The translations under genes and the position numbers were made by a program. DNA of 64,000 nt from Arcobacter sp. (GTDB lineage: Bacteria; Campylobacterota; Campylobacteria; Campylobacterales; Arcobacteraceae). How positions within the stretch are numbered: position 1 is the first letter of the stretch; each line of letters opens with the position of its first letter. Of the stretch, positions 1-64,000 are shown piece by piece. Where the stretch lies: contig PKUK01000010.1 in NCBI GenBank assembly GCA_002869535.1, forward strand, positions 1 through 64,000, written 5' to 3'. The notes beneath the pieces are model-generated. The model ran no database searches and was not told the origin of the DNA. It saw nothing but the letters and a program-made list of their open reading frames with translations.

Positions 1-82
1 CTTCTTTTACAGATGCTGAATCTGCCATTGCAACAGAACTTCCTAATAGCAATAATGATGCTACCATACTTATTTTTTTCAT
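1..82 (-). CDS. Exported protein of unknown function (partial, N-terminus only)
   Basis: Only the first 27 codons are visible before the gene leaves the window. The ATG at 82 follows a TAGGAGA ribosome-binding site. The visible residues (MKKISMVASLLLLGSSVAMA and a few more) show a basic start, a hydrophobic core and an A-M-A cleavage site, i.e. a Sec signal peptide, so the product is exported. It starts 21 bases after the 54-residue gene on the same strand and is probably co-transcribed with it from the Fur-like boxes at 283-350. I do not recognise the mature protein; a link with iron or haem acquisition is inferred from context only. Confidence 0.6.
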   Translation of the reverse strand, partial: MKKISMVASLLLLGSSVAMADSASVKE

Positions 83-103
83 TTATATTCTCCTAAATTT
101 AGT

Positions 104-268
104 TTACGCAAGTACTTCGCTTGCAATTTTATGTGCCTTGTTTGTATCTATATTTTTATGTTTCATGTTTAAAACTTTTAATATAGAACATACCATTTTT
201 GAATTTTTCTCAAATCCAGACTCTCTAACCATTTTTCTAATTTCTCTTTTTAAAAGTAAATCAGACAT
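104..268 (-). CDS. Small basic protein, 54 aa, unknown function
   Basis: An open frame of 54 codons starting with ATG at 268, preceded by an AAAGGAT ribosome site, and ending TAA at 104-106. It encodes a lysine/arginine-rich helical protein (MSDLLLKREIRKMVRESGFE...) without signal peptide or membrane segment. It is the first gene downstream of two Fur-like palindromes and is followed after 21 bases by an exported protein, so it probably heads an iron-responsive operon. I do not recognise a family. The good ribosome site, the position behind the operator and the close spacing to the next gene support it as real. Confidence 0.6.
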   Translation of the reverse strand: MSDLLLKREIRKMVRESGFEKNSKMVCSILKVLNMKHKNIDTNKAHKIASEVLA

Positions 269-282
269 AAATTAATCCTTTA

Positions 283-297
283 TGATAATAATTCTCA
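283..297. promoter_or_regulatory. Candidate Fur box (proximal)
   Basis: TGATAATAATTCTCA matches the 7-1-7 Fur consensus TGATAAT-N-ATTATCA with one mismatch in the right arm. It lies 15 bases upstream of the 54-aa gene, next to its ribosome site, and 37 bases from a second, perfect box. Identity as Fur site is inferred from the consensus and the iron-related neighbourhood. Confidence 0.5.
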
Positions 298-333
298 GAA
301 TCTTACAGGAAGAAAACTTAAATATTAATAAAT

Positions 334-350
334 ATGATAATTATTATCAT
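334..350. promoter_or_regulatory. Candidate Fur box (perfect palindrome)
   Basis: ATGATAATTATTATCAT is a perfect 17-base palindrome containing the full 7-1-7 Fur consensus TGATAAT-T-ATTATCA. It lies between the end of exbD and the start of the 54-aa gene, 66 bases upstream of that ATG, where it would cover the promoter of the leftward small-protein operon. Confidence 0.65.
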
Positions 351-360
351 TAATATTGAA

Positions 361-385
361 AAAATTAACTTATTTTTTTAATTTT
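361..385 (-). terminator. Weak intrinsic terminator after exbD
   Basis: AAAATTAA (361-368) and TTAATTTT (378-385) form an 8-bp AT-only stem. Read on the minus strand it runs into a T tract just after the exbD stop codon. The low stem stability makes this tentative. Confidence 0.3.
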
Positions 386-402
386 AAAGGATATTAGATA
401 TT

Positions 403-792
403 TTAATGCTCTTTTTTGTCTGTAACTAAAGAGATATTAAAAAGACTATTTTTTTGTAAAATATCTAAGATCTTTACTACTTTTTCATATTTTACATCTT
501 TATCAATTCTAAAAATAATATTTCTTTTTTTATCAGTTACTTTACTTATCTCTTCTTCTAACTTCTCTAAAGTTGTCTCTTTCCCATATATTGCAAGTTT
601 AGTATTATCTATTTCAATAATTATTTCTTTTTGTTTTAGCTCTATCTCTTTAGCACTAGATGTTGGCAGATTTAATGCTAAAGCTAATTCATCTTTTTTA
701 AATACAGAAGATACAATGAAAAATATCAGAAGAATAAAAACAACATCAATAAGTTGTGTAATATCAGGAGTTAAAATCTCTCTTTTTTTCAT
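403..792 (-). CDS. exbD: ExbD, TonB energy-transducing proton channel subunit
   Basis: A 129-residue ExbD/TolR protein. It has a short cytoplasmic start, one membrane helix (about residues 14-31) with the essential aspartate in the L-I-D-V-V-F motif, and a periplasmic domain. With ExbB it forms the proton channel that energises TonB. Its ATG overlaps the exbB stop (ATGA), so the two are translationally coupled. It is the last gene of the leftward tonB-exbB-exbD operon that stands divergent to hemP and a TonB-dependent receptor. Length and motif are normal for the family. It could in principle be TolR, but the tonB neighbour argues for ExbD. Confidence 0.93.
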   Translation of the reverse strand: MKKREILTPDITQLIDVVFILLIFFIVSSVFKKDELALALNLPTSSAKEIELKQKEIIIEIDNTKLAIYGKETTLEKLEEEISKVTDKKRNIIFRIDKDVKYEKVVKILDILQKNSLFNISLVTDKKEH

Positions 793-1298
793 ATTCTTTT
801 TAGAACCTCTTTTTGAATTTTCAGTTCAATATCATCTAAAATACCAACAATATAGTTGTATCCTATATAGTGTGGAATAGCTACAATAAGTCCAGCAACA
901 GTTGTAATAAGAGCTATTGATATACCATTTGAAAAAATAGATGGGTCACCTAAACCACTTTTTGTAATAGAATCAAAAGAGTTTAATACCCCAATTACTG
1001 TTCCTAAAAGCCCTAAAAGTGGAGCAATGGAAGCTATTATTTTTACTGTATTTAATCCAAATTCTAGTTTTCGCACCTTTCTGTCAATTATATTTTGAAC
1101 TGATTCTTTTTCAAATGTGTTATTTGTGGTTTTTACGAATGCCAATATATCCTGTACGACTTTTTCTTTTCCTGCTCTTGAAGAAAGAATAACAACCAAT
1201 TTCCATAACATTATTGTAAATCCAATAACATTTAAAAAAATTAGAATATAAACTATAACTCCACCTCTGTTTATGTAACTCATTAAATCTATTTCCAT
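789..1298 (-). CDS. exbB: ExbB, TonB energy-transducing proton channel subunit
   Basis: A MotA/TolQ/ExbB family protein of 169 residues with three membrane segments: G-G-V-I-V-Y-I-L-I near the N-terminus, I-A-P-L-L-G-L-L-G-T-V-I-G in the middle and I-T-T-V-A-G-L-I-V-A-I-P towards the end. The last two are the conserved channel helices. I chose ATG 1298 because an AAGGAG site lies 9 bases upstream and the gene then begins just after the tonB stop. An in-frame ATG at 1349 would overlap tonB by 46 bases and has no comparable ribosome site. Together with ExbD it harvests proton motive force for TonB. Confidence 0.92.
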   Translation of the reverse strand: MEIDLMSYINRGGVIVYILIFLNVIGFTIMLWKLVVILSSRAGKEKVVQDILAFVKTTNNTFEKESVQNIIDRKVRKLEFGLNTVKIIASIAPLLGLLGTVIGVLNSFDSITKSGLGDPSIFSNGISIALITTVAGLIVAIPHYIGYNYIVGILDDIELKIQKEVLKRI

Positions 1299-1303
1299 CA
1301 ACC

Positions 1304-2017
1304 TTAACTCCTTATAATTTGATATAAAATCGGAACCGTAATATTCCATGAATTTTTATGTAGTTCTTCTGGGATTGGTTCAAATTGTTTTATTTTATTT
1401 ATAATTTCAACTGCTGCTTTATTTAGTCTTCTATATTTTGATTTTTCCATAATGATAATATTTTCTATGTAACCATTTTTTGCAATAGTAAAGTTTAAAT
1501 ATACTTTTCCTGTTTGATTTAGTTTTTTTGCACTATTAGGATAGACTTTATTTTTTTCAATTAATTTTTTCAATTTCAATAAATATTCATTTTCTATTGC
1601 TTCTAATTTAGTTAAGTCTATTTCTTTTGTTTTATTTTTTGTTTTTTGCTGAACTTTATGTTCAACAACTTTTTTCTCAAAAATTTTCTCAGGTTCTTTT
1701 TTATGAACTATTTTTTTTATTGTTTTTTCTTTTTTTATAAATTTCTTTTTCTTTGTGTGTTTAATAATATTTTTACTTTTGGTTTTATGAAGTTTTTTTC
1801 TTATAATCTCTTTTTTCTTAATTTCTTTCTTAACTTCAACTTTTTTGACTTCTTGTTTTTTTAGTATTACATTATTTAATTTTATTTGTATATTTGAATT
1901 TGTAGGTTTAGGGGCTATAATCCTTTTCTTCTCCTCAATATTTAGTTGTGCAAATAAGTAAATGTGAGTACAAATAACAAGTATAAAGATGATTAATAAA
2001 CTTTTTTTCTTTTCCAT
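1304..2017 (-). CDS. tonB: TonB energy transducer
   Basis: A 237-residue protein with a single N-terminal membrane anchor (about residues 6-23), a long periplasmic linker and a C-terminal TonB domain (about 150-237) containing Y-P-N-S-A-K-K and G-K-V-Y-L-N-F-T-I. The linker is unusual in being almost purely lysine/isoleucine/glutamate-rich instead of proline-rich. TonB carries energy from ExbBD to outer-membrane receptors such as the two in this window. It is first gene of the leftward operon; a Fur-like site lies at 2055-2074 just upstream, so iron repression is likely. Confidence 0.92.
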   Translation of the reverse strand: MEKKKSLLIIFILVICTHIYLFAQLNIEEKKRIIAPKPTNSNIQIKLNNVILKKQEVKKVEVKKEIKKKEIIRKKLHKTKSKNIIKHTKKKKFIKKEKTIKKIVHKKEPEKIFEKKVVEHKVQQKTKNKTKEIDLTKLEAIENEYLLKLKKLIEKNKVYPNSAKKLNQTGKVYLNFTIAKNGYIENIIIMEKSKYRRLNKAAVEIINKIKQFEPIPEELHKNSWNITVPILYQIIRS

Positions 2018-2054
2018 AATGGAAGTTTAATAAAATATTTCTGATTATTAACTT

Positions 2055-2074
2055 AATATCAATACCGATTATCA
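2055..2074. promoter_or_regulatory. Candidate Fur site between tonB and hemP
   Basis: Read on the minus strand this is TGATAATCGGTATTGATATT: a good left Fur arm (TGATAAT) followed by degenerate GATAAT-like hexamers. It sits 38 bases upstream of tonB and 74 bases upstream of hemP, where one regulator could control both divergent units. The match is weaker than the box at 334. Confidence 0.4.
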
Positions 2075-2147
2075 TTTTTATTTTAAATTAAGATTTTTTA
2101 AGTTAATATTCGACCGAAATTTAGTTAGAGATTAGAAGGTACAAATT

Positions 2148-2282
2148 ATGAATAAAGAAGAGAATAATAAAATTGACTCAATAGTTCTTTTTAAAAATAA
2201 AAAAAGTATAAAAATTTTTCATAATGGACAGTTATATTATTTGAAAATAACAAAAGCGAATAAATTAATCCTAACAAAATAA
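2148..2282 (+). CDS. hemP: HemP-family haemin uptake protein
   Basis: A 44-residue open frame, too short for routine gene calling. The ATG at 2148 has an AGAAGG site 8 bases upstream. Its second half, I-K-I-F-H-N-G-Q-L-Y-Y-L-K-I-T-K...K-L-I-L-T-K, matches the HemP family signature (H-N-G-x-x-Y-x-L-x-x-T...G-K-L-I-L-T-K at the C-terminus). HemP proteins are small cytoplasmic proteins encoded upstream of haem or siderophore receptors and needed for their expression in some bacteria. Here it lies 57 bases before a TonB-dependent receptor. The family call is from memory of the motif; the molecular role is not well settled for the family. Confidence 0.8.
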   Translation: MNKEENNKIDSIVLFKNKKSIKIFHNGQLYYLKITKANKLILTK

Positions 2283-2339
2283 ATTAAATAAAGCCAGCAA
2301 AGTTTTTAACAAGTAGCCAGCGATAATTAAAGGAAACTT

Positions 2340-4433
2340 ATGAAAATAAAGATTGCAAAATCTCTTGCACTTCTTTTGCTGGCAAATACACTTAATGCAG
2401 AAGAATTAAATACAGTAGTAGTACAAGGTGCTCAGGAATCATATTTTGAAGATACTTCATCTTCAAGTATGAAAGGTGAAACAAGTGATAAAAAAACACC
2501 ATACACAGTTTCTGTTACAAAAGGGACATTAATTGAAGATTTACAAGCCCAAAGAATAGAAGATACTTTTGATTATACAACTGGAGTTACTAAAGTTGGT
2601 AAAAATGCAGATGCTATTATGATTCGTGGTTTTGAGCTAGATTTGGAAAATATCAAAGTAAATGGTATGTCTGGATTGATAAGTAGAATGGGCTCTCCTT
2701 CAACTGCAAATGTTGAAAGAATGGAAGTGGTAAAAGGTCCTACCTCTGTACTGTATGGGGTAATGGAGCCAGGAGGATTAGTAAATATTGTAACTAAACG
2801 TCCACAAGCCAAACAAAGAACAACTTTAGAAACCTCACTTCAAACATATATGTCTAATGGTGTTTCAGGATTTGGAGAAGATAATGGGATTACTACTACA
2901 TTAGATACTACAGGACCAATTACAGAAAATCTATTTTATAGATTTATAGCAGTTGGTGAGAAGTTAAACTCATATAGAAAAAATGTAGATTTCGAAAATT
3001 TTTATATATATCCAAGCTTACTTTGGAATGCAAGTGATAATACATCTTTATTAGTTGCCATGGAATATGGTCATGAAGATTGTAGTGCTGATGATGGATT
3101 ATTTGTTGCAAATCATGATATTTCTACAGTAGCTAGTCTCGATACTGTTTATCAAGAAGAGGGTGATTATGATAATGATGAGGGAACTGCATTTGATATT
3201 AATTTAGACCATTATATAAACGACAATCTTTCTTTAAATTTTGATTGGAGAAGTGTATTTCATACAGATGATAGAAAACTATTTGAAAGTAGAGGTGTTA
3301 ATCAAGGGGCAAGCGTTTCAGATACAACACTTACAAGAAGAAATAGACATCAATATAATGAAAGAGATTGGCATAGCTTTGATACAAATCTAAACCTTGA
3401 TACTATTATTGCAAATATGAAACATAGTTTGACATTTGGTTTGGCGGGGACTTACAGAAAAACTGATTTTGATAGAATTATTATGGGTGGCAATGTAACA
3501 CCAAATATAAATATTTATAATCCAATTCATGGTGGAACTGCTGTTAGTACTCAATTAAATAGAAGAAAAACAGAGTATTTTAGTTCAGGAGTATATTTAC
3601 AAGATAAGATAAGTATTACAGATAAACTTACATTTGTAGGTTCAACAAGAGTGGATAAAACAAAAATTGATTTTGAATGTTTGAGAGGTTCTTGTGTAGA
3701 AAATACAACAAAAAAATCAACAGACTTTGTTGGTTCACTTGGGGCAATTTATAATATAAATGATTTGGTTTCTATATATGGTAGTTTTGGGCAGAGTTAT
3801 GACCCTAGTAGTGCTGAAAGAGTTGATGATTTAGGTAATCCTTTAGATACTGAAAAATCTAAACAATATGAAATAGGTACTAAAATTAATTTTAGTAAAG
3901 AGTTTAATACTGGATTGTCTTTTTATAAAATAAATAAAGAGAATGTAGCTGAAAGTACTAACTCAGGTAATTATGCACTTTCTGGAGAAGTTGAAAGTAA
4001 AGGTGTAGAATTAGAAGTTCAATGGCTACCTACAGCTAATTGGCAATTTAAATCAGGGTACGCCTATAACAAAGCAGAATATGTATCTGGGAAATCTGTG
4101 GGAAACACACAAGCTCTTACTCCTGAAGTTACTGCATATATTTTCACACGATATAATATTCCCCAAAAAATATATGATGGAAGATTTGGATTATCTACTG
4201 GATTAACATATAGAGATAAAATTTATACTAGCTCATCTAAATCAACTAGAGTAGAACTGCCATCATATGCAAGAGTTGATGTGGGTGCATATTATTCAAT
4301 AAATGATTGGGATTTTTCATTGAATATCGAAAATATCACAGATAAAAAGTATTATGAATCTGGTACAAATGATTATAGAATTTATTCTGGTGAGCCTAGA
4401 AAATTTACTATTAATATAAAAAGAACATTTTAA
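2340..4433 (+). CDS. TonB-dependent siderophore-type outer-membrane receptor
   Basis: A 697-residue protein with a signal peptide cleaved after about residue 20 (L-N-A-E), a TonB-box-like segment (E-L-N-T-V-V-V), a plug domain containing I-R-G-F-E-L-D and V-K-G-P-T-S-V-L-Y-G-x-x-E-P-G-G-L-V-N-I-V-T-K, and a 22-strand barrel ending in phenylalanine (I-K-R-T-F). The plug motifs are those of the TonB-siderophore receptor family (FhuA/FoxA/FpvA type), with P-G-G-x-V-N-x-x-T-K-R-P. The cargo, probably a ferric siderophore, cannot be read. It follows hemP and precedes by 3 bases a PepSY membrane protein that could release or reduce the iron. An AAAGGAAA ribosome site precedes the start. Confidence 0.88.
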   Translation: MKIKIAKSLALLLLANTLNAEELNTVVVQGAQESYFEDTSSSSMKGETSDKKTPYTVSVTKGTLIEDLQAQRIEDTFDYTTGVTKVGKNADAIMIRGFELDLENIKVNGMSGLISRMGSPSTANVERMEVVKGPTSVLYGVMEPGGLVNIVTKRPQAKQRTTLETSLQTYMSNGVSGFGEDNGITTTLDTTGPITENLFYRFIAVGEKLNSYRKNVDFENFYIYPSLLWNASDNTSLLVAMEYGHEDCSADDGLFVANHDISTVASLDTVYQEEGDYDNDEGTAFDINLDHYINDNLSLNFDWRSVFHTDDRKLFESRGVNQGASVSDTTLTRRNRHQYNERDWHSFDTNLNLDTIIANMKHSLTFGLAGTYRKTDFDRIIMGGNVTPNINIYNPIHGGTAVSTQLNRRKTEYFSSGVYLQDKISITDKLTFVGSTRVDKTKIDFECLRGSCVENTTKKSTDFVGSLGAIYNINDLVSIYGSFGQSYDPSSAERVDDLGNPLDTEKSKQYEIGTKINFSKEFNTGLSFYKINKENVAESTNSGNYALSGEVESKGVELEVQWLPTANWQFKSGYAYNKAEYVSGKSVGNTQALTPEVTAYIFTRYNIPQKIYDGRFGLSTGLTYRDKIYTSSSKSTRVELPSYARVDVGAYYSINDWDFSLNIENITDKKYYESGTNDYRIYSGEPRKFTINIKRTF

Positions 4434-4436
4434 AAT

Positions 4437-5042
4437 ATGTCAAAAAACAAATCCTTAAGTAATATATCAAGGTCTCTTCATAGAGATCTTGGTTATTTTT
4501 TTATAGGTATCACTCTTATATACGCAATTACAGGTTTTATATTATCTGCCCGTGGTTTGGGCTGGTTTAAATATGATTATAATTTTCAAACAAATATTTC
4601 AAAAAATATTTCAAGTGAACATTTTAAAGAAAATCTAATAAGTGAAGCAAAGAGTGGAAAACTTGATTATATTTACAAGCTTGGTACAAAAAGTGTTGTT
4701 GAGAAAAATATAAAAAGATTAACTTTTTCTAAAGAAGAAAATAACACTTTATATTTTGATTATAAATATATGCATGTAATTTACAATAAAAATTCAGGTG
4801 AAACAAATATAGATTATAAATCTTATCCTGCATTTTTACAGATATTTATTAGTTCTCACTTATCTACAAATAATAGAGCTTGGTACTATTTAGCTATGGT
4901 TTATAGTGTTGTTTTAGCTTTTTTTGCATTATCAGCTATGGTAATGATAAAAGGTAAGTATGGCTTTAAAAAAAGAGGGTTATCTATTATGTTAGCAGGA
5001 ATTATTACTGTTATAATTTTCTTATTTTTCTCATTTTCTTAA
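4437..5042 (+). CDS. PepSY-associated transmembrane protein
   Basis: A 201-residue membrane protein. The N-terminal S-R-S-L-H-R-D-L-G-Y motif followed by a membrane helix is the start signature of the PepSY_TM family. A periplasmic segment (about 45-140) follows, then a second histidine at the membrane edge (S-S-H-L-S-T) and two C-terminal helices. It begins 3 bases after the receptor gene and is surely co-transcribed. PepSY_TM proteins next to siderophore receptors (PiuB/FoxB/FhuF-like context) are linked to reduction or release of iron in the periplasm; that role is inferred. It is much shorter than the four-helix PepSY protein at 10015. Confidence 0.8.
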   Translation: MSKNKSLSNISRSLHRDLGYFFIGITLIYAITGFILSARGLGWFKYDYNFQTNISKNISSEHFKENLISEAKSGKLDYIYKLGTKSVVEKNIKRLTFSKEENNTLYFDYKYMHVIYNKNSGETNIDYKSYPAFLQIFISSHLSTNNRAWYYLAMVYSVVLAFFALSAMVMIKGKYGFKKRGLSIMLAGIITVIIFLFFSFS

Positions 5043-5084
5043 TATATTTTTTGATTGTATACTAGAAAAAATATTAAAACAAAT

Positions 5085-5114
5085 TTTGATTATAAAGGAA
5101 ACTTTATAATCAAA
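5085..5114. terminator. Bidirectional stem-loop between convergent genes
   Basis: TTTGATTATAAAG (5085-5097), loop GAAA, CTTTATAATCAAA (5102-5114): a perfect 13-bp stem with a stable GNRA-type loop between the rightward PepSY gene and the leftward kinase gene. It overlaps the last codons of the kinase, whose stop is at 5090-5092. Confidence 0.6.
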
Positions 5115-6922
5115 TGGGTGCCTTTATTTTTTATAATTCCAAAATTTCCATTTAATTGAGTTTCTGAGATTGATTTAATTAAGTTTAATCCCAAACTTTC
5201 AGATTTATCTATATTAAAATCTTTTTTTAGACCTATCCCATTATCTATTATTTGTAATAGATATTCTTGATTGGTTTTTTTAAAATCAATTTTTAAATAA
5301 TTCTCATCACTTTTTCCAATAAAAGCATATTTAAAAGCATTTACTATGGCTTCATTTATAATTAGTCCACAAGACATTGCTTGGTCTATATTTAAATAAA
5401 TATTGTCAATATTTATAATTATAGAAACGTTAATATTTTCTTCAAATGTTGATTTTATATCTTCACTTAATTGGCTTGTATAAATTTTAAAATCAATAGA
5501 ATCTAAATTTTTAGATTCATACATTTTTGTATGTAATAGTGCCATAGTATAGACTCTATTTTCTATACTTGTAAGTGCAGATTTTATCTTTTTATCATCA
5601 ATTTTATATTTCTGAAGTTTTATAAAGTTTATTGTTAAAGAGAGATTATTTTTTACTCTATGGTGAATTTCTTTTAAAAGTAATTCTTTTATTTTCAAGG
5701 AATTGGTTAATTCTATGGTTCTATTTTCTACATCTTTATCTAAGGTTTTGATATTATTTTCAAGTTTATCTAGCATAGAATCAAATGCAACTCCAAGTAT
5801 TCCAATATCATCATCTCCTTTTATGTAACTTCTAAAATTTAATTTTCCTGAACAAATTTGTCTAGCTGTAACTGAGAGCTTTTCAATATTATTAAACCAT
5901 CTTCTAAACAAAAAATAACCAAATAATATTGACAAAATTAATGCAAAAATAGAGATATATAAAATCTTTATAATAGGATTATTTATATCATTTCTGAAAT
6001 CACTTTCAAAAGCACTTAATACAAAAAGAAAGTTTGTGTCATCTTTTTCATATATTTTACTAACCCATGTGAGGGTGTTTTTTTCTTCTATTTTATGTTC
6101 AAATCTTTGTGTGCTTTTTACTTGTAGTAAGTCATGTATGGTAAGTTCACCAGTCTTTGGGAATCTATAGTTTGATATTTTACTTATACAATAGTTTTCA
6201 TTGTTTCTATTTTCTATGGAATCTAGTGATTTAGAAAGATTTTTATCTTTTAATTTATTATTGAGCCATACAAGATAAATTTTACCTAAATGAATATTTT
6301 CACTTAATGTAAAACCTTTTTGAATAATCTCTTTTACATTACTTTCAAGATTATTATTAGTATTACTTTTTTTGAAATAGGAATTACAAGTAAGTTTTAG
6401 CTCATCATTTTTGATAAGTGTCTTATAAATTTGATAGTTTGGTTGTGGGCAAAAACTTTTTTTCTTAAATCTTTTTTCCCATTTATTATAGGAAATATAT
6501 GAAAAATCAAATGTTTTATCTGTAAAGGTATTATTAAAAGAAAATGTATTATTTTGAGTTATAAATTCAACATTACAAATGTAGTTTTTCGTAATATTTC
6601 CTATATCATTGACTAAATCTTTATGGAGATAATTTTTATTTAGCTTAGATTTTAGTTTAATTTGTTCTATCATATTAACTATCTCAATTTTTGATTCATT
6701 CTGTTTTAAATTATTATATTCTTTAAAATAATCAACAACTAAATTTATTTGATATTTTGATAATAATACTTTTTTTTCAGTTTCAAGAAGAGCATTATCA
6801 TACTGTTTTTTTTCAATTCTAGGTATTAATAATATAAAAAGTAATGATAATAAAATTAGTGCGAATAATAAAAAAAAGAATCCTAGTTTAAAACTAATAG
6901 GTATGTTTTTAATATTTGCCAA
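5090..6922 (-). CDS. Membrane sensor histidine kinase (HisKA_2 type)
   Basis: 610 residues: membrane helix at about 10-33, a large periplasmic sensor region (about 35-305), second helix (about 310-332), HAMP linker, a HisKA_2 phospho-acceptor motif (I-H-H-R-V-K-N-N-L) and a HATPase domain with N-E-A-I-V-N-A-F-K-Y and D-N-G-I-G-L. The input domain is not one I recognise. The start is TTG at 6922, one base after the stop of the response regulator, so the pair is one leftward unit. It lies between two TonB-receptor operons and is divergent from the second. Control of haem/iron uptake is inferred from position. Confidence 0.85.
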   Translation of the reverse strand: MANIKNIPISFKLGFFFLLFALILLSLLFILLIPRIEKKQYDNALLETEKKVLLSKYQINLVVDYFKEYNNLKQNESKIEIVNMIEQIKLKSKLNKNYLHKDLVNDIGNITKNYICNVEFITQNNTFSFNNTFTDKTFDFSYISYNKWEKRFKKKSFCPQPNYQIYKTLIKNDELKLTCNSYFKKSNTNNNLESNVKEIIQKGFTLSENIHLGKIYLVWLNNKLKDKNLSKSLDSIENRNNENYCISKISNYRFPKTGELTIHDLLQVKSTQRFEHKIEEKNTLTWVSKIYEKDDTNFLFVLSAFESDFRNDINNPIIKILYISIFALILSILFGYFLFRRWFNNIEKLSVTARQICSGKLNFRSYIKGDDDIGILGVAFDSMLDKLENNIKTLDKDVENRTIELTNSLKIKELLLKEIHHRVKNNLSLTINFIKLQKYKIDDKKIKSALTSIENRVYTMALLHTKMYESKNLDSIDFKIYTSQLSEDIKSTFEENINVSIIINIDNIYLNIDQAMSCGLIINEAIVNAFKYAFIGKSDENYLKIDFKKTNQEYLLQIIDNGIGLKKDFNIDKSESLGLNLIKSISETQLNGNFGIIKNKGTHLIIKFPL

Positions 6923-6923
6923 A

Positions 6924-7637
6924 TTAATTCACTTTTAATTTATAGCCAGATTCAAAGACACTTTCAATTATATCAACACCAATTTTTAGTTTTAATCTAT
7001 AAACTAATGTTCTTAATTTTCCTAAGTCATATATAGATTCTCTCCAAATATAATTACTTATTCTTTCAAAACTGACAGGTTCTTTTAAATAATCACTTAA
7101 GAGTTCAAGTAGCTTTGTTTCATTATTTGTAAGTTTTAATGGTTCATCATTTTTAAATAAAATTGATTTTCCTTTGTGGAATTTTAGGCTTTCTCCTAAG
7201 TCAATGTAATGTGTATTATCGTTTAACGCATCTTTATTTTTAAAAAAGTAGTTGTGTTTGTTGATAGCTGTTTGTATGGTCGTATGTAGCTCTTTATCTT
7301 TACAAGGTTTTATTAAATATCCATATGGTTCACAAGATAATGTTTTTTCAATTGTTTTTTCATCACAATACGAAGTTAAAAATATAATAGGTATTTTTTT
7401 TGTTTGCCATAAATATTTTGCAATAGTTATTCCATTATTTATTCCTTGAAGTTTTATATCAACAATTGCTAAAGTTGGGGTAAGGGTTGTTAAGTGTTTT
7501 ATACTTCCCTCTAGGGTAGTTTCTATTCCAGAAATACTATATCCAAAACTTTTTAAAGTACTTTTCAATCCAAGCGATAATACAACTTCATCTTCAATAA
7601 TTAATATAGAGATTTCATTTAAAGAATTTTTACACAT
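6924..7637 (-). CDS. Response regulator, receiver plus winged-helix DNA-binding domain
   Basis: 237 residues. The receiver domain (about 9-125) has the acidic pair near E-D-E, the phospho-acceptor aspartate in A-I-V-D-I-K-L and the K of I-K-P. The C-terminal winged helix (about 160-237, L-T-N-N-E-T-K-L-L-E-L-L through E-S-G-Y-K-L-K) is OmpR/PhoB-like. It is the partner of the kinase at 5090. It is transcribed away from the receptor at 7712 across a 74-base gap that contains a tandem TTGTGATTT repeat with 11-bp spacing, the expected geometry for an OmpR-family dimer, so it may control both itself and the receptor operon. Confidence 0.88.
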   Translation of the reverse strand: MCKNSLNEISILIIEDEVVLSLGLKSTLKSFGYSISGIETTLEGSIKHLTTLTPTLAIVDIKLQGINNGITIAKYLWQTKKIPIIFLTSYCDEKTIEKTLSCEPYGYLIKPCKDKELHTTIQTAINKHNYFFKNKDALNDNTHYIDLGESLKFHKGKSILFKNDEPLKLTNNETKLLELLSDYLKEPVSFERISNYIWRESIYDLGKLRTLVYRLKLKIGVDIIESVFESGYKLKVN

Positions 7638-7646
7638 TTCTAACCT

Positions 7647-7666
7647 TTGTGATTTAATTGTGATTT
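7647..7666. promoter_or_regulatory. Tandem direct repeat, candidate response-regulator site
   Basis: TTGTGATTT occurs at 7647-7655 and again at 7658-7666, an exact 9-base direct repeat with an 11-bp period. OmpR/PhoB-family regulators bind head-to-tail on such repeats, and the adjacent gene at 6924 encodes one. The site lies 10 bases upstream of that gene and 46 bases upstream of the receptor. Confidence 0.5.
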
Positions 7667-7676
7667 CAATTAGTTA

Positions 7677-7691
7677 TGATACTCAATATCA
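7677..7691. promoter_or_regulatory. Candidate Fur box before the second receptor
   Basis: TGATACTCAATATCA has the 7-1-7 form of a Fur box, with TGATA and TATCA outer arms perfect and mismatches only next to the centre. It ends 20 bases before the receptor ATG at 7712, where bound repressor would block the rightward operon. Confidence 0.45.
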
Positions 7692-7711
7692 ATTTATAAA
7701 GAGGTTAAACA

Positions 7712-9703
7712 ATGAATAAGAAAAAAATATTTTTAAGTGCAATAACAGCAATTGGCTTAATAAGTAGTAATTTAGTTGCGGAAGAAACTACTCAACTAGA
7801 TAATGTAAATGTATGGGAAACAGAAGTTACAAGTTCTTCTCTTAATTTAGGTGAGAAAACAATTGAGACAAAACAAGCTGATCATTTAAGTGATTTATTA
7901 AGAGATTTACCGGGAGTTGATGTGGGAGGTACTCATTCAATTAATAATAGGATTAATATAAGAGGATTACAAGATGAAAATTTAGAAATTACCTTAGATG
8001 GTGCAAAAGTTCAAAATGCAAATATGTTTCATCATATAGGTAATTTACTCATAAATCCAGATATATTAAAAAAAGCAGATATTCAAGTTGGAACTAATTC
8101 AGTTGTGAATGGAAGTTTAGGAGGATCAGTCTCTTTTGAAACAAAAGATGGAAAAGATATGTTAGAAAAAGGAAAAGACTTTGGTGCAAGAATATCTACA
8201 ACTTACAATTCTAATGATAGTATTGGTGGCTCAGTAGCTACATATGGAAAAATATTAGAGAATGCAGATTTTTTAATTTATCATAATTATTTAAATAAAA
8301 ATAATTGGAAAGATGGAAATGGAGTTGAAACCTTTGGTTCTGATGGAAAAGTAAATAATACTTTGATAAAACTAGGTTATGATATTTCTGATTCACAAAA
8401 AATATCTCTATCTTATGATACTTTAAAAGATGAGGGAGACTATGCCCCTAGACCAGATTTCGGAAGAGCTTACAATGAAGCAAGAACAGGACTTTATACT
8501 TTTCCTACTGAATATACAAGGGAAACGATTACTTTAAAACATGAATTAGATTTAGGCGATAATTTATTATTAAATACATCAATTTATTCAAATGAAAATG
8601 AACTTGAAAGATATGAAAAACTAAATGGTGTTACAGCAGTAAGACCTGGCGGATTAACTCAAGGTTTATTAAATGGAAAAGTTACAACAGAAGGTATCAA
8701 TAGTAAAGTACAAACAAATATTCAAACTGGGAATATTTTCCATACTTTTACTTATGGTGGATTGTATGATATTCAAACTAGTAAAGTAACTTGGGAAGGA
8801 GCAAAATATGGAGATGATGAAAAAGCCAAGTCATCTGCTTTATATATAGAAGATACGATAGATTTTGATAATGGTTTACTTTTAACACCTGGAATTAGAT
8901 ATAACAAATATGACTTAGATGGTTCATATGGGAAGATAAATGATAATAAATTTACATATGGTTTAGCAAGTGAATATTCTATAAATAAGAATCTTACATT
9001 GCTTGGAAGTGTAACTACTTTGTACAAAGGTGCTGAAATGGTTGATGTTTTGGCAACAAATAGAATCTATGCTCCGGATACTCCAAATCTAAAATCTGAG
9101 ACAGGAATTAATAAAGAGATTGGATTTACATATAATCAAGAAAATGTACTAGGTGCTGATAATATTGGGTTTTCATTCAAATATTTTAATACTGATATTG
9201 ATGATTACATTACAACAGTAAATAATTATACAATGACAAATTCTGGAACATTAAATTTAAAAGGATTTGAGACAAGTTTTATGTATAGATTGGATAACTT
9301 TAATGCCTTAGTTACTTATGCTCATTCTCAAACAAAATTTCAAGATACAGGTTTATCAGATCCAAAAGAACCAGGGGATAGCCTATCTGTAGGCTTAGAT
9401 TATAAGTTATTACCTAATCTATCTCTTGAGTGGAGTTCATTATTTGGGTTTAAACAAAATGATGTTCCAGGAAGTGAATATAACATCAAAGATGCATACA
9501 ATGTACATGATATAGCTGTAAATTGGAAACCAAGTAAAGTAAAAAACTTAACACTTATTGCAGGAATTGATAATATTTTTGATGAAAAATATGTTTCTCA
9601 TATTTCTGAAAATAGAAGTTTTACAGTTAGTGGAAATCTTGTTAGTACAGCAGATTATGAACCAGGAAGAAATTTTAAGCTTACTTTATCATATAAGTTT
9701 TAA
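7712..9703 (+). CDS. TonB-dependent receptor, haem/haemoglobin-receptor-like
   Basis: 663 residues with a signal peptide (cleavage near L-V-A-E), a TonB-box-like start (Q-L-D-N-V-N-V-W), a plug with L-P-G-V-D-V-G-G and I-N-I-R-G-L-Q-D-E-N-L-E-I-T-L-D-G, and a barrel ending in Y-K-F. The plug features N-M-F-H-H-I-G and V-V-N-G-S-L-G-G-S-V-S-F-E-T-K-D, with a P-N-L-K-S-E-T-G...E-I-G-F stretch resembling the N-P-N-L motif of haem receptors. A clear F-R-A-P box is missing, so haem as cargo is a suggestion only. It heads a rightward operon of four genes (to 12008) encoding small membrane proteins and a PepSY protein. Confidence 0.82.
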   Translation: MNKKKIFLSAITAIGLISSNLVAEETTQLDNVNVWETEVTSSSLNLGEKTIETKQADHLSDLLRDLPGVDVGGTHSINNRINIRGLQDENLEITLDGAKVQNANMFHHIGNLLINPDILKKADIQVGTNSVVNGSLGGSVSFETKDGKDMLEKGKDFGARISTTYNSNDSIGGSVATYGKILENADFLIYHNYLNKNNWKDGNGVETFGSDGKVNNTLIKLGYDISDSQKISLSYDTLKDEGDYAPRPDFGRAYNEARTGLYTFPTEYTRETITLKHELDLGDNLLLNTSIYSNENELERYEKLNGVTAVRPGGLTQGLLNGKVTTEGINSKVQTNIQTGNIFHTFTYGGLYDIQTSKVTWEGAKYGDDEKAKSSALYIEDTIDFDNGLLLTPGIRYNKYDLDGSYGKINDNKFTYGLASEYSINKNLTLLGSVTTLYKGAEMVDVLATNRIYAPDTPNLKSETGINKEIGFTYNQENVLGADNIGFSFKYFNTDIDDYITTVNNYTMTNSGTLNLKGFETSFMYRLDNFNALVTYAHSQTKFQDTGLSDPKEPGDSLSVGLDYKLLPNLSLEWSSLFGFKQNDVPGSEYNIKDAYNVHDIAVNWKPSKVKNLTLIAGIDNIFDEKYVSHISENRSFTVSGNLVSTADYEPGRNFKLTLSYKF

Positions 9704-9712
9704 AGAGTATAA

Positions 9713-10015
9713 ATGTTAAAAAAAATATATTTATATTTAGGTGAACCCAAGTCAAAAATTGGCTGGGTTCATGGTTTTATAGCCTGTATCGGGAGTTTTA
9801 TAAGTAGTTTTGTAATAGTGTCTTCGTTTCCCATTATTACAAAAGGAGATTTTGCTTATAAAATAATTCCTTGGATGATAATAACTCCAATAATAATTGT
9901 AGTAATTGGAACATGGCTTTTGTTTAGTAAGTCATATCTTGAAATCACAAAAAAGTTTTTTTATTTAGTTTTTTTATATTTAATTTTTATGCTTATAAAA
10001 GAAGGAGTATTATAA
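9713..10015 (+). CDS. Small three-helix membrane protein, unknown function
   Basis: 100 residues with about three predicted membrane helices (around 20-40, 52-70 and 80-97) and short polar links. It begins 9 bases after the receptor stop and its last base overlaps the start of the following PepSY gene (TAATG), so it is part of the receptor operon. I do not recognise a family. Small membrane proteins of this kind often accompany PepSY transporters in iron-uptake loci, but no function can be read from the sequence. Confidence 0.75.
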   Translation: MLKKIYLYLGEPKSKIGWVHGFIACIGSFISSFVIVSSFPIITKGDFAYKIIPWMIITPIIIVVIGTWLLFSKSYLEITKKFFYLVFLYLIFMLIKEGVL

Positions 10016-11568
10016 TGGAAAAGTTGAATATAAAATATCTTATCCGTGGACATACTATCATAGGTTTATTTTGTATTTCTTTATTTTATATCAGTGCTTA
10101 TTTTGGAAGTTTGATATTTTTCTTACCTTATATTAGTTATTGGGAACTACCTTCAAAACATATCCAGAAATCAGTAGATTATGGATTTAATATTGATGAT
10201 AAATTGGATGAAATTGTATCTAGCTATCACTTGAGTGATAAAAATATTGAGATTGTTCCTCCAAGTTTCAAAGATCCACGAATAAAGATTTCTACAAAAA
10301 ATCAATCTTCTATTTATTTAAATCCAAATAATAATGAGGTATTAGATACCTTTTATGAAAGGGATAATGTAAGTGAATTTTTTAATGAACTTCATTTTGG
10401 AGAAAATATACCAAAAGTTGGACGATTTTTGATGGGAGTAGCTTCAATAGGAGTTTTATTTTTAATACTTAGTGCTATCTTGCTTTTTGTATTTAATAAA
10501 AAAAGAACAAAAAAAGAAAAAAAATCACATAGAAGATTTTGGATAAAGTGGCATAAGAATTTAGGTTTACTTATAATTCCTTTTTTATTTATATTTGTAA
10601 TAACTGGGGCTTTTATTGGTGTTATGCTTTTTACTTCAAAACCATATGTTTTAAATGCAACACAGAACAAAGAGACAAACCTTCGAAAAGTTGTAGCTCC
10701 AATTATATTTAAACAAAAAGAGTTATTAAAAAACAGTGAAAATATAGTTGAACCTTTAAAGCTTTCCCAATTATATCGTTTGGCAAAAGTAAATTATGAA
10801 AATTTGGTAGTCAAAAATATAAATATCTATAACTATAAAAAAGATAATTCACAAGTTTTGTTTAGTGGATACTTAAGTGACAATCGAGCAATAACAGGAG
10901 AAGTCAATAGAATAAGTATTGTATTAAACAGTTATGATGGAACGGTATTTTCTAAAACAAATTTAGATGATACACATGGCATCAAAAAAAGTTTGTCTCT
11001 TTTTTATTTTTTACACTTTTTACCTGATGAAACAATATTGATTAGGATTATATTTTTTGTCTTTGGTATTGCTCTTTGCGTATCATTAGCATTTGGATAC
11101 TTAATCTGGGCACAAAAAAAACTAAATGATAATAATAGTTTTATTTGGTCAAATTTTTTAAATAGAGTAGTTTTAACTATAATTATAGGCTCAATTACTT
11201 GTAGTAGTATATTATTTTTTACGCATTATTTAATTCCAAATGAATTTATCCATAAGGATTTATTTATGAAAGGAATTTTTTACATTATGTTTTTTTCTTT
11301 ATTAATGTATAGTTTTTATGAAAATATGATTTCAAAAGTAATAAAAATAAATTTGTATATGAGTAGTTTGTTATTATTTACAGCAGTTTTTTTACATGGG
11401 ATTAAAACGGACATATTTATTTGGGATAGTTTTATAAATAAGATGGATGTAGTTTTTTATGTGGATTTAATACTTCTTATAATCTCAGGAACAATTTTTT
11501 ATTTTGCTAAAAAGATAAAACCAACTTTTTTATATAAGTTTGATTATGAAAAGGAGTTGAAATGTTGA
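10015..11568 (+). CDS. PepSY domain-containing membrane protein (PepSY_TM)
   Basis: 517 residues. It opens with L-I-R-G-H-T-I-I-G-L-F and a first helix, followed by a PepSY-like periplasmic region, a helix pair around 140-165 and 180-215 with K-W-H-K-N-L-G-L-L, another periplasmic region and at least four further helices. The spaced histidines at helix ends (G-H-T, L-H-F, W-H-K-N, L-H-F-L) are the likely haem or metal ligands of the PepSY_TM family, some of which act as inner-membrane iron reductases. It is the third gene of the receptor operon, preceded by an AAAGGAG site. The exact substrate is unknown. Confidence 0.82.
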   Translation: MEKLNIKYLIRGHTIIGLFCISLFYISAYFGSLIFFLPYISYWELPSKHIQKSVDYGFNIDDKLDEIVSSYHLSDKNIEIVPPSFKDPRIKISTKNQSSIYLNPNNNEVLDTFYERDNVSEFFNELHFGENIPKVGRFLMGVASIGVLFLILSAILLFVFNKKRTKKEKKSHRRFWIKWHKNLGLLIIPFLFIFVITGAFIGVMLFTSKPYVLNATQNKETNLRKVVAPIIFKQKELLKNSENIVEPLKLSQLYRLAKVNYENLVVKNINIYNYKKDNSQVLFSGYLSDNRAITGEVNRISIVLNSYDGTVFSKTNLDDTHGIKKSLSLFYFLHFLPDETILIRIIFFVFGIALCVSLAFGYLIWAQKKLNDNNSFIWSNFLNRVVLTIIIGSITCSSILFFTHYLIPNEFIHKDLFMKGIFYIMFFSLLMYSFYENMISKVIKINLYMSSLLLFTAVFLHGIKTDIFIWDSFINKMDVVFYVDLILLIISGTIFYFAKKIKPTFLYKFDYEKELKC

Positions 11569-12008
11569 AGAAAATATTTATAATAAATTTGTTTTTTTTA
11601 GTTAGTTTTTGTTTTGCACATGAAAAACAAAATGCAGACTTATATTTAAGTTTACAAGGTAATAATAAAATAAAAATAGAAATAAAAGAGTTTAGGACAA
11701 ATAATGAAATATTTTTTAATCAAATTAAAATAATTTCAATGAAAAGTAATCAAATATTAGATGAATTTTTTTTAGATAAATCAAATCAAATTTTGGAAAT
11801 ACCAAATGAAGAGTATTATGTACTTGTACAAATAGGTAATAGTCTAGTTTCTAAACAAGGTATTTATTACAAAGAGAGTTTGAAAAATAGTGTTGATTAT
11901 TTAAATTTTTTTATGCTAATTAATATATTATTGTTCTTTATTTCATTAGTCTTATTTAATTTTAGAATTAAGAAATATAAGATAAAAAGTATAAACCTAC
12001 AAAATTAA
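11562..12008 (+). CDS. Periplasmic/membrane-anchored protein of unknown function
   Basis: 148 residues with an N-terminal signal peptide (hydrophobic stretch ending F-C-F-A-H-E), a beta-rich periplasmic middle part and a C-terminal membrane helix (about 115-135) followed by a lysine-rich cytoplasmic tail. It overlaps the PepSY gene by 7 bases and ends the receptor operon. The architecture, a periplasmic domain tethered at the C-terminus, suggests an accessory of the iron or haem uptake route, but I recognise no family. Confidence 0.7.
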   Translation: MLKKIFIINLFFLVSFCFAHEKQNADLYLSLQGNNKIKIEIKEFRTNNEIFFNQIKIISMKSNQILDEFFLDKSNQILEIPNEEYYVLVQIGNSLVSKQGIYYKESLKNSVDYLNFFMLINILLFFISLVLFNFRIKKYKIKSINLQN

Positions 12009-12025
12009 ACTATTAAAAGAGTATT

Positions 12026-12057
12026 TTTCCTAGTAAGATAAATAAAAAACTAGGAAA
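12026..12057 (+). promoter_or_regulatory. Stem-loop covering the ribosome site of the photolyase gene
   Basis: TTTCCTAGT (12026-12034) pairs with ACTAGGAAA (12049-12057). The right arm contains the AGGAAA ribosome site of the TTG start at 12062. No T tract follows, so this is not a typical intrinsic terminator; it would hide the ribosome site. Confidence 0.45.
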
Positions 12058-12061
12058 GATA

Positions 12062-13394
12062 TTGAAACAAATACTTTGGTTTAGAAGAGATTTAAGAGTA
12101 AGAGATAACAAAATCTTAGAAAAAGCATCTAATGAAGTAATGCCTATATTTATTTTTGACAAAAATATTTTGGAAAAACTAGATAGGGATGATAAAAGGG
12201 TTACATTTATTTATGATGCAGTATTAGCATTAAAAAAATCTCTTGAAACTCTTGGTTTAGATTTGTACATATTTTATGATACACCTAAAAATGTCTTTAT
12301 GAATCTTAAAAAAGATGGCTTTGATGAAGTTTTATGTTCAGGTGATTTTGACTCTTACTCACAAAAAAGAGATAAAGAGATAAATGAAATACTACCTTTA
12401 AAAAGATATCTAGACTCATTTTTAATCAATCCAAAAAGAAATCTAAAAAAAGATGAAACACCTTACAAAGTATTTACTCCTTTTTATAAGTCTCTGTCTT
12501 GGTTAAGTTCTTCAGATAAGATAGGTGAATCAAATGTAAATCCAGATTTAAAACTATATAAATATAAAAGTAAAAACCCCACTTTAGAAGAGATTGGATT
12601 TAAAAGAGTTGAGCTGCCAGGGTTTTTAAACCAAACACCACAAAATAGACTAGATAATTTTAAAGAAAAAGTTGAAGAGTATGAAAAAAATAGAGATATA
12701 TTTTATAAAGATGGAACTTCTAACTTAGGAATTGACTTAAGATTTGGGACAATATCACCTAGAATGATTTTTAATGAAATTAAAAAACTAGATGGAAAGA
12801 ATAGTGAAGTTTTTATAATACAACTTTTTTGGAGAGAGTTTTACAACTATATTTTGTTTCATTTTCCAAAAAGTGAAAGTGAAAATTGGAATGGCATAGA
12901 GATAACTTGGCGTGAAAATGAAGAGGATTTTCAAAAGTGGTGTGAAGGTAAAACAGGAGTTCCAATAATAGATGCAGCTATGAGACACTTCAATAAAACT
13001 GGAATGATGCACAACAGACTCAGAATGATAGTATCATCTTTTTTATGCAAAAACTTACTTATCCATTGGAAAAAAGGTGAGCAATATTTTGCAAAAAAAG
13101 TTACTTGATTATGATGCTTGTTCAAATATTGGTTCATGGCAATGGGCCGCTAGTACAGGGGCAGATAGCGTACCATATTTTAGGATTTTTAATCCATATT
13201 TACAATCAGGTAAATTTGATAAAGAGGCTATTTTTATAAAAAGTATAATACCAGAGTTAAAAGAAGTAGACTCAAAACTTATACATATAGAAGGTGCTTT
13301 AAAAGATAAATATATAAGTCCAATAGTAGATATAAAGTACTCAAGAGAGAAAGCTATAAGAGCTTTTAAAGAGGCAAAAAATGCAAAAGTATGA
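12062..13394 (+). pseudogene. phrB: Deoxyribodipyrimidine photolyase, interrupted by a +1 frameshift
   Basis: Photolyases repair UV-induced pyrimidine dimers with light, using FAD and an antenna. The first frame (12062-13108, TTG start behind an AGGAAA site) has the N-terminal L-W-F-R-R-D-L-R antenna-domain signature and the FAD-binding W-R-E-F-Y-N-Y and M-R-H-F-N...M-H-N-R-L-R-M-I motifs. It then runs into a stop after F-A-K-K. The family sequence continues in the next frame (to 13394) with L-L-D-Y-D-A-C-S-N-I-G-S-W-Q-W-A-A-S-T-G. Removing one A from the A7 run at about 13091-13097 restores an intact protein of about 443 residues, normal for the family. It could be decay, a sequencing error in the homopolymer, or slippage-dependent expression. 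Confidence 0.85.
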
Positions 13395-14799
13395 TTTAGC
13401 AATAGTAGGTTCTGGAATTGGTGGGGCACTGATTGGAGCATTAAACAAAGATAAAAAGCATATTCTGTTTGAAAAAGATAGCAACCTTGGGGGATGTGCT
13501 AGTACTTTTAAAAGATATGGAAACTATTATAATACAGGAGCAACAACTTTTGTGGGCTATGAAGATAATCATATTATAAAAGATATATTTGATAAGATGG
13601 GGTACAGTCCAGATATAGAAGAATCAAAAGTAGCAATAAGAACAATACAAAATAAAAAAGTAGTAGATAGGGTAAGAGATTTTGAGCACTTTTTATCTCA
13701 AATGCAAGAGTACTATCCAAATAAAAATAATAGAATTTTTTGGGAAAAGATAAAAAATATTGATGAAAGATTTTGGCAGGTAAAGAATATACATTTTGCA
13801 AAATATAGTTTAAAATCTTATATAAAATCTTTGCTTACTTTTAAAGATATGATTAGAACTTTTGAGATGGATTTATTTAAAAGTGCAGATTCTTTTATCA
13901 AAGAGACTTTAGGAGATATTTCGCAAGAGTACAAAAACTTTATAGATGCACAACTTCTTATTACTGTTCAAAGTAGGTCAAAAGATGTTTCCTTATTATC
14001 TATGGCTTTAGGTTTATCTTATCCTTTTCATAAAGTATTTTATGTAAATAATGGAATGGGAACAATTATAGAAGATATACTAAAAGATGTAAATGTTCAT
14101 AAAAATGAAGAGATATTTAAAATAAAAAGAAAGGAAGATTACTATTTGATTGATTCATCTAAAGGTGAATATCAAGCAAAAAATATTGTATTAAATACAA
14201 CTATTTATGATAGTAAGAATCTTTTTGATGAAAAAATAAAATCTTATTATGAAAAGTTTGAGTTTAGTGATCAAAGTGCCTTTACACTTTATCTTAGCAT
14301 TGATAGTAAAAAAGAGTTTTTAGAACACTATCAAATTATCTTAAAAGATGAAATTCCAAACTGTATTTCAAACTCTTTTTTTATCTCTTTTTCAAAACTA
14401 AGTGATGATAAGCTGAGTCAAAATGGATATAGTGTTACCATCTCAACTCACACCAAAGTGAGTACTTGGAAACTATTATCAAAAGATAGATATAAAAAAC
14501 AAAAAGAGCTAACTGAAAACTTTATATTAGGCCATTTTTTAGATTATTTTGATAGTATAAACAAAGAGCAAATAACAAAAACATTTTCTGCCACAAGTGC
14601 AACTTTTCAAAGATTTATTGGAAGGCAAAATTGTGGTGGGAAAGCTATAAATATTAAATCAATTTTAAAAACTCCAACTTGTACAACACCCTTCAAAGGT
14701 CTATATAATGTGGGAGATACAATTTTTGCGGGTCAAGGTTGGCCAGGAGTTGCACTAGGTGCAAGTATATTAAATAAGGAACTAAATGAAGAGTTTTGA
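13381..14799 (+). CDS. CrtI/phytoene-desaturase-like FAD oxidoreductase
   Basis: 472 residues. The N-terminus has the dinucleotide-binding motif A-I-V-G-S-G-I-G-G-A followed by L-G-G-C-A-S-T-F-K-R-Y-G, typical of the CrtI/amine-oxidase superfamily, and the C-terminus has the matching FAD motif G-L-Y-N-V-G-D-T-I-F-A-G-Q-G-W-P-G-V-A. Such enzymes desaturate or isomerise carotenoids or retinoids or oxidise lipids. No phytoene synthase is present in the window, so a carotenoid role is not established. It overlaps the photolyase end by 14 bases and the next kinase by 14, a tight operon. The photolyase and peroxidase neighbours suggest light or oxidative stress. Confidence 0.8.
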   Translation: MQKYDLAIVGSGIGGALIGALNKDKKHILFEKDSNLGGCASTFKRYGNYYNTGATTFVGYEDNHIIKDIFDKMGYSPDIEESKVAIRTIQNKKVVDRVRDFEHFLSQMQEYYPNKNNRIFWEKIKNIDERFWQVKNIHFAKYSLKSYIKSLLTFKDMIRTFEMDLFKSADSFIKETLGDISQEYKNFIDAQLLITVQSRSKDVSLLSMALGLSYPFHKVFYVNNGMGTIIEDILKDVNVHKNEEIFKIKRKEDYYLIDSSKGEYQAKNIVLNTTIYDSKNLFDEKIKSYYEKFEFSDQSAFTLYLSIDSKKEFLEHYQIILKDEIPNCISNSFFISFSKLSDDKLSQNGYSVTISTHTKVSTWKLLSKDRYKKQKELTENFILGHFLDYFDSINKEQITKTFSATSATFQRFIGRQNCGGKAINIKSILKTPTCTTPFKGLYNVGDTIFAGQGWPGVALGASILNKELNEEF

Positions 14800-15775
14800 A
14801 CTACAAATTTCCTATAAAGATTGGCTTTATATAGTCATAATAGGGATGTTTTTTGGTTTTTTGATTTCTTTGGTTTTTTATTATATAAATGAAGAAATTA
14901 GGTATATCTCAACTATAGTTTTTAGTACAGTTTGTGCTTTTTTTATCTCATTTTTTTCTTTTTTCTTTATTACTATTTCAAACTTTTATATTTTGCCAAA
15001 TACCCAAAAAAAGTATTGGTATATTATTAGTTTTATTTTCTCTTTTTTAGCTGGCTGGTGTGGTTTTTCTTTGACTTATATTTTATTTGATGGTAGTTAT
15101 CCAATCGTAAAACTATTATCTGTACATTGGCTAGCAATTGGCATTACAATTGGGCTTTTAACTTTTTTGATTGGTTTGATTTTACATCAATTTATATCTA
15201 TGAAATATAAAAATGAGTTAGTACATAGCGAAGTTTTACAGACTAAACTGGAAGTTTTGGAGAGTGAGTTAAACCCACACTTTTTATTTAATGCATTAAA
15301 TTCTATCTCAGAACTTATATATCAAGACCAAAAAAAAGCAGAAGAATCAGTTTTGAAATTATCAAAATTTTTACGAAATGCTATTACCAAAAAAGGTTTG
15401 ATTGATTTAAAAAGTGAAATTGATATGTTAAATACTTATTTACATATAGAAAATATAAGATTTGATGAAAAAATAGTATTTAATCTTAAATGTGATGAAA
15501 AGTATTATGATATGCTTTTACCAAAATTTTCTATACAACTTTTAGTAGAAAATGCCATAAAGCATGGATTTACAGGAGAACTTTTAGTTATAGATGTAAT
15601 TGTTGATGAAAAAAAGGTTGAAGTGATAAATAATGGAAAGATTACTTCAAAAGTAGTTTTTGGAGTAGGATTAAATAACTTACAAAAAAGGTTACATATA
15701 CTTAAAATTGGCTATTTAAAAAGTACTATTGAAGATGATAAAATGAAGTTTATAATACATAGGAGTAATAGATGA
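14786..15775 (+). CDS. LytS-family sensor histidine kinase
   Basis: 329 residues with four membrane helices (about 15-35, 45-70, 80-105, 112-138) and a cytoplasmic His_kinase domain containing E-S-E-L-N-P-H-F-L-F-N-A-L-N-S-I, the LytS/YehU-type phospho-acceptor, then a HATPase part with V-E-N-A-I-K-H-G-F. No separate input domain is visible; sensing is probably by the membrane part. It overlaps the upstream oxidoreductase by 14 bases and the downstream LytTR regulator by 4 (ATGA), so all belong to one operon and the pair likely controls this cluster. Confidence 0.87.
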   Translation: MKSFELQISYKDWLYIVIIGMFFGFLISLVFYYINEEIRYISTIVFSTVCAFFISFFSFFFITISNFYILPNTQKKYWYIISFIFSFLAGWCGFSLTYILFDGSYPIVKLLSVHWLAIGITIGLLTFLIGLILHQFISMKYKNELVHSEVLQTKLEVLESELNPHFLFNALNSISELIYQDQKKAEESVLKLSKFLRNAITKKGLIDLKSEIDMLNTYLHIENIRFDEKIVFNLKCDEKYYDMLLPKFSIQLLVENAIKHGFTGELLVIDVIVDEKKVEVINNGKITSKVVFGVGLNNLQKRLHILKIGYLKSTIEDDKMKFIIHRSNR

Positions 15776-16482
15776 AAGTGATGATAGTAGATGATGAAAA
15801 GCTTGCTCTTAGTAGACTTACAAGGCTTTTAAATGAAGAAGGAATAGAAGATATTAAAAGTTTTACTTCGCCAAGTCTTGCTTTAGTAGAAGCTACAAAA
15901 ACAAAATTTGATGTGATATTTCTAGATATATCTATGCCAGAAATTACAGGCTTAGAACTTGCAAATACTATATTAAGTCTTGAGCCAAAGACTTTTATTG
16001 TCTTTCAAACAGCATATAGTGAACACGCCATAGAGGCATTTAAAATTGGTGGAATAGATTACTTGATGAAACCAATAGAGAGTGCTGACATAAAAAGAGT
16101 ACTAGAAAAAATAAAAAGTTTCAAACAGTCAAGCCAAGTAAATGATGAAAAACTTTTAGGAAAAAGAGGAAACAAAATATATCTAATCAAGTTAGATGAC
16201 ATATATTTTATAAAAGCAGATCTTGATGAAGTGCTTGTTCGTATAAAAGATGCAGATGTGTATGTAAAAAGAAAAATTGGTGATTTGGAAAAACTTTTAG
16301 ATAAAAAGAAGTTTTTTAGAATACACCGTTCAATCATAGTAAATGTGGACAAAATAAAGTCAATGGAGAGTGTTGAACAATCAAAATTAACCATAAGTTT
16401 TGAAGATATTGATTCTATTGTAACAAGCTCAAAAGATGGCGCTAAAGAGTTTAGAGAGTATTTGGATAGAAGAAGCCTCTAA
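15772..16482 (+). CDS. LytTR-family response regulator
   Basis: 236 residues: a receiver domain (about 1-120) with V-D-D-E, the phospho-acceptor in V-I-F-L-D-I-S-M-P and K-P-I, and a C-terminal LytTR DNA-binding domain (about 135-235) with F-F-R-I-H-R-S-I-I-V-N-V-D-K-I. It is the cognate partner of the LytS kinase, with a 4-base overlap. LytTR proteins bind paired short direct repeats; none is obvious to me in the immediate upstream region. Confidence 0.9.
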   Translation: MKVMIVDDEKLALSRLTRLLNEEGIEDIKSFTSPSLALVEATKTKFDVIFLDISMPEITGLELANTILSLEPKTFIVFQTAYSEHAIEAFKIGGIDYLMKPIESADIKRVLEKIKSFKQSSQVNDEKLLGKRGNKIYLIKLDDIYFIKADLDEVLVRIKDADVYVKRKIGDLEKLLDKKKFFRIHRSIIVNVDKIKSMESVEQSKLTISFEDIDSIVTSSKDGAKEFREYLDRRSL

Positions 16483-16506
16483 ACTTACAAAAAACTACTA
16501 TTAAAA

Positions 16507-16541
16507 CTTCTATTTTGATGATAAAATTTTCAAAATAGGAG
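16507..16541 (+). promoter_or_regulatory. Stem-loop hiding the ribosome site of the peroxidase gene
   Basis: CTTCTATTTTGA (16507-16518) pairs with TCAAAATAGGAG (16530-16541) with one G-U pair, giving a 12-bp stem and an 11-base loop. The right arm contains AGGAG, the ribosome site of the ATG at 16548. No T tract follows, so translational control is more likely than termination. Confidence 0.5.
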
Positions 16542-16547
16542 GACTAA

Positions 16548-17081
16548 ATGAATAAATTATTAACAATTTTACTTTTTTTTATTCCATTACTTGGAGTATC
16601 CCAAACATCAATTTATGATATTAAAGTTAAAACAATAGATAACGAAGAAATCTCTTTATCAAAGTACAAAAACAAAGTCATGCTAATAGTAAATGTAGCA
16701 AGTAAGTGTGGATTTACTTATCAGTATGAAGGTTTAGAAAAATTACATGAAAAATACTCTGCTAAAGGCTTGAGTGTTTTAGGTTTTCCCTGTAATCAGT
16801 TTTTAAATCAAGAACAAGGAACTAACAAAGATATAAAAGAGTTTTGCTCCTTAACTTATGACGTGAAGTTTGATATGTTCTCTAAAATAGATGTTAACGG
16901 CGATGATACACATCCTTTGTATACTTATCTAAAATCGTCTCAATCAGGTCTATTTGGAACAGAATCTATAAAATGGAATTTTACTAAGTTTTTAGTTGAT
17001 AAAAAAGGTAGGGTAATTAAAAGATATGCTCCATCAACAAACCCTAGTGAAATCGAAAATGATATAAAAGAGTTATTATGA
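16548..17081 (+). CDS. Glutathione peroxidase family protein, exported
   Basis: 177 residues with an N-terminal signal peptide (M-N-K-L-L-T-I-L-L-F-F-I-P-L-L-G-V-S-Q) and a full thiol-peroxidase fold. The catalytic cysteine is in N-V-A-S-K-C-G-F-T, and the conserved F-P-C-N-Q-F and W-N-F-T-K-F boxes supply the Gln, Trp and Asn of the active site. Cysteine replaces selenocysteine, as usual in bacteria. It reduces peroxides, here probably in the periplasm. Its ribosome site is inside a stem-loop, and its stop overlaps the next gene by 4 bases. Confidence 0.9.
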   Translation: MNKLLTILLFFIPLLGVSQTSIYDIKVKTIDNEEISLSKYKNKVMLIVNVASKCGFTYQYEGLEKLHEKYSAKGLSVLGFPCNQFLNQEQGTNKDIKEFCSLTYDVKFDMFSKIDVNGDDTHPLYTYLKSSQSGLFGTESIKWNFTKFLVDKKGRVIKRYAPSTNPSEIENDIKELL

Positions 17082-17533
17082 AAAAGTATGAAAAAACATC
17101 ACTTGTTTCATGCAGTATTGAAGAGTTATTTGAGTTTCATTTAGATTCAAATAATATAAAAAAAATAACTCCAAAAGATACAAAAGTAGAACTATTAAGT
17201 AAAGATTTTGTGCCTGCAGAGGGTGAAATTTTAGAGATAAAAACAACAAAATTTTGTGTACCTACTTTTTGGGCTGTGGAGATAAGTTTGATAAAAAAAC
17301 CAAATATGTTAGTTGATACGGCACTTAGCTCTCCTTTTGAATTTTGGAGACATTCGCATATATTTACAAAAAAAGGCAATGTTTGTGAACTAAAAGATGT
17401 AGTTGAATATGAGATACCTTTTGGTTTTATTGGCAATCTTTTTTCTAGTTTTGTGGAAAATCAACTTAATAATATGTTCTCATATAGACATAAACAAACA
17501 AAAATGATATTGGAAAAAAAGGATAAGGCTTGA
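17078..17533 (+). CDS. SRPBCC-family ligand-binding protein
   Basis: 151 residues. The start (K-K-Y-E-K-T-S-L-V-S-C-S-I-E-E-L-F-E-F-H) and the alternation of strands, with H-I-F-T-K-K-G-N-V-C-E-L-K-D-V-V-E-Y-E-I-P-F-G near the end and a long C-terminal helix (Y-R-H-K-Q), fit the SRPBCC/polyketide-cyclase-like fold that binds hydrophobic ligands. It is translationally coupled to both neighbours, the glutathione peroxidase (ATGA) and ferrochelatase (TTGA). A role in lipid or porphyrin handling is possible but not shown. Confidence 0.75.
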   Translation: MKKYEKTSLVSCSIEELFEFHLDSNNIKKITPKDTKVELLSKDFVPAEGEILEIKTTKFCVPTFWAVEISLIKKPNMLVDTALSSPFEFWRHSHIFTKKGNVCELKDVVEYEIPFGFIGNLFSSFVENQLNNMFSYRHKQTKMILEKKDKA

Positions 17534-18462
17534 AAAAAGCGGTAGTATTGATGAATATGGGTGGACCAAATAATTTAGATGAAGTAAAAGTTTTTTTAAC
17601 AAATATGTTTAATGACAAATATATAATAGGTGCTCCCCAACCAATAAGAGCCATGATTGGATTTTTGATTACAAGCTTAAGAACAAAAGAGTCACAAAAA
17701 AACTATGCTTTACTTGGTGGTATATCTCCAATAGTTGGACATACAAAAAGACTTGTTAGAAGATTAAATGCTAGTATTGAAGATAGTGATGTTTTTTATT
17801 CTATGAGATACACTCCACCTTTTTCAAGCGAAGTTGTACAAGAACTAAAAAATTATGATGAGATAATTGCCTTTCCAATGTATCCACACTACTCTAGTAC
17901 AACCACCAAGTCCTCAATTGAAGACTTTGAAAAAGCTATAAAAAAAGCAGGAATAAAAGCTAAAGTAAAAACAATACATAGCTACTATGACAATGAAAAA
18001 TACAACAAAGCAATAGTTGAGCGAATAAAAGAGAGACTAAATGGTGATGCTTCAGAAGAGTTTGAATTAGTCTTTTCAGCCCATGGACTTACAAAAAAAG
18101 TTATTGACAAAGGGGATTTATATCAAAAGCATATTTTAGCAAATGTAGAGTGCGCAAAAAAAGAGTTAGAAAAACAAGGAATAAAATTCAAAGATATCCA
18201 CGTGGCTTATCAATCAAGACTTGGACCTATGGAGTGGCTTAGACCTTATATGGATGACAAGTTAAGAGAGCTTGGTGATAAGGTGTTAGTTTATCCTATC
18301 TCTTTTACAGTTGATAACTCAGAAACAGAATTTGAACTTGTGATGGAGTATAAAGAAATAGCCAATGAGGTGGGAATAAAAGATTATAGAGTCGCACGTG
18401 CTCCAAATCACCATCCCTTATTTATGGAAGCATTAAGTGAGCTTTTTGAGCAGGCAGTATAA
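17530..18462 (+). CDS. hemH: Ferrochelatase
   Basis: 310 residues, the normal length for bacterial HemH, which inserts iron into protoporphyrin IX in the last step of haem synthesis. The family start V-L-M-N-M-G-G-P, the catalytic histidine in F-S-A-H-G-L and the conserved glutamate region near V-D-N-S-E-T-E-F-E are present. The TTG start at 17530 overlaps the preceding stop (TTGA) and follows an AAAGGATAAGG site. Its presence at the end of an oxidative-stress-like operon could limit free photosensitising porphyrin; that link is inference. Confidence 0.93.
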   Translation: MKKAVVLMNMGGPNNLDEVKVFLTNMFNDKYIIGAPQPIRAMIGFLITSLRTKESQKNYALLGGISPIVGHTKRLVRRLNASIEDSDVFYSMRYTPPFSSEVVQELKNYDEIIAFPMYPHYSSTTTKSSIEDFEKAIKKAGIKAKVKTIHSYYDNEKYNKAIVERIKERLNGDASEEFELVFSAHGLTKKVIDKGDLYQKHILANVECAKKELEKQGIKFKDIHVAYQSRLGPMEWLRPYMDDKLRELGDKVLVYPISFTVDNSETEFELVMEYKEIANEVGIKDYRVARAPNHHPLFMEALSELFEQAV

Positions 18463-18463
18463 A

Positions 18464-19999
18464 CTACTTATAAAAAAGTTTTATAATACCTGCTAGGAAA
18501 AGAACTAATGCAAAGCTTTTTAAGTCTTTATCATACAAAAGAATAAAAAAGCTAGATAGCACAAGGATTAAAGAGTTTGTGATAACTTTTAGATAACTTT
18601 TTAATTCTTTGGTTATATATTCCAATTGATTATTTGAAATTTCAATTTCAAGACTTCCTTCACTGGCTTTTTTGACTACATTTTTTAAATCCTTTACAAA
18701 AAATGGTAAATCTTTTACTTCCTCAATAATTGTCTCTGTAAGTGTATCTTTTGCTCCAAGGGCTTTGGGAAGATTTTTCTGAAGTACTGGCAAAATATCT
18801 TTTATACCATTGAAATTTTCTATATAAGTAGTTCCCAATCCTTCAATAATAGCACTAACTCTTAAGATATAAATAGCATCACTTGGAAGTTTAAAGGGCA
18901 TATTTCTTGTAGTTTCTAAAACTTCAAAAGCAAGTTTTTGCATAGATTCACTACTTAAATTATCATTTGAAAATATATCAAACATATTTGAAGTAAACTC
19001 CGCAAGTTCAGAAGTAGGTGCCTCATAAGAGATAGTCCCTAACTTTTTGCTGGCAGTAATATAGAGTTCATAGTTTTGCTCATTGGCTGCTTTTATTAAC
19101 TCAATTATTGCTACTCTTTTTTCATTTGGAACGGTTTTTACCATTCCAAAATCTAGTAAAATAAGCTCACCTTTTTTATTTACAAGTAGATTTCCAGGAT
19201 GTGGATCTGCATGAAAATAGCCGTTTATAAGCATTTGAGTAGTATAAAAATCAACTAAATTTGTAATGATATTTTTAAAATCAATTTTATGTTTAAAGAT
19301 ATTTTCTTTATCATCAAATCTAAATCCCTCTTCATAACTCATAACAAGAGCATCATCACTACAATACTCTTCATAAGGTTTTGGAAATCTTATACCACTA
19401 TTTTCATATACATGGGAAAACTTTTTAAGATTTGCCAATTCTTTGTTTAGTGAAACTTCTTCTTTAATCATTTTTGAAAACTCGACAATAACAGCTTCAA
19501 TAGAGTTTTTTGTGTAGTGAGAAAATAGAGGTTTAAATAATAAGTTAAAAAAGCTGATGATTTTTATATCAGCTAAAATTTGATTTTTTATGCCATCTCT
19601 TCTTAATTTTACAGCTACTTTTTCGCCGCTATTTAAATATGCAAGATGAACTTGTCCAATAGAAGCTGAAGCTACAGCTTTTTTGTCAAATCTTTTGAAA
19701 CTAAGATTTTTAAAAGCTCTATTATAAATTTTTTCATAACTTCTTTCATCCATTGCAGGGATTTGGTCATGAAGATTTTTTAACTCATCAAGATAATCTT
19801 GTGAAAAAAAATCAGATCTTGTAGCCAATACTTGAGTAAGCTTAATAAAACTAGCTCCCAAGTTAACAATACTATTTTTTAACCCTTTGGGTTTAAGTGG
19901 TTTTAGAAATAAAAAGCTATCTTTTCTTTTTATAACCAAATAAATAGTTAATAAAAAGAAAAATACACTTAATATTCTTTTTGGTGAATAATAGTTTAT
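18464..19999 (-). CDS. ubiB: UbiB/AarF/ABC1-family atypical kinase
   Basis: An ABC1-family protein with the N-terminal K-P-K-G-L...G-A-S-F-I-K-L-T-Q segment, the A-S-I-G-Q-V-H motif, lysine in V-A-V-K-L-R, H-A-D-P-H-P-G-N-L and L-L-D-F-G-M-V, and two C-terminal membrane helices. UbiB proteins support quinone biosynthesis through ATPase or kinase-like activity. The first standard start is TTG at 19939, without a ribosome site. The frame stays open further upstream and encodes a plausible N-terminus (N-Y-Y-S-P-K-R-I-L-S-V-F-F-F-L). A GAGGA site precedes ATA at 19999, which overlaps the stop of the upstream gene (ATAA). I use that ATA as start; an ATG-to-ATA change would explain the layout. Confidence 0.8.
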   Translation of the reverse strand: MNYYSPKRILSVFFFLLTIYLVIKRKDSFLFLKPLKPKGLKNSIVNLGASFIKLTQVLATRSDFFSQDYLDELKNLHDQIPAMDERSYEKIYNRAFKNLSFKRFDKKAVASASIGQVHLAYLNSGEKVAVKLRRDGIKNQILADIKIISFFNLLFKPLFSHYTKNSIEAVIVEFSKMIKEEVSLNKELANLKKFSHVYENSGIRFPKPYEEYCSDDALVMSYEEGFRFDDKENIFKHKIDFKNIITNLVDFYTTQMLINGYFHADPHPGNLLVNKKGELILLDFGMVKTVPNEKRVAIIELIKAANEQNYELYITASKKLGTISYEAPTSELAEFTSNMFDIFSNDNLSSESMQKLAFEVLETTRNMPFKLPSDAIYILRVSAIIEGLGTTYIENFNGIKDILPVLQKNLPKALGAKDTLTETIIEEVKDLPFFVKDLKNVVKKASEGSLEIEISNNQLEYITKELKSYLKVITNSLILVLSSFFILLYDKDLKSFALVLFLAGIIKLFYK

Positions 20000-20259
20000 T
20001 TTAAATCCTCTTTTAGTTTTTCTAAGTCCTCTTTAGTAGCAAGTCCTAGTTCATTGATTACTTCTTTTAAAACTTTTTTAATCTCATCTTTTGCTTTTTG
20101 TTCTTCATCTTTACCTTTTTTTTCAAGGGATTCTAAAAAGCTTTTTGCATCATCTTTTTTTAACTTCCCTTTTTCTTCTAAGATTTTGATTTCTTCTTCA
20201 ACTCTTTCTTTAATAATAGCAGCTGCCCCAAAACCTGTATTTAGTAACTCTTTTAGCAT
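19996..20259 (-). CDS. Phasin-like coiled-coil protein
   Basis: 87 residues from the ATG at 20259, which has an AAAGGAT site; an in-frame ATG at 20307 lacks one. The protein is almost entirely helical and highly charged: L-L-N-T-G-F-G-A-A-A-I-I-K-E-R-V-E-E-E at the start, then E-K-G-K-L-K-K-D-D-A-K-S-F-L and a C-terminal A-T-K-E-D-L-E-K-L. This is the pattern of small phasin/PhaF-like proteins, although no polyhydroxyalkanoate synthesis gene is in the window. The end overlaps the presumed UbiB start, a common partner in this phylum. Confidence 0.7.
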   Translation of the reverse strand: MLKELLNTGFGAAAIIKERVEEEIKILEEKGKLKKDDAKSFLESLEKKGKDEEQKAKDEIKKVLKEVINELGLATKEDLEKLKEDLK

Positions 20260-20434
20260 GTAAAATCCTTTTATATTATTATTTATTAGTTTAAACGAAA
20301 AGTACATACATTGGTAGTAAAAAAATGTTAATTGGTAAATTTTAAAAATAATTTTTTTATGCAGAGAAATGTAACAAGAACTCGTAGTATTGGTTATTTT
20401 TTATACAAAAATAAGAGGATCTAAATATTATTTA

Positions 20435-20443
20435 TGCTATATT
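20435..20443 (+). promoter_or_regulatory. Possible extended -10 element before the chemoreceptor gene
   Basis: TGCTATATT matches an extended -10 (TGN-TATAAT-like) 35 bases upstream of the ATG at 20478. No clear -35 is seen, which is usual in Campylobacterota. Tentative. Confidence 0.3.
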
Positions 20444-20477
20444 AATGCTACGAAGTAAACTAAAAAAAGAGGAATTT

Positions 20478-23030
20478 ATGTTAAAGTCATTATCAATCAA
20501 AGCAAAACTGTTGCTTATAGTTATAAGTTCTATTATTGTGGTATCAGTTGCGATGCTTTTACAATCTGTAATTTCGTTGCAAGAAACATCTGCAACAGTA
20601 ATTGAGAAATTTAAACAAAATGCATATGATACAAAAGAAGAAGAGTTAAAAAACTATGTATCTTTAGCTATGAAAACAATAGAGTCTTATCATGCAAGAA
20701 CAGCACCTGAAAAGATAAAAGAAGAGGTTCAAAAGTACCTTAAAGACCAAACACAGTTTGTACTTTCAATCATGGAAGGTGAGTATAAAAAGTATAAGGG
20801 AAAAGTTTCTGATGCAGAACTAAAAGAGATAATTAAAACTGTAGTAGAGAGTTCTAAATATGGAGAAAGTGGCTATTTTTGGATAAATGATTTTGATGCG
20901 ACTATTGTTATGCACCCAATAAAACCAGCTTTAAATGGGAAAAATATGTCAGACTATACTGATAAAAATGGGAAAAGAATTTTTGATGAATTTGCAAAAG
21001 TTGGAAAAAATTCTGGATCTGGATTTATTGATTATGTTTGGCCAAAGCCAGGTTTTGAAAAACCGCAAGCAAAAGTATCTTATGTAAAAGTTTTTGAACC
21101 ATTTAATTGGGTTATTGGAACAGGTGAGTATGTTGATAATGTAACTGAAAAACTAAAAGAAGAAGCTTTACATGCTATTGGTGAGATGAAATATGGCAAA
21201 AATGGTTATTATTGGATAAACGATTCTAATGCAAAAATGATTATGCATCCAATAAATGCATCTTTAAATGGTAAAGATTTATCACAAACTAAAGATACAA
21301 ATGGAAAGTTATTATTTTCAGAAATGGCAAAAGTTGCAAATGCAAAAGTTGAGGGTGGATTAGTTAAATATTCTTGGGCAAAACCTGGTAAGAAAACTCC
21401 TCAACCAAAGTTTTCTTATGTTCAAAAATTTGAAGCTTGGGATTGGATTGTAGGAACTGGTGTATATGTAGATGATATTGAAGATAAAATTATGCAAATG
21501 CATGATGAAACTGAAGCCCAAATTGAAAGTGTAATTATAAGAAATTGTATAATTATTTTTGTAATAATGGTTTTATTAGCACTACTTATGGGATATTTAT
21601 CAAATAAGACTATATTTACTCCTTTAAATAAATTCCAAGATGGACTGCTTGGTTTCTTTAAATATTTAAATAAAGAACAAGCAGATGTAGATAACCTTGA
21701 TGATTCAGCCAATGATGAAATAGGGACTATGGCTAAAATTATAAATCAAAATTTAGTCAAAACAAAATCTTTAATCAAACAAGATGATGAGTTAATTCAA
21801 GATGTTACCCGAGTTGTGGAAGAGATAGAAAAAGGGTATTTATATAATAGAGTTGAAAAAAGAACTGATAATGAATCTTTACAAAAACTTCAAAATAAAC
21901 TTAATGAAATGCTAGATAATCTTGAAACAAATATTGGTAAAGATACAAATGTTATTCTTGATACATTAGCTAAATATGGTCAGTTAGACTTTAGAGATAA
22001 TATAAAAGAAGCAAATGGAAAAGTAGAAATAGCTGTAAATGAGTTAGCAACAATTATCAATTATATGTTAAGAGACAATAAACAAAATGGTTTAACATTA
22101 GATGCAAGTTCTGATATTCTACTTAAAAACGTTGATATATTAAATAGAAACTCAACATCAACAGCAGCATCTTTAGAAGAGACGGCAGCAGCGTTGGAAG
22201 AGATAACATCAGCAATTGTTAACAATACTAATAGTATATCAACAATGGCTTCATATTCAGAAGAGTTAGTTCAATCAATTAGCGTGGGTAAATCACTTGC
22301 TGAATCAACTGTTACTGCAATGGATGAGATTAATGACCAAACTGAAGCAATTGCAGATGCTATAGTTTTAATTGACCAAATAGCTTTCCAAACAAATATT
22401 CTTTCACTTAATGCAGCTGTTGAAGCTGCAACTGCTGGAGAAGCTGGAAAAGGATTTGCTGTTGTTGCACAAGAGGTTAGAAATCTAGCTTCAAGATCTG
22501 CAGATGCTGCAAAAGAGATAAAAGCCTTAGTTGAAAATGCAACTCAAAAAACCAATGCTGGTAAAGAGGGTACTGACAAGATGATTAAAGGTTATGAAGC
22601 CTTAAATGAAAGTATCAATAAAACAACTGAAACTATTCAATCAATTGCAGAATCATCAAAAGAACAAAGAGCAGGAATTGAACAAATCAATGATGCTGTA
22701 AATAAACTAGACCAACAAACACAAGAGAATGTTGCTATTTCTAATACAACACATTCAATTGCAGTTGAAACAGATGAGTTAGCTAAACTTATAGTATCAT
22801 CAGCAAACGAAAAAGAGTTTAGAGGTAAAGATAGTTTAACGGCAAAGATAACAGATTATGATGCAATGAGTAAGACAAAAGATACAGAAAAGTTTGAAGT
22901 TAAAAAATTAACAAAAAGAACAGGGAGTACTCCTGCAAAAAAAGAGGTAAGTGCTCCAAGTAAACCTTCTGCAAAAGTTCAAGAAATTAAAAGTAATTCT
23001 AAAAGTGATGATGAGTGGGAAAGCTTTTAA
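20478..23030 (+). CDS. Methyl-accepting chemotaxis protein with double Cache sensor
   Basis: 850 residues from ATG 20478, chosen because AGAGGA lies just upstream; an ATG at 20445 has none. Layout: membrane helix (about 10-30), periplasmic region with two related Cache units (G-Y-F-W-I-N-D...M-H-P-I-K-P and G-Y-Y-W-I-N-D...M-H-P-I-N-A, each ending W-x-x-G-T-G-x-Y-V-D), second helix (about 350-375), HAMP, then a signalling domain with the conserved hairpin [10 protein letters not shown]. The last five residues, E-W-E-S-F, resemble the N-W-E-T-F tether for CheR/CheB adaptation enzymes. The ligand, often a small organic acid for this sensor type, is unknown. It is monocistronic. Confidence 0.92.
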
Positions 23031-23043
23031 TAGAGTTAAACTA

Positions 23044-23076
23044 GAAGAGATGTAAATTTAAAGTTTATATCTCTTC
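23044..23076. terminator. Bidirectional terminator between mcp and cbiX-like gene
   Basis: GAAGAGATGTAAA (23044-23056) pairs with TTTATATCTCTTC (23064-23076) with one G-U pair and a 7-base loop. It lies between convergent genes and overlaps the stop of the leftward gene. Confidence 0.6.
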
Positions 23077-23421
23077 AGATATGATTGAAGCTATTCTTTT
23101 AGATAAGCCAAAATGTTGAAGTATTTTAAAATCTATATCAGGGTAAGTATTTTTTAGAGTAGTAACAATATTAGGTATATCGACACTTACATGTTTTCCT
23201 GAGTTTAAAAAATATGGATAAAAAGTTATACTTTTAATATTTTGAGTAGCTAAGTTTTTTACTATATCTTCTATTGAAGGTTCAACAAACTCTAAAAAAG
23301 AAGTCTCTATTTTTTCATATTTTTTTGAATTTAACTCTCTTATTTCATCAACCAAATCTCTAAACTCTTGATTTGATTTCTCTTTCTTACTACCATGTGC
23401 TATTAGAACTAACGCTTTCAT
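23065..23421 (-). CDS. Small CbiX/SirB-type chelatase
   Basis: 118 residues, the size of single-domain CbiX proteins. It starts L-V-L-I-A-H-G-S-K-K, with the family's metal-binding histidine, and has a second histidine in L-N-S-G-K-H-V-S-V-D-I-P. These enzymes insert cobalt or iron into sirohydrochlorin. Since NirB in this window needs sirohaem, a sirohaem ferrochelatase role (SirB) is attractive, but cobalt insertion for cobalamin cannot be excluded from sequence. It stands convergent to the chemoreceptor, downstream of a two-component system with a 24-base gap. Confidence 0.82.
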   Translation of the reverse strand: MKALVLIAHGSKKEKSNQEFRDLVDEIRELNSKKYEKIETSFLEFVEPSIEDIVKNLATQNIKSITFYPYFLNSGKHVSVDIPNIVTTLKNTYPDIDFKILQHFGLSKRIASIISEEI

Positions 23422-23445
23422 TATTAACCTTAAAATAAATTTGTA

Positions 23446-24549
23446 TTATGATTGAAGTGTTTTTCTTTTAAACTCTTTAATAATATCAACTTCTCTTTGA
23501 TAAATATATTTTTCTAAAACTTTTTTATCTGCCAAACTTAAATCAAAGCTCATAACTATTTTAGTAAAGTCATCAGCTTTTTCTATTTTTAGAACACTTG
23601 CTTTTGTATCAATTCTCTCTTTATGGGTAACTGTATTGTGGTATGCAGTTGTATAAAAAGTATTAAATCCCAATGATAAGTTAACTTTATCTTCTAGTTT
23701 GATTTTTTCATCAAATTGCTTTATTTTAAAAGAGATAGCTTTTGTAGATAAAGAGCTTATATTAAAATTATATCTTTCATTATGATGAAAAATAGTTGCA
23801 ACAAACTCTTTTTCTGGCACTATTCTTAAAGCTTCTCTATTTTTAGGAGAGCGGTCAAGCTTTTCTAAATCAGTAAAAATTAACTCATTTGTTGATTTGT
23901 CATAATCTTTTAATGTAACATTTATAATAGATTTATCAGTTTCAATTGTAGTACTTTTCTGTTCTAATATAGCTTTTGTTTGTACATTTTGTGTCTGTAT
24001 TTTAATGCTATCATTTTCTATTGATGTGATAATTCCATCATGAACAAGAGGTAGACCCTTGTAGTGATTTATTAAGGTAATAGGTGCTTTACTATTTTTT
24101 ATTATCTTCAAGTCTTTTAGTAGTTCATTTGTAAACTCTCCATTATCAGAATCTTTCATTAAAACTACTTTTAATAAAGTAGTTGTTAACTGTTGAAAAT
24201 TAACAGGTTTTTGAATAAAGTCGCATACTCCCATTCTTAAGAATTTCATAACATTTTCAGAGTGTCCATATGCAGAAAAGACTATTATTTTAGATTTAGA
24301 ATCAAGCTTATTAAGACTCTCTATTAGCTCACCACCATCCATATTTGGCATTTGTATATCAGTTAAGATAATATCTTGTTGGAACTCTTTATATACTTCT
24401 AAAGCTTCAAGCCCATCGTTTGCAATATATACTTTTTTAAATAGTTTTTCTAAAAATAGTTTCATCTGCTTTTGGATAGTTAAACTATCCTCGACAATAA
24501 GTACAGATAAATCTTTTGCAGACTCTTTTAATTGAATTAAATCTGACAT
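23446..24549 (-). CDS. Response regulator with C-terminal PilZ-like domain
   Basis: 367 residues. The receiver domain (about 13-130) has V-E-D-S, the phospho-acceptor in I-I-L-T-D-I-Q-M-P-N-M-D-G-G and I-Q-K-P. A middle region of unclear fold follows (about 150-245), and then a segment beginning N-R-E-A-L-R-I-V-P-E and running through N-I-S-S-L-S-T-K-A-I-S-F that resembles a PilZ domain, which binds cyclic di-GMP. The R-x-x-x-R motif is only partly kept, so nucleotide binding is uncertain. The ATG immediately follows the kinase stop (TAGATG), so kinase and regulator form one unit. Confidence 0.8.
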   Translation of the reverse strand: MSDLIQLKESAKDLSVLIVEDSLTIQKQMKLFLEKLFKKVYIANDGLEALEVYKEFQQDIILTDIQMPNMDGGELIESLNKLDSKSKIIVFSAYGHSENVMKFLRMGVCDFIQKPVNFQQLTTTLLKVVLMKDSDNGEFTNELLKDLKIIKNSKAPITLINHYKGLPLVHDGIITSIENDSIKIQTQNVQTKAILEQKSTTIETDKSIINVTLKDYDKSTNELIFTDLEKLDRSPKNREALRIVPEKEFVATIFHHNERYNFNISSLSTKAISFKIKQFDEKIKLEDKVNLSLGFNTFYTTAYHNTVTHKERIDTKASVLKIEKADDFTKIVMSFDLSLADKKVLEKYIYQREVDIIKEFKRKTLQS

Positions 24550-27141
24550 CTACATATCCTTTATAGAAAATTGTATTTCAAAACACGCGCCATATTCTGT
24601 GTTTGATACAAGTAACTTTCCATTTAAATGTTTTTCTATAATTGTTTTTGACATATATAATCCCAATCCTGTTCCAACTTGTTCTTTTGTAGTAAAGTAT
24701 GGATCAAAAATATTATCAATATTTTTAATATCAATACCTCCTGCATTATCACTTATCTGTATTATTACATGGTCATTTTTTATGAACTCATTGATTTTAA
24801 TAACTCTATTACTCTCTCTTTTTTCAACTAAAATTTCTTTTGCATTTTTAATAATATTTATAAAAACTTGTAAAAGTTCTTGGGTATAAGTATAGACTTG
24901 TGTACCTGATTTATAGTTTTGAATAACTTTAATATCACTATTTTCTAACATCTTACCCATTACTTTAAATGTTTCAGCGAAGATAGATTCAACTGTTACT
25001 AAATCTTTTTGTTTATTTGGTTTAAAAAAGTTTTTAAAATCATCAATAGTTTGAGATAAATACTCTGTTTGGGAAATGATTTCATCTAGGTTTTCTTTTA
25101 AGGACTCACTATTGACCATGTCAAGCTCAATGTCAGCCATAATATTATTTGCACCCATAGCAACGATTGCAATTGGCTGTCTCCACTGATGAGCTATCAT
25201 GCTAATCATCTCACCCATAGCAGCATGTCTTGATTGGGCAATCATAAGCTCTTCTTTATCTTGTAACTCTTGTTTTAAAAATAACTCTTTAGTTATCTCT
25301 TGCTTTATTGCAAGATAGTTAATTATTTCACCCTCTTTATTTGAAAAAATTGGTGAGATAAATGCAAGTTCCCAAAACTCTTCTCCATCTTTGTTTGTAT
25401 CTTTTAAGGTTCCACTCCAAGTTTTACCACTTGAAATTGTTTCCCAAAGATTTTCATACTCTTCAATTTTTATAAAATCAGATTTGAAAATTCTTGATTT
25501 TTGTTTTAATGCTTCTTCTAAAGTATAACCTGTAGTTTTAGTAAAACATGGATTAACATACTCAATCATCCCATTTTTATCTGTTATTATAAATGATATT
25601 GGGGCATGCTCAATGGCAACTCTTAGTATATTTAATTCTTCTTGTATTAGATTAATACTAGTTACATCTTGTATGGTTCCTACTGTTTTAACAACTTTAT
25701 CATCAATAACTTCATGTTCAATATTACAGTTTATGTATCTTATTTCATCCTCATTTAATCTTTTAAAACGATACTCTATATTGTATGGCTTTTTTTCACT
25801 TACATTTTGAGTGAGTTTATTAGATACCAAGTCTCTATCTTCTTCATAAACAAAGGTTTTAAATAACTCTTTCATGCCAAATGGGGCATCATTTTCAAGT
25901 CCAAATATTCTTCTAATATTATCTGATACTGTTAACTCCATACTTTTTATATCTAAACTCCAATGGGCAAGGTGAGCCATTTTCTCTGCATTTAATAAAC
26001 TTTCTTGTGAATTATTTAATGATATTTCTAACTCTCTTTGTTCTGTAATATCTGTATGAAAACCTAACATTCTAATTGGGTTTCCACTTTTATCATAAAA
26101 AGTTTTACCCCTATCTAATATCCAAACCCAGTGCCCATCTTTATGTTTTAGTCTGTGGATATTGTTATACTGTTCAGTTATACCTTTATGATTATTTGTG
26201 ATATCTAATTTAGCTTTTTCTAAATCTTCTGGATTAACTAACATTTCCCAAGTATCAAGTTCATTCTTTAGTTCATCAACTTCATATCCAAGCATCTCTT
26301 TCCATCGTTTTGAAAAATATACTTCATTTGTAACTAGATTCCAGTCCCATAAACCATCATTTGAGCCTTCAATTGCTAACTTATATCTTTCAGACAACTC
26401 TTTTTGTTTTTTTGCCATTTGATTAATAAGTTCTTGTCTACTATATATACTATTTATAAACCACATTAATATTAGTAGAAAAAAGATAGAGATTATTACT
26501 AAAATTAGTTTTGTTATATAGGTTTTATCTTGTAGAGACTCATAAAAGATTTTATAATCTTTTGTTGGAATTGTGACTCTAATCACACCAATATAGTCCC
26601 CTACATTGTAATTTTGTATATAGTGACACTCCATACAACTTGATTTTACTTTTAGAGCACCTACATAATTAAATCTTTTTAAATTTTCACTAAATTCAAA
26701 ATATTCTTGTGTGTTTTCATTCTCAAGTTTATTAAGGGCAAATTTTTCAAATTTATCAGGACTATTTTCTGGATTTATTGGTTTTAGGCTAGTTAATTTA
26801 TAATAGTAATCTCCACTTTTATTTGATATTTCGGAGATTTGTTTAGTCATCCAGGCATGATTTATTTTTACAAGTTTCTTATTGTCTTTTGTAAAAATGT
26901 GATTATTGACTAAGTATTTATTTGGTTTTAATGTATCACTTTGGACATATACTCCATTAAATTGTGCATTCCATTCTCTTGTGTGAATGGTATCCTTAAA
27001 TTGAGTTCTTGCTTCATTTAGAATCATTTTATTTGAAATATCTATTTGTGATTTTGTACTTATATCAATAAACCTAAAAGCTATTACATTTGCTAATATA
27101 ACGGAAAAAATTGTAAGTAGTACTGCTTTTGTTTTGCTCAT
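24550..27141 (-). CDS. Haem-motif sensor histidine kinase with PAS domains
   Basis: 863 residues. After one membrane helix there is a periplasmic Tll0287-like (DUF3365) domain with the shared W-N-A-Q-F-N-G-V-Y-V motif and a C-M-E-C-H haem-attachment motif near residue 170. A second helix (about 210-230) leads to three PAS-type units (W-D-W-N-L-V-T-N-E-V-Y and following), then the phospho-acceptor H in I-A-H-Q-W-R-Q-P and a HATPase with D-N-A-G-G-I and G-T-G-L-G-L-Y. A periplasmic c-type haem would allow redox or gas sensing. It is followed directly by a receiver-PilZ protein. A related kinase, without PAS, lies at 38885. Confidence 0.88.
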   Translation of the reverse strand: MSKTKAVLLTIFSVILANVIAFRFIDISTKSQIDISNKMILNEARTQFKDTIHTREWNAQFNGVYVQSDTLKPNKYLVNNHIFTKDNKKLVKINHAWMTKQISEISNKSGDYYYKLTSLKPINPENSPDKFEKFALNKLENENTQEYFEFSENLKRFNYVGALKVKSSCMECHYIQNYNVGDYIGVIRVTIPTKDYKIFYESLQDKTYITKLILVIISIFFLLILMWFINSIYSRQELINQMAKKQKELSERYKLAIEGSNDGLWDWNLVTNEVYFSKRWKEMLGYEVDELKNELDTWEMLVNPEDLEKAKLDITNNHKGITEQYNNIHRLKHKDGHWVWILDRGKTFYDKSGNPIRMLGFHTDITEQRELEISLNNSQESLLNAEKMAHLAHWSLDIKSMELTVSDNIRRIFGLENDAPFGMKELFKTFVYEEDRDLVSNKLTQNVSEKKPYNIEYRFKRLNEDEIRYINCNIEHEVIDDKVVKTVGTIQDVTSINLIQEELNILRVAIEHAPISFIITDKNGMIEYVNPCFTKTTGYTLEEALKQKSRIFKSDFIKIEEYENLWETISSGKTWSGTLKDTNKDGEEFWELAFISPIFSNKEGEIINYLAIKQEITKELFLKQELQDKEELMIAQSRHAAMGEMISMIAHQWRQPIAIVAMGANNIMADIELDMVNSESLKENLDEIISQTEYLSQTIDDFKNFFKPNKQKDLVTVESIFAETFKVMGKMLENSDIKVIQNYKSGTQVYTYTQELLQVFINIIKNAKEILVEKRESNRVIKINEFIKNDHVIIQISDNAGGIDIKNIDNIFDPYFTTKEQVGTGLGLYMSKTIIEKHLNGKLLVSNTEYGACFEIQFSIKDM

Positions 27142-27247
27142 TTGTATTAACCTTATAATTTTGATATCTATTATAGTACATATTATATTTAAGTTATTTA
27201 AACCATTGAAATAGCAAGTATTATTTGTTATAATCTCACCTTTAAAT

Positions 27248-27324
<77 letters not shown>

Positions 27325-27407
27325 CTTTATATAAAAATTCCCAAAATTTATAAAATATGTTGTTATTGATTTGATTAAAGATTGTATTTATTTGTAGGTT
27401 AAACTAG

Positions 27408-27483
27408 TGGTGGCGCGGGGCAGAATCGAACTGCCGACACAAGGATTTTCAGTCCTTTGCTCTACCGACTGAGCTACCGAGCC
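27408..27483 (-). tRNA. tRNA-Phe (anticodon GAA)
   Basis: A 76-base cloverleaf with encoded CCA on the minus strand. The anticodon arm AAGGA-CTGAAAA-TCCTT gives GAA; D and T arms are regular. The acceptor stem GGCTCGG/CCGCGCC contains a T:C mismatch at pair 4:69 that breaks the helix; G at position 4 or A at position 69 would repair it. Confidence 0.95.
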
Positions 27484-27488
27484 ACTAG

Positions 27489-27573
27489 TGGTGGTGAGGG
27501 AAGGATTTGAACCTTCGAAGCCGTAGGCGGCGGATTTACAATCCGCAGGATTTGACCACTCTCCAACCTCACC
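27489..27573 (-). tRNA. tRNA-Tyr (anticodon GTA)
   Basis: An 85-base class II tRNA with a long variable arm and encoded CCA. The acceptor stem GGTGAGG/CCTCACC is perfect, and the anticodon loop TTGTAAA gives GTA. It ends 5 bases before tRNA-Phe on the same strand, so the two are probably processed from one transcript. Confidence 0.95.
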
Positions 27574-27638
27574 GTTTGTTTGAAGAGTGCAATAATATTC
27601 AAACAAAGTTTAAAGTTGTATGAATTTATATAGAAAAG

Positions 27639-28337
27639 TTATAAAAATTTTGTATATTTTTGCCATTGTTCTAAAAAAGCATCTCTTTTTAAGATAATTG
27701 CACCTAAATCAAGTTTATATTGTAAACAGGCATGACCCAAATTCCAAAATCTATAATTGTTATTTTGAAGGTATTTACTTAAAAGTACTAACTGTAGTTT
27801 GCCATAATTGTTATACTCTTTTTCTCTATTTGAAAAACCTGTTAAACTTGTGTAAATACTACCTATTTTATATCCAATTTCTGCTGCAATTAAAGTTGAA
27901 TAGTCTTTGCTATATAGTTCAAAACTTAATAATTCAAAATTATCTTGTTTATTTGAAAAGATATCTAAGAGCATATCTTTATACTCTTTATTTATCCAAG
28001 AATCTTTGTGAAAATCATTTATACTCTCAATGACAAGATTGAGATTTTTATTTTTTACAAAAACAAAATCATCTTTTTGCATAAGTTTTTTTACTTTTTT
28101 ACTTATGTGAAGATCTTCAAAATACAAAACTGCATACTCAAACTGGATTTCAGGTAGTAAGTATGTTTTTTTGTTAGCAAGTGTTGCTGTTGTACTTATA
28201 AAACCAGCTTTTGCAAGTTTTATATACATGGTTGGAGAAAAATATTCATAGGCATAATAGTTCTCTTGCATATTTGGATATATATGCTCTTGTAATATTT
28301 TAGGATTAGATATTATCTCTTCATCTATTAAATAAAT
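27639..28337 (-). CDS. Leucyl/phenylalanyl-tRNA-protein transferase-like protein (divergent Aat)
   Basis: About 232 residues. The segments Y-F-S-P, L-H-I-S-K-K-V-K-K-L, W-I-N-K-E-Y-K-D-M, A-A-E-I-G-Y-K-I-G-S-I-Y-T-S-L-T-G-F and N-L-G-H-A-C-L-Q-Y-K-L-D-L-G-A line up with the Aat family, which adds Leu or Phe to N-terminal Lys/Arg for the N-end rule. The substrate loops differ clearly from the enterobacterial enzyme, so specificity may be different. The first ATG (28271) would cut off the conserved start of the fold. The frame is open upstream to ATT at 28337, 7 bases behind an AGGA site (Y-L-I-D-E-E...), which I take as the start. ATT is a rare start codon and may reflect a changed ATG. Confidence 0.7.
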   Translation of the reverse strand: MYLIDEEIISNPKILQEHIYPNMQENYYAYEYFSPTMYIKLAKAGFISTTATLANKKTYLLPEIQFEYAVLYFEDLHISKKVKKLMQKDDFVFVKNKNLNLVIESINDFHKDSWINKEYKDMLLDIFSNKQDNFELLSFELYSKDYSTLIAAEIGYKIGSIYTSLTGFSNREKEYNNYGKLQLVLLSKYLQNNNYRFWNLGHACLQYKLDLGAIILKRDAFLEQWQKYTKFL

Positions 28338-28389
28338 AATAAAATCCTATAGGAAAAAAAATGGTGTTTTTTGAATGTAGTAGCATTAG

Positions 28390-28417
28390 CTAAGACTTCT
28401 TATGTAAGAAGTCTTAG
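28390..28417. terminator. Perfect stem-loop at the 3' end of the flagellin-like gene
   Basis: CTAAGACTTCTTA (28390-28402), two bases, TAAGAAGTCTTAG (28405-28417): a perfect 13-bp inverted repeat that includes the stop codon of the leftward gene. No T tract follows on the minus strand, so it may stabilise the mRNA end or act as a weak terminator. Confidence 0.5.
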
Positions 28418-29239
28418 TACTGCTTGTTGATTTATATTATTAGCTTGTGCTTGTCCAAAAGAACCAATTTGAGCCAAAATATTTTGTTTTGAGAAACTAG
28501 ATACTTCTTTTGCAAAATCAACATTTGAAATGCCTGAAAGTGCTGAACTAGTGTTTACAACTTGTGAAGATAAAGATGTATATGAAGATTCTAGTTGTTG
28601 TGCAGTAGAACCTATCTCACTTCTAATATCTTGTAATTGATTAGATGCATTATCAATTGTATCTAAAAATGCTCTTGCATCTTGTGCTGAAAAACTACCA
28701 TTGTTTAAAAATTGATCTAAACCTAAGCCTTGAGTATTTGATTGTAGTGAATTCAGAGTTGTTGAGTCTCCTGAATCTGTCCCAATTTGTACATTAAAAG
28801 GGTTACTTCCACTTTGATCTTCACGACCATTTTGTAAAATAGATTCATTTCCATAACTTGTACTTGAAGCGATATTATCAAACTGTTCTAAAAGTTTATC
28901 TATTTCATTTTTAATAATATTTCTTTGATCATCACTTGTTGTATCAGTTGCGGCTTGTAAAGTTTTTTCTCTAATAGTGTTTAGAATATCTGATTGTTCT
29001 TTAAGGGCACCATCTCCTATTTGTAAATAAGATAAGGCACTATTTATATTTTCAACACCTTGAGTTAAACAACTTTGTTCATATTTTAGTGATTCAGAAA
29101 TAACCAAAAGTGCTGGATCTTCAGCAGCTTTTGTTATGTTCTCATTTTGTGCAATCCGATCTAGCGGACTGGTATTTCTAACTCCCTGAAGCTCTTCTGG
29201 TATATATAAATAATTGCTGTAATCATTACCTATAGTCAT
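28400..29239 (-). CDS. Flagellin-like protein with atypical N-terminus
   Basis: 279 residues. The region I-T-K-A-A-E-D-P-A-L-L through G-D-G-A-L-K-E-Q-S-D-I-L and D-D-Q-R-N-I-I-K-N-E-I-D-K-L-L matches the flagellin N-terminal helical domain, and the C-terminus (N-I-L-A-Q...V-L-R-L-L-T) matches the flagellin C-terminal helix. The first 30 residues, however, lack the usual flagellin opening (N-T-N-V-x-x-L), and there is a cysteine near residue 57. It may be a minor filament subunit, a junction protein or a diverged copy. It is monocistronic behind a GAAAGGAG site, with phased GTTAAC repeats upstream. Confidence 0.8.
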   Translation of the reverse strand: MTIGNDYSNYLYIPEELQGVRNTSPLDRIAQNENITKAAEDPALLVISESLKYEQSCLTQGVENINSALSYLQIGDGALKEQSDILNTIREKTLQAATDTTSDDQRNIIKNEIDKLLEQFDNIASSTSYGNESILQNGREDQSGSNPFNVQIGTDSGDSTTLNSLQSNTQGLGLDQFLNNGSFSAQDARAFLDTIDNASNQLQDIRSEIGSTAQQLESSYTSLSSQVVNTSSALSGISNVDFAKEVSSFSKQNILAQIGSFGQAQANNINQQAVLRLLT

Positions 29240-29339
29240 GAGAGGCTCCTTTCTTTGAGATTTTATTTTATTTTACAATTTATAATATTAAACTAACTTT
29301 AAGTAATGTTATTAGTTTTAGTGAGCTTTTATACATAGT

Positions 29340-29378
29340 GTTAACTTTTTGTTAACTATTCATTGTTTCATAGTTAAC
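29340..29378. promoter_or_regulatory. Three helically phased GTTAAC repeats
   Basis: GTTAAC at 29340-29345, 29351-29356 and 29373-29378, with start-to-start spacing of 11 and 22 bases, i.e. one and two helical turns. The hexamer is self-complementary. Phased copies upstream of the flagellin-like gene and of the TATAAT at 29389 suggest cooperative binding of a regulator. Confidence 0.45.
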
Positions 29379-29400
29379 CCATACATAGTATAATTTTCTT

Positions 29401-29516
29401 ATAAATAAATAGAATGCGAACTATTTAAGAATACATTTTTATTAAGATTAAAGTCTCCTAGAAAAAATTTAAATCAGAGAAAAAAGGCACTATCAAGGGT
29501 TAGGTGCCTTTTTTTA
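29401..29516 (+). ncRNA. Candidate small RNA or truD leader
   Basis: A TATAAT (29389-29394) faces right and an intrinsic terminator closes at 29516, giving a possible transcript of about 115 bases without an open frame. The only rightward gene nearby, truD, starts after the terminator. It could be a free small RNA or an attenuated leader of truD. There is no match to a known RNA family that I recognise. Confidence 0.3.
29481..29516. terminator. Orphan intrinsic terminator upstream of truD
   Basis: AAAAAGGCAC (29481-29490) pairs with GTGCCTTTTT (29504-29513), followed by more T on the right; the A run on the left makes it work on both strands. No coding gene ends here from either side. Confidence 0.7.
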
Positions 29517-29581
29517 TGTCTATACTTTTTTTAAATCAACTATTTTTGGGTATTATGTCAAAATTAATTAAAAGGTTAGAG

Positions 29582-30580
29582 ATGAAAAGAGTATTTTTAC
29601 AAAATTATAAACCACTAAAATTTAAGTTTTATCAAAATATAGATGATTTTATAGTTACAGAAGAGCCTATAAGATTTACCAATAAAGGTAATTTTATAAT
29701 TTTAAAGATAGAAAAAGAGAGATTAGGGACTTGGGATTTAATAGACTCACTTGCAAGAAATCTAAATATATATGATAATGAGATAGGATATGCTGGTTTA
29801 AAAGATAAAAATGCAACTACCACACAATATATTTCAATCCCAAGAAAATATGCAAAAGATATAAAAAAATTTAGACATCCTAAAATAAAAATCTTAGATA
29901 CTTTTTTACATAGTACGAAATTAAATATTGGAGATTTATTAGGGAACTCATTTGAAATAAATCTACACGAAGTTGAAGCCTGTGATGTTGGTGTTATTGA
30001 AAAAAGACTACGTGAATTTGGGAAAGTGGGAGTACCAAACTTTTTTGGCTATCAAAGATTTGGAAAAGATGTAAAAGAGAACCTTGAAAAAGCAAATAAG
30101 ATTATTTATGGGGATTTGAAAATTAGAGATAGAAAGTTAGAAAAAATGTTAATCTCTATTTACCAAAGTGATTTATTTAATAAATGGCTTGCAAAAAGAG
30201 TAAAAATGTCTGAGGACAAATTTAAATTACTTGATGGTGAAGTGATGAAGTCACTTGATGACCTGAAGTTTTTTACACCAAATAAGATAAATGAAAAAAT
30301 AATAAGAGATTTTGAAGATAAAAAAATAGTGCCAACAGGACTTTTATGTGGTAGAGAAGTTTATAGAGCTAGAAATGAAGCCCAAGTTATAGAACAAGAG
30401 TTTGACGATACATATATTCAAGAGAAGGGTTTACGAAGAGATGCTATTATTTTCCCAGAAAATATTTTTGTAAATTATGATGTAGAGAATAAAAAATGTA
30501 AATTAAAATTTAGACTTCCAAAAGCATCTTATGCAACAGTACTTATTGAAAATATTGCAAATGAGAATTTAAGAGTTTAA
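29582..30580 (+). CDS. truD: tRNA pseudouridine(13) synthase TruD
   Basis: 332 residues from ATG 29582, which follows an AAAAGG site; upstream in-frame starts overlap the terminator and are unlikely. The TruD family motif G-Y-A-G-L-K-D-K-N-A-T-T-T-Q, with the catalytic aspartate, and N-F-F-G-Y-Q-R-F-G are present, as is the C-terminal S-Y-A-T-V-L-I-E. It converts U13 in tRNA-Glu and others to pseudouridine. Its 3' end overlaps the convergent kinase gene by 12 bases. Confidence 0.92.
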   Translation: MKRVFLQNYKPLKFKFYQNIDDFIVTEEPIRFTNKGNFIILKIEKERLGTWDLIDSLARNLNIYDNEIGYAGLKDKNATTTQYISIPRKYAKDIKKFRHPKIKILDTFLHSTKLNIGDLLGNSFEINLHEVEACDVGVIEKRLREFGKVGVPNFFGYQRFGKDVKENLEKANKIIYGDLKIRDRKLEKMLISIYQSDLFNKWLAKRVKMSEDKFKLLDGEVMKSLDDLKFFTPNKINEKIIRDFEDKKIVPTGLLCGREVYRARNEAQVIEQEFDDTYIQEKGLRRDAIIFPENIFVNYDVENKKCKLKFRLPKASYATVLIENIANENLRV

Positions 30581-32668
30581 GTTTCTTGGGATTTTTATTT
30601 GTATATTTACTCCAAAGTAATCTTTATCTTGTATTTTGAAGTTTACGTTTTGAGCACTTATCTCTCCACCAAAATGTTTATCTATAATTTGCTCACTCAT
30701 ATATAAGCCAATACCAGTACCTTGCGATTGATGTTTTGTAGTAAAATATGGTTCAAAAATCTTATCAATTTTTTCTTCATCTATTCCCCCACCATTATCT
30801 AAAATAGAAAAGATTACATTATCACCTATCTCTTTGACATCAATTTTTATTAACTTTTTTGGATCTTTTATATTAGTCAAGGCATCTTTTGAATTATTTA
30901 AGATATTTAGAAATACTTGTATTAGTTCATTTTTAAATCCAGTTATCTCTATATGCGCACAATCTATTATTAACTCTATACCTTTATTATTTACATTTGA
31001 TAGTTTAAGTGCATTGTTTAATATGGTTAAGGCATTAAATTTTTCTTTTAATTTACTTTGTTTAAAAAAATCTCTAAAATCATCAATTGTATGAGAAAGA
31101 TAATTTGCAGCTCTTACAATCAAATCAATAGAATCAAAAAAGAATTCATCATCAAGTTCTCCAAACTCTTTTTTAATCTTTGTACCACTTGCAGCTGTTG
31201 TAATTGTTGAAAGAGGTTGCCTCCATTGATGAGCAATATTTTCAATCATCTCTCCCATTGATGCCATTTTTGCTTGTTGGTAAAAAAGTTTTTGTTTTTT
31301 ATCTAACTCTTCTTTTGCTTTTAGACTATCAGTGATATCTCTGATAATTGCATATATATAAGTTTTATTTGATATTTGAATAGCTGATGCATATATCTCT
31401 ACATCTTTTATCTTTTCATTTGATAGTTTATGTTTTATTGTAAATATATTTTGTTTATTTTCTAATATTCTTTTTAGTATTAGTTTGAATTCTTTTTCTT
31501 CTTGATTATTTAAATCTTTTGCTTTAAGTTTTAAAAAGTACTCTCTTTTATATCCATAAAATTCAATGGCAGCATTATTTACATCAACGATATCTTGTGT
31601 TTTAGGGTCAAGAATTAGTTTTATAGCTTTAGAACCTTGAAAAATCTGATGATATCTTTTAGTTAAATCATTTAGCTCTTGGGTTCTTTCTTTTACATCT
31701 TTTTCTAAAATAACTGTATATTTTGATCTATTATAAAAATAAATAGTGGCAAAAATAGCTATTATAAAAAAAGCCAATAAGATACCAATTAATTTAATGA
31801 AATATTCAAACTCAAGAATATCTGTCAAGCTTATCTCTGTGATATTTTTAAAAATAATAAAATAGCCCATATCAGAATTAGTGATATCTTTTAAGGTATA
31901 TGTTGTCACAAAATAATTATTTAATATTTTGTACTCTTTTATGTTTATAAACTCTTTAATATCTGTTTGTATAATCTCTTTTAACTCTTTTTTTGCATTT
32001 AAATTTGCAACATAATAGTTATCCAAAAAATCTTTTGTAAAAGGCTTTTTGATCTGTTCTTTATATTTTTCATCTACAAGGATTACTAAGTCTAATCCTC
32101 TTTTCTCAAAATCTTTTGCTATGGAATTTGTTTTTGTAATAATTTCAATTAAGCCTAAAAATTCATTTCCATTAAAGACAGGAACAATACTTTTGAAAGT
32201 CATATCAAAAATTCCTACACTTATAACAGATGATATTTTAGGGTTTTTTAGTAATAAGGGGATTTCTTTTCTAAAAGGTGTAATATCATCATCTTTTTTT
32301 GGTGACCAACTTCTATATCTGCTTATTCCATCTTTATCAACTAGATGAATCCATACATTTTTAAAGTTACTATTCTCTTTTATTTTTGAAGATACATTTT
32401 TTAAATCTATTTTTAAATCTTTTTTATTTTTTAAAAACTCTTTATATCCCATATTCTCAGATAATGATATGGCAATATTTAAAGTTGAGTTACTCTTGTT
32501 TTTAATGGCTCTACTTATTTGTTCTTTTAAGTTATTTGATGTTTGAATATATTTGTTCTGAGTCAATAAATTTATTTCATTTGATAAAAAATAGTCAACA
32601 ATAATAAATGTAAAAAGTAAACCAAAACCTAAGATAAATAAATATATAGGTTTAAATGTTGAGTACAT
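30569..32668 (-). CDS. Sensor histidine kinase with Cache-like periplasmic domain and PAS
   Basis: 699 residues. A membrane helix (about 9-28) and a second one (about 285-310) bracket a periplasmic domain of about 250 residues with a dCache-like pattern (V-W-I-H-L-V-D-K-D-G-I-S-R-Y-R-S-W). A PAS domain (about 340-460) follows, then the phospho-acceptor in I-A-H-Q-W-R-Q-P-L and a HATPase with N-N-S-K-D-A-L, D-N-G-G-G-I and G-T-G-I-G-L-Y. No response regulator is adjacent. It begins 74 bases after nirD on the same strand and might be co-transcribed with nirBD, in which case nitrogen-related sensing would be a guess. Confidence 0.85.
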   Translation of the reverse strand: MYSTFKPIYLFILGFGLLFTFIIVDYFLSNEINLLTQNKYIQTSNNLKEQISRAIKNKSNSTLNIAISLSENMGYKEFLKNKKDLKIDLKNVSSKIKENSNFKNVWIHLVDKDGISRYRSWSPKKDDDITPFRKEIPLLLKNPKISSVISVGIFDMTFKSIVPVFNGNEFLGLIEIITKTNSIAKDFEKRGLDLVILVDEKYKEQIKKPFTKDFLDNYYVANLNAKKELKEIIQTDIKEFINIKEYKILNNYFVTTYTLKDITNSDMGYFIIFKNITEISLTDILEFEYFIKLIGILLAFFIIAIFATIYFYNRSKYTVILEKDVKERTQELNDLTKRYHQIFQGSKAIKLILDPKTQDIVDVNNAAIEFYGYKREYFLKLKAKDLNNQEEKEFKLILKRILENKQNIFTIKHKLSNEKIKDVEIYASAIQISNKTYIYAIIRDITDSLKAKEELDKKQKLFYQQAKMASMGEMIENIAHQWRQPLSTITTAASGTKIKKEFGELDDEFFFDSIDLIVRAANYLSHTIDDFRDFFKQSKLKEKFNALTILNNALKLSNVNNKGIELIIDCAHIEITGFKNELIQVFLNILNNSKDALTNIKDPKKLIKIDVKEIGDNVIFSILDNGGGIDEEKIDKIFEPYFTTKHQSQGTGIGLYMSEQIIDKHFGGEISAQNVNFKIQDKDYFGVNIQIKIPRNLNS

Positions 32669-32742
32669 ACAAGATCCTAACTTAAGACGAATGTATATAT
32701 TATACTCTATATATACTAAAATATAAAATAAGTAAATTAATA

Positions 32743-33051
32743 TTAAATTTTAATGTAAATTAAATTATCCTTTAATTTTGTTTCATAAGTTGTTGAACAA
32801 TTACACTCTTCCCCCTTTGCCTCTCCACTTACTAAATCAATATCCCAATTATGTAAAGGGCAAGTCACCATAGTCTCATGAACTAACCCTTCACTTAATT
32901 TTCCTTTTTTATGTGGACAAAGATTATTTATAGCATGAACTTCACCATTTTTTGTTTTAAAAATTGCTATCTCTTCATCTTTGTAGTATAAAACTCTTGA
33001 TCCCATACTTGGTATTTCATTTATATTTAATGCAGCTATCCATGTACTCAT
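32743..33051 (-). CDS. nirD: Nitrite reductase small subunit NirD (Rieske-type)
   Basis: 102 residues from ATG 33051, with AAAGGAG upstream; an ATG at 33072 would overlap nirB and is not needed. Rieske ligands are visible as C-P-H-K-K-G and C-P-L-H-N-W. NirD partners NirB in the cytoplasmic NADH-dependent reduction of nitrite to ammonium. It starts one base after the nirB stop, so nirB and nirD are coupled. Confidence 0.92.
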   Translation of the reverse strand: MSTWIAALNINEIPSMGSRVLYYKDEEIAIFKTKNGEVHAINNLCPHKKGKLSEGLVHETMVTCPLHNWDIDLVSGEAKGEECNCSTTYETKLKDNLIYIKI

Positions 33052-33052
33052 T

Positions 33053-35512
33053 TTAATTCTCCTTTGCTTCAAAGCTATGTGATTGTTCTGGGTCTAATAC
33101 TATTGGTGAAAACTCTTTTGTAAATCCATCTTCAATTGCTTTTGCCCAAGGGTCAACTTGTGCATGTTTTTGTGACTCTTCAAATCTTCTTGCATAAAAA
33201 TTTACTTTTTCTTTATCTAGCATCACATCTTTTACGTGTTGTAATCCCATTCTCTCAACCCAATGAGCAGTTCTCTCTAAATAATAAGCATCTTCTCTAT
33301 AAAACTGCATAAAGGCTTTTACATATTCAAGTAGCTCTTCATCTGTTTCTACTTTACATAAAAGGTCTGTTACTCTAACTTTTATACCACCATTTCCAGC
33401 AATATGTATCTCCCAACCAGAATCAACTCCAATTACACCTAAATCTTTTATGGTAGCTTCTGCACAGTTTCTAGGACATCCTGAAACTGCTATTTTAAAC
33501 TTATGTGGAGTCCATGAACCCCAAGTTAGTTTTTCAATTATTACACCCATGCCCATAGAGTCTTGTGTACCAAATCTACACCAAGTATTACCCACACATG
33601 TTTTAACAGTACGTAATCCCTTTGCATAAGCTTGACCAGATACAAAGCCACAGTCATTTAAATCTTTCCACATAGGCTCTAACTGCTCTTTTTTAATTCC
33701 AAGCATATCTAGACGTTGTCCACCTGTAAATTTTACAGTTGGAACATCATATTTAACAGCAATATCAGCTATATCTTTTAACTCTTGAGGTGAAGTTAAT
33801 CCTCCCCAAATTCTAGGTACCACTGAATAAGTTCCATCTTTTTGAATATTTGCAAAAACTCTATCGTTTACTAAGGCACTTCGCTTGTCATTTTTGTATT
33901 TATCATCATTGTATTTTACAAGTAAATAGTAGTTGATAGCTGGTCTACATTTAACACATCCATCATCCGTTCTCCAATCTAGGGCTTTAAATACATCATA
34001 AACAGTTTTAAATTCACCATTATCAATAGCACTTTTTATCTCTTTGTGGCCCAATGTTGTACAAGCACAAATTCCCTCTTCAACGGCATCATATTCATCA
34101 CCTAAGGTATTAACTAAAATTTGTTCAACTAAACCAATACAAGAACCACAAGATGCTCCCGCTTTTGTACATGATTTTACATCACTTAATGATTTTAAGT
34201 CTTTTTCTTTTATAGCAGATACTATATCACCTTTACAAACTCCATTACATCCACATACCTCTTCATCATCACTCATAGAGTTTACATCATTCCCACCATG
34301 TCCACTATCTCCAAGGGCTGATTTACCAAAAAGTATTTTTGTTCTTAAATCAGAGATATCAGTCTCTTCTTTTAAAAGTTTTAAATACCAAGAAGCATCG
34401 GCTGTCTCTCCATATAAAACCATTCCAATGATTTTATTATTATAAATTACAAGTTTTTTATAAATCCCAACTTTTTCATCAAGTAAGATTAGAGTTTCTG
34501 TTGTTTCATCTCCCAAATAATCTCCAGCACTAAATAGGTCAACACCAGAAATTTTTAGTCTTGTTGATAAAGTAGAACCAGCATAAGCATCTGTTTTTTT
34601 ATCTGCTAAACTCTTTGCTAAAACTTTTGCTTGTTCATATAAAGGTGCTACTAATCCATAAGTATTCCCACTATGCTCAACGCACTCTCCAATTGCATAA
34701 ATAGAATCATCACTTGTTTTTAAAAAATCATCTACAACAATTCCTTTATTACAATCAAGTCCTGCCTCTTTTGCTAAGGAAGTATTAGGCACTATTCCTG
34801 TTGCAAAAACCACAATATTAGAATCAACTAATGTACCATCAGAAAAATTTACTTTTTCAACTATACCATTTCCAAAGATTTCTGTAACAGTAGTATTAAG
34901 TTTAAACTCTATTCCATATTTTTCTAAGTTTTGTTGAAGAAGTTTTCCTCCTGTTGTGTCTAATTGTTGAGAAAGAATTGAACCACTTCTATGTACTAAA
35001 ATAGTTTTAATGCCATGCATAGCAATACCGTAAGCTGCTTCAAGTCCAAGAAGTCCACCACCAACAACTACAGCTGTTTTTTCTTTATCTATTAGTTTTA
35101 AGATAGTATCACTATCTTCTTTTGTTCTAAAAGCAATTACATTTTTTAAATTACTTCCAAAGGTATCAGGAATAAAAGGTTTTGACCCAGTAGCAATAAG
35201 AAGTTTGTCGTATGATTCAGTGTTGCCATTTTGGCTAGTGATAGTTTTAGAATTTTTATCTATAGATATAACTTTATCACCTTTATGAAGAGATATATTA
35301 TTTTCCTCATACCAAGTTTGATGGTTGATAATTGTATCTTCAAAACTTTTTTCACCACTAAGTAAATATGAAAGCATAATTCTATTGTAGTTTACATATG
35401 GTTCTTCTCCATAAACTGTAATATCATATCTCTCTTTTTCCAATTCTAGTAAATCTTCTATGGTTCTAAGACCACTCATTCCATTTCCAATTACTACTAA
35501 TTTCTCTTTCAC
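33053..35512 (-). CDS. nirB: Assimilatory NAD(P)H nitrite reductase large subunit NirB
   Basis: 819 residues, normal length. In order: FAD/NAD-binding part (V-I-G-N-G-M-S-G at the start, V-V-G-G-G-L-L-G-L-E near 150), two BFD-type [2Fe-2S] segments (C-G-C-N-G-V-C...C-G-S-C near 420-460 and C-A-C-T...C-V-K-C-R-P near 485-525), and the sirohaem/[4Fe-4S] part with T-C-V-G-N-T-W-C-R-F-G and S-G-C-P-R-N-C-A. It reduces nitrite to ammonium with six electrons from NAD(P)H. Upstream lies a TGTATA-N5-TATACA operator at 35577 and a -10-like TAATAA at 35541-35546, so nirBD has its own promoter behind the PP2C-kinase gene. Confidence 0.95.
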   Translation of the reverse strand: MKEKLVVIGNGMSGLRTIEDLLELEKERYDITVYGEEPYVNYNRIMLSYLLSGEKSFEDTIINHQTWYEENNISLHKGDKVISIDKNSKTITSQNGNTESYDKLLIATGSKPFIPDTFGSNLKNVIAFRTKEDSDTILKLIDKEKTAVVVGGGLLGLEAAYGIAMHGIKTILVHRSGSILSQQLDTTGGKLLQQNLEKYGIEFKLNTTVTEIFGNGIVEKVNFSDGTLVDSNIVVFATGIVPNTSLAKEAGLDCNKGIVVDDFLKTSDDSIYAIGECVEHSGNTYGLVAPLYEQAKVLAKSLADKKTDAYAGSTLSTRLKISGVDLFSAGDYLGDETTETLILLDEKVGIYKKLVIYNNKIIGMVLYGETADASWYLKLLKEETDISDLRTKILFGKSALGDSGHGGNDVNSMSDDEEVCGCNGVCKGDIVSAIKEKDLKSLSDVKSCTKAGASCGSCIGLVEQILVNTLGDEYDAVEEGICACTTLGHKEIKSAIDNGEFKTVYDVFKALDWRTDDGCVKCRPAINYYLLVKYNDDKYKNDKRSALVNDRVFANIQKDGTYSVVPRIWGGLTSPQELKDIADIAVKYDVPTVKFTGGQRLDMLGIKKEQLEPMWKDLNDCGFVSGQAYAKGLRTVKTCVGNTWCRFGTQDSMGMGVIIEKLTWGSWTPHKFKIAVSGCPRNCAEATIKDLGVIGVDSGWEIHIAGNGGIKVRVTDLLCKVETDEELLEYVKAFMQFYREDAYYLERTAHWVERMGLQHVKDVMLDKEKVNFYARRFEESQKHAQVDPWAKAIEDGFTKEFSPIVLDPEQSHSFEAKEN

Positions 35513-35576
35513 TTTCAGTCCTTTTATTCTTATTGTTTAATTATTACAAAAAATGTATCTTTTTTATTTTATTAGC

Positions 35577-35593
35577 TGTATATTTTTTATACA
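35577..35593. promoter_or_regulatory. Nitrogen-island operator 1 (nirB promoter)
   Basis: TGTATATTTTTTATACA: 6-bp inverted arms TGTATA/TATACA around 5 bases. Its centre is 73 bases upstream of the nirB ATG and 39 bases before a -10-like TAATAA (35541-35546 on the minus strand). Identical arms occur at 38820 and 43171. Confidence 0.7.
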
Positions 35594-35661
35594 TTTACCT
35601 TAAAATAACATTATATTTTCTAAAATATAGAAAATAAACATGTAAAAACTTCTAATTAAGC

Positions 35662-37383
35662 TTAAATTTTAATTAAATTTGCTAATAATAAGATTATTAT
35701 TAACAATAGAATTAAACTTATACTCTGCCAAAAAACTACTGGATTTTTTTCTATAATAGGTGGTGTTTTATTACTTAAAAACTTTTTATTTGGAGTTTTT
35801 AAATAAAATAAAAACTCACTAAGTTCTGAATATCTTTCATTGGGATTTACATTTAGAGCTTTTTTTATTGCCCCATCAATCCATAAAGGAAATTCTGGAT
35901 ATAAAGTTGTATATTTCAGTTTGTTTTGTGCGCTTTTTGTTTTTGCCCTTGCAACTTGAACCCCATATGGAAGTTTGTTTGATAGCATCTGATATGCTAT
36001 TGCGCCAAGAGAAAATATATCAGACTTTACGGTTCCTTCTTCTCCTAAAAAGTATTCAGGTGCAGAATATAAAGCAGTCCCAAGTAAGTTTTCTTGTTCC
36101 ATAAAAGTATTTATTTCTAAAATACCTTCAATTTTAGTAGAACCAAAATCTATGATTTTTAATGAGCCTGTTTTATCTATTAGTATATTTTCTGGGCGTA
36201 TATCTTGGTGAATCATCTCTAATCTATGAAATGCCATAAGTCCTTTTGCTATTTGTTCAAGTATATTTCTAACAGTTTCAATTTTTGGTTTAGGATTATC
36301 AATCATCCATTGTGTAAGTGTAGTAGAATCAATATATTCAAAAATAGTATATATATAGTTTTGTTTTCTATTTGCAATATAAGCTTTTGCCACATGGGGG
36401 TTATTAACTCTTTTTGCAATCCACTCTTCTAGTAAAAAACGCTCTAAATAAGCTTTGTCATTTTGTAAGTCTATTGAGGGAGTTTTTATTACAACTGTTT
36501 TATCGTTATCATTATCTTTTGCTAGATAGACATGACTTCTGCTTGTAGCACTTAATTCTCTTATAATAGTATAACCATCAAACTCTTCTCGTGATTCTAA
36601 AAGTGGAGGTATTGGTTTAGTTGAAATTTGTCGTTGAATTTCATTAGAATCCTTATCTGGTAAAGAGTTTATTTTTACTATTTGAAGTGTTAAATTATCA
36701 TCACTATTATTTTCTATAGCTTTTTGAATAATATCTTTTGCAGTTTGATTATAATCTTCACAATTTTCTAAACTTTTATTAATAAATTCTGCATCAACAA
36801 ACTCATAAACACCATCTGTCATAAGTAAAAAAATATCATCTTTTTCAACCGATACAGTTTCATAATCAATGGCAACTTGAGAATCAATACCTAACGCTCG
36901 GCTAAGATAACTTTTCTCATTTGAAATCCATGTTCGATGGTCAGTTGTAAGTTGTTCTAGATTATTGTTTTTTAGCCTATATACTCTTGTATCTCCCACA
37001 TGGAAGATATGTGCTGTATTTGATTTGATAATTAAAGTACTAAAGGTACATACAAATCCCTTATCTTTATCAAGATGATATTGACTTTGTCTATTTTGAG
37101 AATAAAGCCATGAGTTTGTGGCTTTTAATACTTTGTTTGCAGAGTTTTTTACACTCCACGCTTCAGATGTAGAGTAATAATCTTGTAAAAAAGTTACAAC
37201 TGATAGTTTACTGGCTTCTTGGCTTACCTTACTACTGCTTATTCCATCAGCAATAGCAACAGCTATACCCTTACTTGTAAGATGAGGTTCATTAGGAATA
37301 TGAACATCATGAAAGTCTTGATTGATTTGTTTAATACCTTTTGTTGAGTATTGACCAATAGATACTTTTAATTGATTATTCAT
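35662..37383 (-). CDS. PP2C phosphatase-Ser/Thr kinase fusion protein
   Basis: 573 residues. The N-terminal PP2C domain (about 5-240) has A-D-G-I-S-S-S, H-V-G-D-T-R-V-Y-R, T-D-G-V-Y-E-F and S-D-D-N-L-T, which supply the metal-binding aspartates. The kinase domain (about 265-525) has V-V-I-K (ATP lysine), a slightly altered catalytic loop H-Q-D-I-R-P-E-N and I-D-F-G. One C-terminal membrane helix (about 550-572) anchors it. Such fusions are known from nitrate-assimilation loci of other proteobacteria next to nirB; their target is not established. It starts 26 bases after cynS and shares the FNT-cynS transcription unit. Both active sites look intact apart from K-to-R in the catalytic loop. Confidence 0.88.
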   Translation of the reverse strand: MNNQLKVSIGQYSTKGIKQINQDFHDVHIPNEPHLTSKGIAVAIADGISSSKVSQEASKLSVVTFLQDYYSTSEAWSVKNSANKVLKATNSWLYSQNRQSQYHLDKDKGFVCTFSTLIIKSNTAHIFHVGDTRVYRLKNNNLEQLTTDHRTWISNEKSYLSRALGIDSQVAIDYETVSVEKDDIFLLMTDGVYEFVDAEFINKSLENCEDYNQTAKDIIQKAIENNSDDNLTLQIVKINSLPDKDSNEIQRQISTKPIPPLLESREEFDGYTIIRELSATSRSHVYLAKDNDNDKTVVIKTPSIDLQNDKAYLERFLLEEWIAKRVNNPHVAKAYIANRKQNYIYTIFEYIDSTTLTQWMIDNPKPKIETVRNILEQIAKGLMAFHRLEMIHQDIRPENILIDKTGSLKIIDFGSTKIEGILEINTFMEQENLLGTALYSAPEYFLGEEGTVKSDIFSLGAIAYQMLSNKLPYGVQVARAKTKSAQNKLKYTTLYPEFPLWIDGAIKKALNVNPNERYSELSEFLFYLKTPNKKFLSNKTPPIIEKNPVVFWQSISLILLLIIILLLANLIKI

Positions 37384-37409
37384 ATTATTCCTAATAAATA
37401 TTTAGAGTT

Positions 37410-37850
37410 TTACCAAGATTTATAAGGTAAGAACTTACCATTCATCGTGATTTTTACTCTATCTCCTGCTGGATTTTCTTCTTTATCTATATCCATTGAA
37501 AAATCAATGGCACTCATAATTCCATCACCAAATTTTTCACCAATAAGCTCTTTGATAGTTTCTCCATAAACACCAACTATCTCATATAGTCTATAAACTA
37601 CTGGATCTTGAGGTATTGTAAAATCCCAAGTTTTATTTGGAAACTCTTGTAGTACTATAGATACTTCATCACTTAAACCTAATACTTCACAAAGTTTTTT
37701 TACATACTCTTCTTTTAAACTGTTCATTCCAAAACAAGCAGATGTAAGAAAAACAGGGGCCAAACCAACTTTTGAAGCAATCTCTTCCCATGATAAGTTA
37801 GAACTTTTCTTAGCTAAAATTATCTCTTCAGTCATTTCTAATTTGTTCAT
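37410..37850 (-). CDS. cynS: Cyanase (cyanate hydratase)
   Basis: 146 residues, a little shorter than the 156 of E. coli. The catalytic Arg and Glu are seen in V-Y-R-L-Y-E and the Ser in G-I-M-S-A-I-D-F. The N-terminal helical DNA-binding-like fold (L-S-W-E-E-I-A-S-K-V-G) is also present. Cyanase decomposes cyanate with bicarbonate to ammonia and CO2. It lies between the FNT transporter (50-base gap) and the PP2C-kinase gene, inside a nitrate/nitrite assimilation island, so cyanate is probably used as an additional nitrogen source or detoxified. Confidence 0.93.
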   Translation of the reverse strand: MNKLEMTEEIILAKKSSNLSWEEIASKVGLAPVFLTSACFGMNSLKEEYVKKLCEVLGLSDEVSIVLQEFPNKTWDFTIPQDPVVYRLYEIVGVYGETIKELIGEKFGDGIMSAIDFSMDIDKEENPAGDRVKITMNGKFLPYKSW

Positions 37851-37900
37851 TATATATTCCTTTTAAAAGAACTTTATAGGCTTTATGCCTATAAAGTTAA

Positions 37901-38734
37901 TTATGCAGCTTTATTTGTAGATCTATCTAAAGTTCTTTTGGCACCTGTTTTTACATGTGTTGCATAAAGAGTAAGTCCTGTAAATGCTAAACCACCAACT
38001 AAGTTACCTAAAGCAACTGGTAATTCATTCCATAATAAATAATCAGCAATAGTAAAGTTACCACCCATGATTAAAGAGAATGGGAATAAAAACATATTAA
38101 CAATAGAGTGCTCAAATCCCATAAAGAAGAAAAGCATAATTGGCATCCACATAGCTAAAGCTTTACCTGTAACTGAAGTTGAAACCATAGCTCCAACAAC
38201 ACCCATAGATACCATCCAGTTACATAACATACCTCTAATAAATACAGTAAGCCACCCATCTAATCCATAAGCAGAATAACCAACTGTTCTAGCTTCTCCA
38301 ATACCTGCAACTTTTGCAGCTATTGCTCCACCATCAGTATTAAAGCCATATGTAAAAATAAAAGCCATCATAAATGCAACAGTTAAAGCACCTAAAAGGT
38401 TACCCAATGCAACTAGTCCCCAGTTTCTTAGAACCTGATTTACAGTTACTCCTGGTCTTTTGTCTAAAAGTGCTAAAGGCACAAGCATAAATACACCAGT
38501 TAAAAGGTCAAACTTCATTAAATAAAGCATAATAAATCCAACAGGGAATAAACAAGCTCCTAAAATAGGAGAACCAGATTTCATAGCAACTGTGATTGCA
38601 AATACTGCAGCAAGTGCAAGTATTGCTCCTGCCATATATGCTCTAATTAATGTGTCTTTTGTAGACATATATACTTTTGACTCACCAGAGTCAACCATTT
38701 TCGTAACAAATTCAGAGGGGTCTAAATAAGCCAT
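37901..38734 (-). CDS. Formate/nitrite transporter (FNT) family channel
   Basis: 277 residues with six membrane helices and the FNT signatures: L-M-K-F-D-L-L-T-G near helix 2 and G-F-E-H-S-I-V-N-M with the central histidine. FNT pentamers pass small anions such as nitrite, formate or hydrosulfide. With nirB, nasA and an nrt-type ABC transporter nearby, nitrite (NirC-like) is the likely cargo; cyanate export or import is conceivable since cynS is next. It is divergent from the sensor kinase at 38885, sharing the operator at 38820. Confidence 0.9.
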   Translation of the reverse strand: MAYLDPSEFVTKMVDSGESKVYMSTKDTLIRAYMAGAILALAAVFAITVAMKSGSPILGACLFPVGFIMLYLMKFDLLTGVFMLVPLALLDKRPGVTVNQVLRNWGLVALGNLLGALTVAFMMAFIFTYGFNTDGGAIAAKVAGIGEARTVGYSAYGLDGWLTVFIRGMLCNWMVSMGVVGAMVSTSVTGKALAMWMPIMLFFFMGFEHSIVNMFLFPFSLIMGGNFTIADYLLWNELPVALGNLVGGLAFTGLTLYATHVKTGAKRTLDRSTNKAA

Positions 38735-38819
38735 AATGTTCCTTTTTTTTAATTGATTTTTTAAGATAAAGAATTAAAACAAAGAAAGTGAGGAAAAAAA
38801 TGTGAAAATGATTTTTTTT

Positions 38820-38836
38820 TGTATATTTTTTATACA
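38820..38836. promoter_or_regulatory. Nitrogen-island operator 2 (FNT / sensor kinase promoter)
   Basis: TGTATATTTTTTATACA, identical to operator 1. It lies in the divergent gap between the FNT gene (start 38734) and the kinase (38885). Towards the kinase there are TATAAT hexamers at 38859-38864 and at 38868-38873, the latter 40 bases from the centre as at nrtA. A -10 towards the FNT gene is unclear. Confidence 0.7.
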
Positions 38837-38884
38837 TTTAAATAAAAGTAGATCAAAATATAATGTTTATAATAATAAAAAGGA

Positions 38885-40417
38885 TTGTTTATCAAAAAAT
38901 CTATTATTTATCTATTTATATTTTTTCTATTGTCACTATTTTTTATAATTGGTATTACAATTAAAAACTCCTATCAAATTCAAGAGAACTTATTAACAGA
39001 GAGTCTAAAAAATAAAGCACTTGCAATATTTAATTTAATTGTTGATATGAGACATTGGAATGCTCAGTATGATGGAGTATATGTAAAATCAGAAAAATTA
39101 CAACCAAACCCATATTTAGATCCAAACTTTATAAAATCAGAACATGGGGAAACTTTAGTTTGGGTAAATCCAGCTTTTATGACAAGACAAATATCTGATA
39201 TAGCAAGCAAAAGAGATGGATTTAAACTAAAAATTACAAGTAATAAACTTATAAATAAAAATAATGCACCCGATGAAGATGAGAAAAAAATACTTGATTA
39301 TTTTGATAAAAATCCAGAAACCCCTTACTCATGGGAGATAAAAGATAATCAATTTAAGTTCATGGGAGCACTTAAAACTGAAAAAGCATGTCTGACATGT
39401 CATTCTAAACAAGGTTATAAAGTAGGAGACATTAGAGGTGGAATAAGTGTCACTTTTGATGTTGCAAATGAGTTTGAGCAATTAAGTGAGATAAATAAAG
39501 AAAAAACACAAACTATTATTTTCTTAATTATTGCAGCAATTGGAGCTTTAATTACTTTACTTATACATGAAAGTATGAAAAGAAAAGATGAGATTAAAAT
39601 ATCAAAGTTAAATGAATCCCTGGAAGTAAAAGTAAATGAGCTAGATGAGTTTAATAAAACCTTACATAAAAAAGTACAAGAAGAGGTGAAAAAACAAAGG
39701 GAAAAAGAGAATTTATTAATACAACAATCAAAAATGGCAGCACTTGGTGAAATGATAGGAAATATTGCACACCAATGGAGACAACCAATAAGTGCAGTAA
39801 GTGCCATAATGATGAATATAAAATGGACAGCAATTTCAGAAGGCATGAATAAAGAGTTTATAGATGAGAGAATGAAAGAGGCAAATGAACAGTTAAGTTA
39901 TATGTCTCAAACAATAGATGATTTTAGAAACTTTTTCAAACCAAACAAAGAAAAAGAGTTTTTTGATTTGGATTTAGAAGTTAGAAAAACCTATAAAATA
40001 CTAAAAGATACCTTGCAACACAACAACATAAATTTTCAGATTTTTTCAAATAAGGAGATTATGGTTTATGGATATCCAAGTGAGTTTTCTCAAGTGATAT
40101 TAAATATCATCTCAAATGCAAAAGATGTTTTAATAGAACGAAATACAGATAAACCCAAAATAGAAGTACATATCTTAAAAGATGAAGAAAATATATATTG
40201 TAAGATTTGTGATAATGGTGGGGGAATAGAAGAAAAAAATATAAATAAAATCTTTGAACCATACTTTACAACTAAAGAGTTGAGAGGAACAGGCATAGGA
40301 CTATATATTTCAAAAGAGATAATAGAAAAACATATGCAAGGTTTATTGGTAGTGAAAAATAATGAGCTTGGGGCAGAGTTTATAATCTCAATACCCATAA
40401 AAGAGGAAGAAGCATGA
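38885..40417 (+). CDS. Haem-motif sensor histidine kinase (Tll0287-like input)
   Basis: 510 residues: membrane helix (about 6-26), periplasmic Tll0287-like domain with W-N-A-Q-Y-D-G-V-Y-V and a C-L-T-C-H haem-attachment motif near residue 170, second helix (about 208-228), coiled coil, phospho-acceptor in I-A-H-Q-W-R-Q-P, and HATPase with N-A-K-D-V-L, D-N-G-G-G-I and G-T-G-I-G-L-Y. The only usable standard start is TTG 38885, directly abutting AAAAAGGA. Ribosome-site spacing instead fits ATC at 38891 (I-K-K-S-I-I-Y), perhaps a changed ATG. It overlaps the following regulator by 4 bases and shares an operator with the FNT gene, so control of nitrogen genes is likely. Confidence 0.87.
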   Translation: MFIKKSIIYLFIFFLLSLFFIIGITIKNSYQIQENLLTESLKNKALAIFNLIVDMRHWNAQYDGVYVKSEKLQPNPYLDPNFIKSEHGETLVWVNPAFMTRQISDIASKRDGFKLKITSNKLINKNNAPDEDEKKILDYFDKNPETPYSWEIKDNQFKFMGALKTEKACLTCHSKQGYKVGDIRGGISVTFDVANEFEQLSEINKEKTQTIIFLIIAAIGALITLLIHESMKRKDEIKISKLNESLEVKVNELDEFNKTLHKKVQEEVKKQREKENLLIQQSKMAALGEMIGNIAHQWRQPISAVSAIMMNIKWTAISEGMNKEFIDERMKEANEQLSYMSQTIDDFRNFFKPNKEKEFFDLDLEVRKTYKILKDTLQHNNINFQIFSNKEIMVYGYPSEFSQVILNIISNAKDVLIERNTDKPKIEVHILKDEENIYCKICDNGGGIEEKNINKIFEPYFTTKELRGTGIGLYISKEIIEKHMQGLLVVKNNELGAEFIISIPIKEEEA

Positions 40418-41097
40418 TGGATATAATACCAAGATTAAAAAGTAAAACAATTCTTTTAGTAGAAGATGAAAAAGTTATAAGAGAAAATATCGCTTCAATG
40501 TTAAAATTCTTTTTTAAAGAAGTTTACATCGCAATTGATGGCTATGATGGTATTGATAAATATGAAAACAATCTTCCAGATATAGTAATGACTGATTTAA
40601 AGATGCCAAATATGGGTGGTTTTGAATTAATCTCTGAACTTAAAAATCGTAAATCAACTGCCTTTACTATTATAGTGTCTGCTCACACAGATACTGATTT
40701 ACTTATAAATGCCATACACAATGGAGTAGATAGATATATAGTCAAACCAGTATTAGAAGATGATTTATTTGATACCTTTAAAGCCTTTTTAGAAAAACTT
40801 GATAATGTTATGCCCCAAGTTATAAAGTTGAGTGACAACTTATCAATAGATATTGATAAAAGAGAAGTAATCTCAAATGGAGAGTCTATTCACTTAAATA
40901 AAAAAGAGAATATGCTTTTAAAACTTTTATGTAAAGATTTTAATAAAACTATTTCCTATGAATAAATAGAGTATCAAGTTTGGGGAAGTGAGTCTATGAG
41001 CCTATCTGCAATAAGAAGTGTTGTTAGAGATTTGAGAAAGAAGACAGGGCAAAATTATATTATAAATGTTTCGGGGGTTGGATATAGATTGAAATAA
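40414..41097 (+). pseudogene. OmpR-like response regulator with in-frame TAA in its DNA-binding domain
   Basis: The receiver domain (E-D-E near 17-19, T-D-L-K-M-P-N-M-G-G, V-K-P) is intact. The winged-helix domain starts normally (L-N-K-K-E-N-M-L-L-K-L-L) but meets TAA at 40963-40965 (codon 184). The same frame then continues without break to 41097 with Q-V-W-G-S-E-S and S-V-V-R-D-L-R-K-K-T...V-S-G-V-G-Y-R-L-K, the rest of a winged helix. A single substitution, for example CAA or GAA to TAA, explains it. As read, the protein could be phosphorylated but not bind DNA. It is the partner of the kinase at 38885 (ATGA overlap), hence the best local candidate for the regulator of the nitrogen island. 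Confidence 0.85.
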
Positions 41098-41111
41098 TTT
41101 TCAATCTATAT
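41082..41111. terminator. Bidirectional terminator between regulator and nasA
   Basis: ATATAGATTGAAA (41082-41094), loop TAAT, TTTCAATCTATAT (41099-41111): a perfect 13-bp stem between convergent genes, containing the far stop codon of the interrupted regulator. Conservation of this layout supports 41097 as the original gene end. Confidence 0.6.
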
Positions 41112-43106
41112 TTATATTCTAGTAATACTCTTAACTCTAACTGCACTATGATTATAATCTGGTTCAAATGATTCTTTATCTACCAAGTCAAGTGTAAGAT
41201 AGTTGATTTTTTTTACACTTACTGGGATAAAGATAGTTTTTTCTCTTACATCAGGTGTTACTTTTGCTTCTAAAGTAATTTCCCCTCTTGCAGAAGTTAC
41301 ATCTACCATATCTCCATTTTTTATCTCTAAGTCTTTTGCATCATTTGGATTTATTTCTACATATTCTAGAGGTTTATATTTTTTCAGCTTATCTACATGT
41401 GCTGTTTTTGTACCACTATGCCATTGATCTCTTGTTCTTCCTGTTAGAAGAATAAAAGGAAACTCTTTTGATGTTTTCTCCGATAAGTTTTCATTTTTTA
41501 CGAAATGTATATTTGCTTTTTGATTTGTAGTTAAGTATTTATTATCTTTAAATAGATTTTTTCCCCATATAAAAGTATCCTCTTTCATTTTATGTATATC
41601 TAGATGTTGATTTGTACTTATTTTTGTAATCTCTTGAAATTCTTGGAAAATTTCTTCTACATTTTCATAATTAAATGAGTCCTTTAATCCAAGCTCCCAA
41701 GCTATGAGTTTGAAAACCTCCCAGTCAGGTTTACAATCGATTGATGTTCTTGTTACTTTCTTTTGTTTGGTTATTGTTCTATCCATATTTGTTTGTGTTC
41801 CATCTTTTTCTCCCCAAGGAGCAGCTGGAAGTTTTATGTGTGCAAAGGGTGAAGTTTCTGAATTCTCATAAGCATTTACTTCAACTATTAATGGAATATT
41901 TTTAAAGGCTTCTTCTACTTTAGTTCTATTTGGAAGATGGTATATTGGATCTGTATGTGAAATTATGAGGATTTCAATATTTCCTTTTAAAGCTTCATCA
42001 ACAATCTCACATGAAGTTAGCCCTCTTTGATTTTTTATTCCTGATGTTTTCCAAAACTCTTCAACCTTTTTTATTGACTCTGGTTCAAAATCCAAATGAA
42101 CGGCAAGTGTTGTAGACAAACCTCCTACTTCTCTTCCACCCATAGCATTTGGCTGACCTGTTAGTGAAAAAGGTCCATTTCCTGCTTTGTTTATTTTTCC
42201 AGTGATTAGATGCATATTTATAAGACTTAAGTTTTTATCCACACCTTGAACACTTTGATTTAGTCCCATTGTCCATGCACTTATTATGTTTTCATTTTCA
42301 TAAAATAGTTGTATAAACTCTTCAAACTGCTCTTTTGACAAACCAGTTCTTTTTAGCATTTTTGTTTTTGCTTCCCTTGAGAGTTTATTTTTATATATAT
42401 CAAAGTTGTTCGTATACTTTTCTATATAATCCATATTGATTTTTTCATCATTAATCAATCTTTGGCAAACAAGATTAAAAAAGTCTATATCACTTCCCAC
42501 TTTTATTTGTAAGTGCAAATGGGCAGCATTTGTAGTTAGAGTAACTCTAGGATCTATTACTACAAGTTTTAATCCTCTTTTTAACTCTTTTTTGATTTTA
42601 TTAAAAAATACAACATGTGCTTCTGCAGCATTTGAACCTACAAGAATTAGTAAGTTTGCTTTTTTAATATCTTTCATAGAGACTGGTACATAATCAACGC
42701 CAAATGCTTTTTTATGAGCTACTACTGCACTTGCCATACATGTTCTACTATTGGTATCAACATTATTTGTATTTATAAAACCTTTTGCCAATTTATTAGC
42801 AATATAGTAATCTTCTGTTAAAAGTTGTCCAGAAAGATAGAATGCTATTTTTTCAGGATTGGTTTTTTTTATTTTTGATGCTATATATTTAATTGATGTA
42901 TCCCAATCTATTGTTGTAAATTTACCATCTTGTTTTATTTGAGGTCTTAATAACCTCGATGATGTTTGTATCGTGTGAAGTTCAGAAACTCCTTTTGCAC
43001 ATAATAACCCTTCATTAGTAGGATATGATATGTCGCCAACAAGTTTAGATGTATCAAACTCTATTCCACAACCAACACCACAATAACCACATACAGACTT
43101 AATCAT
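41112..43106 (-). CDS. nasA: Assimilatory nitrate reductase catalytic subunit
   Basis: 664 residues of the molybdopterin oxidoreductase family. The N-terminus carries the [4Fe-4S] motif C-G-Y-C-G-V-G-C...L-L-C-A-K-G; molybdopterin-binding regions follow (S-R-T-C-M-A-S-A-V near 140, G-Q-P-N-A-M-G-G-R-E-V-G near 315) and the C-terminal dinucleotide-binding domain (L-L-T-G-R-T-R-D-Q-W-H-S-G-T) is of the nitrate-reductase type. It reduces nitrate to nitrite in the cytoplasm. It lacks the extra C-terminal [2Fe-2S] domain of the longer enterobacterial NasA, so an outside electron donor (ferredoxin, flavodoxin) is needed. It is divergent from nrtA, with the shared operator at 43171 and a TATAAT at 43135-43140. 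Confidence 0.93.
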   Translation of the reverse strand: MIKSVCGYCGVGCGIEFDTSKLVGDISYPTNEGLLCAKGVSELHTIQTSSRLLRPQIKQDGKFTTIDWDTSIKYIASKIKKTNPEKIAFYLSGQLLTEDYYIANKLAKGFINTNNVDTNSRTCMASAVVAHKKAFGVDYVPVSMKDIKKANLLILVGSNAAEAHVVFFNKIKKELKRGLKLVVIDPRVTLTTNAAHLHLQIKVGSDIDFFNLVCQRLINDEKINMDYIEKYTNNFDIYKNKLSREAKTKMLKRTGLSKEQFEEFIQLFYENENIISAWTMGLNQSVQGVDKNLSLINMHLITGKINKAGNGPFSLTGQPNAMGGREVGGLSTTLAVHLDFEPESIKKVEEFWKTSGIKNQRGLTSCEIVDEALKGNIEILIISHTDPIYHLPNRTKVEEAFKNIPLIVEVNAYENSETSPFAHIKLPAAPWGEKDGTQTNMDRTITKQKKVTRTSIDCKPDWEVFKLIAWELGLKDSFNYENVEEIFQEFQEITKISTNQHLDIHKMKEDTFIWGKNLFKDNKYLTTNQKANIHFVKNENLSEKTSKEFPFILLTGRTRDQWHSGTKTAHVDKLKKYKPLEYVEINPNDAKDLEIKNGDMVDVTSARGEITLEAKVTPDVREKTIFIPVSVKKINYLTLDLVDKESFEPDYNHSAVRVKSITRI

Positions 43107-43170
43107 TTTAAACCTTTTTATTATATATGATGTAATTATACAATAAAATTCATTAAAAATTAAGAATAAC

Positions 43171-43187
43171 TGTATATAAAATATACA
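43171..43187. promoter_or_regulatory. Nitrogen-island operator 3 (nasA / nrtA promoters)
   Basis: TGTATATAAAATATACA: the same arms as operators 1 and 2 with a different 5-base centre. It serves divergent promoters: TATAAT at 43135-43140 (minus, 39 bases from the centre, nasA) and TATAAT at 43219-43224 (plus, 40 bases, nrtA). The centre is 73 bases from the nasA ATG, exactly as at nirB. Confidence 0.75.
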
Positions 43188-43267
43188 AATAAGTTGAAAT
43201 TTACATTAATAAATAGTATATAATTTCTCCATCGATTATTTAAAATGAATAAATTCAAGGAGAAAAG

Positions 43268-44647
43268 ATGTTAAAACAAGTGTTAAAAATAGGTCTTGGG
43301 ATTTAAGTTGTAGCTTCTACATTGATGGCAACTCCCGAAAAAACTAAATTAAAAATAGGTTTTATTGCATTGACTGATTGTGCTCCATTAGTAATAGCAA
43401 AAGAAAAAGGTTTTTTTAAAGAAGAAGGCTTAGATGTACATGTTTCAAAAGAAGGTGGTGGTTGGCCTGGAATTCAACAAAAAGTTATAAGTGGAGAGTA
43501 TGATTTTTCACATGCACTTGCTGGTATGCCTATTGCTGCAACTTTAGGAATAAATGGAAATGCACACTTACAAGCACTTTTATCACTTGATTTAAATGGT
43601 AATGCAATTACTTATGGTAATAACATTATAAAAGAGATGGAAAAATACGGATTAGATAAAACAAAAAGACCAGTAAGTGCTGAGAGTTTAAAAAAGTATA
43701 TTGATGCAAAACATAAAGCAGAAGGTTCAAACTATTCTCCACTAAACTTTGGAATGGTACATCCAGTTTCAACACATAATTATGAGTTAAGATATTGGAT
43801 GGCATCTAGTGGAATTAAGCCTGATGAAGATTGTACAATCAAACCTTTCCCACCACCTACTATGCCATCAAACCTAATTGCTGGAAATATAGAAGGATAT
43901 TGTGTTGGTGAGCCTTGGAATTCTCGAATTGTTCTTAAAGGAGCAGGAAGTGCGTTAGTTACAAATTATGATATTTGGAACAATAATCCAGAAAAAGTTT
44001 TACAAGCAAGAGCAGATTTTGTTAAGAAAAATCCAGAAACTACAAAAGCAGTTATGAGAGCAGTTATAAAAGCTCAAATGTGGTTAGATGCTTCTTGGGA
44101 AAATAGAGAAGAGGCTATTAAGTACTTGGCTAAAAACAATTATGTAAAGGCACCAGTTAATGTTTTAAGAAAATCAATGAGTGGAACTTTCCTTTATAAC
44201 AAAGGTGTAGATTCTGCAAATCCTATGTTTAATGTATTTGCAAATGATTATGCTGCATATCCCTTTTATTCACATGGTATGTGGTTTATCACTCAAATGT
44301 ATAGATGGGGACAACTTGACCATGCAGTTAATATGAAAGAAGTTATAGAAAAAGTTTATAGACCTGACTTATTTGCAGTTGTAGCAAAAGAGGTTGGATA
44401 CTCTTTACCAGAATCTCCTTGGAAAAAAGATGGTGTTGATGAATATAACAAATTCTTAGATGGAAAAGTATGGGATCCAAATAAAGCAGTTGATTATATT
44501 TATGACTTTAAAGTTCAAAACTCTTTAGTATCAAAAGAAGAGTTAGCTAAAGCAAACAAATGGATAGTTGAAACAAAACAACCAGCATATGTTTGTCCTT
44601 ATGGACCAGCAGGATGTGCAGATCCGAAGTTTGTAACAAAAAAATAA
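43268..44647 (+). pseudogene. nrtA: NrtA-type ABC substrate-binding protein with in-frame TAA in the signal peptide
   Basis: From ATG 43268 (behind AAGGAG) the frame encodes M-L-K-Q-V-L-K-I-G-L-G-I, then TAA at 43304-43306, then V-V-A-S-T-L-M-A and a complete mature binding protein to 44647. The stop falls in the hydrophobic core of the signal peptide, where Leu (TTA) or another residue would fit. Re-initiation at TTG 43322 would give a protein without export signal. The mature part has I-G-F-I-A-L-T-D-C-A-P-L, G-G-G-W-P-G-I-Q-Q-K and P-P-P-T-M-P-S-N, typical of the NrtA/CmpA/SsuA-like nitrate binders. About 459 codons. Cargo could be nitrate, nitrite or cyanate. Confidence 0.85.
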
Positions 44648-44672
44648 CTAAAAGAGGAAATTTTCCTCTTTT
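44648..44672 (+). terminator. Stem-loop directly after nrtA
   Basis: TAAAAGAGGAAA (44648-44659) and TTTCCTCTTTTA (44661-44672) form a long inverted repeat starting at the nrtA stop region. Probably a partial terminator or 3' stabiliser. Confidence 0.5.
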
Positions 44673-44681
44673 ATGATTACT

Positions 44682-44725
44682 GATATTAATGCTTGATTTA
44701 CTCTCCTTTTTTCAAGCATTAATAT
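44682..44725 (+). terminator. Second stem-loop between nrtA and nrtB
   Basis: ATATTAATGCTTGA (44682-44695) pairs perfectly with TCAAGCATTAATAT (44712-44725) around a 16-base loop. Together with the first hairpin it could let the binding protein be made in excess over the membrane components, as known for other ABC operons. Confidence 0.5.
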
Positions 44726-44762
44726 GAGTAATTACTTTTAAAGTAAGAACGAAAGGTAAAAA

Positions 44763-45572
44763 ATGAATAAAAATAGGTTAAAAAATATTGTGCTTCCAGC
44801 TATTGTTTTTTTTATAATAGTAGCTATATGGTCAACGATTGCACAAAATGTCCACAATTTTCCAACACCAGCTGATACTTTTGTACATGCATTTGGTGGA
44901 ACAGATAGTAATGGCGATGAGGTAATCGGAGTTTTGTCTGATCCCTTTTATGTGGAAAATCAAGATGACAAAGGTATTTTTTGGCAAGTAGTAAGTTCAC
45001 TTGAGAGAGTTTTTGCTGGATTTATTTTGGCAATTATTATAGGTGTTCCTGTGGGATTATCAATTGGAATGAGCAAAAATTTTCAAATTGCGTTAGAACC
45101 ATATATTCAGATTTTTAAACCGGTATCTCCATTGGCTTGGTTACCTCTTTTACTTTTCGTATTTCAAGATATAAATGCGACAGCTATTTCAACAATTTTT
45201 GTTACCTCAATATGGCCAATTATTATAAATACTTCACTTGGAGTTAAAAGTGTAAGTGAAGATTATATGAATGTGGCAAAGGTTTTACAATTTACTCCAC
45301 TAGAAAAAATTAGAAAGATAATTTTACCAGTTGCCGTTCCATATATTTTTACGGGTATGCGATTAAGTCTTGGTATTGCATGGCTTGTAATTGTAGCAGC
45401 TGAGATGTTAACGGGTGGTATTGGTATTGGATTTTGGATTTGGGATGAATATAACAATCTTAACTACTATAATATCATTATTGGTATCATCATTGTTGGG
45501 TTGGTTGGATTTTTATTGGACATTATTATGGGAAAAATTGCAGATTTTTTTGATTATAGAAAGAGAGTTTAA
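44763..45572 (+). CDS. nrtB: Nitrate/cyanate-type ABC transporter permease
   Basis: 269 residues with six membrane helices and the permease EAA-like loop near residues 165-200 (A-K-V-L-Q-F-T-P-L-E-K-I-R-K-I-I-L-P-V-A-V-P). A long periplasmic insert follows the first helix (about 35-75). It belongs to the NrtB/SsuC/TauC class that moves nitrate, sulfonates or cyanate with a periplasmic binding protein. Between nrtA and the ATPase gene (2-base gap to the latter). Nitrate as cargo is inferred from nasA and nirB nearby. Confidence 0.88.
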   Translation: MNKNRLKNIVLPAIVFFIIVAIWSTIAQNVHNFPTPADTFVHAFGGTDSNGDEVIGVLSDPFYVENQDDKGIFWQVVSSLERVFAGFILAIIIGVPVGLSIGMSKNFQIALEPYIQIFKPVSPLAWLPLLLFVFQDINATAISTIFVTSIWPIIINTSLGVKSVSEDYMNVAKVLQFTPLEKIRKIILPVAVPYIFTGMRLSLGIAWLVIVAAEMLTGGIGIGFWIWDEYNNLNYYNIIIGIIIVGLVGFLLDIIMGKIADFFDYRKRV

Positions 45573-45574
45573 AG

Positions 45575-46369
45575 ATGGAAAAGAAATTTTTGAGTTTAGA
45601 GTTTGTAGATAAAGTTTTCCCTTTACCAAATGGAAAAGAGTATGTGGCAGTTAAAGATGTAAATTTACAAATCAAAAAAGATGAAATAGTATCAATAATT
45701 GGACATAGTGGTTGTGGTAAAAGTACTTTATTAAATATGATTGCTGGACTTGATACAGTAAGTTCTGGAGGAATATTTTTAAATAATAAAGAAGTAAATG
45801 GACCAGGACCAGATAGAGCAGTTGTTTTTCAAAACCATTCATTATTACCTTGGCTAACAGTTTTTCAAAATATTTAATTAGCAGTTAAAAAAGTAATGCC
45901 AGAATTAAGTAAAAGTGATCTTGAAGAGAGAGTTGATAAATTTGTTGACATGGTTAATTTAACACATGCTAGAGATAAGTTTCCAGGAGAGATATCTGGT
46001 GGTATGAAACAAAGAGTTGGAATAGCAAGAGCTTTATCTATAAGACCAGAAGTTTTACTTATGGATGAGCCTTTTGGAGCACTAGATTCTTTAACAAGAG
46101 CAAATCTACAAGAGCACTTAATGAGAATACAACAAAGTGTAAAAAATACAGTTATTATTATCACACATGATATTGATGAAGCTGTTTTATTAAGTGATAG
46201 AGTTGTAATGATGACAAATGGTCCAAGCGCAACTATTGGTGAAGTTTTAGAAGTAAACTTACCACATCCAAGAAACAGAGTTGAGCTTCAAAAAGATTCA
46301 GAATATATTAGATGTAGAGAAGCAATTTTGAGCTTTCTTTATGAAAAATTTGCAAAAGAAGATGAGTAA
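45575..46369 (+). pseudogene. nrtD: NrtD-type ABC transporter ATPase with in-frame TAA
   Basis: The frame encodes Walker A (G-H-S-G-C-G-K-S-T) and the Q-loop region (V-V-F-Q-N-H-S-L-L-P-W-L), then TAA at 45875-45877 (codon 101) where the family usually has Tyr (N-V-Y-L-A-V). It continues in the same frame with L-A-V-K-K-V, the signature I-S-G-G-M-K-Q-R, Walker B (L-L-M-D-E-P-F-G-A-L-D) and the switch histidine (I-T-H-D). Total 265 codons, a normal length. One substitution (TAT or TAC to TAA) accounts for the stop. If real, the transporter cannot be energised by this gene product. Confidence 0.87.
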
Positions 46370-46399
46370 AATTAAAGTAAGTAAACTTACTTTAATTTT
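46368..46399. terminator. Bidirectional terminator after nrtD
   Basis: AAAATTAAAGTAAG (46368-46381), loop TAAA, CTTACTTTAATTTT (46386-46399): a perfect 14-bp stem between convergent genes, overlapping the 3' ends of both. Confidence 0.65.
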
Positions 46400-47358
46400 A
46401 TATATTCATCGTGGATATAAATTGTATCATCAAAAACTATAACTTTATCCTCTTCATCAAAAGAGTAATCATAAATTTTATCAGTTTTAAAATCTTCAGA
46501 GATATTTACTATATAACCTTGTGATTCTAAAGCATATATTGAACTTCCAAAAGCTAATGCATAAAATTTAGCAAATTTATATTTTTTTCTATTCATTATA
46601 TTTAATGAAATATCTGTTTTAATTATTTGACCATCAATTGTTGCTAAATATATATCAGTTCCATGAGAGATGATATCTCTTAAGTCATACTCTTTTATAT
46701 TTAAAACGCCATCCCCTACAGAGATGATTTTTTTTGAACTTGCTGCTATTAAAGTATTATTTACCACAGTTAAATAGATGATATTGTTAAACTTATTATC
46801 TGCATCAACAATGATATTTCTAACTACTTTATAGTTTTGAGCAGATACAACTAATATTTTTCCATCAAGTGTTGGAAATAGTATTAAGTTTGACATGAAA
46901 AATGGAGCTGCAATTCTATTATCATTTGCTAGGGATTTTGTTAGGTACTCTTTAAATAAAATTTTACCATCTCTTAAATCATAAGCCATAATTGAATTAT
47001 CACTATTAACTAAAGCTAAAATATCATCTTTCATACTTGCTGCAACAACTGCAGTATTTGTTACTATTTCTTTATCTGCAACAAAAATCTTATCTTTTAT
47101 ATTTGTAGAGATAACTTTTCCCTCATTTAAGTTTAAAAACTCAAAGCCTTCAGGAAGTTTTATATTTGAAACACCCCTAGAACTAATAAATTGTCCATTA
47201 TCTAACGTTGCACCATCTCTATTAAATGATTTTATACTAGAGCTTATAGACTTACTATCTTGATTAAAAGATGAAGTATCTTCAGGTTCAAAATACTGTT
47301 TTTTAGAACAAGCAGTAAATAGTACGATTGCTGAAATTAAAATTAGTAAATGTTTCAT
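46387..47358 (-). CDS. Lipoprotein with PQQ-like beta-propeller pattern (BamB-like)
   Basis: 323 residues. The N-terminus is a lipoprotein signal (L-I-S-A-I-V-L-F-T-A-C, lipobox L-F-T-A-C). The rest is a chain of beta repeats such as D-D-I-L-A-L-V-N-S-D-N-S-I-M-A-Y-D-L-R-D-G-K-I-L-F-K, the pattern of PQQ/WD-like propellers including BamB of the outer-membrane assembly machine. It follows a membrane-anchored helical-repeat protein by 9 bases on the same strand, which is the yfgM-bamB-like order of other bacteria. The BamB function is therefore likely, but sequence identity cannot be judged here. Confidence 0.75.
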   Translation of the reverse strand: MKHLLILISAIVLFTACSKKQYFEPEDTSSFNQDSKSISSSIKSFNRDGATLDNGQFISSRGVSNIKLPEGFEFLNLNEGKVISTNIKDKIFVADKEIVTNTAVVAASMKDDILALVNSDNSIMAYDLRDGKILFKEYLTKSLANDNRIAAPFFMSNLILFPTLDGKILVVSAQNYKVVRNIIVDADNKFNNIIYLTVVNNTLIAASSKKIISVGDGVLNIKEYDLRDIISHGTDIYLATIDGQIIKTDISLNIMNRKKYKFAKFYALAFGSSIYALESQGYIVNISEDFKTDKIYDYSFDEEDKVIVFDDTIYIHDEYIKLK

Positions 47359-47367
47359 TATATACCT

Positions 47368-47940
47368 TTATTTTGTTATTAAATAGTGCTCTAAAAGTGC
47401 AACTAAATCTGTAACTTGTGATGTCTCAGTAATCATTTTAAGAGCATCTCTTGCCTCTTGATATTTTCCTGTTTGAGCTAAAATAAGTGCTCTATTAAAT
47501 ATTGCAAACTCTTTTAATAAAAAGTTCTTTTCCATAGAAACATCATTTAGTTTTTTTACATTTTGCTCTTTTATAGCTTTTTCATATGCTAAGAGTTCTT
47601 TAAAAAATTCTGTATTTATTGAAATATCTTTTTTCTGTGAGTTAAATAATACTATTTCATATAGTCTAGTATTTAAGCCTTTTAAAGTCTCTAAAGCTTT
47701 TTCATCATTAGGATTTTTTAATAACTCTTGAAAAACTATATTTGCTTTTATTTTGTTTTGTTCTTTTAGATATGAAGTTACATTTATAGCTATTACTGCT
47801 ACAACAATTATTACAACAGCAGATATAATTAATAGCTTGTATTTTTTGAAAAATCTTTCTAGTCTTACAAAGCCTTCTAAAAATTTTTCTTCACTATTAA
47901 GCTCTTCTTTTACGAAATCCATATTCTCTTTTAAACTCAT
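47368..47940 (-). CDS. YfgM-like membrane-anchored helical repeat protein
   Basis: 190 residues. A cytoplasmic N-terminus (about 1-33), one membrane helix (about 34-55, L-I-I-S-A-V-V-I-I-V-V-A-V-I) and a C-terminal all-helical domain with tetratricopeptide-like periodicity, e.g. F-N-R-A-L-I-L-A-Q-T-G-K-Y-Q-E-A. This is the architecture of YfgM/TPR_21 proteins that assist periplasmic chaperones and SecYEG. It precedes the BamB-like lipoprotein by 9 bases. Confidence 0.72.
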   Translation of the reverse strand: MSLKENMDFVKEELNSEEKFLEGFVRLERFFKKYKLLIISAVVIIVVAVIAINVTSYLKEQNKIKANIVFQELLKNPNDEKALETLKGLNTRLYEIVLFNSQKKDISINTEFFKELLAYEKAIKEQNVKKLNDVSMEKNFLLKEFAIFNRALILAQTGKYQEARDALKMITETSQVTDLVALLEHYLITK

Positions 47941-48048
47941 TGATTAACCTTCTAAAAAATTAGCTATAAGTGTACAAAAATTTTCATAAAATCTTACTTT
48001 TATAAAAAATTATATATAATACAAACCTATTAAAGTATTGGGGTTAAG

Positions 48049-49350
48049 ATGAATAAAATTATATTATCAATTATTGTTTTAGTATTTTCATTAAATTTTT
48101 TATATGCAGAAGATAATACGGATAAGAAAGATGCACAAAGCAGATTTGAATCTTTATCAAAATTAACAAATGTAATTGTAACTGTTGAAAAATATTATGT
48201 AGATGAATTAAAGTTACAAGAGATAGTGGATAAAGCCTTAAAAGGTTTGATGCAAGAGTTAGATGCACATTCAACTTTTATGGATAAAAAATATTTCAAA
48301 GAGATGCAAATTCAGACAAATGGTTAATTTGGAGGATTGGGTATAACTGTTGGTATGAGAGATGGCGCTTTAACTGTTATTTCACCAATTGATGGTACTC
48401 CTGCATATGAAGCTGGTGTTAAATCAGAAGATATTATTTTAAAAATTGATGATAAGTCAACTTTAAATATGACTTTAGATGAAGCTGTTGGACTTATGCG
48501 TGGAAAACCAAAAACACCTATTTCCTTAACAGTTGTTAGAAAACTTGAATCAAAACCTATAACTATAGAGATTATTAGAGATATTATTAAAATTGAATCT
48601 GTAAAATCAAAAACAATAGGAAAAGATATTTTATACCTAAGAGTTACAAGTTTTGATAAAAATGTTACAGATAGCTTAACAGAAATAATTAAAAAAAGTA
48701 AAGATACAAAAGGTATTGTTTTAGACTTAAGAAATAATCCAGGTGGACTATTAACACAAGCAATTGGAGTAGTTGACCTGTTTGTTGATAAGGGAATTAT
48801 AGTTTCTCAAAAGGGTAGAGATAGTGAAAATGAAGAGGTATTTAATGCAAGTTACTCAAATACACTTTCAAGAATGCCTTTAGTTGTATTGGTAAATGGT
48901 GGTAGTGCTTCAGCTTCAGAAATTGTAAGTGGAGCATTGCAAGACCATAAAAGAGCAATTTTAGTTGGACAAAAAACATTTGGAAAAGGTTCAGTTCAAG
49001 TTGTATTACCAATTACTTCTGACAAAAGTGAAGGTATAAAATTAACTATTGCTAAATATTACTTACCAAGTGGAAGAACTATTCAAGCAACCGGTATTAG
49101 TCCTGATATCATTTCATACCCAGGGGCTGCTGTTCAAGCTCCAGATATGGATTTTGCTATAAAAGAAGCGGATTTGAAAAAACACTTAGAGAGTGAATTA
49201 GAAAAAGTTGATGGTAAGGTAAAAAAAGTAGAAAAAGTTAAAGATAAAAAAGGTGATGATAAGGTTATCACAGAAGCTGATGCTTTAAAAGATAATCAAT
49301 TAAAAACTGGGATTGATATATTAAAAAGTTTAATAATTACAAATAAATAA
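48049..49350 (+). pseudogene. ctpA: Carboxyl-terminal processing protease CtpA (S41) with in-frame TAA
   Basis: From ATG 48049 a signal peptide (L-N-F-L-Y-A-E) and the N-terminal domain run to T-N-G, then TAA at 48325-48327 (codon 93), then F-G-G-L-G-I-T-V-G-M-R-D-G, the start of the PDZ domain. The family has E in place of the stop (G-E-F-G-G-L-G), so a GAA-to-TAA change is the simplest reading. Downstream the PDZ domain, the catalytic Ser in G-G-S-A-S-A-S-E-I and Lys in T-F-G-K-G-S-V-Q are intact; total 434 codons. CtpA trims periplasmic proteins. Restart at TTG 48337 would give a protease without export signal. Confidence 0.88.
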
Positions 49351-49401
49351 AACGATGACAATCTATAAATTAGATGTAAAAGAATAATCGGAGGAAAATA
49401 A

Positions 49402-50355
49402 ATGAAAATAAGTGATATTGTAGCACTTGGTCTTTGGCCTCAATCAAAGAAAACTACAACGCAAAAAGGTATTTCACAATTAGAAGAGTTAGGATATAAC
49501 TTATTTTATATTGGTAAAAATGCAGATCTTTATACATGTCCAGGAGAAGAACAGAAGGTACTTTTAGTTAGAAGCGACAGATGTTCAGTTTTTGATATTC
49601 CTTTAAATCTAGAAATTGAGGGAAAAGGTATTTGGCAAACTGCTATATCAAATAGCGGAGCAAGATTTGCAGAAGAATCAGGTATCAAAACAGCAATTTT
49701 ATCTGAAACTGTTGACCAATCTTTAAGTGTTGCTCCAAGATGTCAGCTTATGGAACTATGCAAAGCATTAGAAGCAGAGATTGATGGAGAAGTTGTACAG
49801 TTTGAATTTATTTTTAGAAACTATTTAACAGGTTCATTATTTGATGCAACTCAAAAAGGCAATGACCCTTATGGTTTACAGTTAGATTCAACTTTACAAG
49901 AGTGGTATAAATTTGATACTCCAATCTTTACTCCAACTACAAAAGGTGTTAAAGATATTCCATTAAATTCTGCAAAGGTGCGAGAAAAATTTCCTGAAAT
50001 TATTTCAAGTTTAGAAAAACTTTTTAAAGATTTTACACAGTATGCATATGAGAATGGTATTATTGTTGTAGATACCAAACTAGAAGTATTTGTAAATGCA
50101 AAAGGGGAATGGATTTTAGGTGATGAGATTTTAACACCTGAGAGTTCAAGATTTATTTCAAAAGAAAAATTTGATGCTAAAAACTATATTTCAATGGATA
50201 AACAAATCCTTCGAAACTTTGCAAAAGAAAATTCTTGGAAAGAGAAAGCAAAAAGTTTAAAAGCTGGCGAAAAATTAGATGTTGAAGTTCCAGCTTCTAT
50301 AAAAAATGAGGTTTTAAGTGGATATAAAACTATCCATGAAAGATTAAGTAAATAG
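49402..50355 (+). CDS. purC: SAICAR synthetase (purine biosynthesis)
   Basis: 317 residues, starting at ATG 49402 behind CGGAGGA. It contains the ATP-binding N-terminus with V-L-L-V-R-S-D-R-C-S-V-F-D and the family motif for substrate binding around R-N-Y-L-T-G-S and the C-terminal G-E-W-I-L-G-D-E-I-L-T-P-E-S-S-R-F, which matches PurC signature 2. It ligates aspartate to CAIR in purine synthesis. It is followed by purS and purQ, and preceded by ctpA, the order I recall from Campylobacter jejuni. Confidence 0.93.
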   Translation: MKISDIVALGLWPQSKKTTTQKGISQLEELGYNLFYIGKNADLYTCPGEEQKVLLVRSDRCSVFDIPLNLEIEGKGIWQTAISNSGARFAEESGIKTAILSETVDQSLSVAPRCQLMELCKALEAEIDGEVVQFEFIFRNYLTGSLFDATQKGNDPYGLQLDSTLQEWYKFDTPIFTPTTKGVKDIPLNSAKVREKFPEIISSLEKLFKDFTQYAYENGIIVVDTKLEVFVNAKGEWILGDEILTPESSRFISKEKFDAKNYISMDKQILRNFAKENSWKEKAKSLKAGEKLDVEVPASIKNEVLSGYKTIHERLSK

Positions 50356-50444
50356 TTTTAAATGAAGTACTAGGTACTTTACAAATCTAAATTGCTAAAG
50401 GTATGTTTAGATATAATCGCAAAAATATAAATTGAAGGTAATAA

Positions 50445-50690
50445 ATGAAAGCAATCGTAAATGTAGCATTGAAACAAGGTGTATTAGATGACCAAGGAAA
50501 AGCAACGCATCATGCATTGGATACTTTAGGATTTAAAGAAGTTGTAAAAGATGTAAGAATTGGGAAACAAATTATTTTAGAATTAAACTCTTCAACAAAA
50601 GAAGAAGCCCAAACAGAAGTTACAAAAATGTGTGAAAAATTACTTGCAAATACTGTAATTGAAGATTACAATATTCAAATTATAGAGTAG
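50445..50690 (+). CDS. purS: FGAM synthetase subunit PurS
   Basis: 81 residues, the usual size of PurS, with the family pattern V-N-V-A-L-K-Q-G-V-L-D-D-Q-G at the start and G-F-K-E-V-K-D-V-R-I-G-K in the middle. PurS bridges PurQ and PurL in the FGAM synthetase complex, delivering ammonia to FGAR amidation. It starts at ATG 50445 behind a GAAGG site and lies 4 bases before purQ. Confidence 0.93.
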   Translation: MKAIVNVALKQGVLDDQGKATHHALDTLGFKEVVKDVRIGKQIILELNSSTKEEAQTEVTKMCEKLLANTVIEDYNIQIIE

Positions 50691-50694
50691 AATT

Positions 50695-51366
50695 ATGAAT
50701 GTAGCAGTATTACAATTTCCAGGTACAAATTGTGAGTATGACACGAAATATGCATTTGAAAAATTAGGTGCAAATGTTCAAATCATATGGCACAAAGATA
50801 CAAAACTACCTGAAAACATAGATTTAATCGTTATTCCAGGTGGATTTTCATATGGAGATTATTTAAGAAGTGGAGCAATTGCAAGATTTGCAAATATTAT
50901 GGAATCAGTAAAAGAGTTTGCCTCAAAAGGTGGAAAAGTTTTAGGGATTTGTAATGGATTTCAAATCTTACTTGAAGCTGGTCTTCTTCCTGGTGCGATG
51001 AAGAGAAATGATTCATTGCATTTTATTTCAAAATATAATCATTTAAAAGTTATAGAAAATGAAAATAGTTTTTTAAATAAACTTAAAAAAGATGATGTAG
51101 TAAATATTCCAATTGCACATCATGATGGAAACTACTTCATTGATGCGGAAGGTTTAAAAGAGCTTGAATCAAATGAACAAATACTTTTAAAGTATTGTGA
51201 TGAAAAAGGAAATCTTTTAAATATAAATGGTTCTGTTTCAAATATCGCAGGTATTTGTAATAAAGAAAAAAATGTTTATGGACTTATGCCTCACCCTGAA
51301 CGTGCAATAGAAACACTTCTTGGATGTGATGACGGTGTTAAGATGCTAGAAGGTTTCTTCAAATAA
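50695..51366 (+). CDS. purQ: FGAM synthetase glutaminase subunit PurQ
   Basis: 223 residues of class I glutamine amidotransferase. The nucleophile cysteine is in L-G-I-C-N-G-F-Q and the catalytic His/Glu in P-H-P-E-R-A near the C-terminus; the N-terminus has V-L-Q-F-P-G-T-N-C-E. It hydrolyses glutamine and passes ammonia to PurL. It directly follows purS. Confidence 0.95.
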   Translation: MNVAVLQFPGTNCEYDTKYAFEKLGANVQIIWHKDTKLPENIDLIVIPGGFSYGDYLRSGAIARFANIMESVKEFASKGGKVLGICNGFQILLEAGLLPGAMKRNDSLHFISKYNHLKVIENENSFLNKLKKDDVVNIPIAHHDGNYFIDAEGLKELESNEQILLKYCDEKGNLLNINGSVSNIAGICNKEKNVYGLMPHPERAIETLLGCDDGVKMLEGFFK

Positions 51367-51404
51367 TAAGAGGTAGTTTTACTACTTCTTAAAATAGGAA
51401 AAAT

Positions 51405-52610
51405 ATGAAAAGTATTTTTTATTTACTGCTTATTTCAGTTTTATTATTTGCTAATGAAAGTGAACCTCAAAACTCTTCTGAATTTATAAAAAAAGAGAGT
51501 TCAGTTTTTGATACTAGCAATAGTATACAAGCTGAAGAATTAAAAACAAGCTATTTTGAAGAGATTATTAATTATGAGTCAAAAAATGATTTAAAAGAAA
51601 AAAATATATACCTAAGCTACAAATCATTTCCCCAAAATATCTTTAAAAATCAAAGATTTGAAATTATTTTAAAAGCCATAATTACAGCAGATGATTATGA
51701 CAAAATTGAGACAAGATTTATCAATTCAAAAAATATGAATGTCTTAAATCCCGAATCTTCTTGGGAAGAGATAGAAGATAAAACCTTTGAAAATAAGTTT
51801 TATTTTAAAGCATATGAAGATAGTTTTGTAATGCCAACATTTCAAGTTGCTATTTATAAAAACTTAGAATTAATTGAAGTTCAAAATATAGCACCTCAAG
51901 AGGTTGCTTTTAGTGAGATAGGTAAAAATATCAATAACTTTTCATCTGTAATTGCAAAAGATTTGGTAATTAATGCCCATAAAACAAAACAGTATAATAA
52001 TGATGAACTAATAACAATTATGGATATTAATGCCGTAGAATCAAACTTAGAAGATTTTGCAATAAAAGGGGTAGAAGAGCAGGGAATCTCAAAAATTGAT
52101 GATAACTATCCTGAACAAAATTTATTATACTATTTAGTCTTACCAGTTCACACTAAAAAACTTGATTTCTCTTATTATAATAGTTTTGAAAAGAAATTTA
52201 TAACAATCAAAATCCCAATAGTATTGGAAAATGAATTAGTTAGTACTCAAACAGATTTAAATCCAAATAAAAGTAATATTTTATTGTATAAAAGAGTTGC
52301 ACTAGGTGGATTATTTGCACTATTTTTAATAATTTATATTTGGAAAAGAAAAAAGATTTATCTTATATTAACACTTATAGCCTGTGTTGGATTATTGATT
52401 TATTCAATACCTAATAAAACTAGTACCTTAAAAAAAGATAGTTATATCTATATCCTTCCAACAAAAAAGTCAACAATATTTCAAAAAACAAATAAAGATT
52501 ATCTAGTTGAAGTATCGATAAAAAGAGGTGATTTTGTTAAAATTATTGTAGAACAAGGTGATAAAAGTATGATTGGATGGGTTAAAGAAGATGATCTTAA
52601 CAAGAATTAG
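51405..52610 (+). CDS. Membrane protein with periplasmic domain and SH3-like C-terminus
   Basis: 401 residues: signal peptide (L-L-L-I-S-V-L-L-F-A-N), a large periplasmic region (about 20-285) of beta-rich character resembling BatD-type repeats, two membrane helices (about 300-317 and 323-341), and a C-terminal SH3-like domain (Y-I-L-P-T-K-K-S-T-I-F through G-W-V-K-E-D-D-L). The position between purQ and plsC is conserved with Campylobacter jejuni as I recall it. The function is unknown; binding to cell wall or to envelope proteins is a guess from the SH3-like fold. The 3' end overlaps plsC. Confidence 0.75.
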   Translation: MKSIFYLLLISVLLFANESEPQNSSEFIKKESSVFDTSNSIQAEELKTSYFEEIINYESKNDLKEKNIYLSYKSFPQNIFKNQRFEIILKAIITADDYDKIETRFINSKNMNVLNPESSWEEIEDKTFENKFYFKAYEDSFVMPTFQVAIYKNLELIEVQNIAPQEVAFSEIGKNINNFSSVIAKDLVINAHKTKQYNNDELITIMDINAVESNLEDFAIKGVEEQGISKIDDNYPEQNLLYYLVLPVHTKKLDFSYYNSFEKKFITIKIPIVLENELVSTQTDLNPNKSNILLYKRVALGGLFALFLIIYIWKRKKIYLILTLIACVGLLIYSIPNKTSTLKKDSYIYILPTKKSTIFQKTNKDYLVEVSIKRGDFVKIIVEQGDKSMIGWVKEDDLNKN

Positions 52611-53280
52611 AGGAATAATAGTATTAATACAGTTTACTATAACTGTAGCAATTGTTGTAGTCTCTATGTATACTTTTAAAAATCATGTGCATAAGATTAT
52701 AAAATTATGGATGAAATTACAAATTTTCTTTTTAGGTATTAAGATTGAAGAAGTTGGTAAAATGGATGAATCATGTGATATGGTTATTATGAATCATCAA
52801 AGTCTTCTTGATATTATAGTAATAGAACATATTCACAACAGACATTTAGCATGGGTTGGAAAAAAAGAGATTACTGATCTGTTTTTCTTTGGGCATATTA
52901 TGAAAGCTCCCCAAATGATTACAATTGATAGAGAGAATAAAACAGGTTTAATAAAGCTTATCAAAGAAGCAAAAGATAGATTATCTAAAAATAGACCAAT
53001 AGCAATATTTCCAGAAGGTACTAGAAGTCAGGGCGACAATATGCTAAGTTTTAAAGCAGGTGCTGCAATGGTAGCAAATAAATTGAACTTAAAAGTACAA
53101 CCATTAATTATCATAAATACAAAAAAAATATTAGATTCTCAAAAACTTCAAGCAAATCCAGGAGTTGTGAAGGTTATTTATTTAGATCCTGTTCAAGCTA
53201 ATAAAGATACAAATTGGTACAAAGAAACTGAAGAGAAAATGAAAGAAGTACTAGCCACTCATATGCGAAAAGAGCTGTGA
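52591..53280 (+). CDS. plsC: 1-acyl-sn-glycerol-3-phosphate acyltransferase
   Basis: 229 residues from ATG 52591 (M-I-L-T-R-I-R-G); an in-frame TTG at 52573 is an alternative. One N-terminal membrane helix, the catalytic H-x4-D motif (N-H-Q-S-L-L-D) and the glycerophosphate-binding F-P-E-G-T-R-S are present. It acylates lysophosphatidic acid to phosphatidic acid at the inner membrane. It overlaps the upstream gene by 20 bases and crcB by 4 (ATGA-type overlap at the 3' end). Confidence 0.92.
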   Translation: MILTRIRGIIVLIQFTITVAIVVVSMYTFKNHVHKIIKLWMKLQIFFLGIKIEEVGKMDESCDMVIMNHQSLLDIIVIEHIHNRHLAWVGKKEITDLFFFGHIMKAPQMITIDRENKTGLIKLIKEAKDRLSKNRPIAIFPEGTRSQGDNMLSFKAGAAMVANKLNLKVQPLIIINTKKILDSQKLQANPGVVKVIYLDPVQANKDTNWYKETEEKMKEVLATHMRKEL

Positions 53281-53666
53281 TGACACTCTCTTGGCAGACA
53301 ATTTTAGCAGTAGGTTGTGGGGGATTTTTAGGGGCAGTTGCAAGGGTATATGTAACTCACAGCATGAATTTATCTATGAAATCAGATTTTCCCTGGGGAG
53401 TTTTAACTGTAAATATTATTGGAAGTTTTTTAATAGGAATTCTATTTGCAATATTTGTACACTATACCGTTTCTGATACTTTAAAAGCTTTTTTAACAAG
53501 TGGGTTTTTAGGAGCATTGACTACATATTCAACATTTGCAATGGAGAGCTTCTTTTTACTTAATAGTTCACTTATTTTAGGTGCTACAAATATGTTTTTA
53601 AATCTTTTTGGAACAATCGTTGCTGCAGGTAGTGGATACAAACTTTTAAGCTTTTTACTTAAGTGA
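53277..53666 (+). CDS. crcB: Fluoride exporter CrcB/Fluc
   Basis: 129 residues with four membrane helices. The family motifs G-G-F-L-G-A-V-A-R near the start, N-I-I-G-S-F in helix 2 and G-F-L-G-A-L-T-T-Y-S-T-F-A in helix 3 supply the pore asparagine, phenylalanine box and the sodium site. Dual-topology dimers export fluoride. It overlaps plsC by 4 bases. No fluoride riboswitch is seen upstream, consistent with its position within an operon. Confidence 0.93.
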   Translation: MMTLSWQTILAVGCGGFLGAVARVYVTHSMNLSMKSDFPWGVLTVNIIGSFLIGILFAIFVHYTVSDTLKAFLTSGFLGALTTYSTFAMESFFLLNSSLILGATNMFLNLFGTIVAAGSGYKLLSFLLK

Positions 53667-53743
53667 AATAATCCAATTTATTTAAGGATTAAGAAGATAT
53701 AATATTCCTTAAATTTAGAAAAAAGTCAATATAGGAGAATAAT

Positions 53744-53983
53744 ATGGGTATGCCAGGTGGTATGGAATGGATTTTAATTGCGTTGGTAGTGTTATTACTT
53801 TTTGGTGGTAAGAAAATCCCTGAGTTAGCAAAAGGTTTAGGTTCTGGAATTAAGAACTTTAAAAATGCTGTTAAAGAAGATGAAAAAGAAGAAGAAGTTG
53901 CAAAAGCAGATAAAGCTGATGAAATAGAAGATAAGAAAACAAAAACTGCTTCAGTAGATACAGAAGATAGTAAAAAAGCTTAG
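53744..53983 (+). CDS. tatA: Twin-arginine translocase subunit TatA
   Basis: 79 residues: short periplasmic start, a membrane helix ([11 protein letters not shown]), the F-G-G-K-K-I-P-E-L hinge, an amphipathic helix ([13 protein letters not shown]) and an acidic/lysine-rich tail. TatA forms the pore of the twin-arginine export system. It has its own upstream AGGAGA site, 77 bases after crcB, and is followed by argS 10 bases later. Confidence 0.94.
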
Positions 53984-53993
53984 GAATTAATAG

Positions 53994-55586
53994 TTGCAAA
54001 TTCAAGTAAAAGAATATATAGAAAAGATATTAGAAACACAAAATTTAGTTTTAGAAAAACCTAAAGATATCTCTTTAGGTCATTATGCAACACCAGTTGC
54101 TTTTTCATTGGCTAAAGAGTTAAGAAAAAATCCAATGCTAATTGCACAAGAATTAGCCGATAAGTTTAAAGATTCGCAAATCTTTGATAGTGTAACAGCT
54201 GTAAAAGGTTTTGTGAATTTTAAACTTTCAAACAGTTTTTTAGAAGAGCTTACTTCAAAACTTTTTGAAGATGAAGAAGCTTTTGCAAAGGGTGAAAATA
54301 AAAATCAAACAGTTCTTTTGGAGTATGTTAGTGCAAATCCAACAGGACCACTACATATTGGACATGCAAGAGGTGCGATTTTTGGTGATACTTTAGCTCG
54401 TGTTGGTAAACACTTAGGTTATGATATTACTACAGAGTATTATATAAATGATGCTGGTGCACAAATGGATATGTTAGGACTTTCTGTATCTTTAGCTGGA
54501 AGAGAGTTTTTGCTAAATGAAACAGTTGACTACCCTGAATCATATTATAGAGGCGAATATTTAATAGATATTGCAAAAGAGATTCAAAAAAACTTTGGTG
54601 ATGATATTTTTAATGATGAAACAAGATTTAGAGAGATGGCTTTATTTGCAAAAGATGAAGTTCTTAAAATCATAGAAAAAGATTTAAAAGATATTGGAAT
54701 TAGTTTTGATAATTATATTTCAGAAAATTCACTATACTCTTCATGGGAAGATACAAAAACTGTTTTAGAAAAAAATGGTTCTTTATATGAAAAAGATGAA
54801 AAAGTATTTTTAAAATCAACTGCCCATGGGGATGATAGTGATAGAGTTGTTGTAAGAGATAATGGTATTCCAACATATTTAGCAGGGGATATTATCTATC
54901 ATAAACATAAATATGATAGAAACTTTGATAGATATATAAATATCTGGGGTGCTGATCATCATGGGTATATTACAAGGGTAAAAGCTGCAATTGAATTTTT
55001 AGGAAATGACTCTTCTAAATTAGAGATTATACTTTCTCAAATGGTACAACTTTTAAAAGGTGGTGAGCCTTATAAAATGAGTAAGAGAAAAGGTAACTTT
55101 ATTCTTATGAGTGATATTTCAGAAGAGATTGGAGCAGATGCACTTAGATTTGTATTTTTAACTAGAAAAAGTGATACTCACTTGGAGTTTGATTTGGAAA
55201 TGTTAAAAAATCAAGACTCATCAAATCCAGTGTTTTATATAAATTATGCCCATGCAAGAATTAATCAAGTATTTAAAAAAGCAAATTTAACAACAAATGA
55301 TGTAAAAGATGAGAAGTTTGAAAATTTAAATGAAGATGCTATAAATTTAGTGTATGAATCACTACTTTTACCAGCAATTATAAATGAAGCTTTTGAAAAA
55401 AGAGATATGCAAAAAATCACTGATTATTTATACTCTCTTGCATCTTCAGTTCATAAGTTCTATAATGAACATAAAGTATTAGATTCAGATGAGCAAAATA
55501 GTTATTTGAAAGTTTTAAGTGTAGTCTCTTTATCAATAAGAACTGGTTTAAAATTATTAGGAATAAAAGCTAAGGAGGTAATGTAA
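53994..55586 (+). CDS. argS: Arginyl-tRNA synthetase
   Basis: 530 residues of class I synthetase, with the H-I-G-H motif in P-L-H-I-G-H-A-R-G and K-M-S-K-R in Y-K-M-S-K-R-K-G-N. N-terminal additional domain (about 1-90) and C-terminal DALR domain are present. The start is TTG 53994 behind TAGGAATT. It charges tRNA-Arg, including the tRNA-Arg(TCT) found in this window. The stop overlaps the ATG of a 38-residue gene. Confidence 0.95.
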   Translation: MQIQVKEYIEKILETQNLVLEKPKDISLGHYATPVAFSLAKELRKNPMLIAQELADKFKDSQIFDSVTAVKGFVNFKLSNSFLEELTSKLFEDEEAFAKGENKNQTVLLEYVSANPTGPLHIGHARGAIFGDTLARVGKHLGYDITTEYYINDAGAQMDMLGLSVSLAGREFLLNETVDYPESYYRGEYLIDIAKEIQKNFGDDIFNDETRFREMALFAKDEVLKIIEKDLKDIGISFDNYISENSLYSSWEDTKTVLEKNGSLYEKDEKVFLKSTAHGDDSDRVVVRDNGIPTYLAGDIIYHKHKYDRNFDRYINIWGADHHGYITRVKAAIEFLGNDSSKLEIILSQMVQLLKGGEPYKMSKRKGNFILMSDISEEIGADALRFVFLTRKSDTHLEFDLEMLKNQDSSNPVFYINYAHARINQVFKKANLTTNDVKDEKFENLNEDAINLVYESLLLPAIINEAFEKRDMQKITDYLYSLASSVHKFYNEHKVLDSDEQNSYLKVLSVVSLSIRTGLKLLGIKAKEVM

Positions 55587-55702
55587 TGAAATGGATTATT
55601 ATTATTTTTGCAGCAGTAATTGCTATTGCCGTTATCACTGGATATACAGGTGGGGCAAAGGATGCTACAAGTAATTATGGTAAGGTTATGAGAGGAGGGT
55701 GA
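55586..55702 (+). CDS. Small membrane protein, 38 aa
   Basis: The open frame starts at ATG 55586, overlapping the argS stop (TAATG), with GGAGG 8 bases upstream. It encodes a single membrane helix (W-I-I-I-I-F-A-A-V-I-A-I-A-V-I-T-G) and a short polar tail ending V-M-R-G-G. Strong ribosome site and coupling to argS suggest it is real. I do not recognise it; a link with the Tat system two genes upstream is only positional. Confidence 0.6.
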   Translation: MKWIIIIFAAVIAIAVITGYTGGAKDATSNYGKVMRGG

Positions 55703-55712
55703 ATCAACCCTC
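55695..55712 (+). terminator. Terminator after the tatA-argS unit
   Basis: GAGGGT (55695-55700), loop GAATCA, ACCCTC (55707-55712), followed by TTTGTT. A short GC-containing stem with T-rich end between convergent genes; it overlaps the stop codon of the small membrane protein. Confidence 0.5.
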
Positions 55713-56030
55713 TTTGTTAGTTTCTAGTTCACTTAAGAACTCTTCTATTGAGTATTTGTCTCTTGTTTTTTCATTCATTAGGTGTATAAAAGCATCACCT
55801 AAATCAATTACTGTCCAATCCTCATTTTCATCAACTCTTAAAAACTCTTCACCTGAAGGTTTTAATTCATCTTTTAGATGGTTTAATAAAGCAAAACCAT
55901 GTTTAGCATTTAATGTTGTTGCAATAACAACAAAATCTACAATATAATCTTTATTTTGAAGATCAATTACTTCAACATTTACTGCTTTTTTATCTTCTAA
56001 TACTTTTACAATTGTTTCTTCTCTAGTCAA
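55704..56030 (-). CDS. rsfS: Ribosome silencing factor RsfS
   Basis: 108 residues from TTG 56030 (T-R-E-E-T-I-V-K-V-L-E-D-K-K-A), 8 bases behind AAAAGG and 13 bases after the nadD stop. An ATG at 56069 would overlap nadD and lengthen the protein beyond the family norm. The motif D-Y-I-V-D-F-V-V-I-A-T-T-L-N-A-K-H and the C-terminal W-T-V-I-D-L-G-D match RsfS, which blocks subunit joining on ribosomal protein L14. The order nadD-rsfS is the common one. Confidence 0.88.
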   Translation of the reverse strand: MTREETIVKVLEDKKAVNVEVIDLQNKDYIVDFVVIATTLNAKHGFALLNHLKDELKPSGEEFLRVDENEDWTVIDLGDAFIHLMNEKTRDKYSIEEFLSELETNKEG

Positions 56031-56043
56031 TATGTGTACCTTT

Positions 56044-56580
56044 TTAGTGCCAAAACTTTTTGACATCATCTTTTATTTTATCTGGAACAAAATTTAAGTC
56101 CAAATTATCTCTTAACTGTGTAGAACTTATATTTATATCTACGTTTAAAGTTTGTATATTATCATAAATATCATTACAAAAGCCATTTCTTGTTACAACC
56201 ACCAATTCTACCTCTTTTAAAATATCTTCAACATGATACCAAGTATCTAATTTTTCATAATTATCAGCACCAATTATAAAATATATTTTTTCTGGTCTGT
56301 AATACTCTTTTAAATAATTGATTGTTTCAATAGAGTAAACAGGTCTATTTTGTTTAATCTCATAATCGCTAATCAAAATTTTTTCATCATCTTGAAAGTT
56401 TTCACTTAGTAAAAAAAGTCTCTCATTGGGTGTTAGATGTGATTTTATCTTTTGTGGATTTAAAAAAGTAGGAACTAAAATAATAAGGTCTAAATCTAAG
56501 GTTTTGAGCGCCTCATTTACGATAGTTTCATGGGCAATGTGTATTGGGTCAAAACTACCACCAAAAATTGCAATTTGCAC
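56044..56580 (-). CDS. nadD: Nicotinate-nucleotide adenylyltransferase
   Basis: 178 residues. The nucleotidyltransferase signature G-G-S-F-D-P-I-H-I-A-H is at the N-terminus and the second motif I-S-S-T-Q-L-R near the C-terminus. It makes deamido-NAD from nicotinate mononucleotide and ATP. It stands divergent from gap, as I recall for Campylobacter, with an 88-base promoter gap, and precedes rsfS. Confidence 0.93.
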   Translation of the reverse strand: MQIAIFGGSFDPIHIAHETIVNEALKTLDLDLIILVPTFLNPQKIKSHLTPNERLFLLSENFQDDEKILISDYEIKQNRPVYSIETINYLKEYYRPEKIYFIIGADNYEKLDTWYHVEDILKEVELVVVTRNGFCNDIYDNIQTLNVDINISSTQLRDNLDLNFVPDKIKDDVKKFWH

Positions 56581-56668
56581 TTAATATAATCCTTTATATT
56601 ATACTTAAATTATATTATAGCAACTTTTAGATAAAATGCCTTAAATATATAAAAACAAGAGGGACAAA

Positions 56669-57667
56669 ATGGCTATAAAAGTTGCTATAAATGGTTTTGG
56701 AAGAATTGGTAGATGTGTTGCTAGAATTATTGAACAAAGAGATGATGTAGAATTAGTTGCGATTAATGATACGGCTTCTATTGAAATGCTAGAGTATATC
56801 ACGAAATATGACACTGTTCATGGAACTTTTGATGGTGATGTAAAAGTTGAAAATGGTTTTTTAAAGATGGGAAAAGTTAATGCAAAACTTTATTCAACAA
56901 GAGATGCAAAAGAGTTAACTTTTACTAAAGAGTGTGGGGCTGAAGTAATTTTAGAGTGTACAGGGGCCTACTTAACACAAGAAAAATGTCAAGTACATAT
57001 TGATAATGGTGCAAAAAAAGTAGTTATGTCAGCACCTGCAAAAGATAATACACCAACTTTTGTATTGGGTGTAAATGAAAAAGAATACAAAGGTCAAACA
57101 ATAGTTTCAAATGCTTCTTGTACAACAAACTGTTTAGGACCAATTGCAAAAATTATTGATGATGCTTATGGGATTGAAAAAGGTTTAATGACAACTATTC
57201 ACTCATATACAAATGACCAAAATATCTTAGATGTAAAACACAAATCAGATAAAAGAAGAGCAAGAGCAGGGGCACAGAATATGATTCCTACATCAACTGG
57301 TGCTGCAAAAGCCATGAGATTAATTATGCCTCAACTTGATGGAAAATTACATGGTCAAAGTGTAAGAGTTCCTACACCAAATGTTTCTATGGTAGATGTA
57401 AACTTTATGATTAGTAAAGATACAACAAAAGAAGAGATAAATGCTCTATTTGAAGCCAAATCAAAAGAACTTGCTGGAATAGTTGCAGTTGATAATGAAA
57501 TGATGGTTTCAAGTGATTTAATAGGAAATACAAACTCGACAATTATAGCTTCAGATTTAACACAAGTAATTGGTGGAAATATGATAAAAGTTATGAGTTG
57601 GTATGATAATGAGTGGGGATACTCTTCAAGACTAATTGATATGGCTGTTTACGTAGCTAAGAACTAA
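56669..57667 (+). CDS. gap: Glyceraldehyde-3-phosphate dehydrogenase
   Basis: 332 residues with N-G-F-G-R-I-G-R for NAD binding, the catalytic cysteine in S-N-A-S-C-T-T-N-C and the C-terminal W-Y-D-N-E-W-G-Y-S. First gene of the rightward gap-pgk-tpiA-fabI operon behind an AGAGGGA site. In organisms of this group it serves gluconeogenesis as well as glycolysis. Confidence 0.96.
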   Translation: MAIKVAINGFGRIGRCVARIIEQRDDVELVAINDTASIEMLEYITKYDTVHGTFDGDVKVENGFLKMGKVNAKLYSTRDAKELTFTKECGAEVILECTGAYLTQEKCQVHIDNGAKKVVMSAPAKDNTPTFVLGVNEKEYKGQTIVSNASCTTNCLGPIAKIIDDAYGIEKGLMTTIHSYTNDQNILDVKHKSDKRRARAGAQNMIPTSTGAAKAMRLIMPQLDGKLHGQSVRVPTPNVSMVDVNFMISKDTTKEEINALFEAKSKELAGIVAVDNEMMVSSDLIGNTNSTIIASDLTQVIGGNMIKVMSWYDNEWGYSSRLIDMAVYVAKN

Positions 57668-57675
57668 GGATATAG

Positions 57676-58872
57676 ATGAAACTACAAGAGATTAAGAATA
57701 TAGATATAGCTGGTAAAAAGATATTTATAAGATGTGATTTTAATGTTCCAATGGATGAGTATCATAATATTACTGATGATAGAAGAATTAGAAGTGCCCT
57801 TAATACAATTAGATATTGTATAGATAATGATTGTTCTGTTATTTTAGCATCTCATTTTGGAAGACCAAAAGAGGCTTTTGAAGAGAAATACTCTTTAAAA
57901 CCTATTGCAAAAAGATTACATACTCTTTTAAAGCAAGAGATAAAAATGGCTAAAAATATTGTTGAACCAGATACTTTAGAAATAGCAAAAAATCTGCAAG
58001 CTGGAGAAATTTTACTTTTAGAAAACCTAAGATATAACGAAGGTGAAACTAAAAATGATGAAGAGTTTGCATCAAAATTAGCATCTATGGCTGATGTTTA
58101 TATCAATGATGCTTTTGGTGTTTCACATAGAGCTCATGCTTCTGTTGAAGGTATTACAAAATATTTTGATATGAAACATAAAGCGGCTGGATTTTTACTT
58201 GCAAAAGAGATTAAATTTTTCCATCATATTGTTCATAATCCTAAAAGACCTTTTGTATCTATAGTTGGAGGTTCAAAAGTTTCTGGAAAACTAGAAGCTT
58301 TACACAATCTTGTACCAAAAGTTGACAAAATACTTATTGGTGGAGGTATGGCATTTACATTTTTAAAAGCTTTAGGATTAGAAGTTGGAAAATCTTTAGT
58401 TGAAGAACACTTGATTCCAGAAGCTACAAAAATCATGGAAGAAGCAAAAGCTTTAGGTGTAAAACTATATTTACCAGTTGATGTTGTTGCTGCTGAAGCT
58501 TTTGATGCAGAAGCAATAGCAAAACTTGTAACTACCCAAGAGATTCCAAAAAACTGGATGGGACTAGACATAGGACCTGCAACGGCACAAATGTTTAAAC
58601 TAGCACTAAATGATGCAAATACGATTCTTTGGAATGGACCAATGGGCGTTTATGAAATGGATAAATTCGCAAAAGGAAGTACAAGAGTTTCTCACGCAGT
58701 TGCACAATCATTTGCTACAACTGTTGTTGGTGGTGGAGATACTGCTGACTTAGTTAGAATTACTGGTGATGAAGATGAAATGACATTTATCTCAACTGGT
58801 GGTGGAGCTTCTTTAGAGTTAATTGAAGGGAAAGTACTGCCAGGTGTAAAAGCTTTAGTATTAGAGGATTAA
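57676..58872 (+). CDS. pgk: Phosphoglycerate kinase
   Basis: 398 residues with the N-terminal substrate motif F-I-R-C-D-F-N-V-P, the H-F-G-R-P segment and the C-terminal nucleotide motif G-G-G-D-T-A. It exchanges phosphate between 1,3-bisphosphoglycerate and ADP. It follows gap by 8 bases and precedes tpiA by 1. Confidence 0.96.
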
Positions 58873-58873
58873 T

Positions 58874-60407
<1,534 letters not shown>

Positions 60408-60420
60408 GTTATAAGCGTCA

Positions 60421-60530
60421 GCTTTTAACCGATACCTGCGTTGTCAAGTAAATTTTAGATACTCACTTACACTAGTAAGCTCCTATCTAAAATTTACTTT
60501 CCGCCTTGGTCTAGGATAAAATCTAACACT
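60421..60530. repeat. Long imperfect palindrome between fabI and lysA (REP-like)
   Basis: AAGTAAATTTTAGATA (60446-60461) and TATCTAAAATTTACTT (60484-60499) are perfect 16-bp inverted repeats. Inside, CTTAC-ACTA-GTAAG (60466-60479) forms its own hairpin. Outside, GCTTTTAACCGATACC-TGCG and CGCCTTGGTCTAGG-ATAAAATC pair imperfectly, extending the fold to about 110 bases. The composition is more GC-balanced than the surroundings. It may be a REP- or MITE-like dispersed element, or a terminator of the fabI operon. Whether copies exist elsewhere in the genome cannot be seen. Confidence 0.6.
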
Positions 60531-60558
60531 TCTAGCCAATTTAGTAAGAATAAAAGTT

Positions 60559-60589
60559 TTAAATTTAAATTCTTGGAATTTAAATTTAA
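60559..60589. repeat. Perfect 14-bp hairpin upstream of lysA
   Basis: TTAAATTTAAATTC (60559-60572), loop TTG, GAATTTAAATTTAA (60576-60589). It ends 23 bases before the lysA ATG and just before its AGGAAA ribosome site. There is no T tract; it may affect lysA mRNA or bind a dimeric regulator. Confidence 0.55.
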
Positions 60590-60612
60590 GATTTTAGGAA
60601 AATAGGAAAGAG

Positions 60613-61821
60613 ATGAATATTAATTTTAAAGAATTAGCAAATAAATATAAAACACCATATTATGTATACGATTTTGATCATATTACAGAACAATATACTC
60701 AATTAAAAGAGTCATTTAAAGCAAGAAAATCACTTGTGGCATATGCTGTAAAAGCAAACTCAAATTTGAGTGTAGTTCAACACTTAGGAAACTTAGGAGC
60801 TGGGGCTGATTGTGTTTCTATTGGGGAAGTAAAACGTGCTTTAAAAGTAGGGATTAAACCATATAAGATTATCTTTTCTGGTGTGGGAAAAATTGATGAT
60901 GAGATTAGAGAAGCTTTAGAGTTAAATATTTTGATGATAAATGTTGAGAGTGAAGCAGAGCTTCATAGAGTTGAGATTATAGCAAAAGAGTTAAATAAAG
61001 AGGCTAGAATTTCTGTAAGAGTTAATCCAAATATTGACCCACAAACACACCCTTATATTTCAACTGGACTTCATGAAAACAAATTTGGTGTAGATATCGA
61101 TACAGCAAAAAGAATGTATATCAAATGTAAAAACTCTGAGCATCTTGATGCTGTGGGGATTCACTGTCATATAGGTTCTCAACTTACACAATTAGAGCCA
61201 ATAAAAGAGTCTATTAAAATAGTTGCTGATTTAGTAAGAAACTTAAAAGCTATCAATATGGAGATATCATTTTTTGATATTGGTGGAGGTCTTGGTATTG
61301 TTTATGACAATGAAATACTTATTGATACTAAAGAGTATGCTCAATCTGTTTTAGAGAACTTGTTTGGATTAGACATAACTGTTGTTTGTGAACCAGGAAG
61401 ATTTTTAGTAGGAAACTGTGGAACTTTTGTAACAAAAGTTTTATATGAAAAAATCAACGGAAGCAAAAGATTTGTAATCGTTGATGGGGCTATGAATGAT
61501 TTAATTAGACCATCTTTATATGATGCTTACCATAAAATTGAAGTTTTAGGAAAAAGTGAAAATCCAAGCGAATGTAATATAGTAGGTCCTGTTTGTGAAA
61601 GTGGAGACTTTTTTGCAAAAAATAGAGAACTTCCAGCCACTGAACATAATGATTTAATTGCAATTTATAGTGCTGGTGCTTATGGATTTACAATGGCATC
61701 AAACTATAATACAAGAGGAAAAGTTGCTGAAATTGCTTTTGAAAACGGACAAGATAGATTGATAAGAAAAAGAGAAGTATTTGAAGACTTGATTGCCCTT
61801 GAAGAGGAATTTATAAAATAG
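60613..61821 (+). CDS. lysA: Diaminopimelate decarboxylase
   Basis: 402 residues of fold-type III PLP enzymes. The PLP lysine is in Y-A-V-K-A-N, and the family motifs G-I-H-C-H-I-G-S-Q, F-D-I-G-G-G-L-G and E-P-G-R-F-L follow in order. The C-terminal Y-S-A-G-A-Y-G-F-T-M-A-S-N is present. It forms lysine from meso-diaminopimelate. It begins a lysA-HAD-pheA-hisC operon. AGGAAAG precedes the ATG. Confidence 0.95.
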   Translation: MNINFKELANKYKTPYYVYDFDHITEQYTQLKESFKARKSLVAYAVKANSNLSVVQHLGNLGAGADCVSIGEVKRALKVGIKPYKIIFSGVGKIDDEIREALELNILMINVESEAELHRVEIIAKELNKEARISVRVNPNIDPQTHPYISTGLHENKFGVDIDTAKRMYIKCKNSEHLDAVGIHCHIGSQLTQLEPIKESIKIVADLVRNLKAINMEISFFDIGGGLGIVYDNEILIDTKEYAQSVLENLFGLDITVVCEPGRFLVGNCGTFVTKVLYEKINGSKRFVIVDGAMNDLIRPSLYDAYHKIEVLGKSENPSECNIVGPVCESGDFFAKNRELPATEHNDLIAIYSAGAYGFTMASNYNTRGKVAEIAFENGQDRLIRKREVFEDLIALEEEFIK

Positions 61822-62601
61822 ATGAGTAGGGCTTATTTCATAGATGTACAAGGTACATTAATTGATGATGTTAATAAAGAGCCAATAAATGGGGCAATAG
61901 AGTTTATTGATACCCTAAATGAAAAAAACATACCATATGTAGTAATTACAAACAATACAAAATTTAAAAGTGAAGATTTTAAAAAGTTTTTAAATGATAA
62001 GGGATTTAATATAAAAAACTATATTGACCCTTTTTATATTTTAAATAGTGTTGCTACAGAAAAAAGAGTTGCTGCTTTTGGAGCAGATGAGTTTTTAAAA
62101 ACTATGAAAGAGCTTGGCTTTGAATTAGATTTTGAAAATCCTAAGGGCTTGATAGTATCTATAAAAAAAGAGTATACAAATGAAGACTATGCTTCTATGA
62201 TAGAAATAGCTTTAAAGGTTGATAGCATAATTGGTATGCATGATACTTCAATTTACTCAAAAGATGGAAGAAGATATCCAGGAGTTGGTGCTATTATGAA
62301 CATGATAAAATTTGCTACAAACAAAGATTATAAAGTAGTAGGAAAACCCTCTCTTGGCTTTTTTGAAAGTGCAAAAAATATTATAAATATAGATTTTAAA
62401 GATATAATGATTATCTCAGATGATATGATAGGTGATTTAATAGGGGCTCAAAAACTTGGCATGAGTTCATGTTTAGTTTTAAGTGGTAAAATAAAAAGTA
62501 AAGAGGAAATATTCTCTACTTTAGATGATAATGAAAAACCAAACTTCGTGTGTAAAGATATGAGTGAAGTTTTGAATCTTTTAAATAAAGGTGAAATATG
62601 A
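61822..62601 (+). CDS. HAD-superfamily hydrolase (NagD-like)
   Basis: 259 residues. The N-terminal motif F-I-D-V-Q-G-T-L contains the first catalytic aspartate and a D-x-x-G-T-like pattern with V-Q for the usual second aspartate; V-I-T-N-N-T-K-F (motif II) and V-G-K-P-S (lysine, motif III) and I-S-D-D-M-I-G-D (motif IV) follow. The cap is of the C2 NagD type. The second D of D-x-D is replaced by Q, which would weaken phosphatase activity of the usual kind. It begins at once after lysA and overlaps pheA by 4 bases. The substrate is unknown. Confidence 0.83.
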   Translation: MSRAYFIDVQGTLIDDVNKEPINGAIEFIDTLNEKNIPYVVITNNTKFKSEDFKKFLNDKGFNIKNYIDPFYILNSVATEKRVAAFGADEFLKTMKELGFELDFENPKGLIVSIKKEYTNEDYASMIEIALKVDSIIGMHDTSIYSKDGRRYPGVGAIMNMIKFATNKDYKVVGKPSLGFFESAKNIINIDFKDIMIISDDMIGDLIGAQKLGMSSCLVLSGKIKSKEEIFSTLDDNEKPNFVCKDMSEVLNLLNKGEI

Positions 62602-63665
62602 GTGAAGCTGGGTTACAAGAAATAAGAGATAAGTTAGACGCTATTGATAATGAACTTCTAAAACTTATCAATGATAGAATGGAGTTAGTTCATCAAGTGG
62701 GTGCTCTAAAGGCAAAAAGCGGTGGAGCAATTTATAGACCAGAGCGTGAAAAAGCTATCATAGATAGACTTGAAAAACAAAATAACGGAAAACTAAATCG
62801 TGCTGCAATTGAAGCGTTATTTTTAGAGATATTTGCCATAAGTAGAAACCTTGAACTACCTGAAAATATAGCATACTTAGGACCTGAAGGAAGCTTTACA
62901 CACCAAGCAGCAGAAGTTAGATTTGGAGCTATGAGCTCATATATTTCTATAGGCTCAATTAAAGGTGTATTTAGAGAAGTAAGTACAAAAAAAGCAAAAT
63001 ATGGAGTTATTCCTATTGAGAACTCATCAAATGGAATAGTATCAGATACAATAAACTGTTTAAGTAATTACAATCTAAAAATTATTGCAGAAGTTGTTTT
63101 AGATATTCACCATACACTTGCAAGTAATTGTGATAAAGTAAGTGAGATAAAAAAGATATATTCAAAAGATATAGCCTTTGAACAGTGTAGAAAATTTTTA
63201 GAAAATTTTGGTCTTGATGAGGTTGAGTTAATTCCAGTAGAATCAACAACAAAAGCTGCAAAATTAGCTTTAAATGAGCCAAATTCAGCTGCTATTTGCC
63301 CACATGTTGGAGCAAAACTACATAATTTGCCAATACTCTTTGAAAATATTGAAGATAAAGACAACAATAAAACTAGATTTTTTATTGTAAGTGATTTTGA
63401 CAATGCTCAAAGTGGAAATGATAAAACATCGATTTTAGCAAAACTGCCAAATACTCCTGGTGCTTTGGTTGAGTTTTTAACTTATTTTGATAAGGCTAAA
63501 ATCAATTTAACTAAGATAAAATCGCATATTGTAGAAGGTGTTTCTATATTTTTTATAGATTTTAGTGGTCATAGAGATGATGAAAATGTAAAAGAGATAT
63601 TTAAAAAGCATAGTGAGTCTATTAAATTTTTAGGTTCATATGTTAAAGAAATAGATGATATTTAG
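62598..63665 (+). CDS. pheA: Chorismate mutase/prephenate dehydratase (P-protein)
   Basis: 355 residues with three domains: chorismate mutase (about 5-85, [12 protein letters not shown] and P-E-R-E), prephenate dehydratase (about 95-270, [13 protein letters not shown] and N-K-T-R-F-F) and a C-terminal ACT domain (about 280-352, N-T-P-G-A-L) for phenylalanine feedback. It converts chorismate to phenylpyruvate. ATGA overlap with the HAD gene; hisC follows after 14 bases and probably serves as the aminotransferase step too. Confidence 0.95.
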
Positions 63666-63679
63666 TTTTAGGAAAATTA

Positions 63680-64000
63680 ATGAAATTTAATGAAGTTTTA
63701 GAAAATGTTACAACTTATGAAGCTGGTAAGCCTATTGAATTAGTTGTAAGAGAGTATGGTGTTGATCCTAAAGATGTTATTAAATTAGCTTCAAATGAGA
63801 ATCCATATGGGACTAGTCCAAAAGTTACTGCAAAGATTCAAGAGTTAGCAAAAAATATGTTTGTCTATCCAGATGACTCTATGTATGAATTAAAAGAGGC
63901 TTTAGCAAATAAATTTGATGTAGAATCAACAAATGTAATTATAGGTTCTGGAAGTGATCAGATCTTAGAGTTTTGTGTACATGCCAAATGTGATAAAAAC
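63680..64000 (+). CDS. hisC: Histidinol-phosphate aminotransferase (partial)
   Basis: The first 107 codons are visible before the right edge. ATG 63680 follows TTTTAGGAAA. The start ([17 protein letters not shown]) is the substrate-binding beginning of HisC/aromatic aminotransferases, and G-S-G-S-D-Q-I-L is the PLP phosphate motif. The order pheA-hisC suggests activity on phenylpyruvate besides histidinol phosphate. Confidence 0.92.

Follow-up and report, generated by a model that had tools for sequence, protein, structure and literature searches.

A phased-repeat promoter and a predicted anti-Shine-Dalgarno small RNA beside a flagellin-like gene of Arcobacter suggest a small-RNA arm of an envelope-stress regulon

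What is transcribed from the short gap between a leftward flagellin-like gene and truD in an Arcobacter sp. contig, and which regulator would control it? In the 64,000-nt stretch of DNA analysed here (the window), this gap lies between ORFs at 28400–29239 (PF00669/PF00700) and 29582–30580 (PF01142), assigned by domain matches as flagellin-like and truD, respectively, and houses a repeat box and a terminator. A preliminary description had noticed three GTTAAC hexamers at 11- and 22-base steps. Their positions (29340, 29351 and 29373) stand, but they form only the first, second and fourth half-sites of a four-fold repeat, because 29362–29367 is a degenerate half-site, giving four sites at 11-bp steps rather than three at 11 and 22. 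The regulator box (29340–29378, plus strand; promoter-model E = 1.3e-11) comprises four direct half-sites at 11-bp phase, i.e., GTTAAC (29340–29345), GTTAAC (29351–29356), ATTGTT (29362–29367) and GTTAAC (29373–29378), as delineated by column statistics over 91 units. The rightward TATAAT reported at 29389 is present on the plus strand at 29389–29394, exactly 10 bp beyond the last half-site, and in the window this box-to-−10 spacing is present rightward only. The orphan bidirectional terminator was likewise recovered by folding within the gap, as a plus-strand intrinsic terminator (29479–29515) with a 13-bp stem, an 11-nt loop and a T-run that is bidirectional in sequence. Beside these features, a 13-bp stem-loop with a T-rich tail (28389–28418) overlaps the end of the flagellin-like gene and is possibly its terminator, and a tRNA-Arg(tct) facing tRNA-Phe and tRNA-Tyr on the other strand (27248–27573) adjoins a Leu/Phe-tRNA-protein transferase-like gene (27639–28271).

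The hexamer GTTAAC alone is not enriched in the window (11 observed versus 16.3 expected). The GTTAAC-N5-GTTAAC pair, the three-hexamer array and the four-site box with its −10 element each occur once in the real window and in none of 300 first-order Markov sequences of it; the phased arrangement is not a product of chance. Scanning the whole genome for the four-site box returned 10 matches in all versus 9 in a reversed control; those with 0–1 mismatch are only the window copy and two siblings, while the other 7 carry 3 mismatches. GTTAAC-N5-GTTAAC pairs at one mismatch are no commoner in this genome than in the reversed control.

The unit is found at the same place in all three genomes of the genus in the examined set, with flanks aligning into the flagellin and truD frames (ORFs were listed for one congener in this comparison). 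The best conserved intergenic parts are the box, the −10 element and the terminator, all kept in 2/2 other genomes of the genus, which bears out the proposed conservation of repeats and terminator in related strains, and the RNA body retains CTCCT. Beyond the genus, BLAST matches to this region were mostly short and AT-rich and were not taken as homologs, one of them (G014:C1:601748) later being recovered as a unit. With a congener copy as query, a second place was found in each genome (3/3), where two units stand in tandem with identical promoter spacing; each has a TTCTCCT-type stretch, a GC-rich terminator and, at its 5′ end, a hairpin whose loop reads AATACGAA or AATGCGAA. The window's own genome has three units, each detected by the promoter model at E < 4e-9, with the next best match at 0.0012.

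In the alignment of 91 rows, the starts of the half-sites fall at 0, 11, 22 and 33, and the sites read RTTAAC, RTTAAY, RTT and RTTAAY by column statistics, the −10 element lies at position 49, and an A at position 61 (96%) is the likely transcription start. The rows were gathered with the spacing of 49 as given, and 68/91 entered the alignment of the promoter-only model R2 without a gap; when spacings of 48 and 50 were permitted as well, 49 scored best in every RNA-like unit among the matches listed. One stretch overlapping on the opposite strand (L119:3426-3491:+) was left out of the counts over 52 units given below and is still among the 91 rows. This layout, with direct repeats phased at 11 bp and the last of them stopping 10 bp short of the −10 element, is that used by an OmpR/PhoB-type activator. 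Since the A at position 61 is conserved, the window transcript is predicted to start at 29401 and to span 115 nt (29401–29515, plus strand).

Within this predicted RNA, a 5′ hairpin (29406–29427, plus strand) presents the loop AATGCGAA at 29413–29420, which is identical to a loop of the tandem siblings on a different stem, and is followed by a putative anti-Shine-Dalgarno (anti-SD) stretch TCTCCTAG (29454–29461, plus strand), whose CTCCT is retained in both congeners. The window copy is atypical among units: its linker is longer, it is missed by the covariance model R1, and it lacks the CAU that adjoins the anti-SD stretch in the tandem siblings. Rfam gave no match in the window unit at gathering score, the best sub-threshold match reaching at most half of that score. 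A small RNA of about 115 bases had been proposed here, and conservation, siblings and the fixed promoter-to-RNA layout point the same way; the sequence evidence strongly supports reading 29401–29515 as a small-RNA gene with a regulator-box promoter. The transcript might instead be a mere leader or attenuator of truD, which lies downstream on the same strand with the terminator in between. We regard this as very unlikely, as the siblings and related units have promoter, anti-SD stretch and terminator without an adjacent truD, and no truD-specific leader features were seen.

The preliminary description had also suggested that the same repeats, through one shared regulator, govern the leftward flagellin-like gene. 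GTTAAC is palindromic, so that the sites can be read both ways, and leftward matches to the promoter model occur in the two congeners, though they are weak and partial (E 0.21 and 0.50). However, the window's own genome yields no leftward match at E ≤ 1, and the aligned units share one fixed direction and spacing, which makes it highly improbable that the repeats act divergently on the flagellin gene as well. Predicted pairing of the window RNA with the flagellin translation start (−10.3 kcal/mol) is no stronger than the mean over window genes (−10.4 kcal/mol). The idea of one regulator behind the repeats itself gains support, and a candidate is described below; the flagellin-like gene as its co-target is unsupported.

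We traced the units through the family and the order with several models. Covariance model R1, built from six tandem units, has matches in 36/104 family genomes at E ≤ 0.05; at least one of these matches is false, namely L080, which lies within coding sequence, has no box and was dropped. Named species genomes scanned with an exact pattern gave 55 stretches, 50 of them under Campylobacterota-type names and two (L097, L125) simply as 'bacterium'; judged by eye, 52/55 drive an RNA-like unit, the three strays being L114, L132 and L133. The promoter-only model R2 has matches in 95/104 family genomes and 20/20 genera at E ≤ 0.1, and at E ≤ 0.001 in 80/398 order genomes, 40 of the 80 belonging to this family; R2 was partly built from these genomes, and those members therefore match by construction. 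In Arcobacter sp. LC1, three box-driven small-RNA units stand in a row (L112 2535–3071, minus strand).

The Arcobacteraceae-type set comprises 52 non-redundant units (63 before collapsing). By the test applied here, a terminator is present in 49/52, versus 7% of dinucleotide shuffles, and absent from 3/52. A GCGAA/ACGAA-like motif in the loop of the 5′ hairpin occurs in 46/52 versus 20% of shuffles, and an anti-SD-like stretch in 48/52 versus 26% (4/52 are without), both patterns having been chosen after viewing the sequences. A body ending 30 nt short of the T-run undercounts the anti-SD stretches, at 23/52; the count of 48/52 also uses an altered pattern. No Rfam family matches the box-driven units. 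At L138 5103–5376, on an Arcobacter sp. contig with two box-driven units, there is a 5′ ureB small RNA match (53.1 bits; gathering 40); as this single Rfam match lies elsewhere in L138 than the units, 5′ ureB was rejected as their identity.

A second type of unit leads to a regulator. At 27 loci of the Sulfurovum type, the gene that follows the box and an anti-SD RNA encodes an OmpR/PhoB-type regulator, and a kinase gene comes next in 26. These strongly conserved RNAs between box and ArsRS-type regulator gene (L098 5438–5592 and 26 other loci) are different RNAs of ~130 nt, in which a long closing stem encloses three CU-rich anti-SD stretches. Compensatory changes are seen in 11/30 predicted pairs (23 of 27 sequences aligned), and no Rfam match was found in the loci scanned. 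As the RNA types differ while the box and the anti-SD stretches recur, what is conserved is the box together with the anti-SD principle, not the RNA sequence. In the one pair tested, the kinase belongs to the ArsS family (391.7 bits; cut-off 250). In the window's own genome, the closest relative (59% identity) is encoded in an htrA–regulator–kinase operon, and a second relative (50% identity) shares its operon with an LTXXQ/CpxP-like gene (27.9 bits; cut-off 24.3); NCBIfam places both kinases in the ArsS family, CpxA models scoring far below their cut-offs. This genome encodes two ArsRS-type regulators, both candidates for the box. The CpxP-like operon carries a weak box of its own (19/21 half-site positions; promoter-model E = 0.07); at the htrA promoter, no more than the final two half-sites are in phase, with a perfect −10 element.

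Which genes share the box was assessed at two sets of 20 places, both hand-picked from the match lists rather than random. Among 20 weaker-scoring places in the family, the box stands before 9 htrA genes and 11 RNA-like units, and the htrA places that were followed onward continue as htrA–regulator–kinase in 5/5. Twenty places beyond the family, classified by eye, comprise 3 htrA genes, 3 LTXXQ/Spy-like genes, 2 regulators, 1 other ORF and 11 RNA-like units. As would be expected of a regulon of the ArsRS/CprRS type, the regulator gene cluster itself carries the box, in the Sulfurovum-type loci and at these htrA places, and more weakly in the window's own genome. The enterobacterial Cpx regulon includes the protease HtrA/DegP, a CpxP/Spy-like protein, an autoregulated OmpR-type regulator and small RNAs. 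Judged by their sequences, the genes sharing the box make up a Cpx-like envelope-response set, the likeness extending to HtrA, the CpxP/Spy-like genes, an OmpR-type regulator gene carrying its own box and the small RNAs. In contrast to Cpx, the kinases here are of the ArsS family, the predicted RNAs are anti-SD RNAs with dedicated promoters, and no Hfq was found: a search for PF17209 gave 0/41 relatives, with the control search positive in 5/14 known genomes.

Another OmpR/PhoB-type regulator might drive the RNAs instead, be it an orphan of the HsrA/CosR kind, one of the phosphate type or a further one, with a signal other than envelope stress. The window's own genome offers 58 receiver-type matches, and HP1043 binds hexamers with an identical 5-bp spacing. 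Nevertheless, the HP1043 consensus is TTTAAG and not RTTAAC, and the box is shared by htrA, Spy/CpxP-like and ArsRS-type regulator genes, rendering another regulator rather unlikely. Two named boxes were set aside in particular: the HP1043/HsrA-CosR box, whose TTTAAG-N5-TTTAAG consensus differs from the RTTAAC-like hexamers here, and the PhosR/PHO box, considered for its 11-bp repeats, as no phosphate gene is among the 20 + 20 box places inspected.

Candidate targets come from tandem sibling t2, to which, and not to the window RNA, the predicted-target evidence applies. Sibling t2 is complementary to AGGAGAACAAATGAA, which at ≤2 mismatches has 43 matches in this genome versus 22 for the reversed control. 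The two exact matches are a cytochrome c start and the opposite strand of the RNA gene itself, and a MOMP porin (PF05538, 134.6 bits) and a DctP protein are among those with one mismatch. We inspected 30 of the 43 places, and 19 of the 30 begin an ORF of at least 60 aa; 13 of these 19 candidate targets are exported by a simple rule, versus 16/59 window genes (Fisher p = 0.002) and versus 3/11 window genes starting ATGAAR (p = 0.057).

Taken together, we consider it likely, at a probability of roughly 0.7, that this interval encodes a small RNA belonging to a Cpx/CprRS-like envelope-stress regulon, in which such RNAs keep exported proteins from being translated by blocking their starts. What the sequence itself shows is the box with its phasing and conservation, the genes with which it co-occurs and the anti-SD stretches; from these we infer transcription, regulator identity, activation by stress, pairing and targets. 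An OmpR/PhoB-family response regulator (ArsRS/CprRS type, encoded with HtrA) would bind the four phased RTTAAC-like half-sites and, substituting for a −35 element, recruit RNA polymerase; the box promoter would then drive a 115-nt RNA ending at the terminator. In the window RNA and its two tandem siblings, a CU-rich stretch that complements Shine-Dalgarno sequences may lie exposed, and in the siblings the complementarity also covers the AUG and the following Lys codons. Translation of abundant exported proteins, among them porin, cytochrome c and periplasmic binding proteins, would thereby be blocked at its start, which would take load off the envelope at the same time as HtrA and Spy/CpxP-like proteins are raised through the same box. 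More tentatively, and with the odds somewhat against it, one could envisage an order-wide, Hfq-independent small-RNA arm of the Cpx-like response, in which rapidly diverging RNAs under one box are antisense to SD-AUG-AAA-AAA starts and silence, as a class, mRNAs for proteins with Lys-rich signal peptides, the GCGAA loops docking an RNA-binding partner.

How does this proposed regulon compare with known systems? The C. jejuni CprRS genes presumably adjoin htrA. CprRS is described as an OmpR-type regulator acting on the cell envelope; as an envelope regulator of the same order it is the nearest named system, whereas neither small-RNA targets nor an RTTAAC box were found in the text consulted (PMC7887314). 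The streptococcal CiaRH csRNAs have CiaR promoters of the form NTTAAG-N5-TTTAAG with the last repeat 10 nt before TATAAT (PMC3091779). They resemble the present units in having several siblings per genome, the N5 spacer and the 10-nt distance to TATAAT, as well as unpaired anti-SD and anti-AUG stretches and an own terminator (here anti-SD-like stretches in 48/52 and terminators in 49/52 units). They differ in their repeat, TTTAAG twice versus RTTAAC-like four times here, and in regulator, phylum and RNA sequences, and the present box also stands before htrA and Spy/CpxP-like genes. The box-driven RNAs would hence work like the CiaRH csRNAs but not be members of them, a likeness that looks convergent. 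Within Campylobacterota, the C. jejuni flagellar small RNAs CJnc230 and CJnc170, compared by description only, include in CJnc230 a putative anti-SD stretch between two stem-loops; unlike the present RNAs, CJnc230 needs RpoN and lies downstream of flgE (PMC11187230). According to a 2013 comparison, 6S is the only ncRNA conserved between C. jejuni and H. pylori, and the absence of Hfq is connected there with how few ncRNAs are predicted (PMC3847290).

No paper on the RTTAAC box or on box-driven RNAs was recognised in searches of an open-access library; within that scope, a widespread small-RNA set in Arcobacter-like bacteria has apparently gone undescribed so far. Its mechanism fits a known kind, that of sibling anti-SD RNAs driven by a regulator, but the lineage and the box are new and the physiological frame is different. 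In an order in which no Hfq was found (0/41), a conserved small-RNA regulon surfaces when the promoter rather than the RNA sequence is followed. For these bacteria, the proposed regulon would offer a testable answer to how induction of an envelope protease combines with translational relief; its RNAs, and the candidates for its regulators and targets, are listed here.
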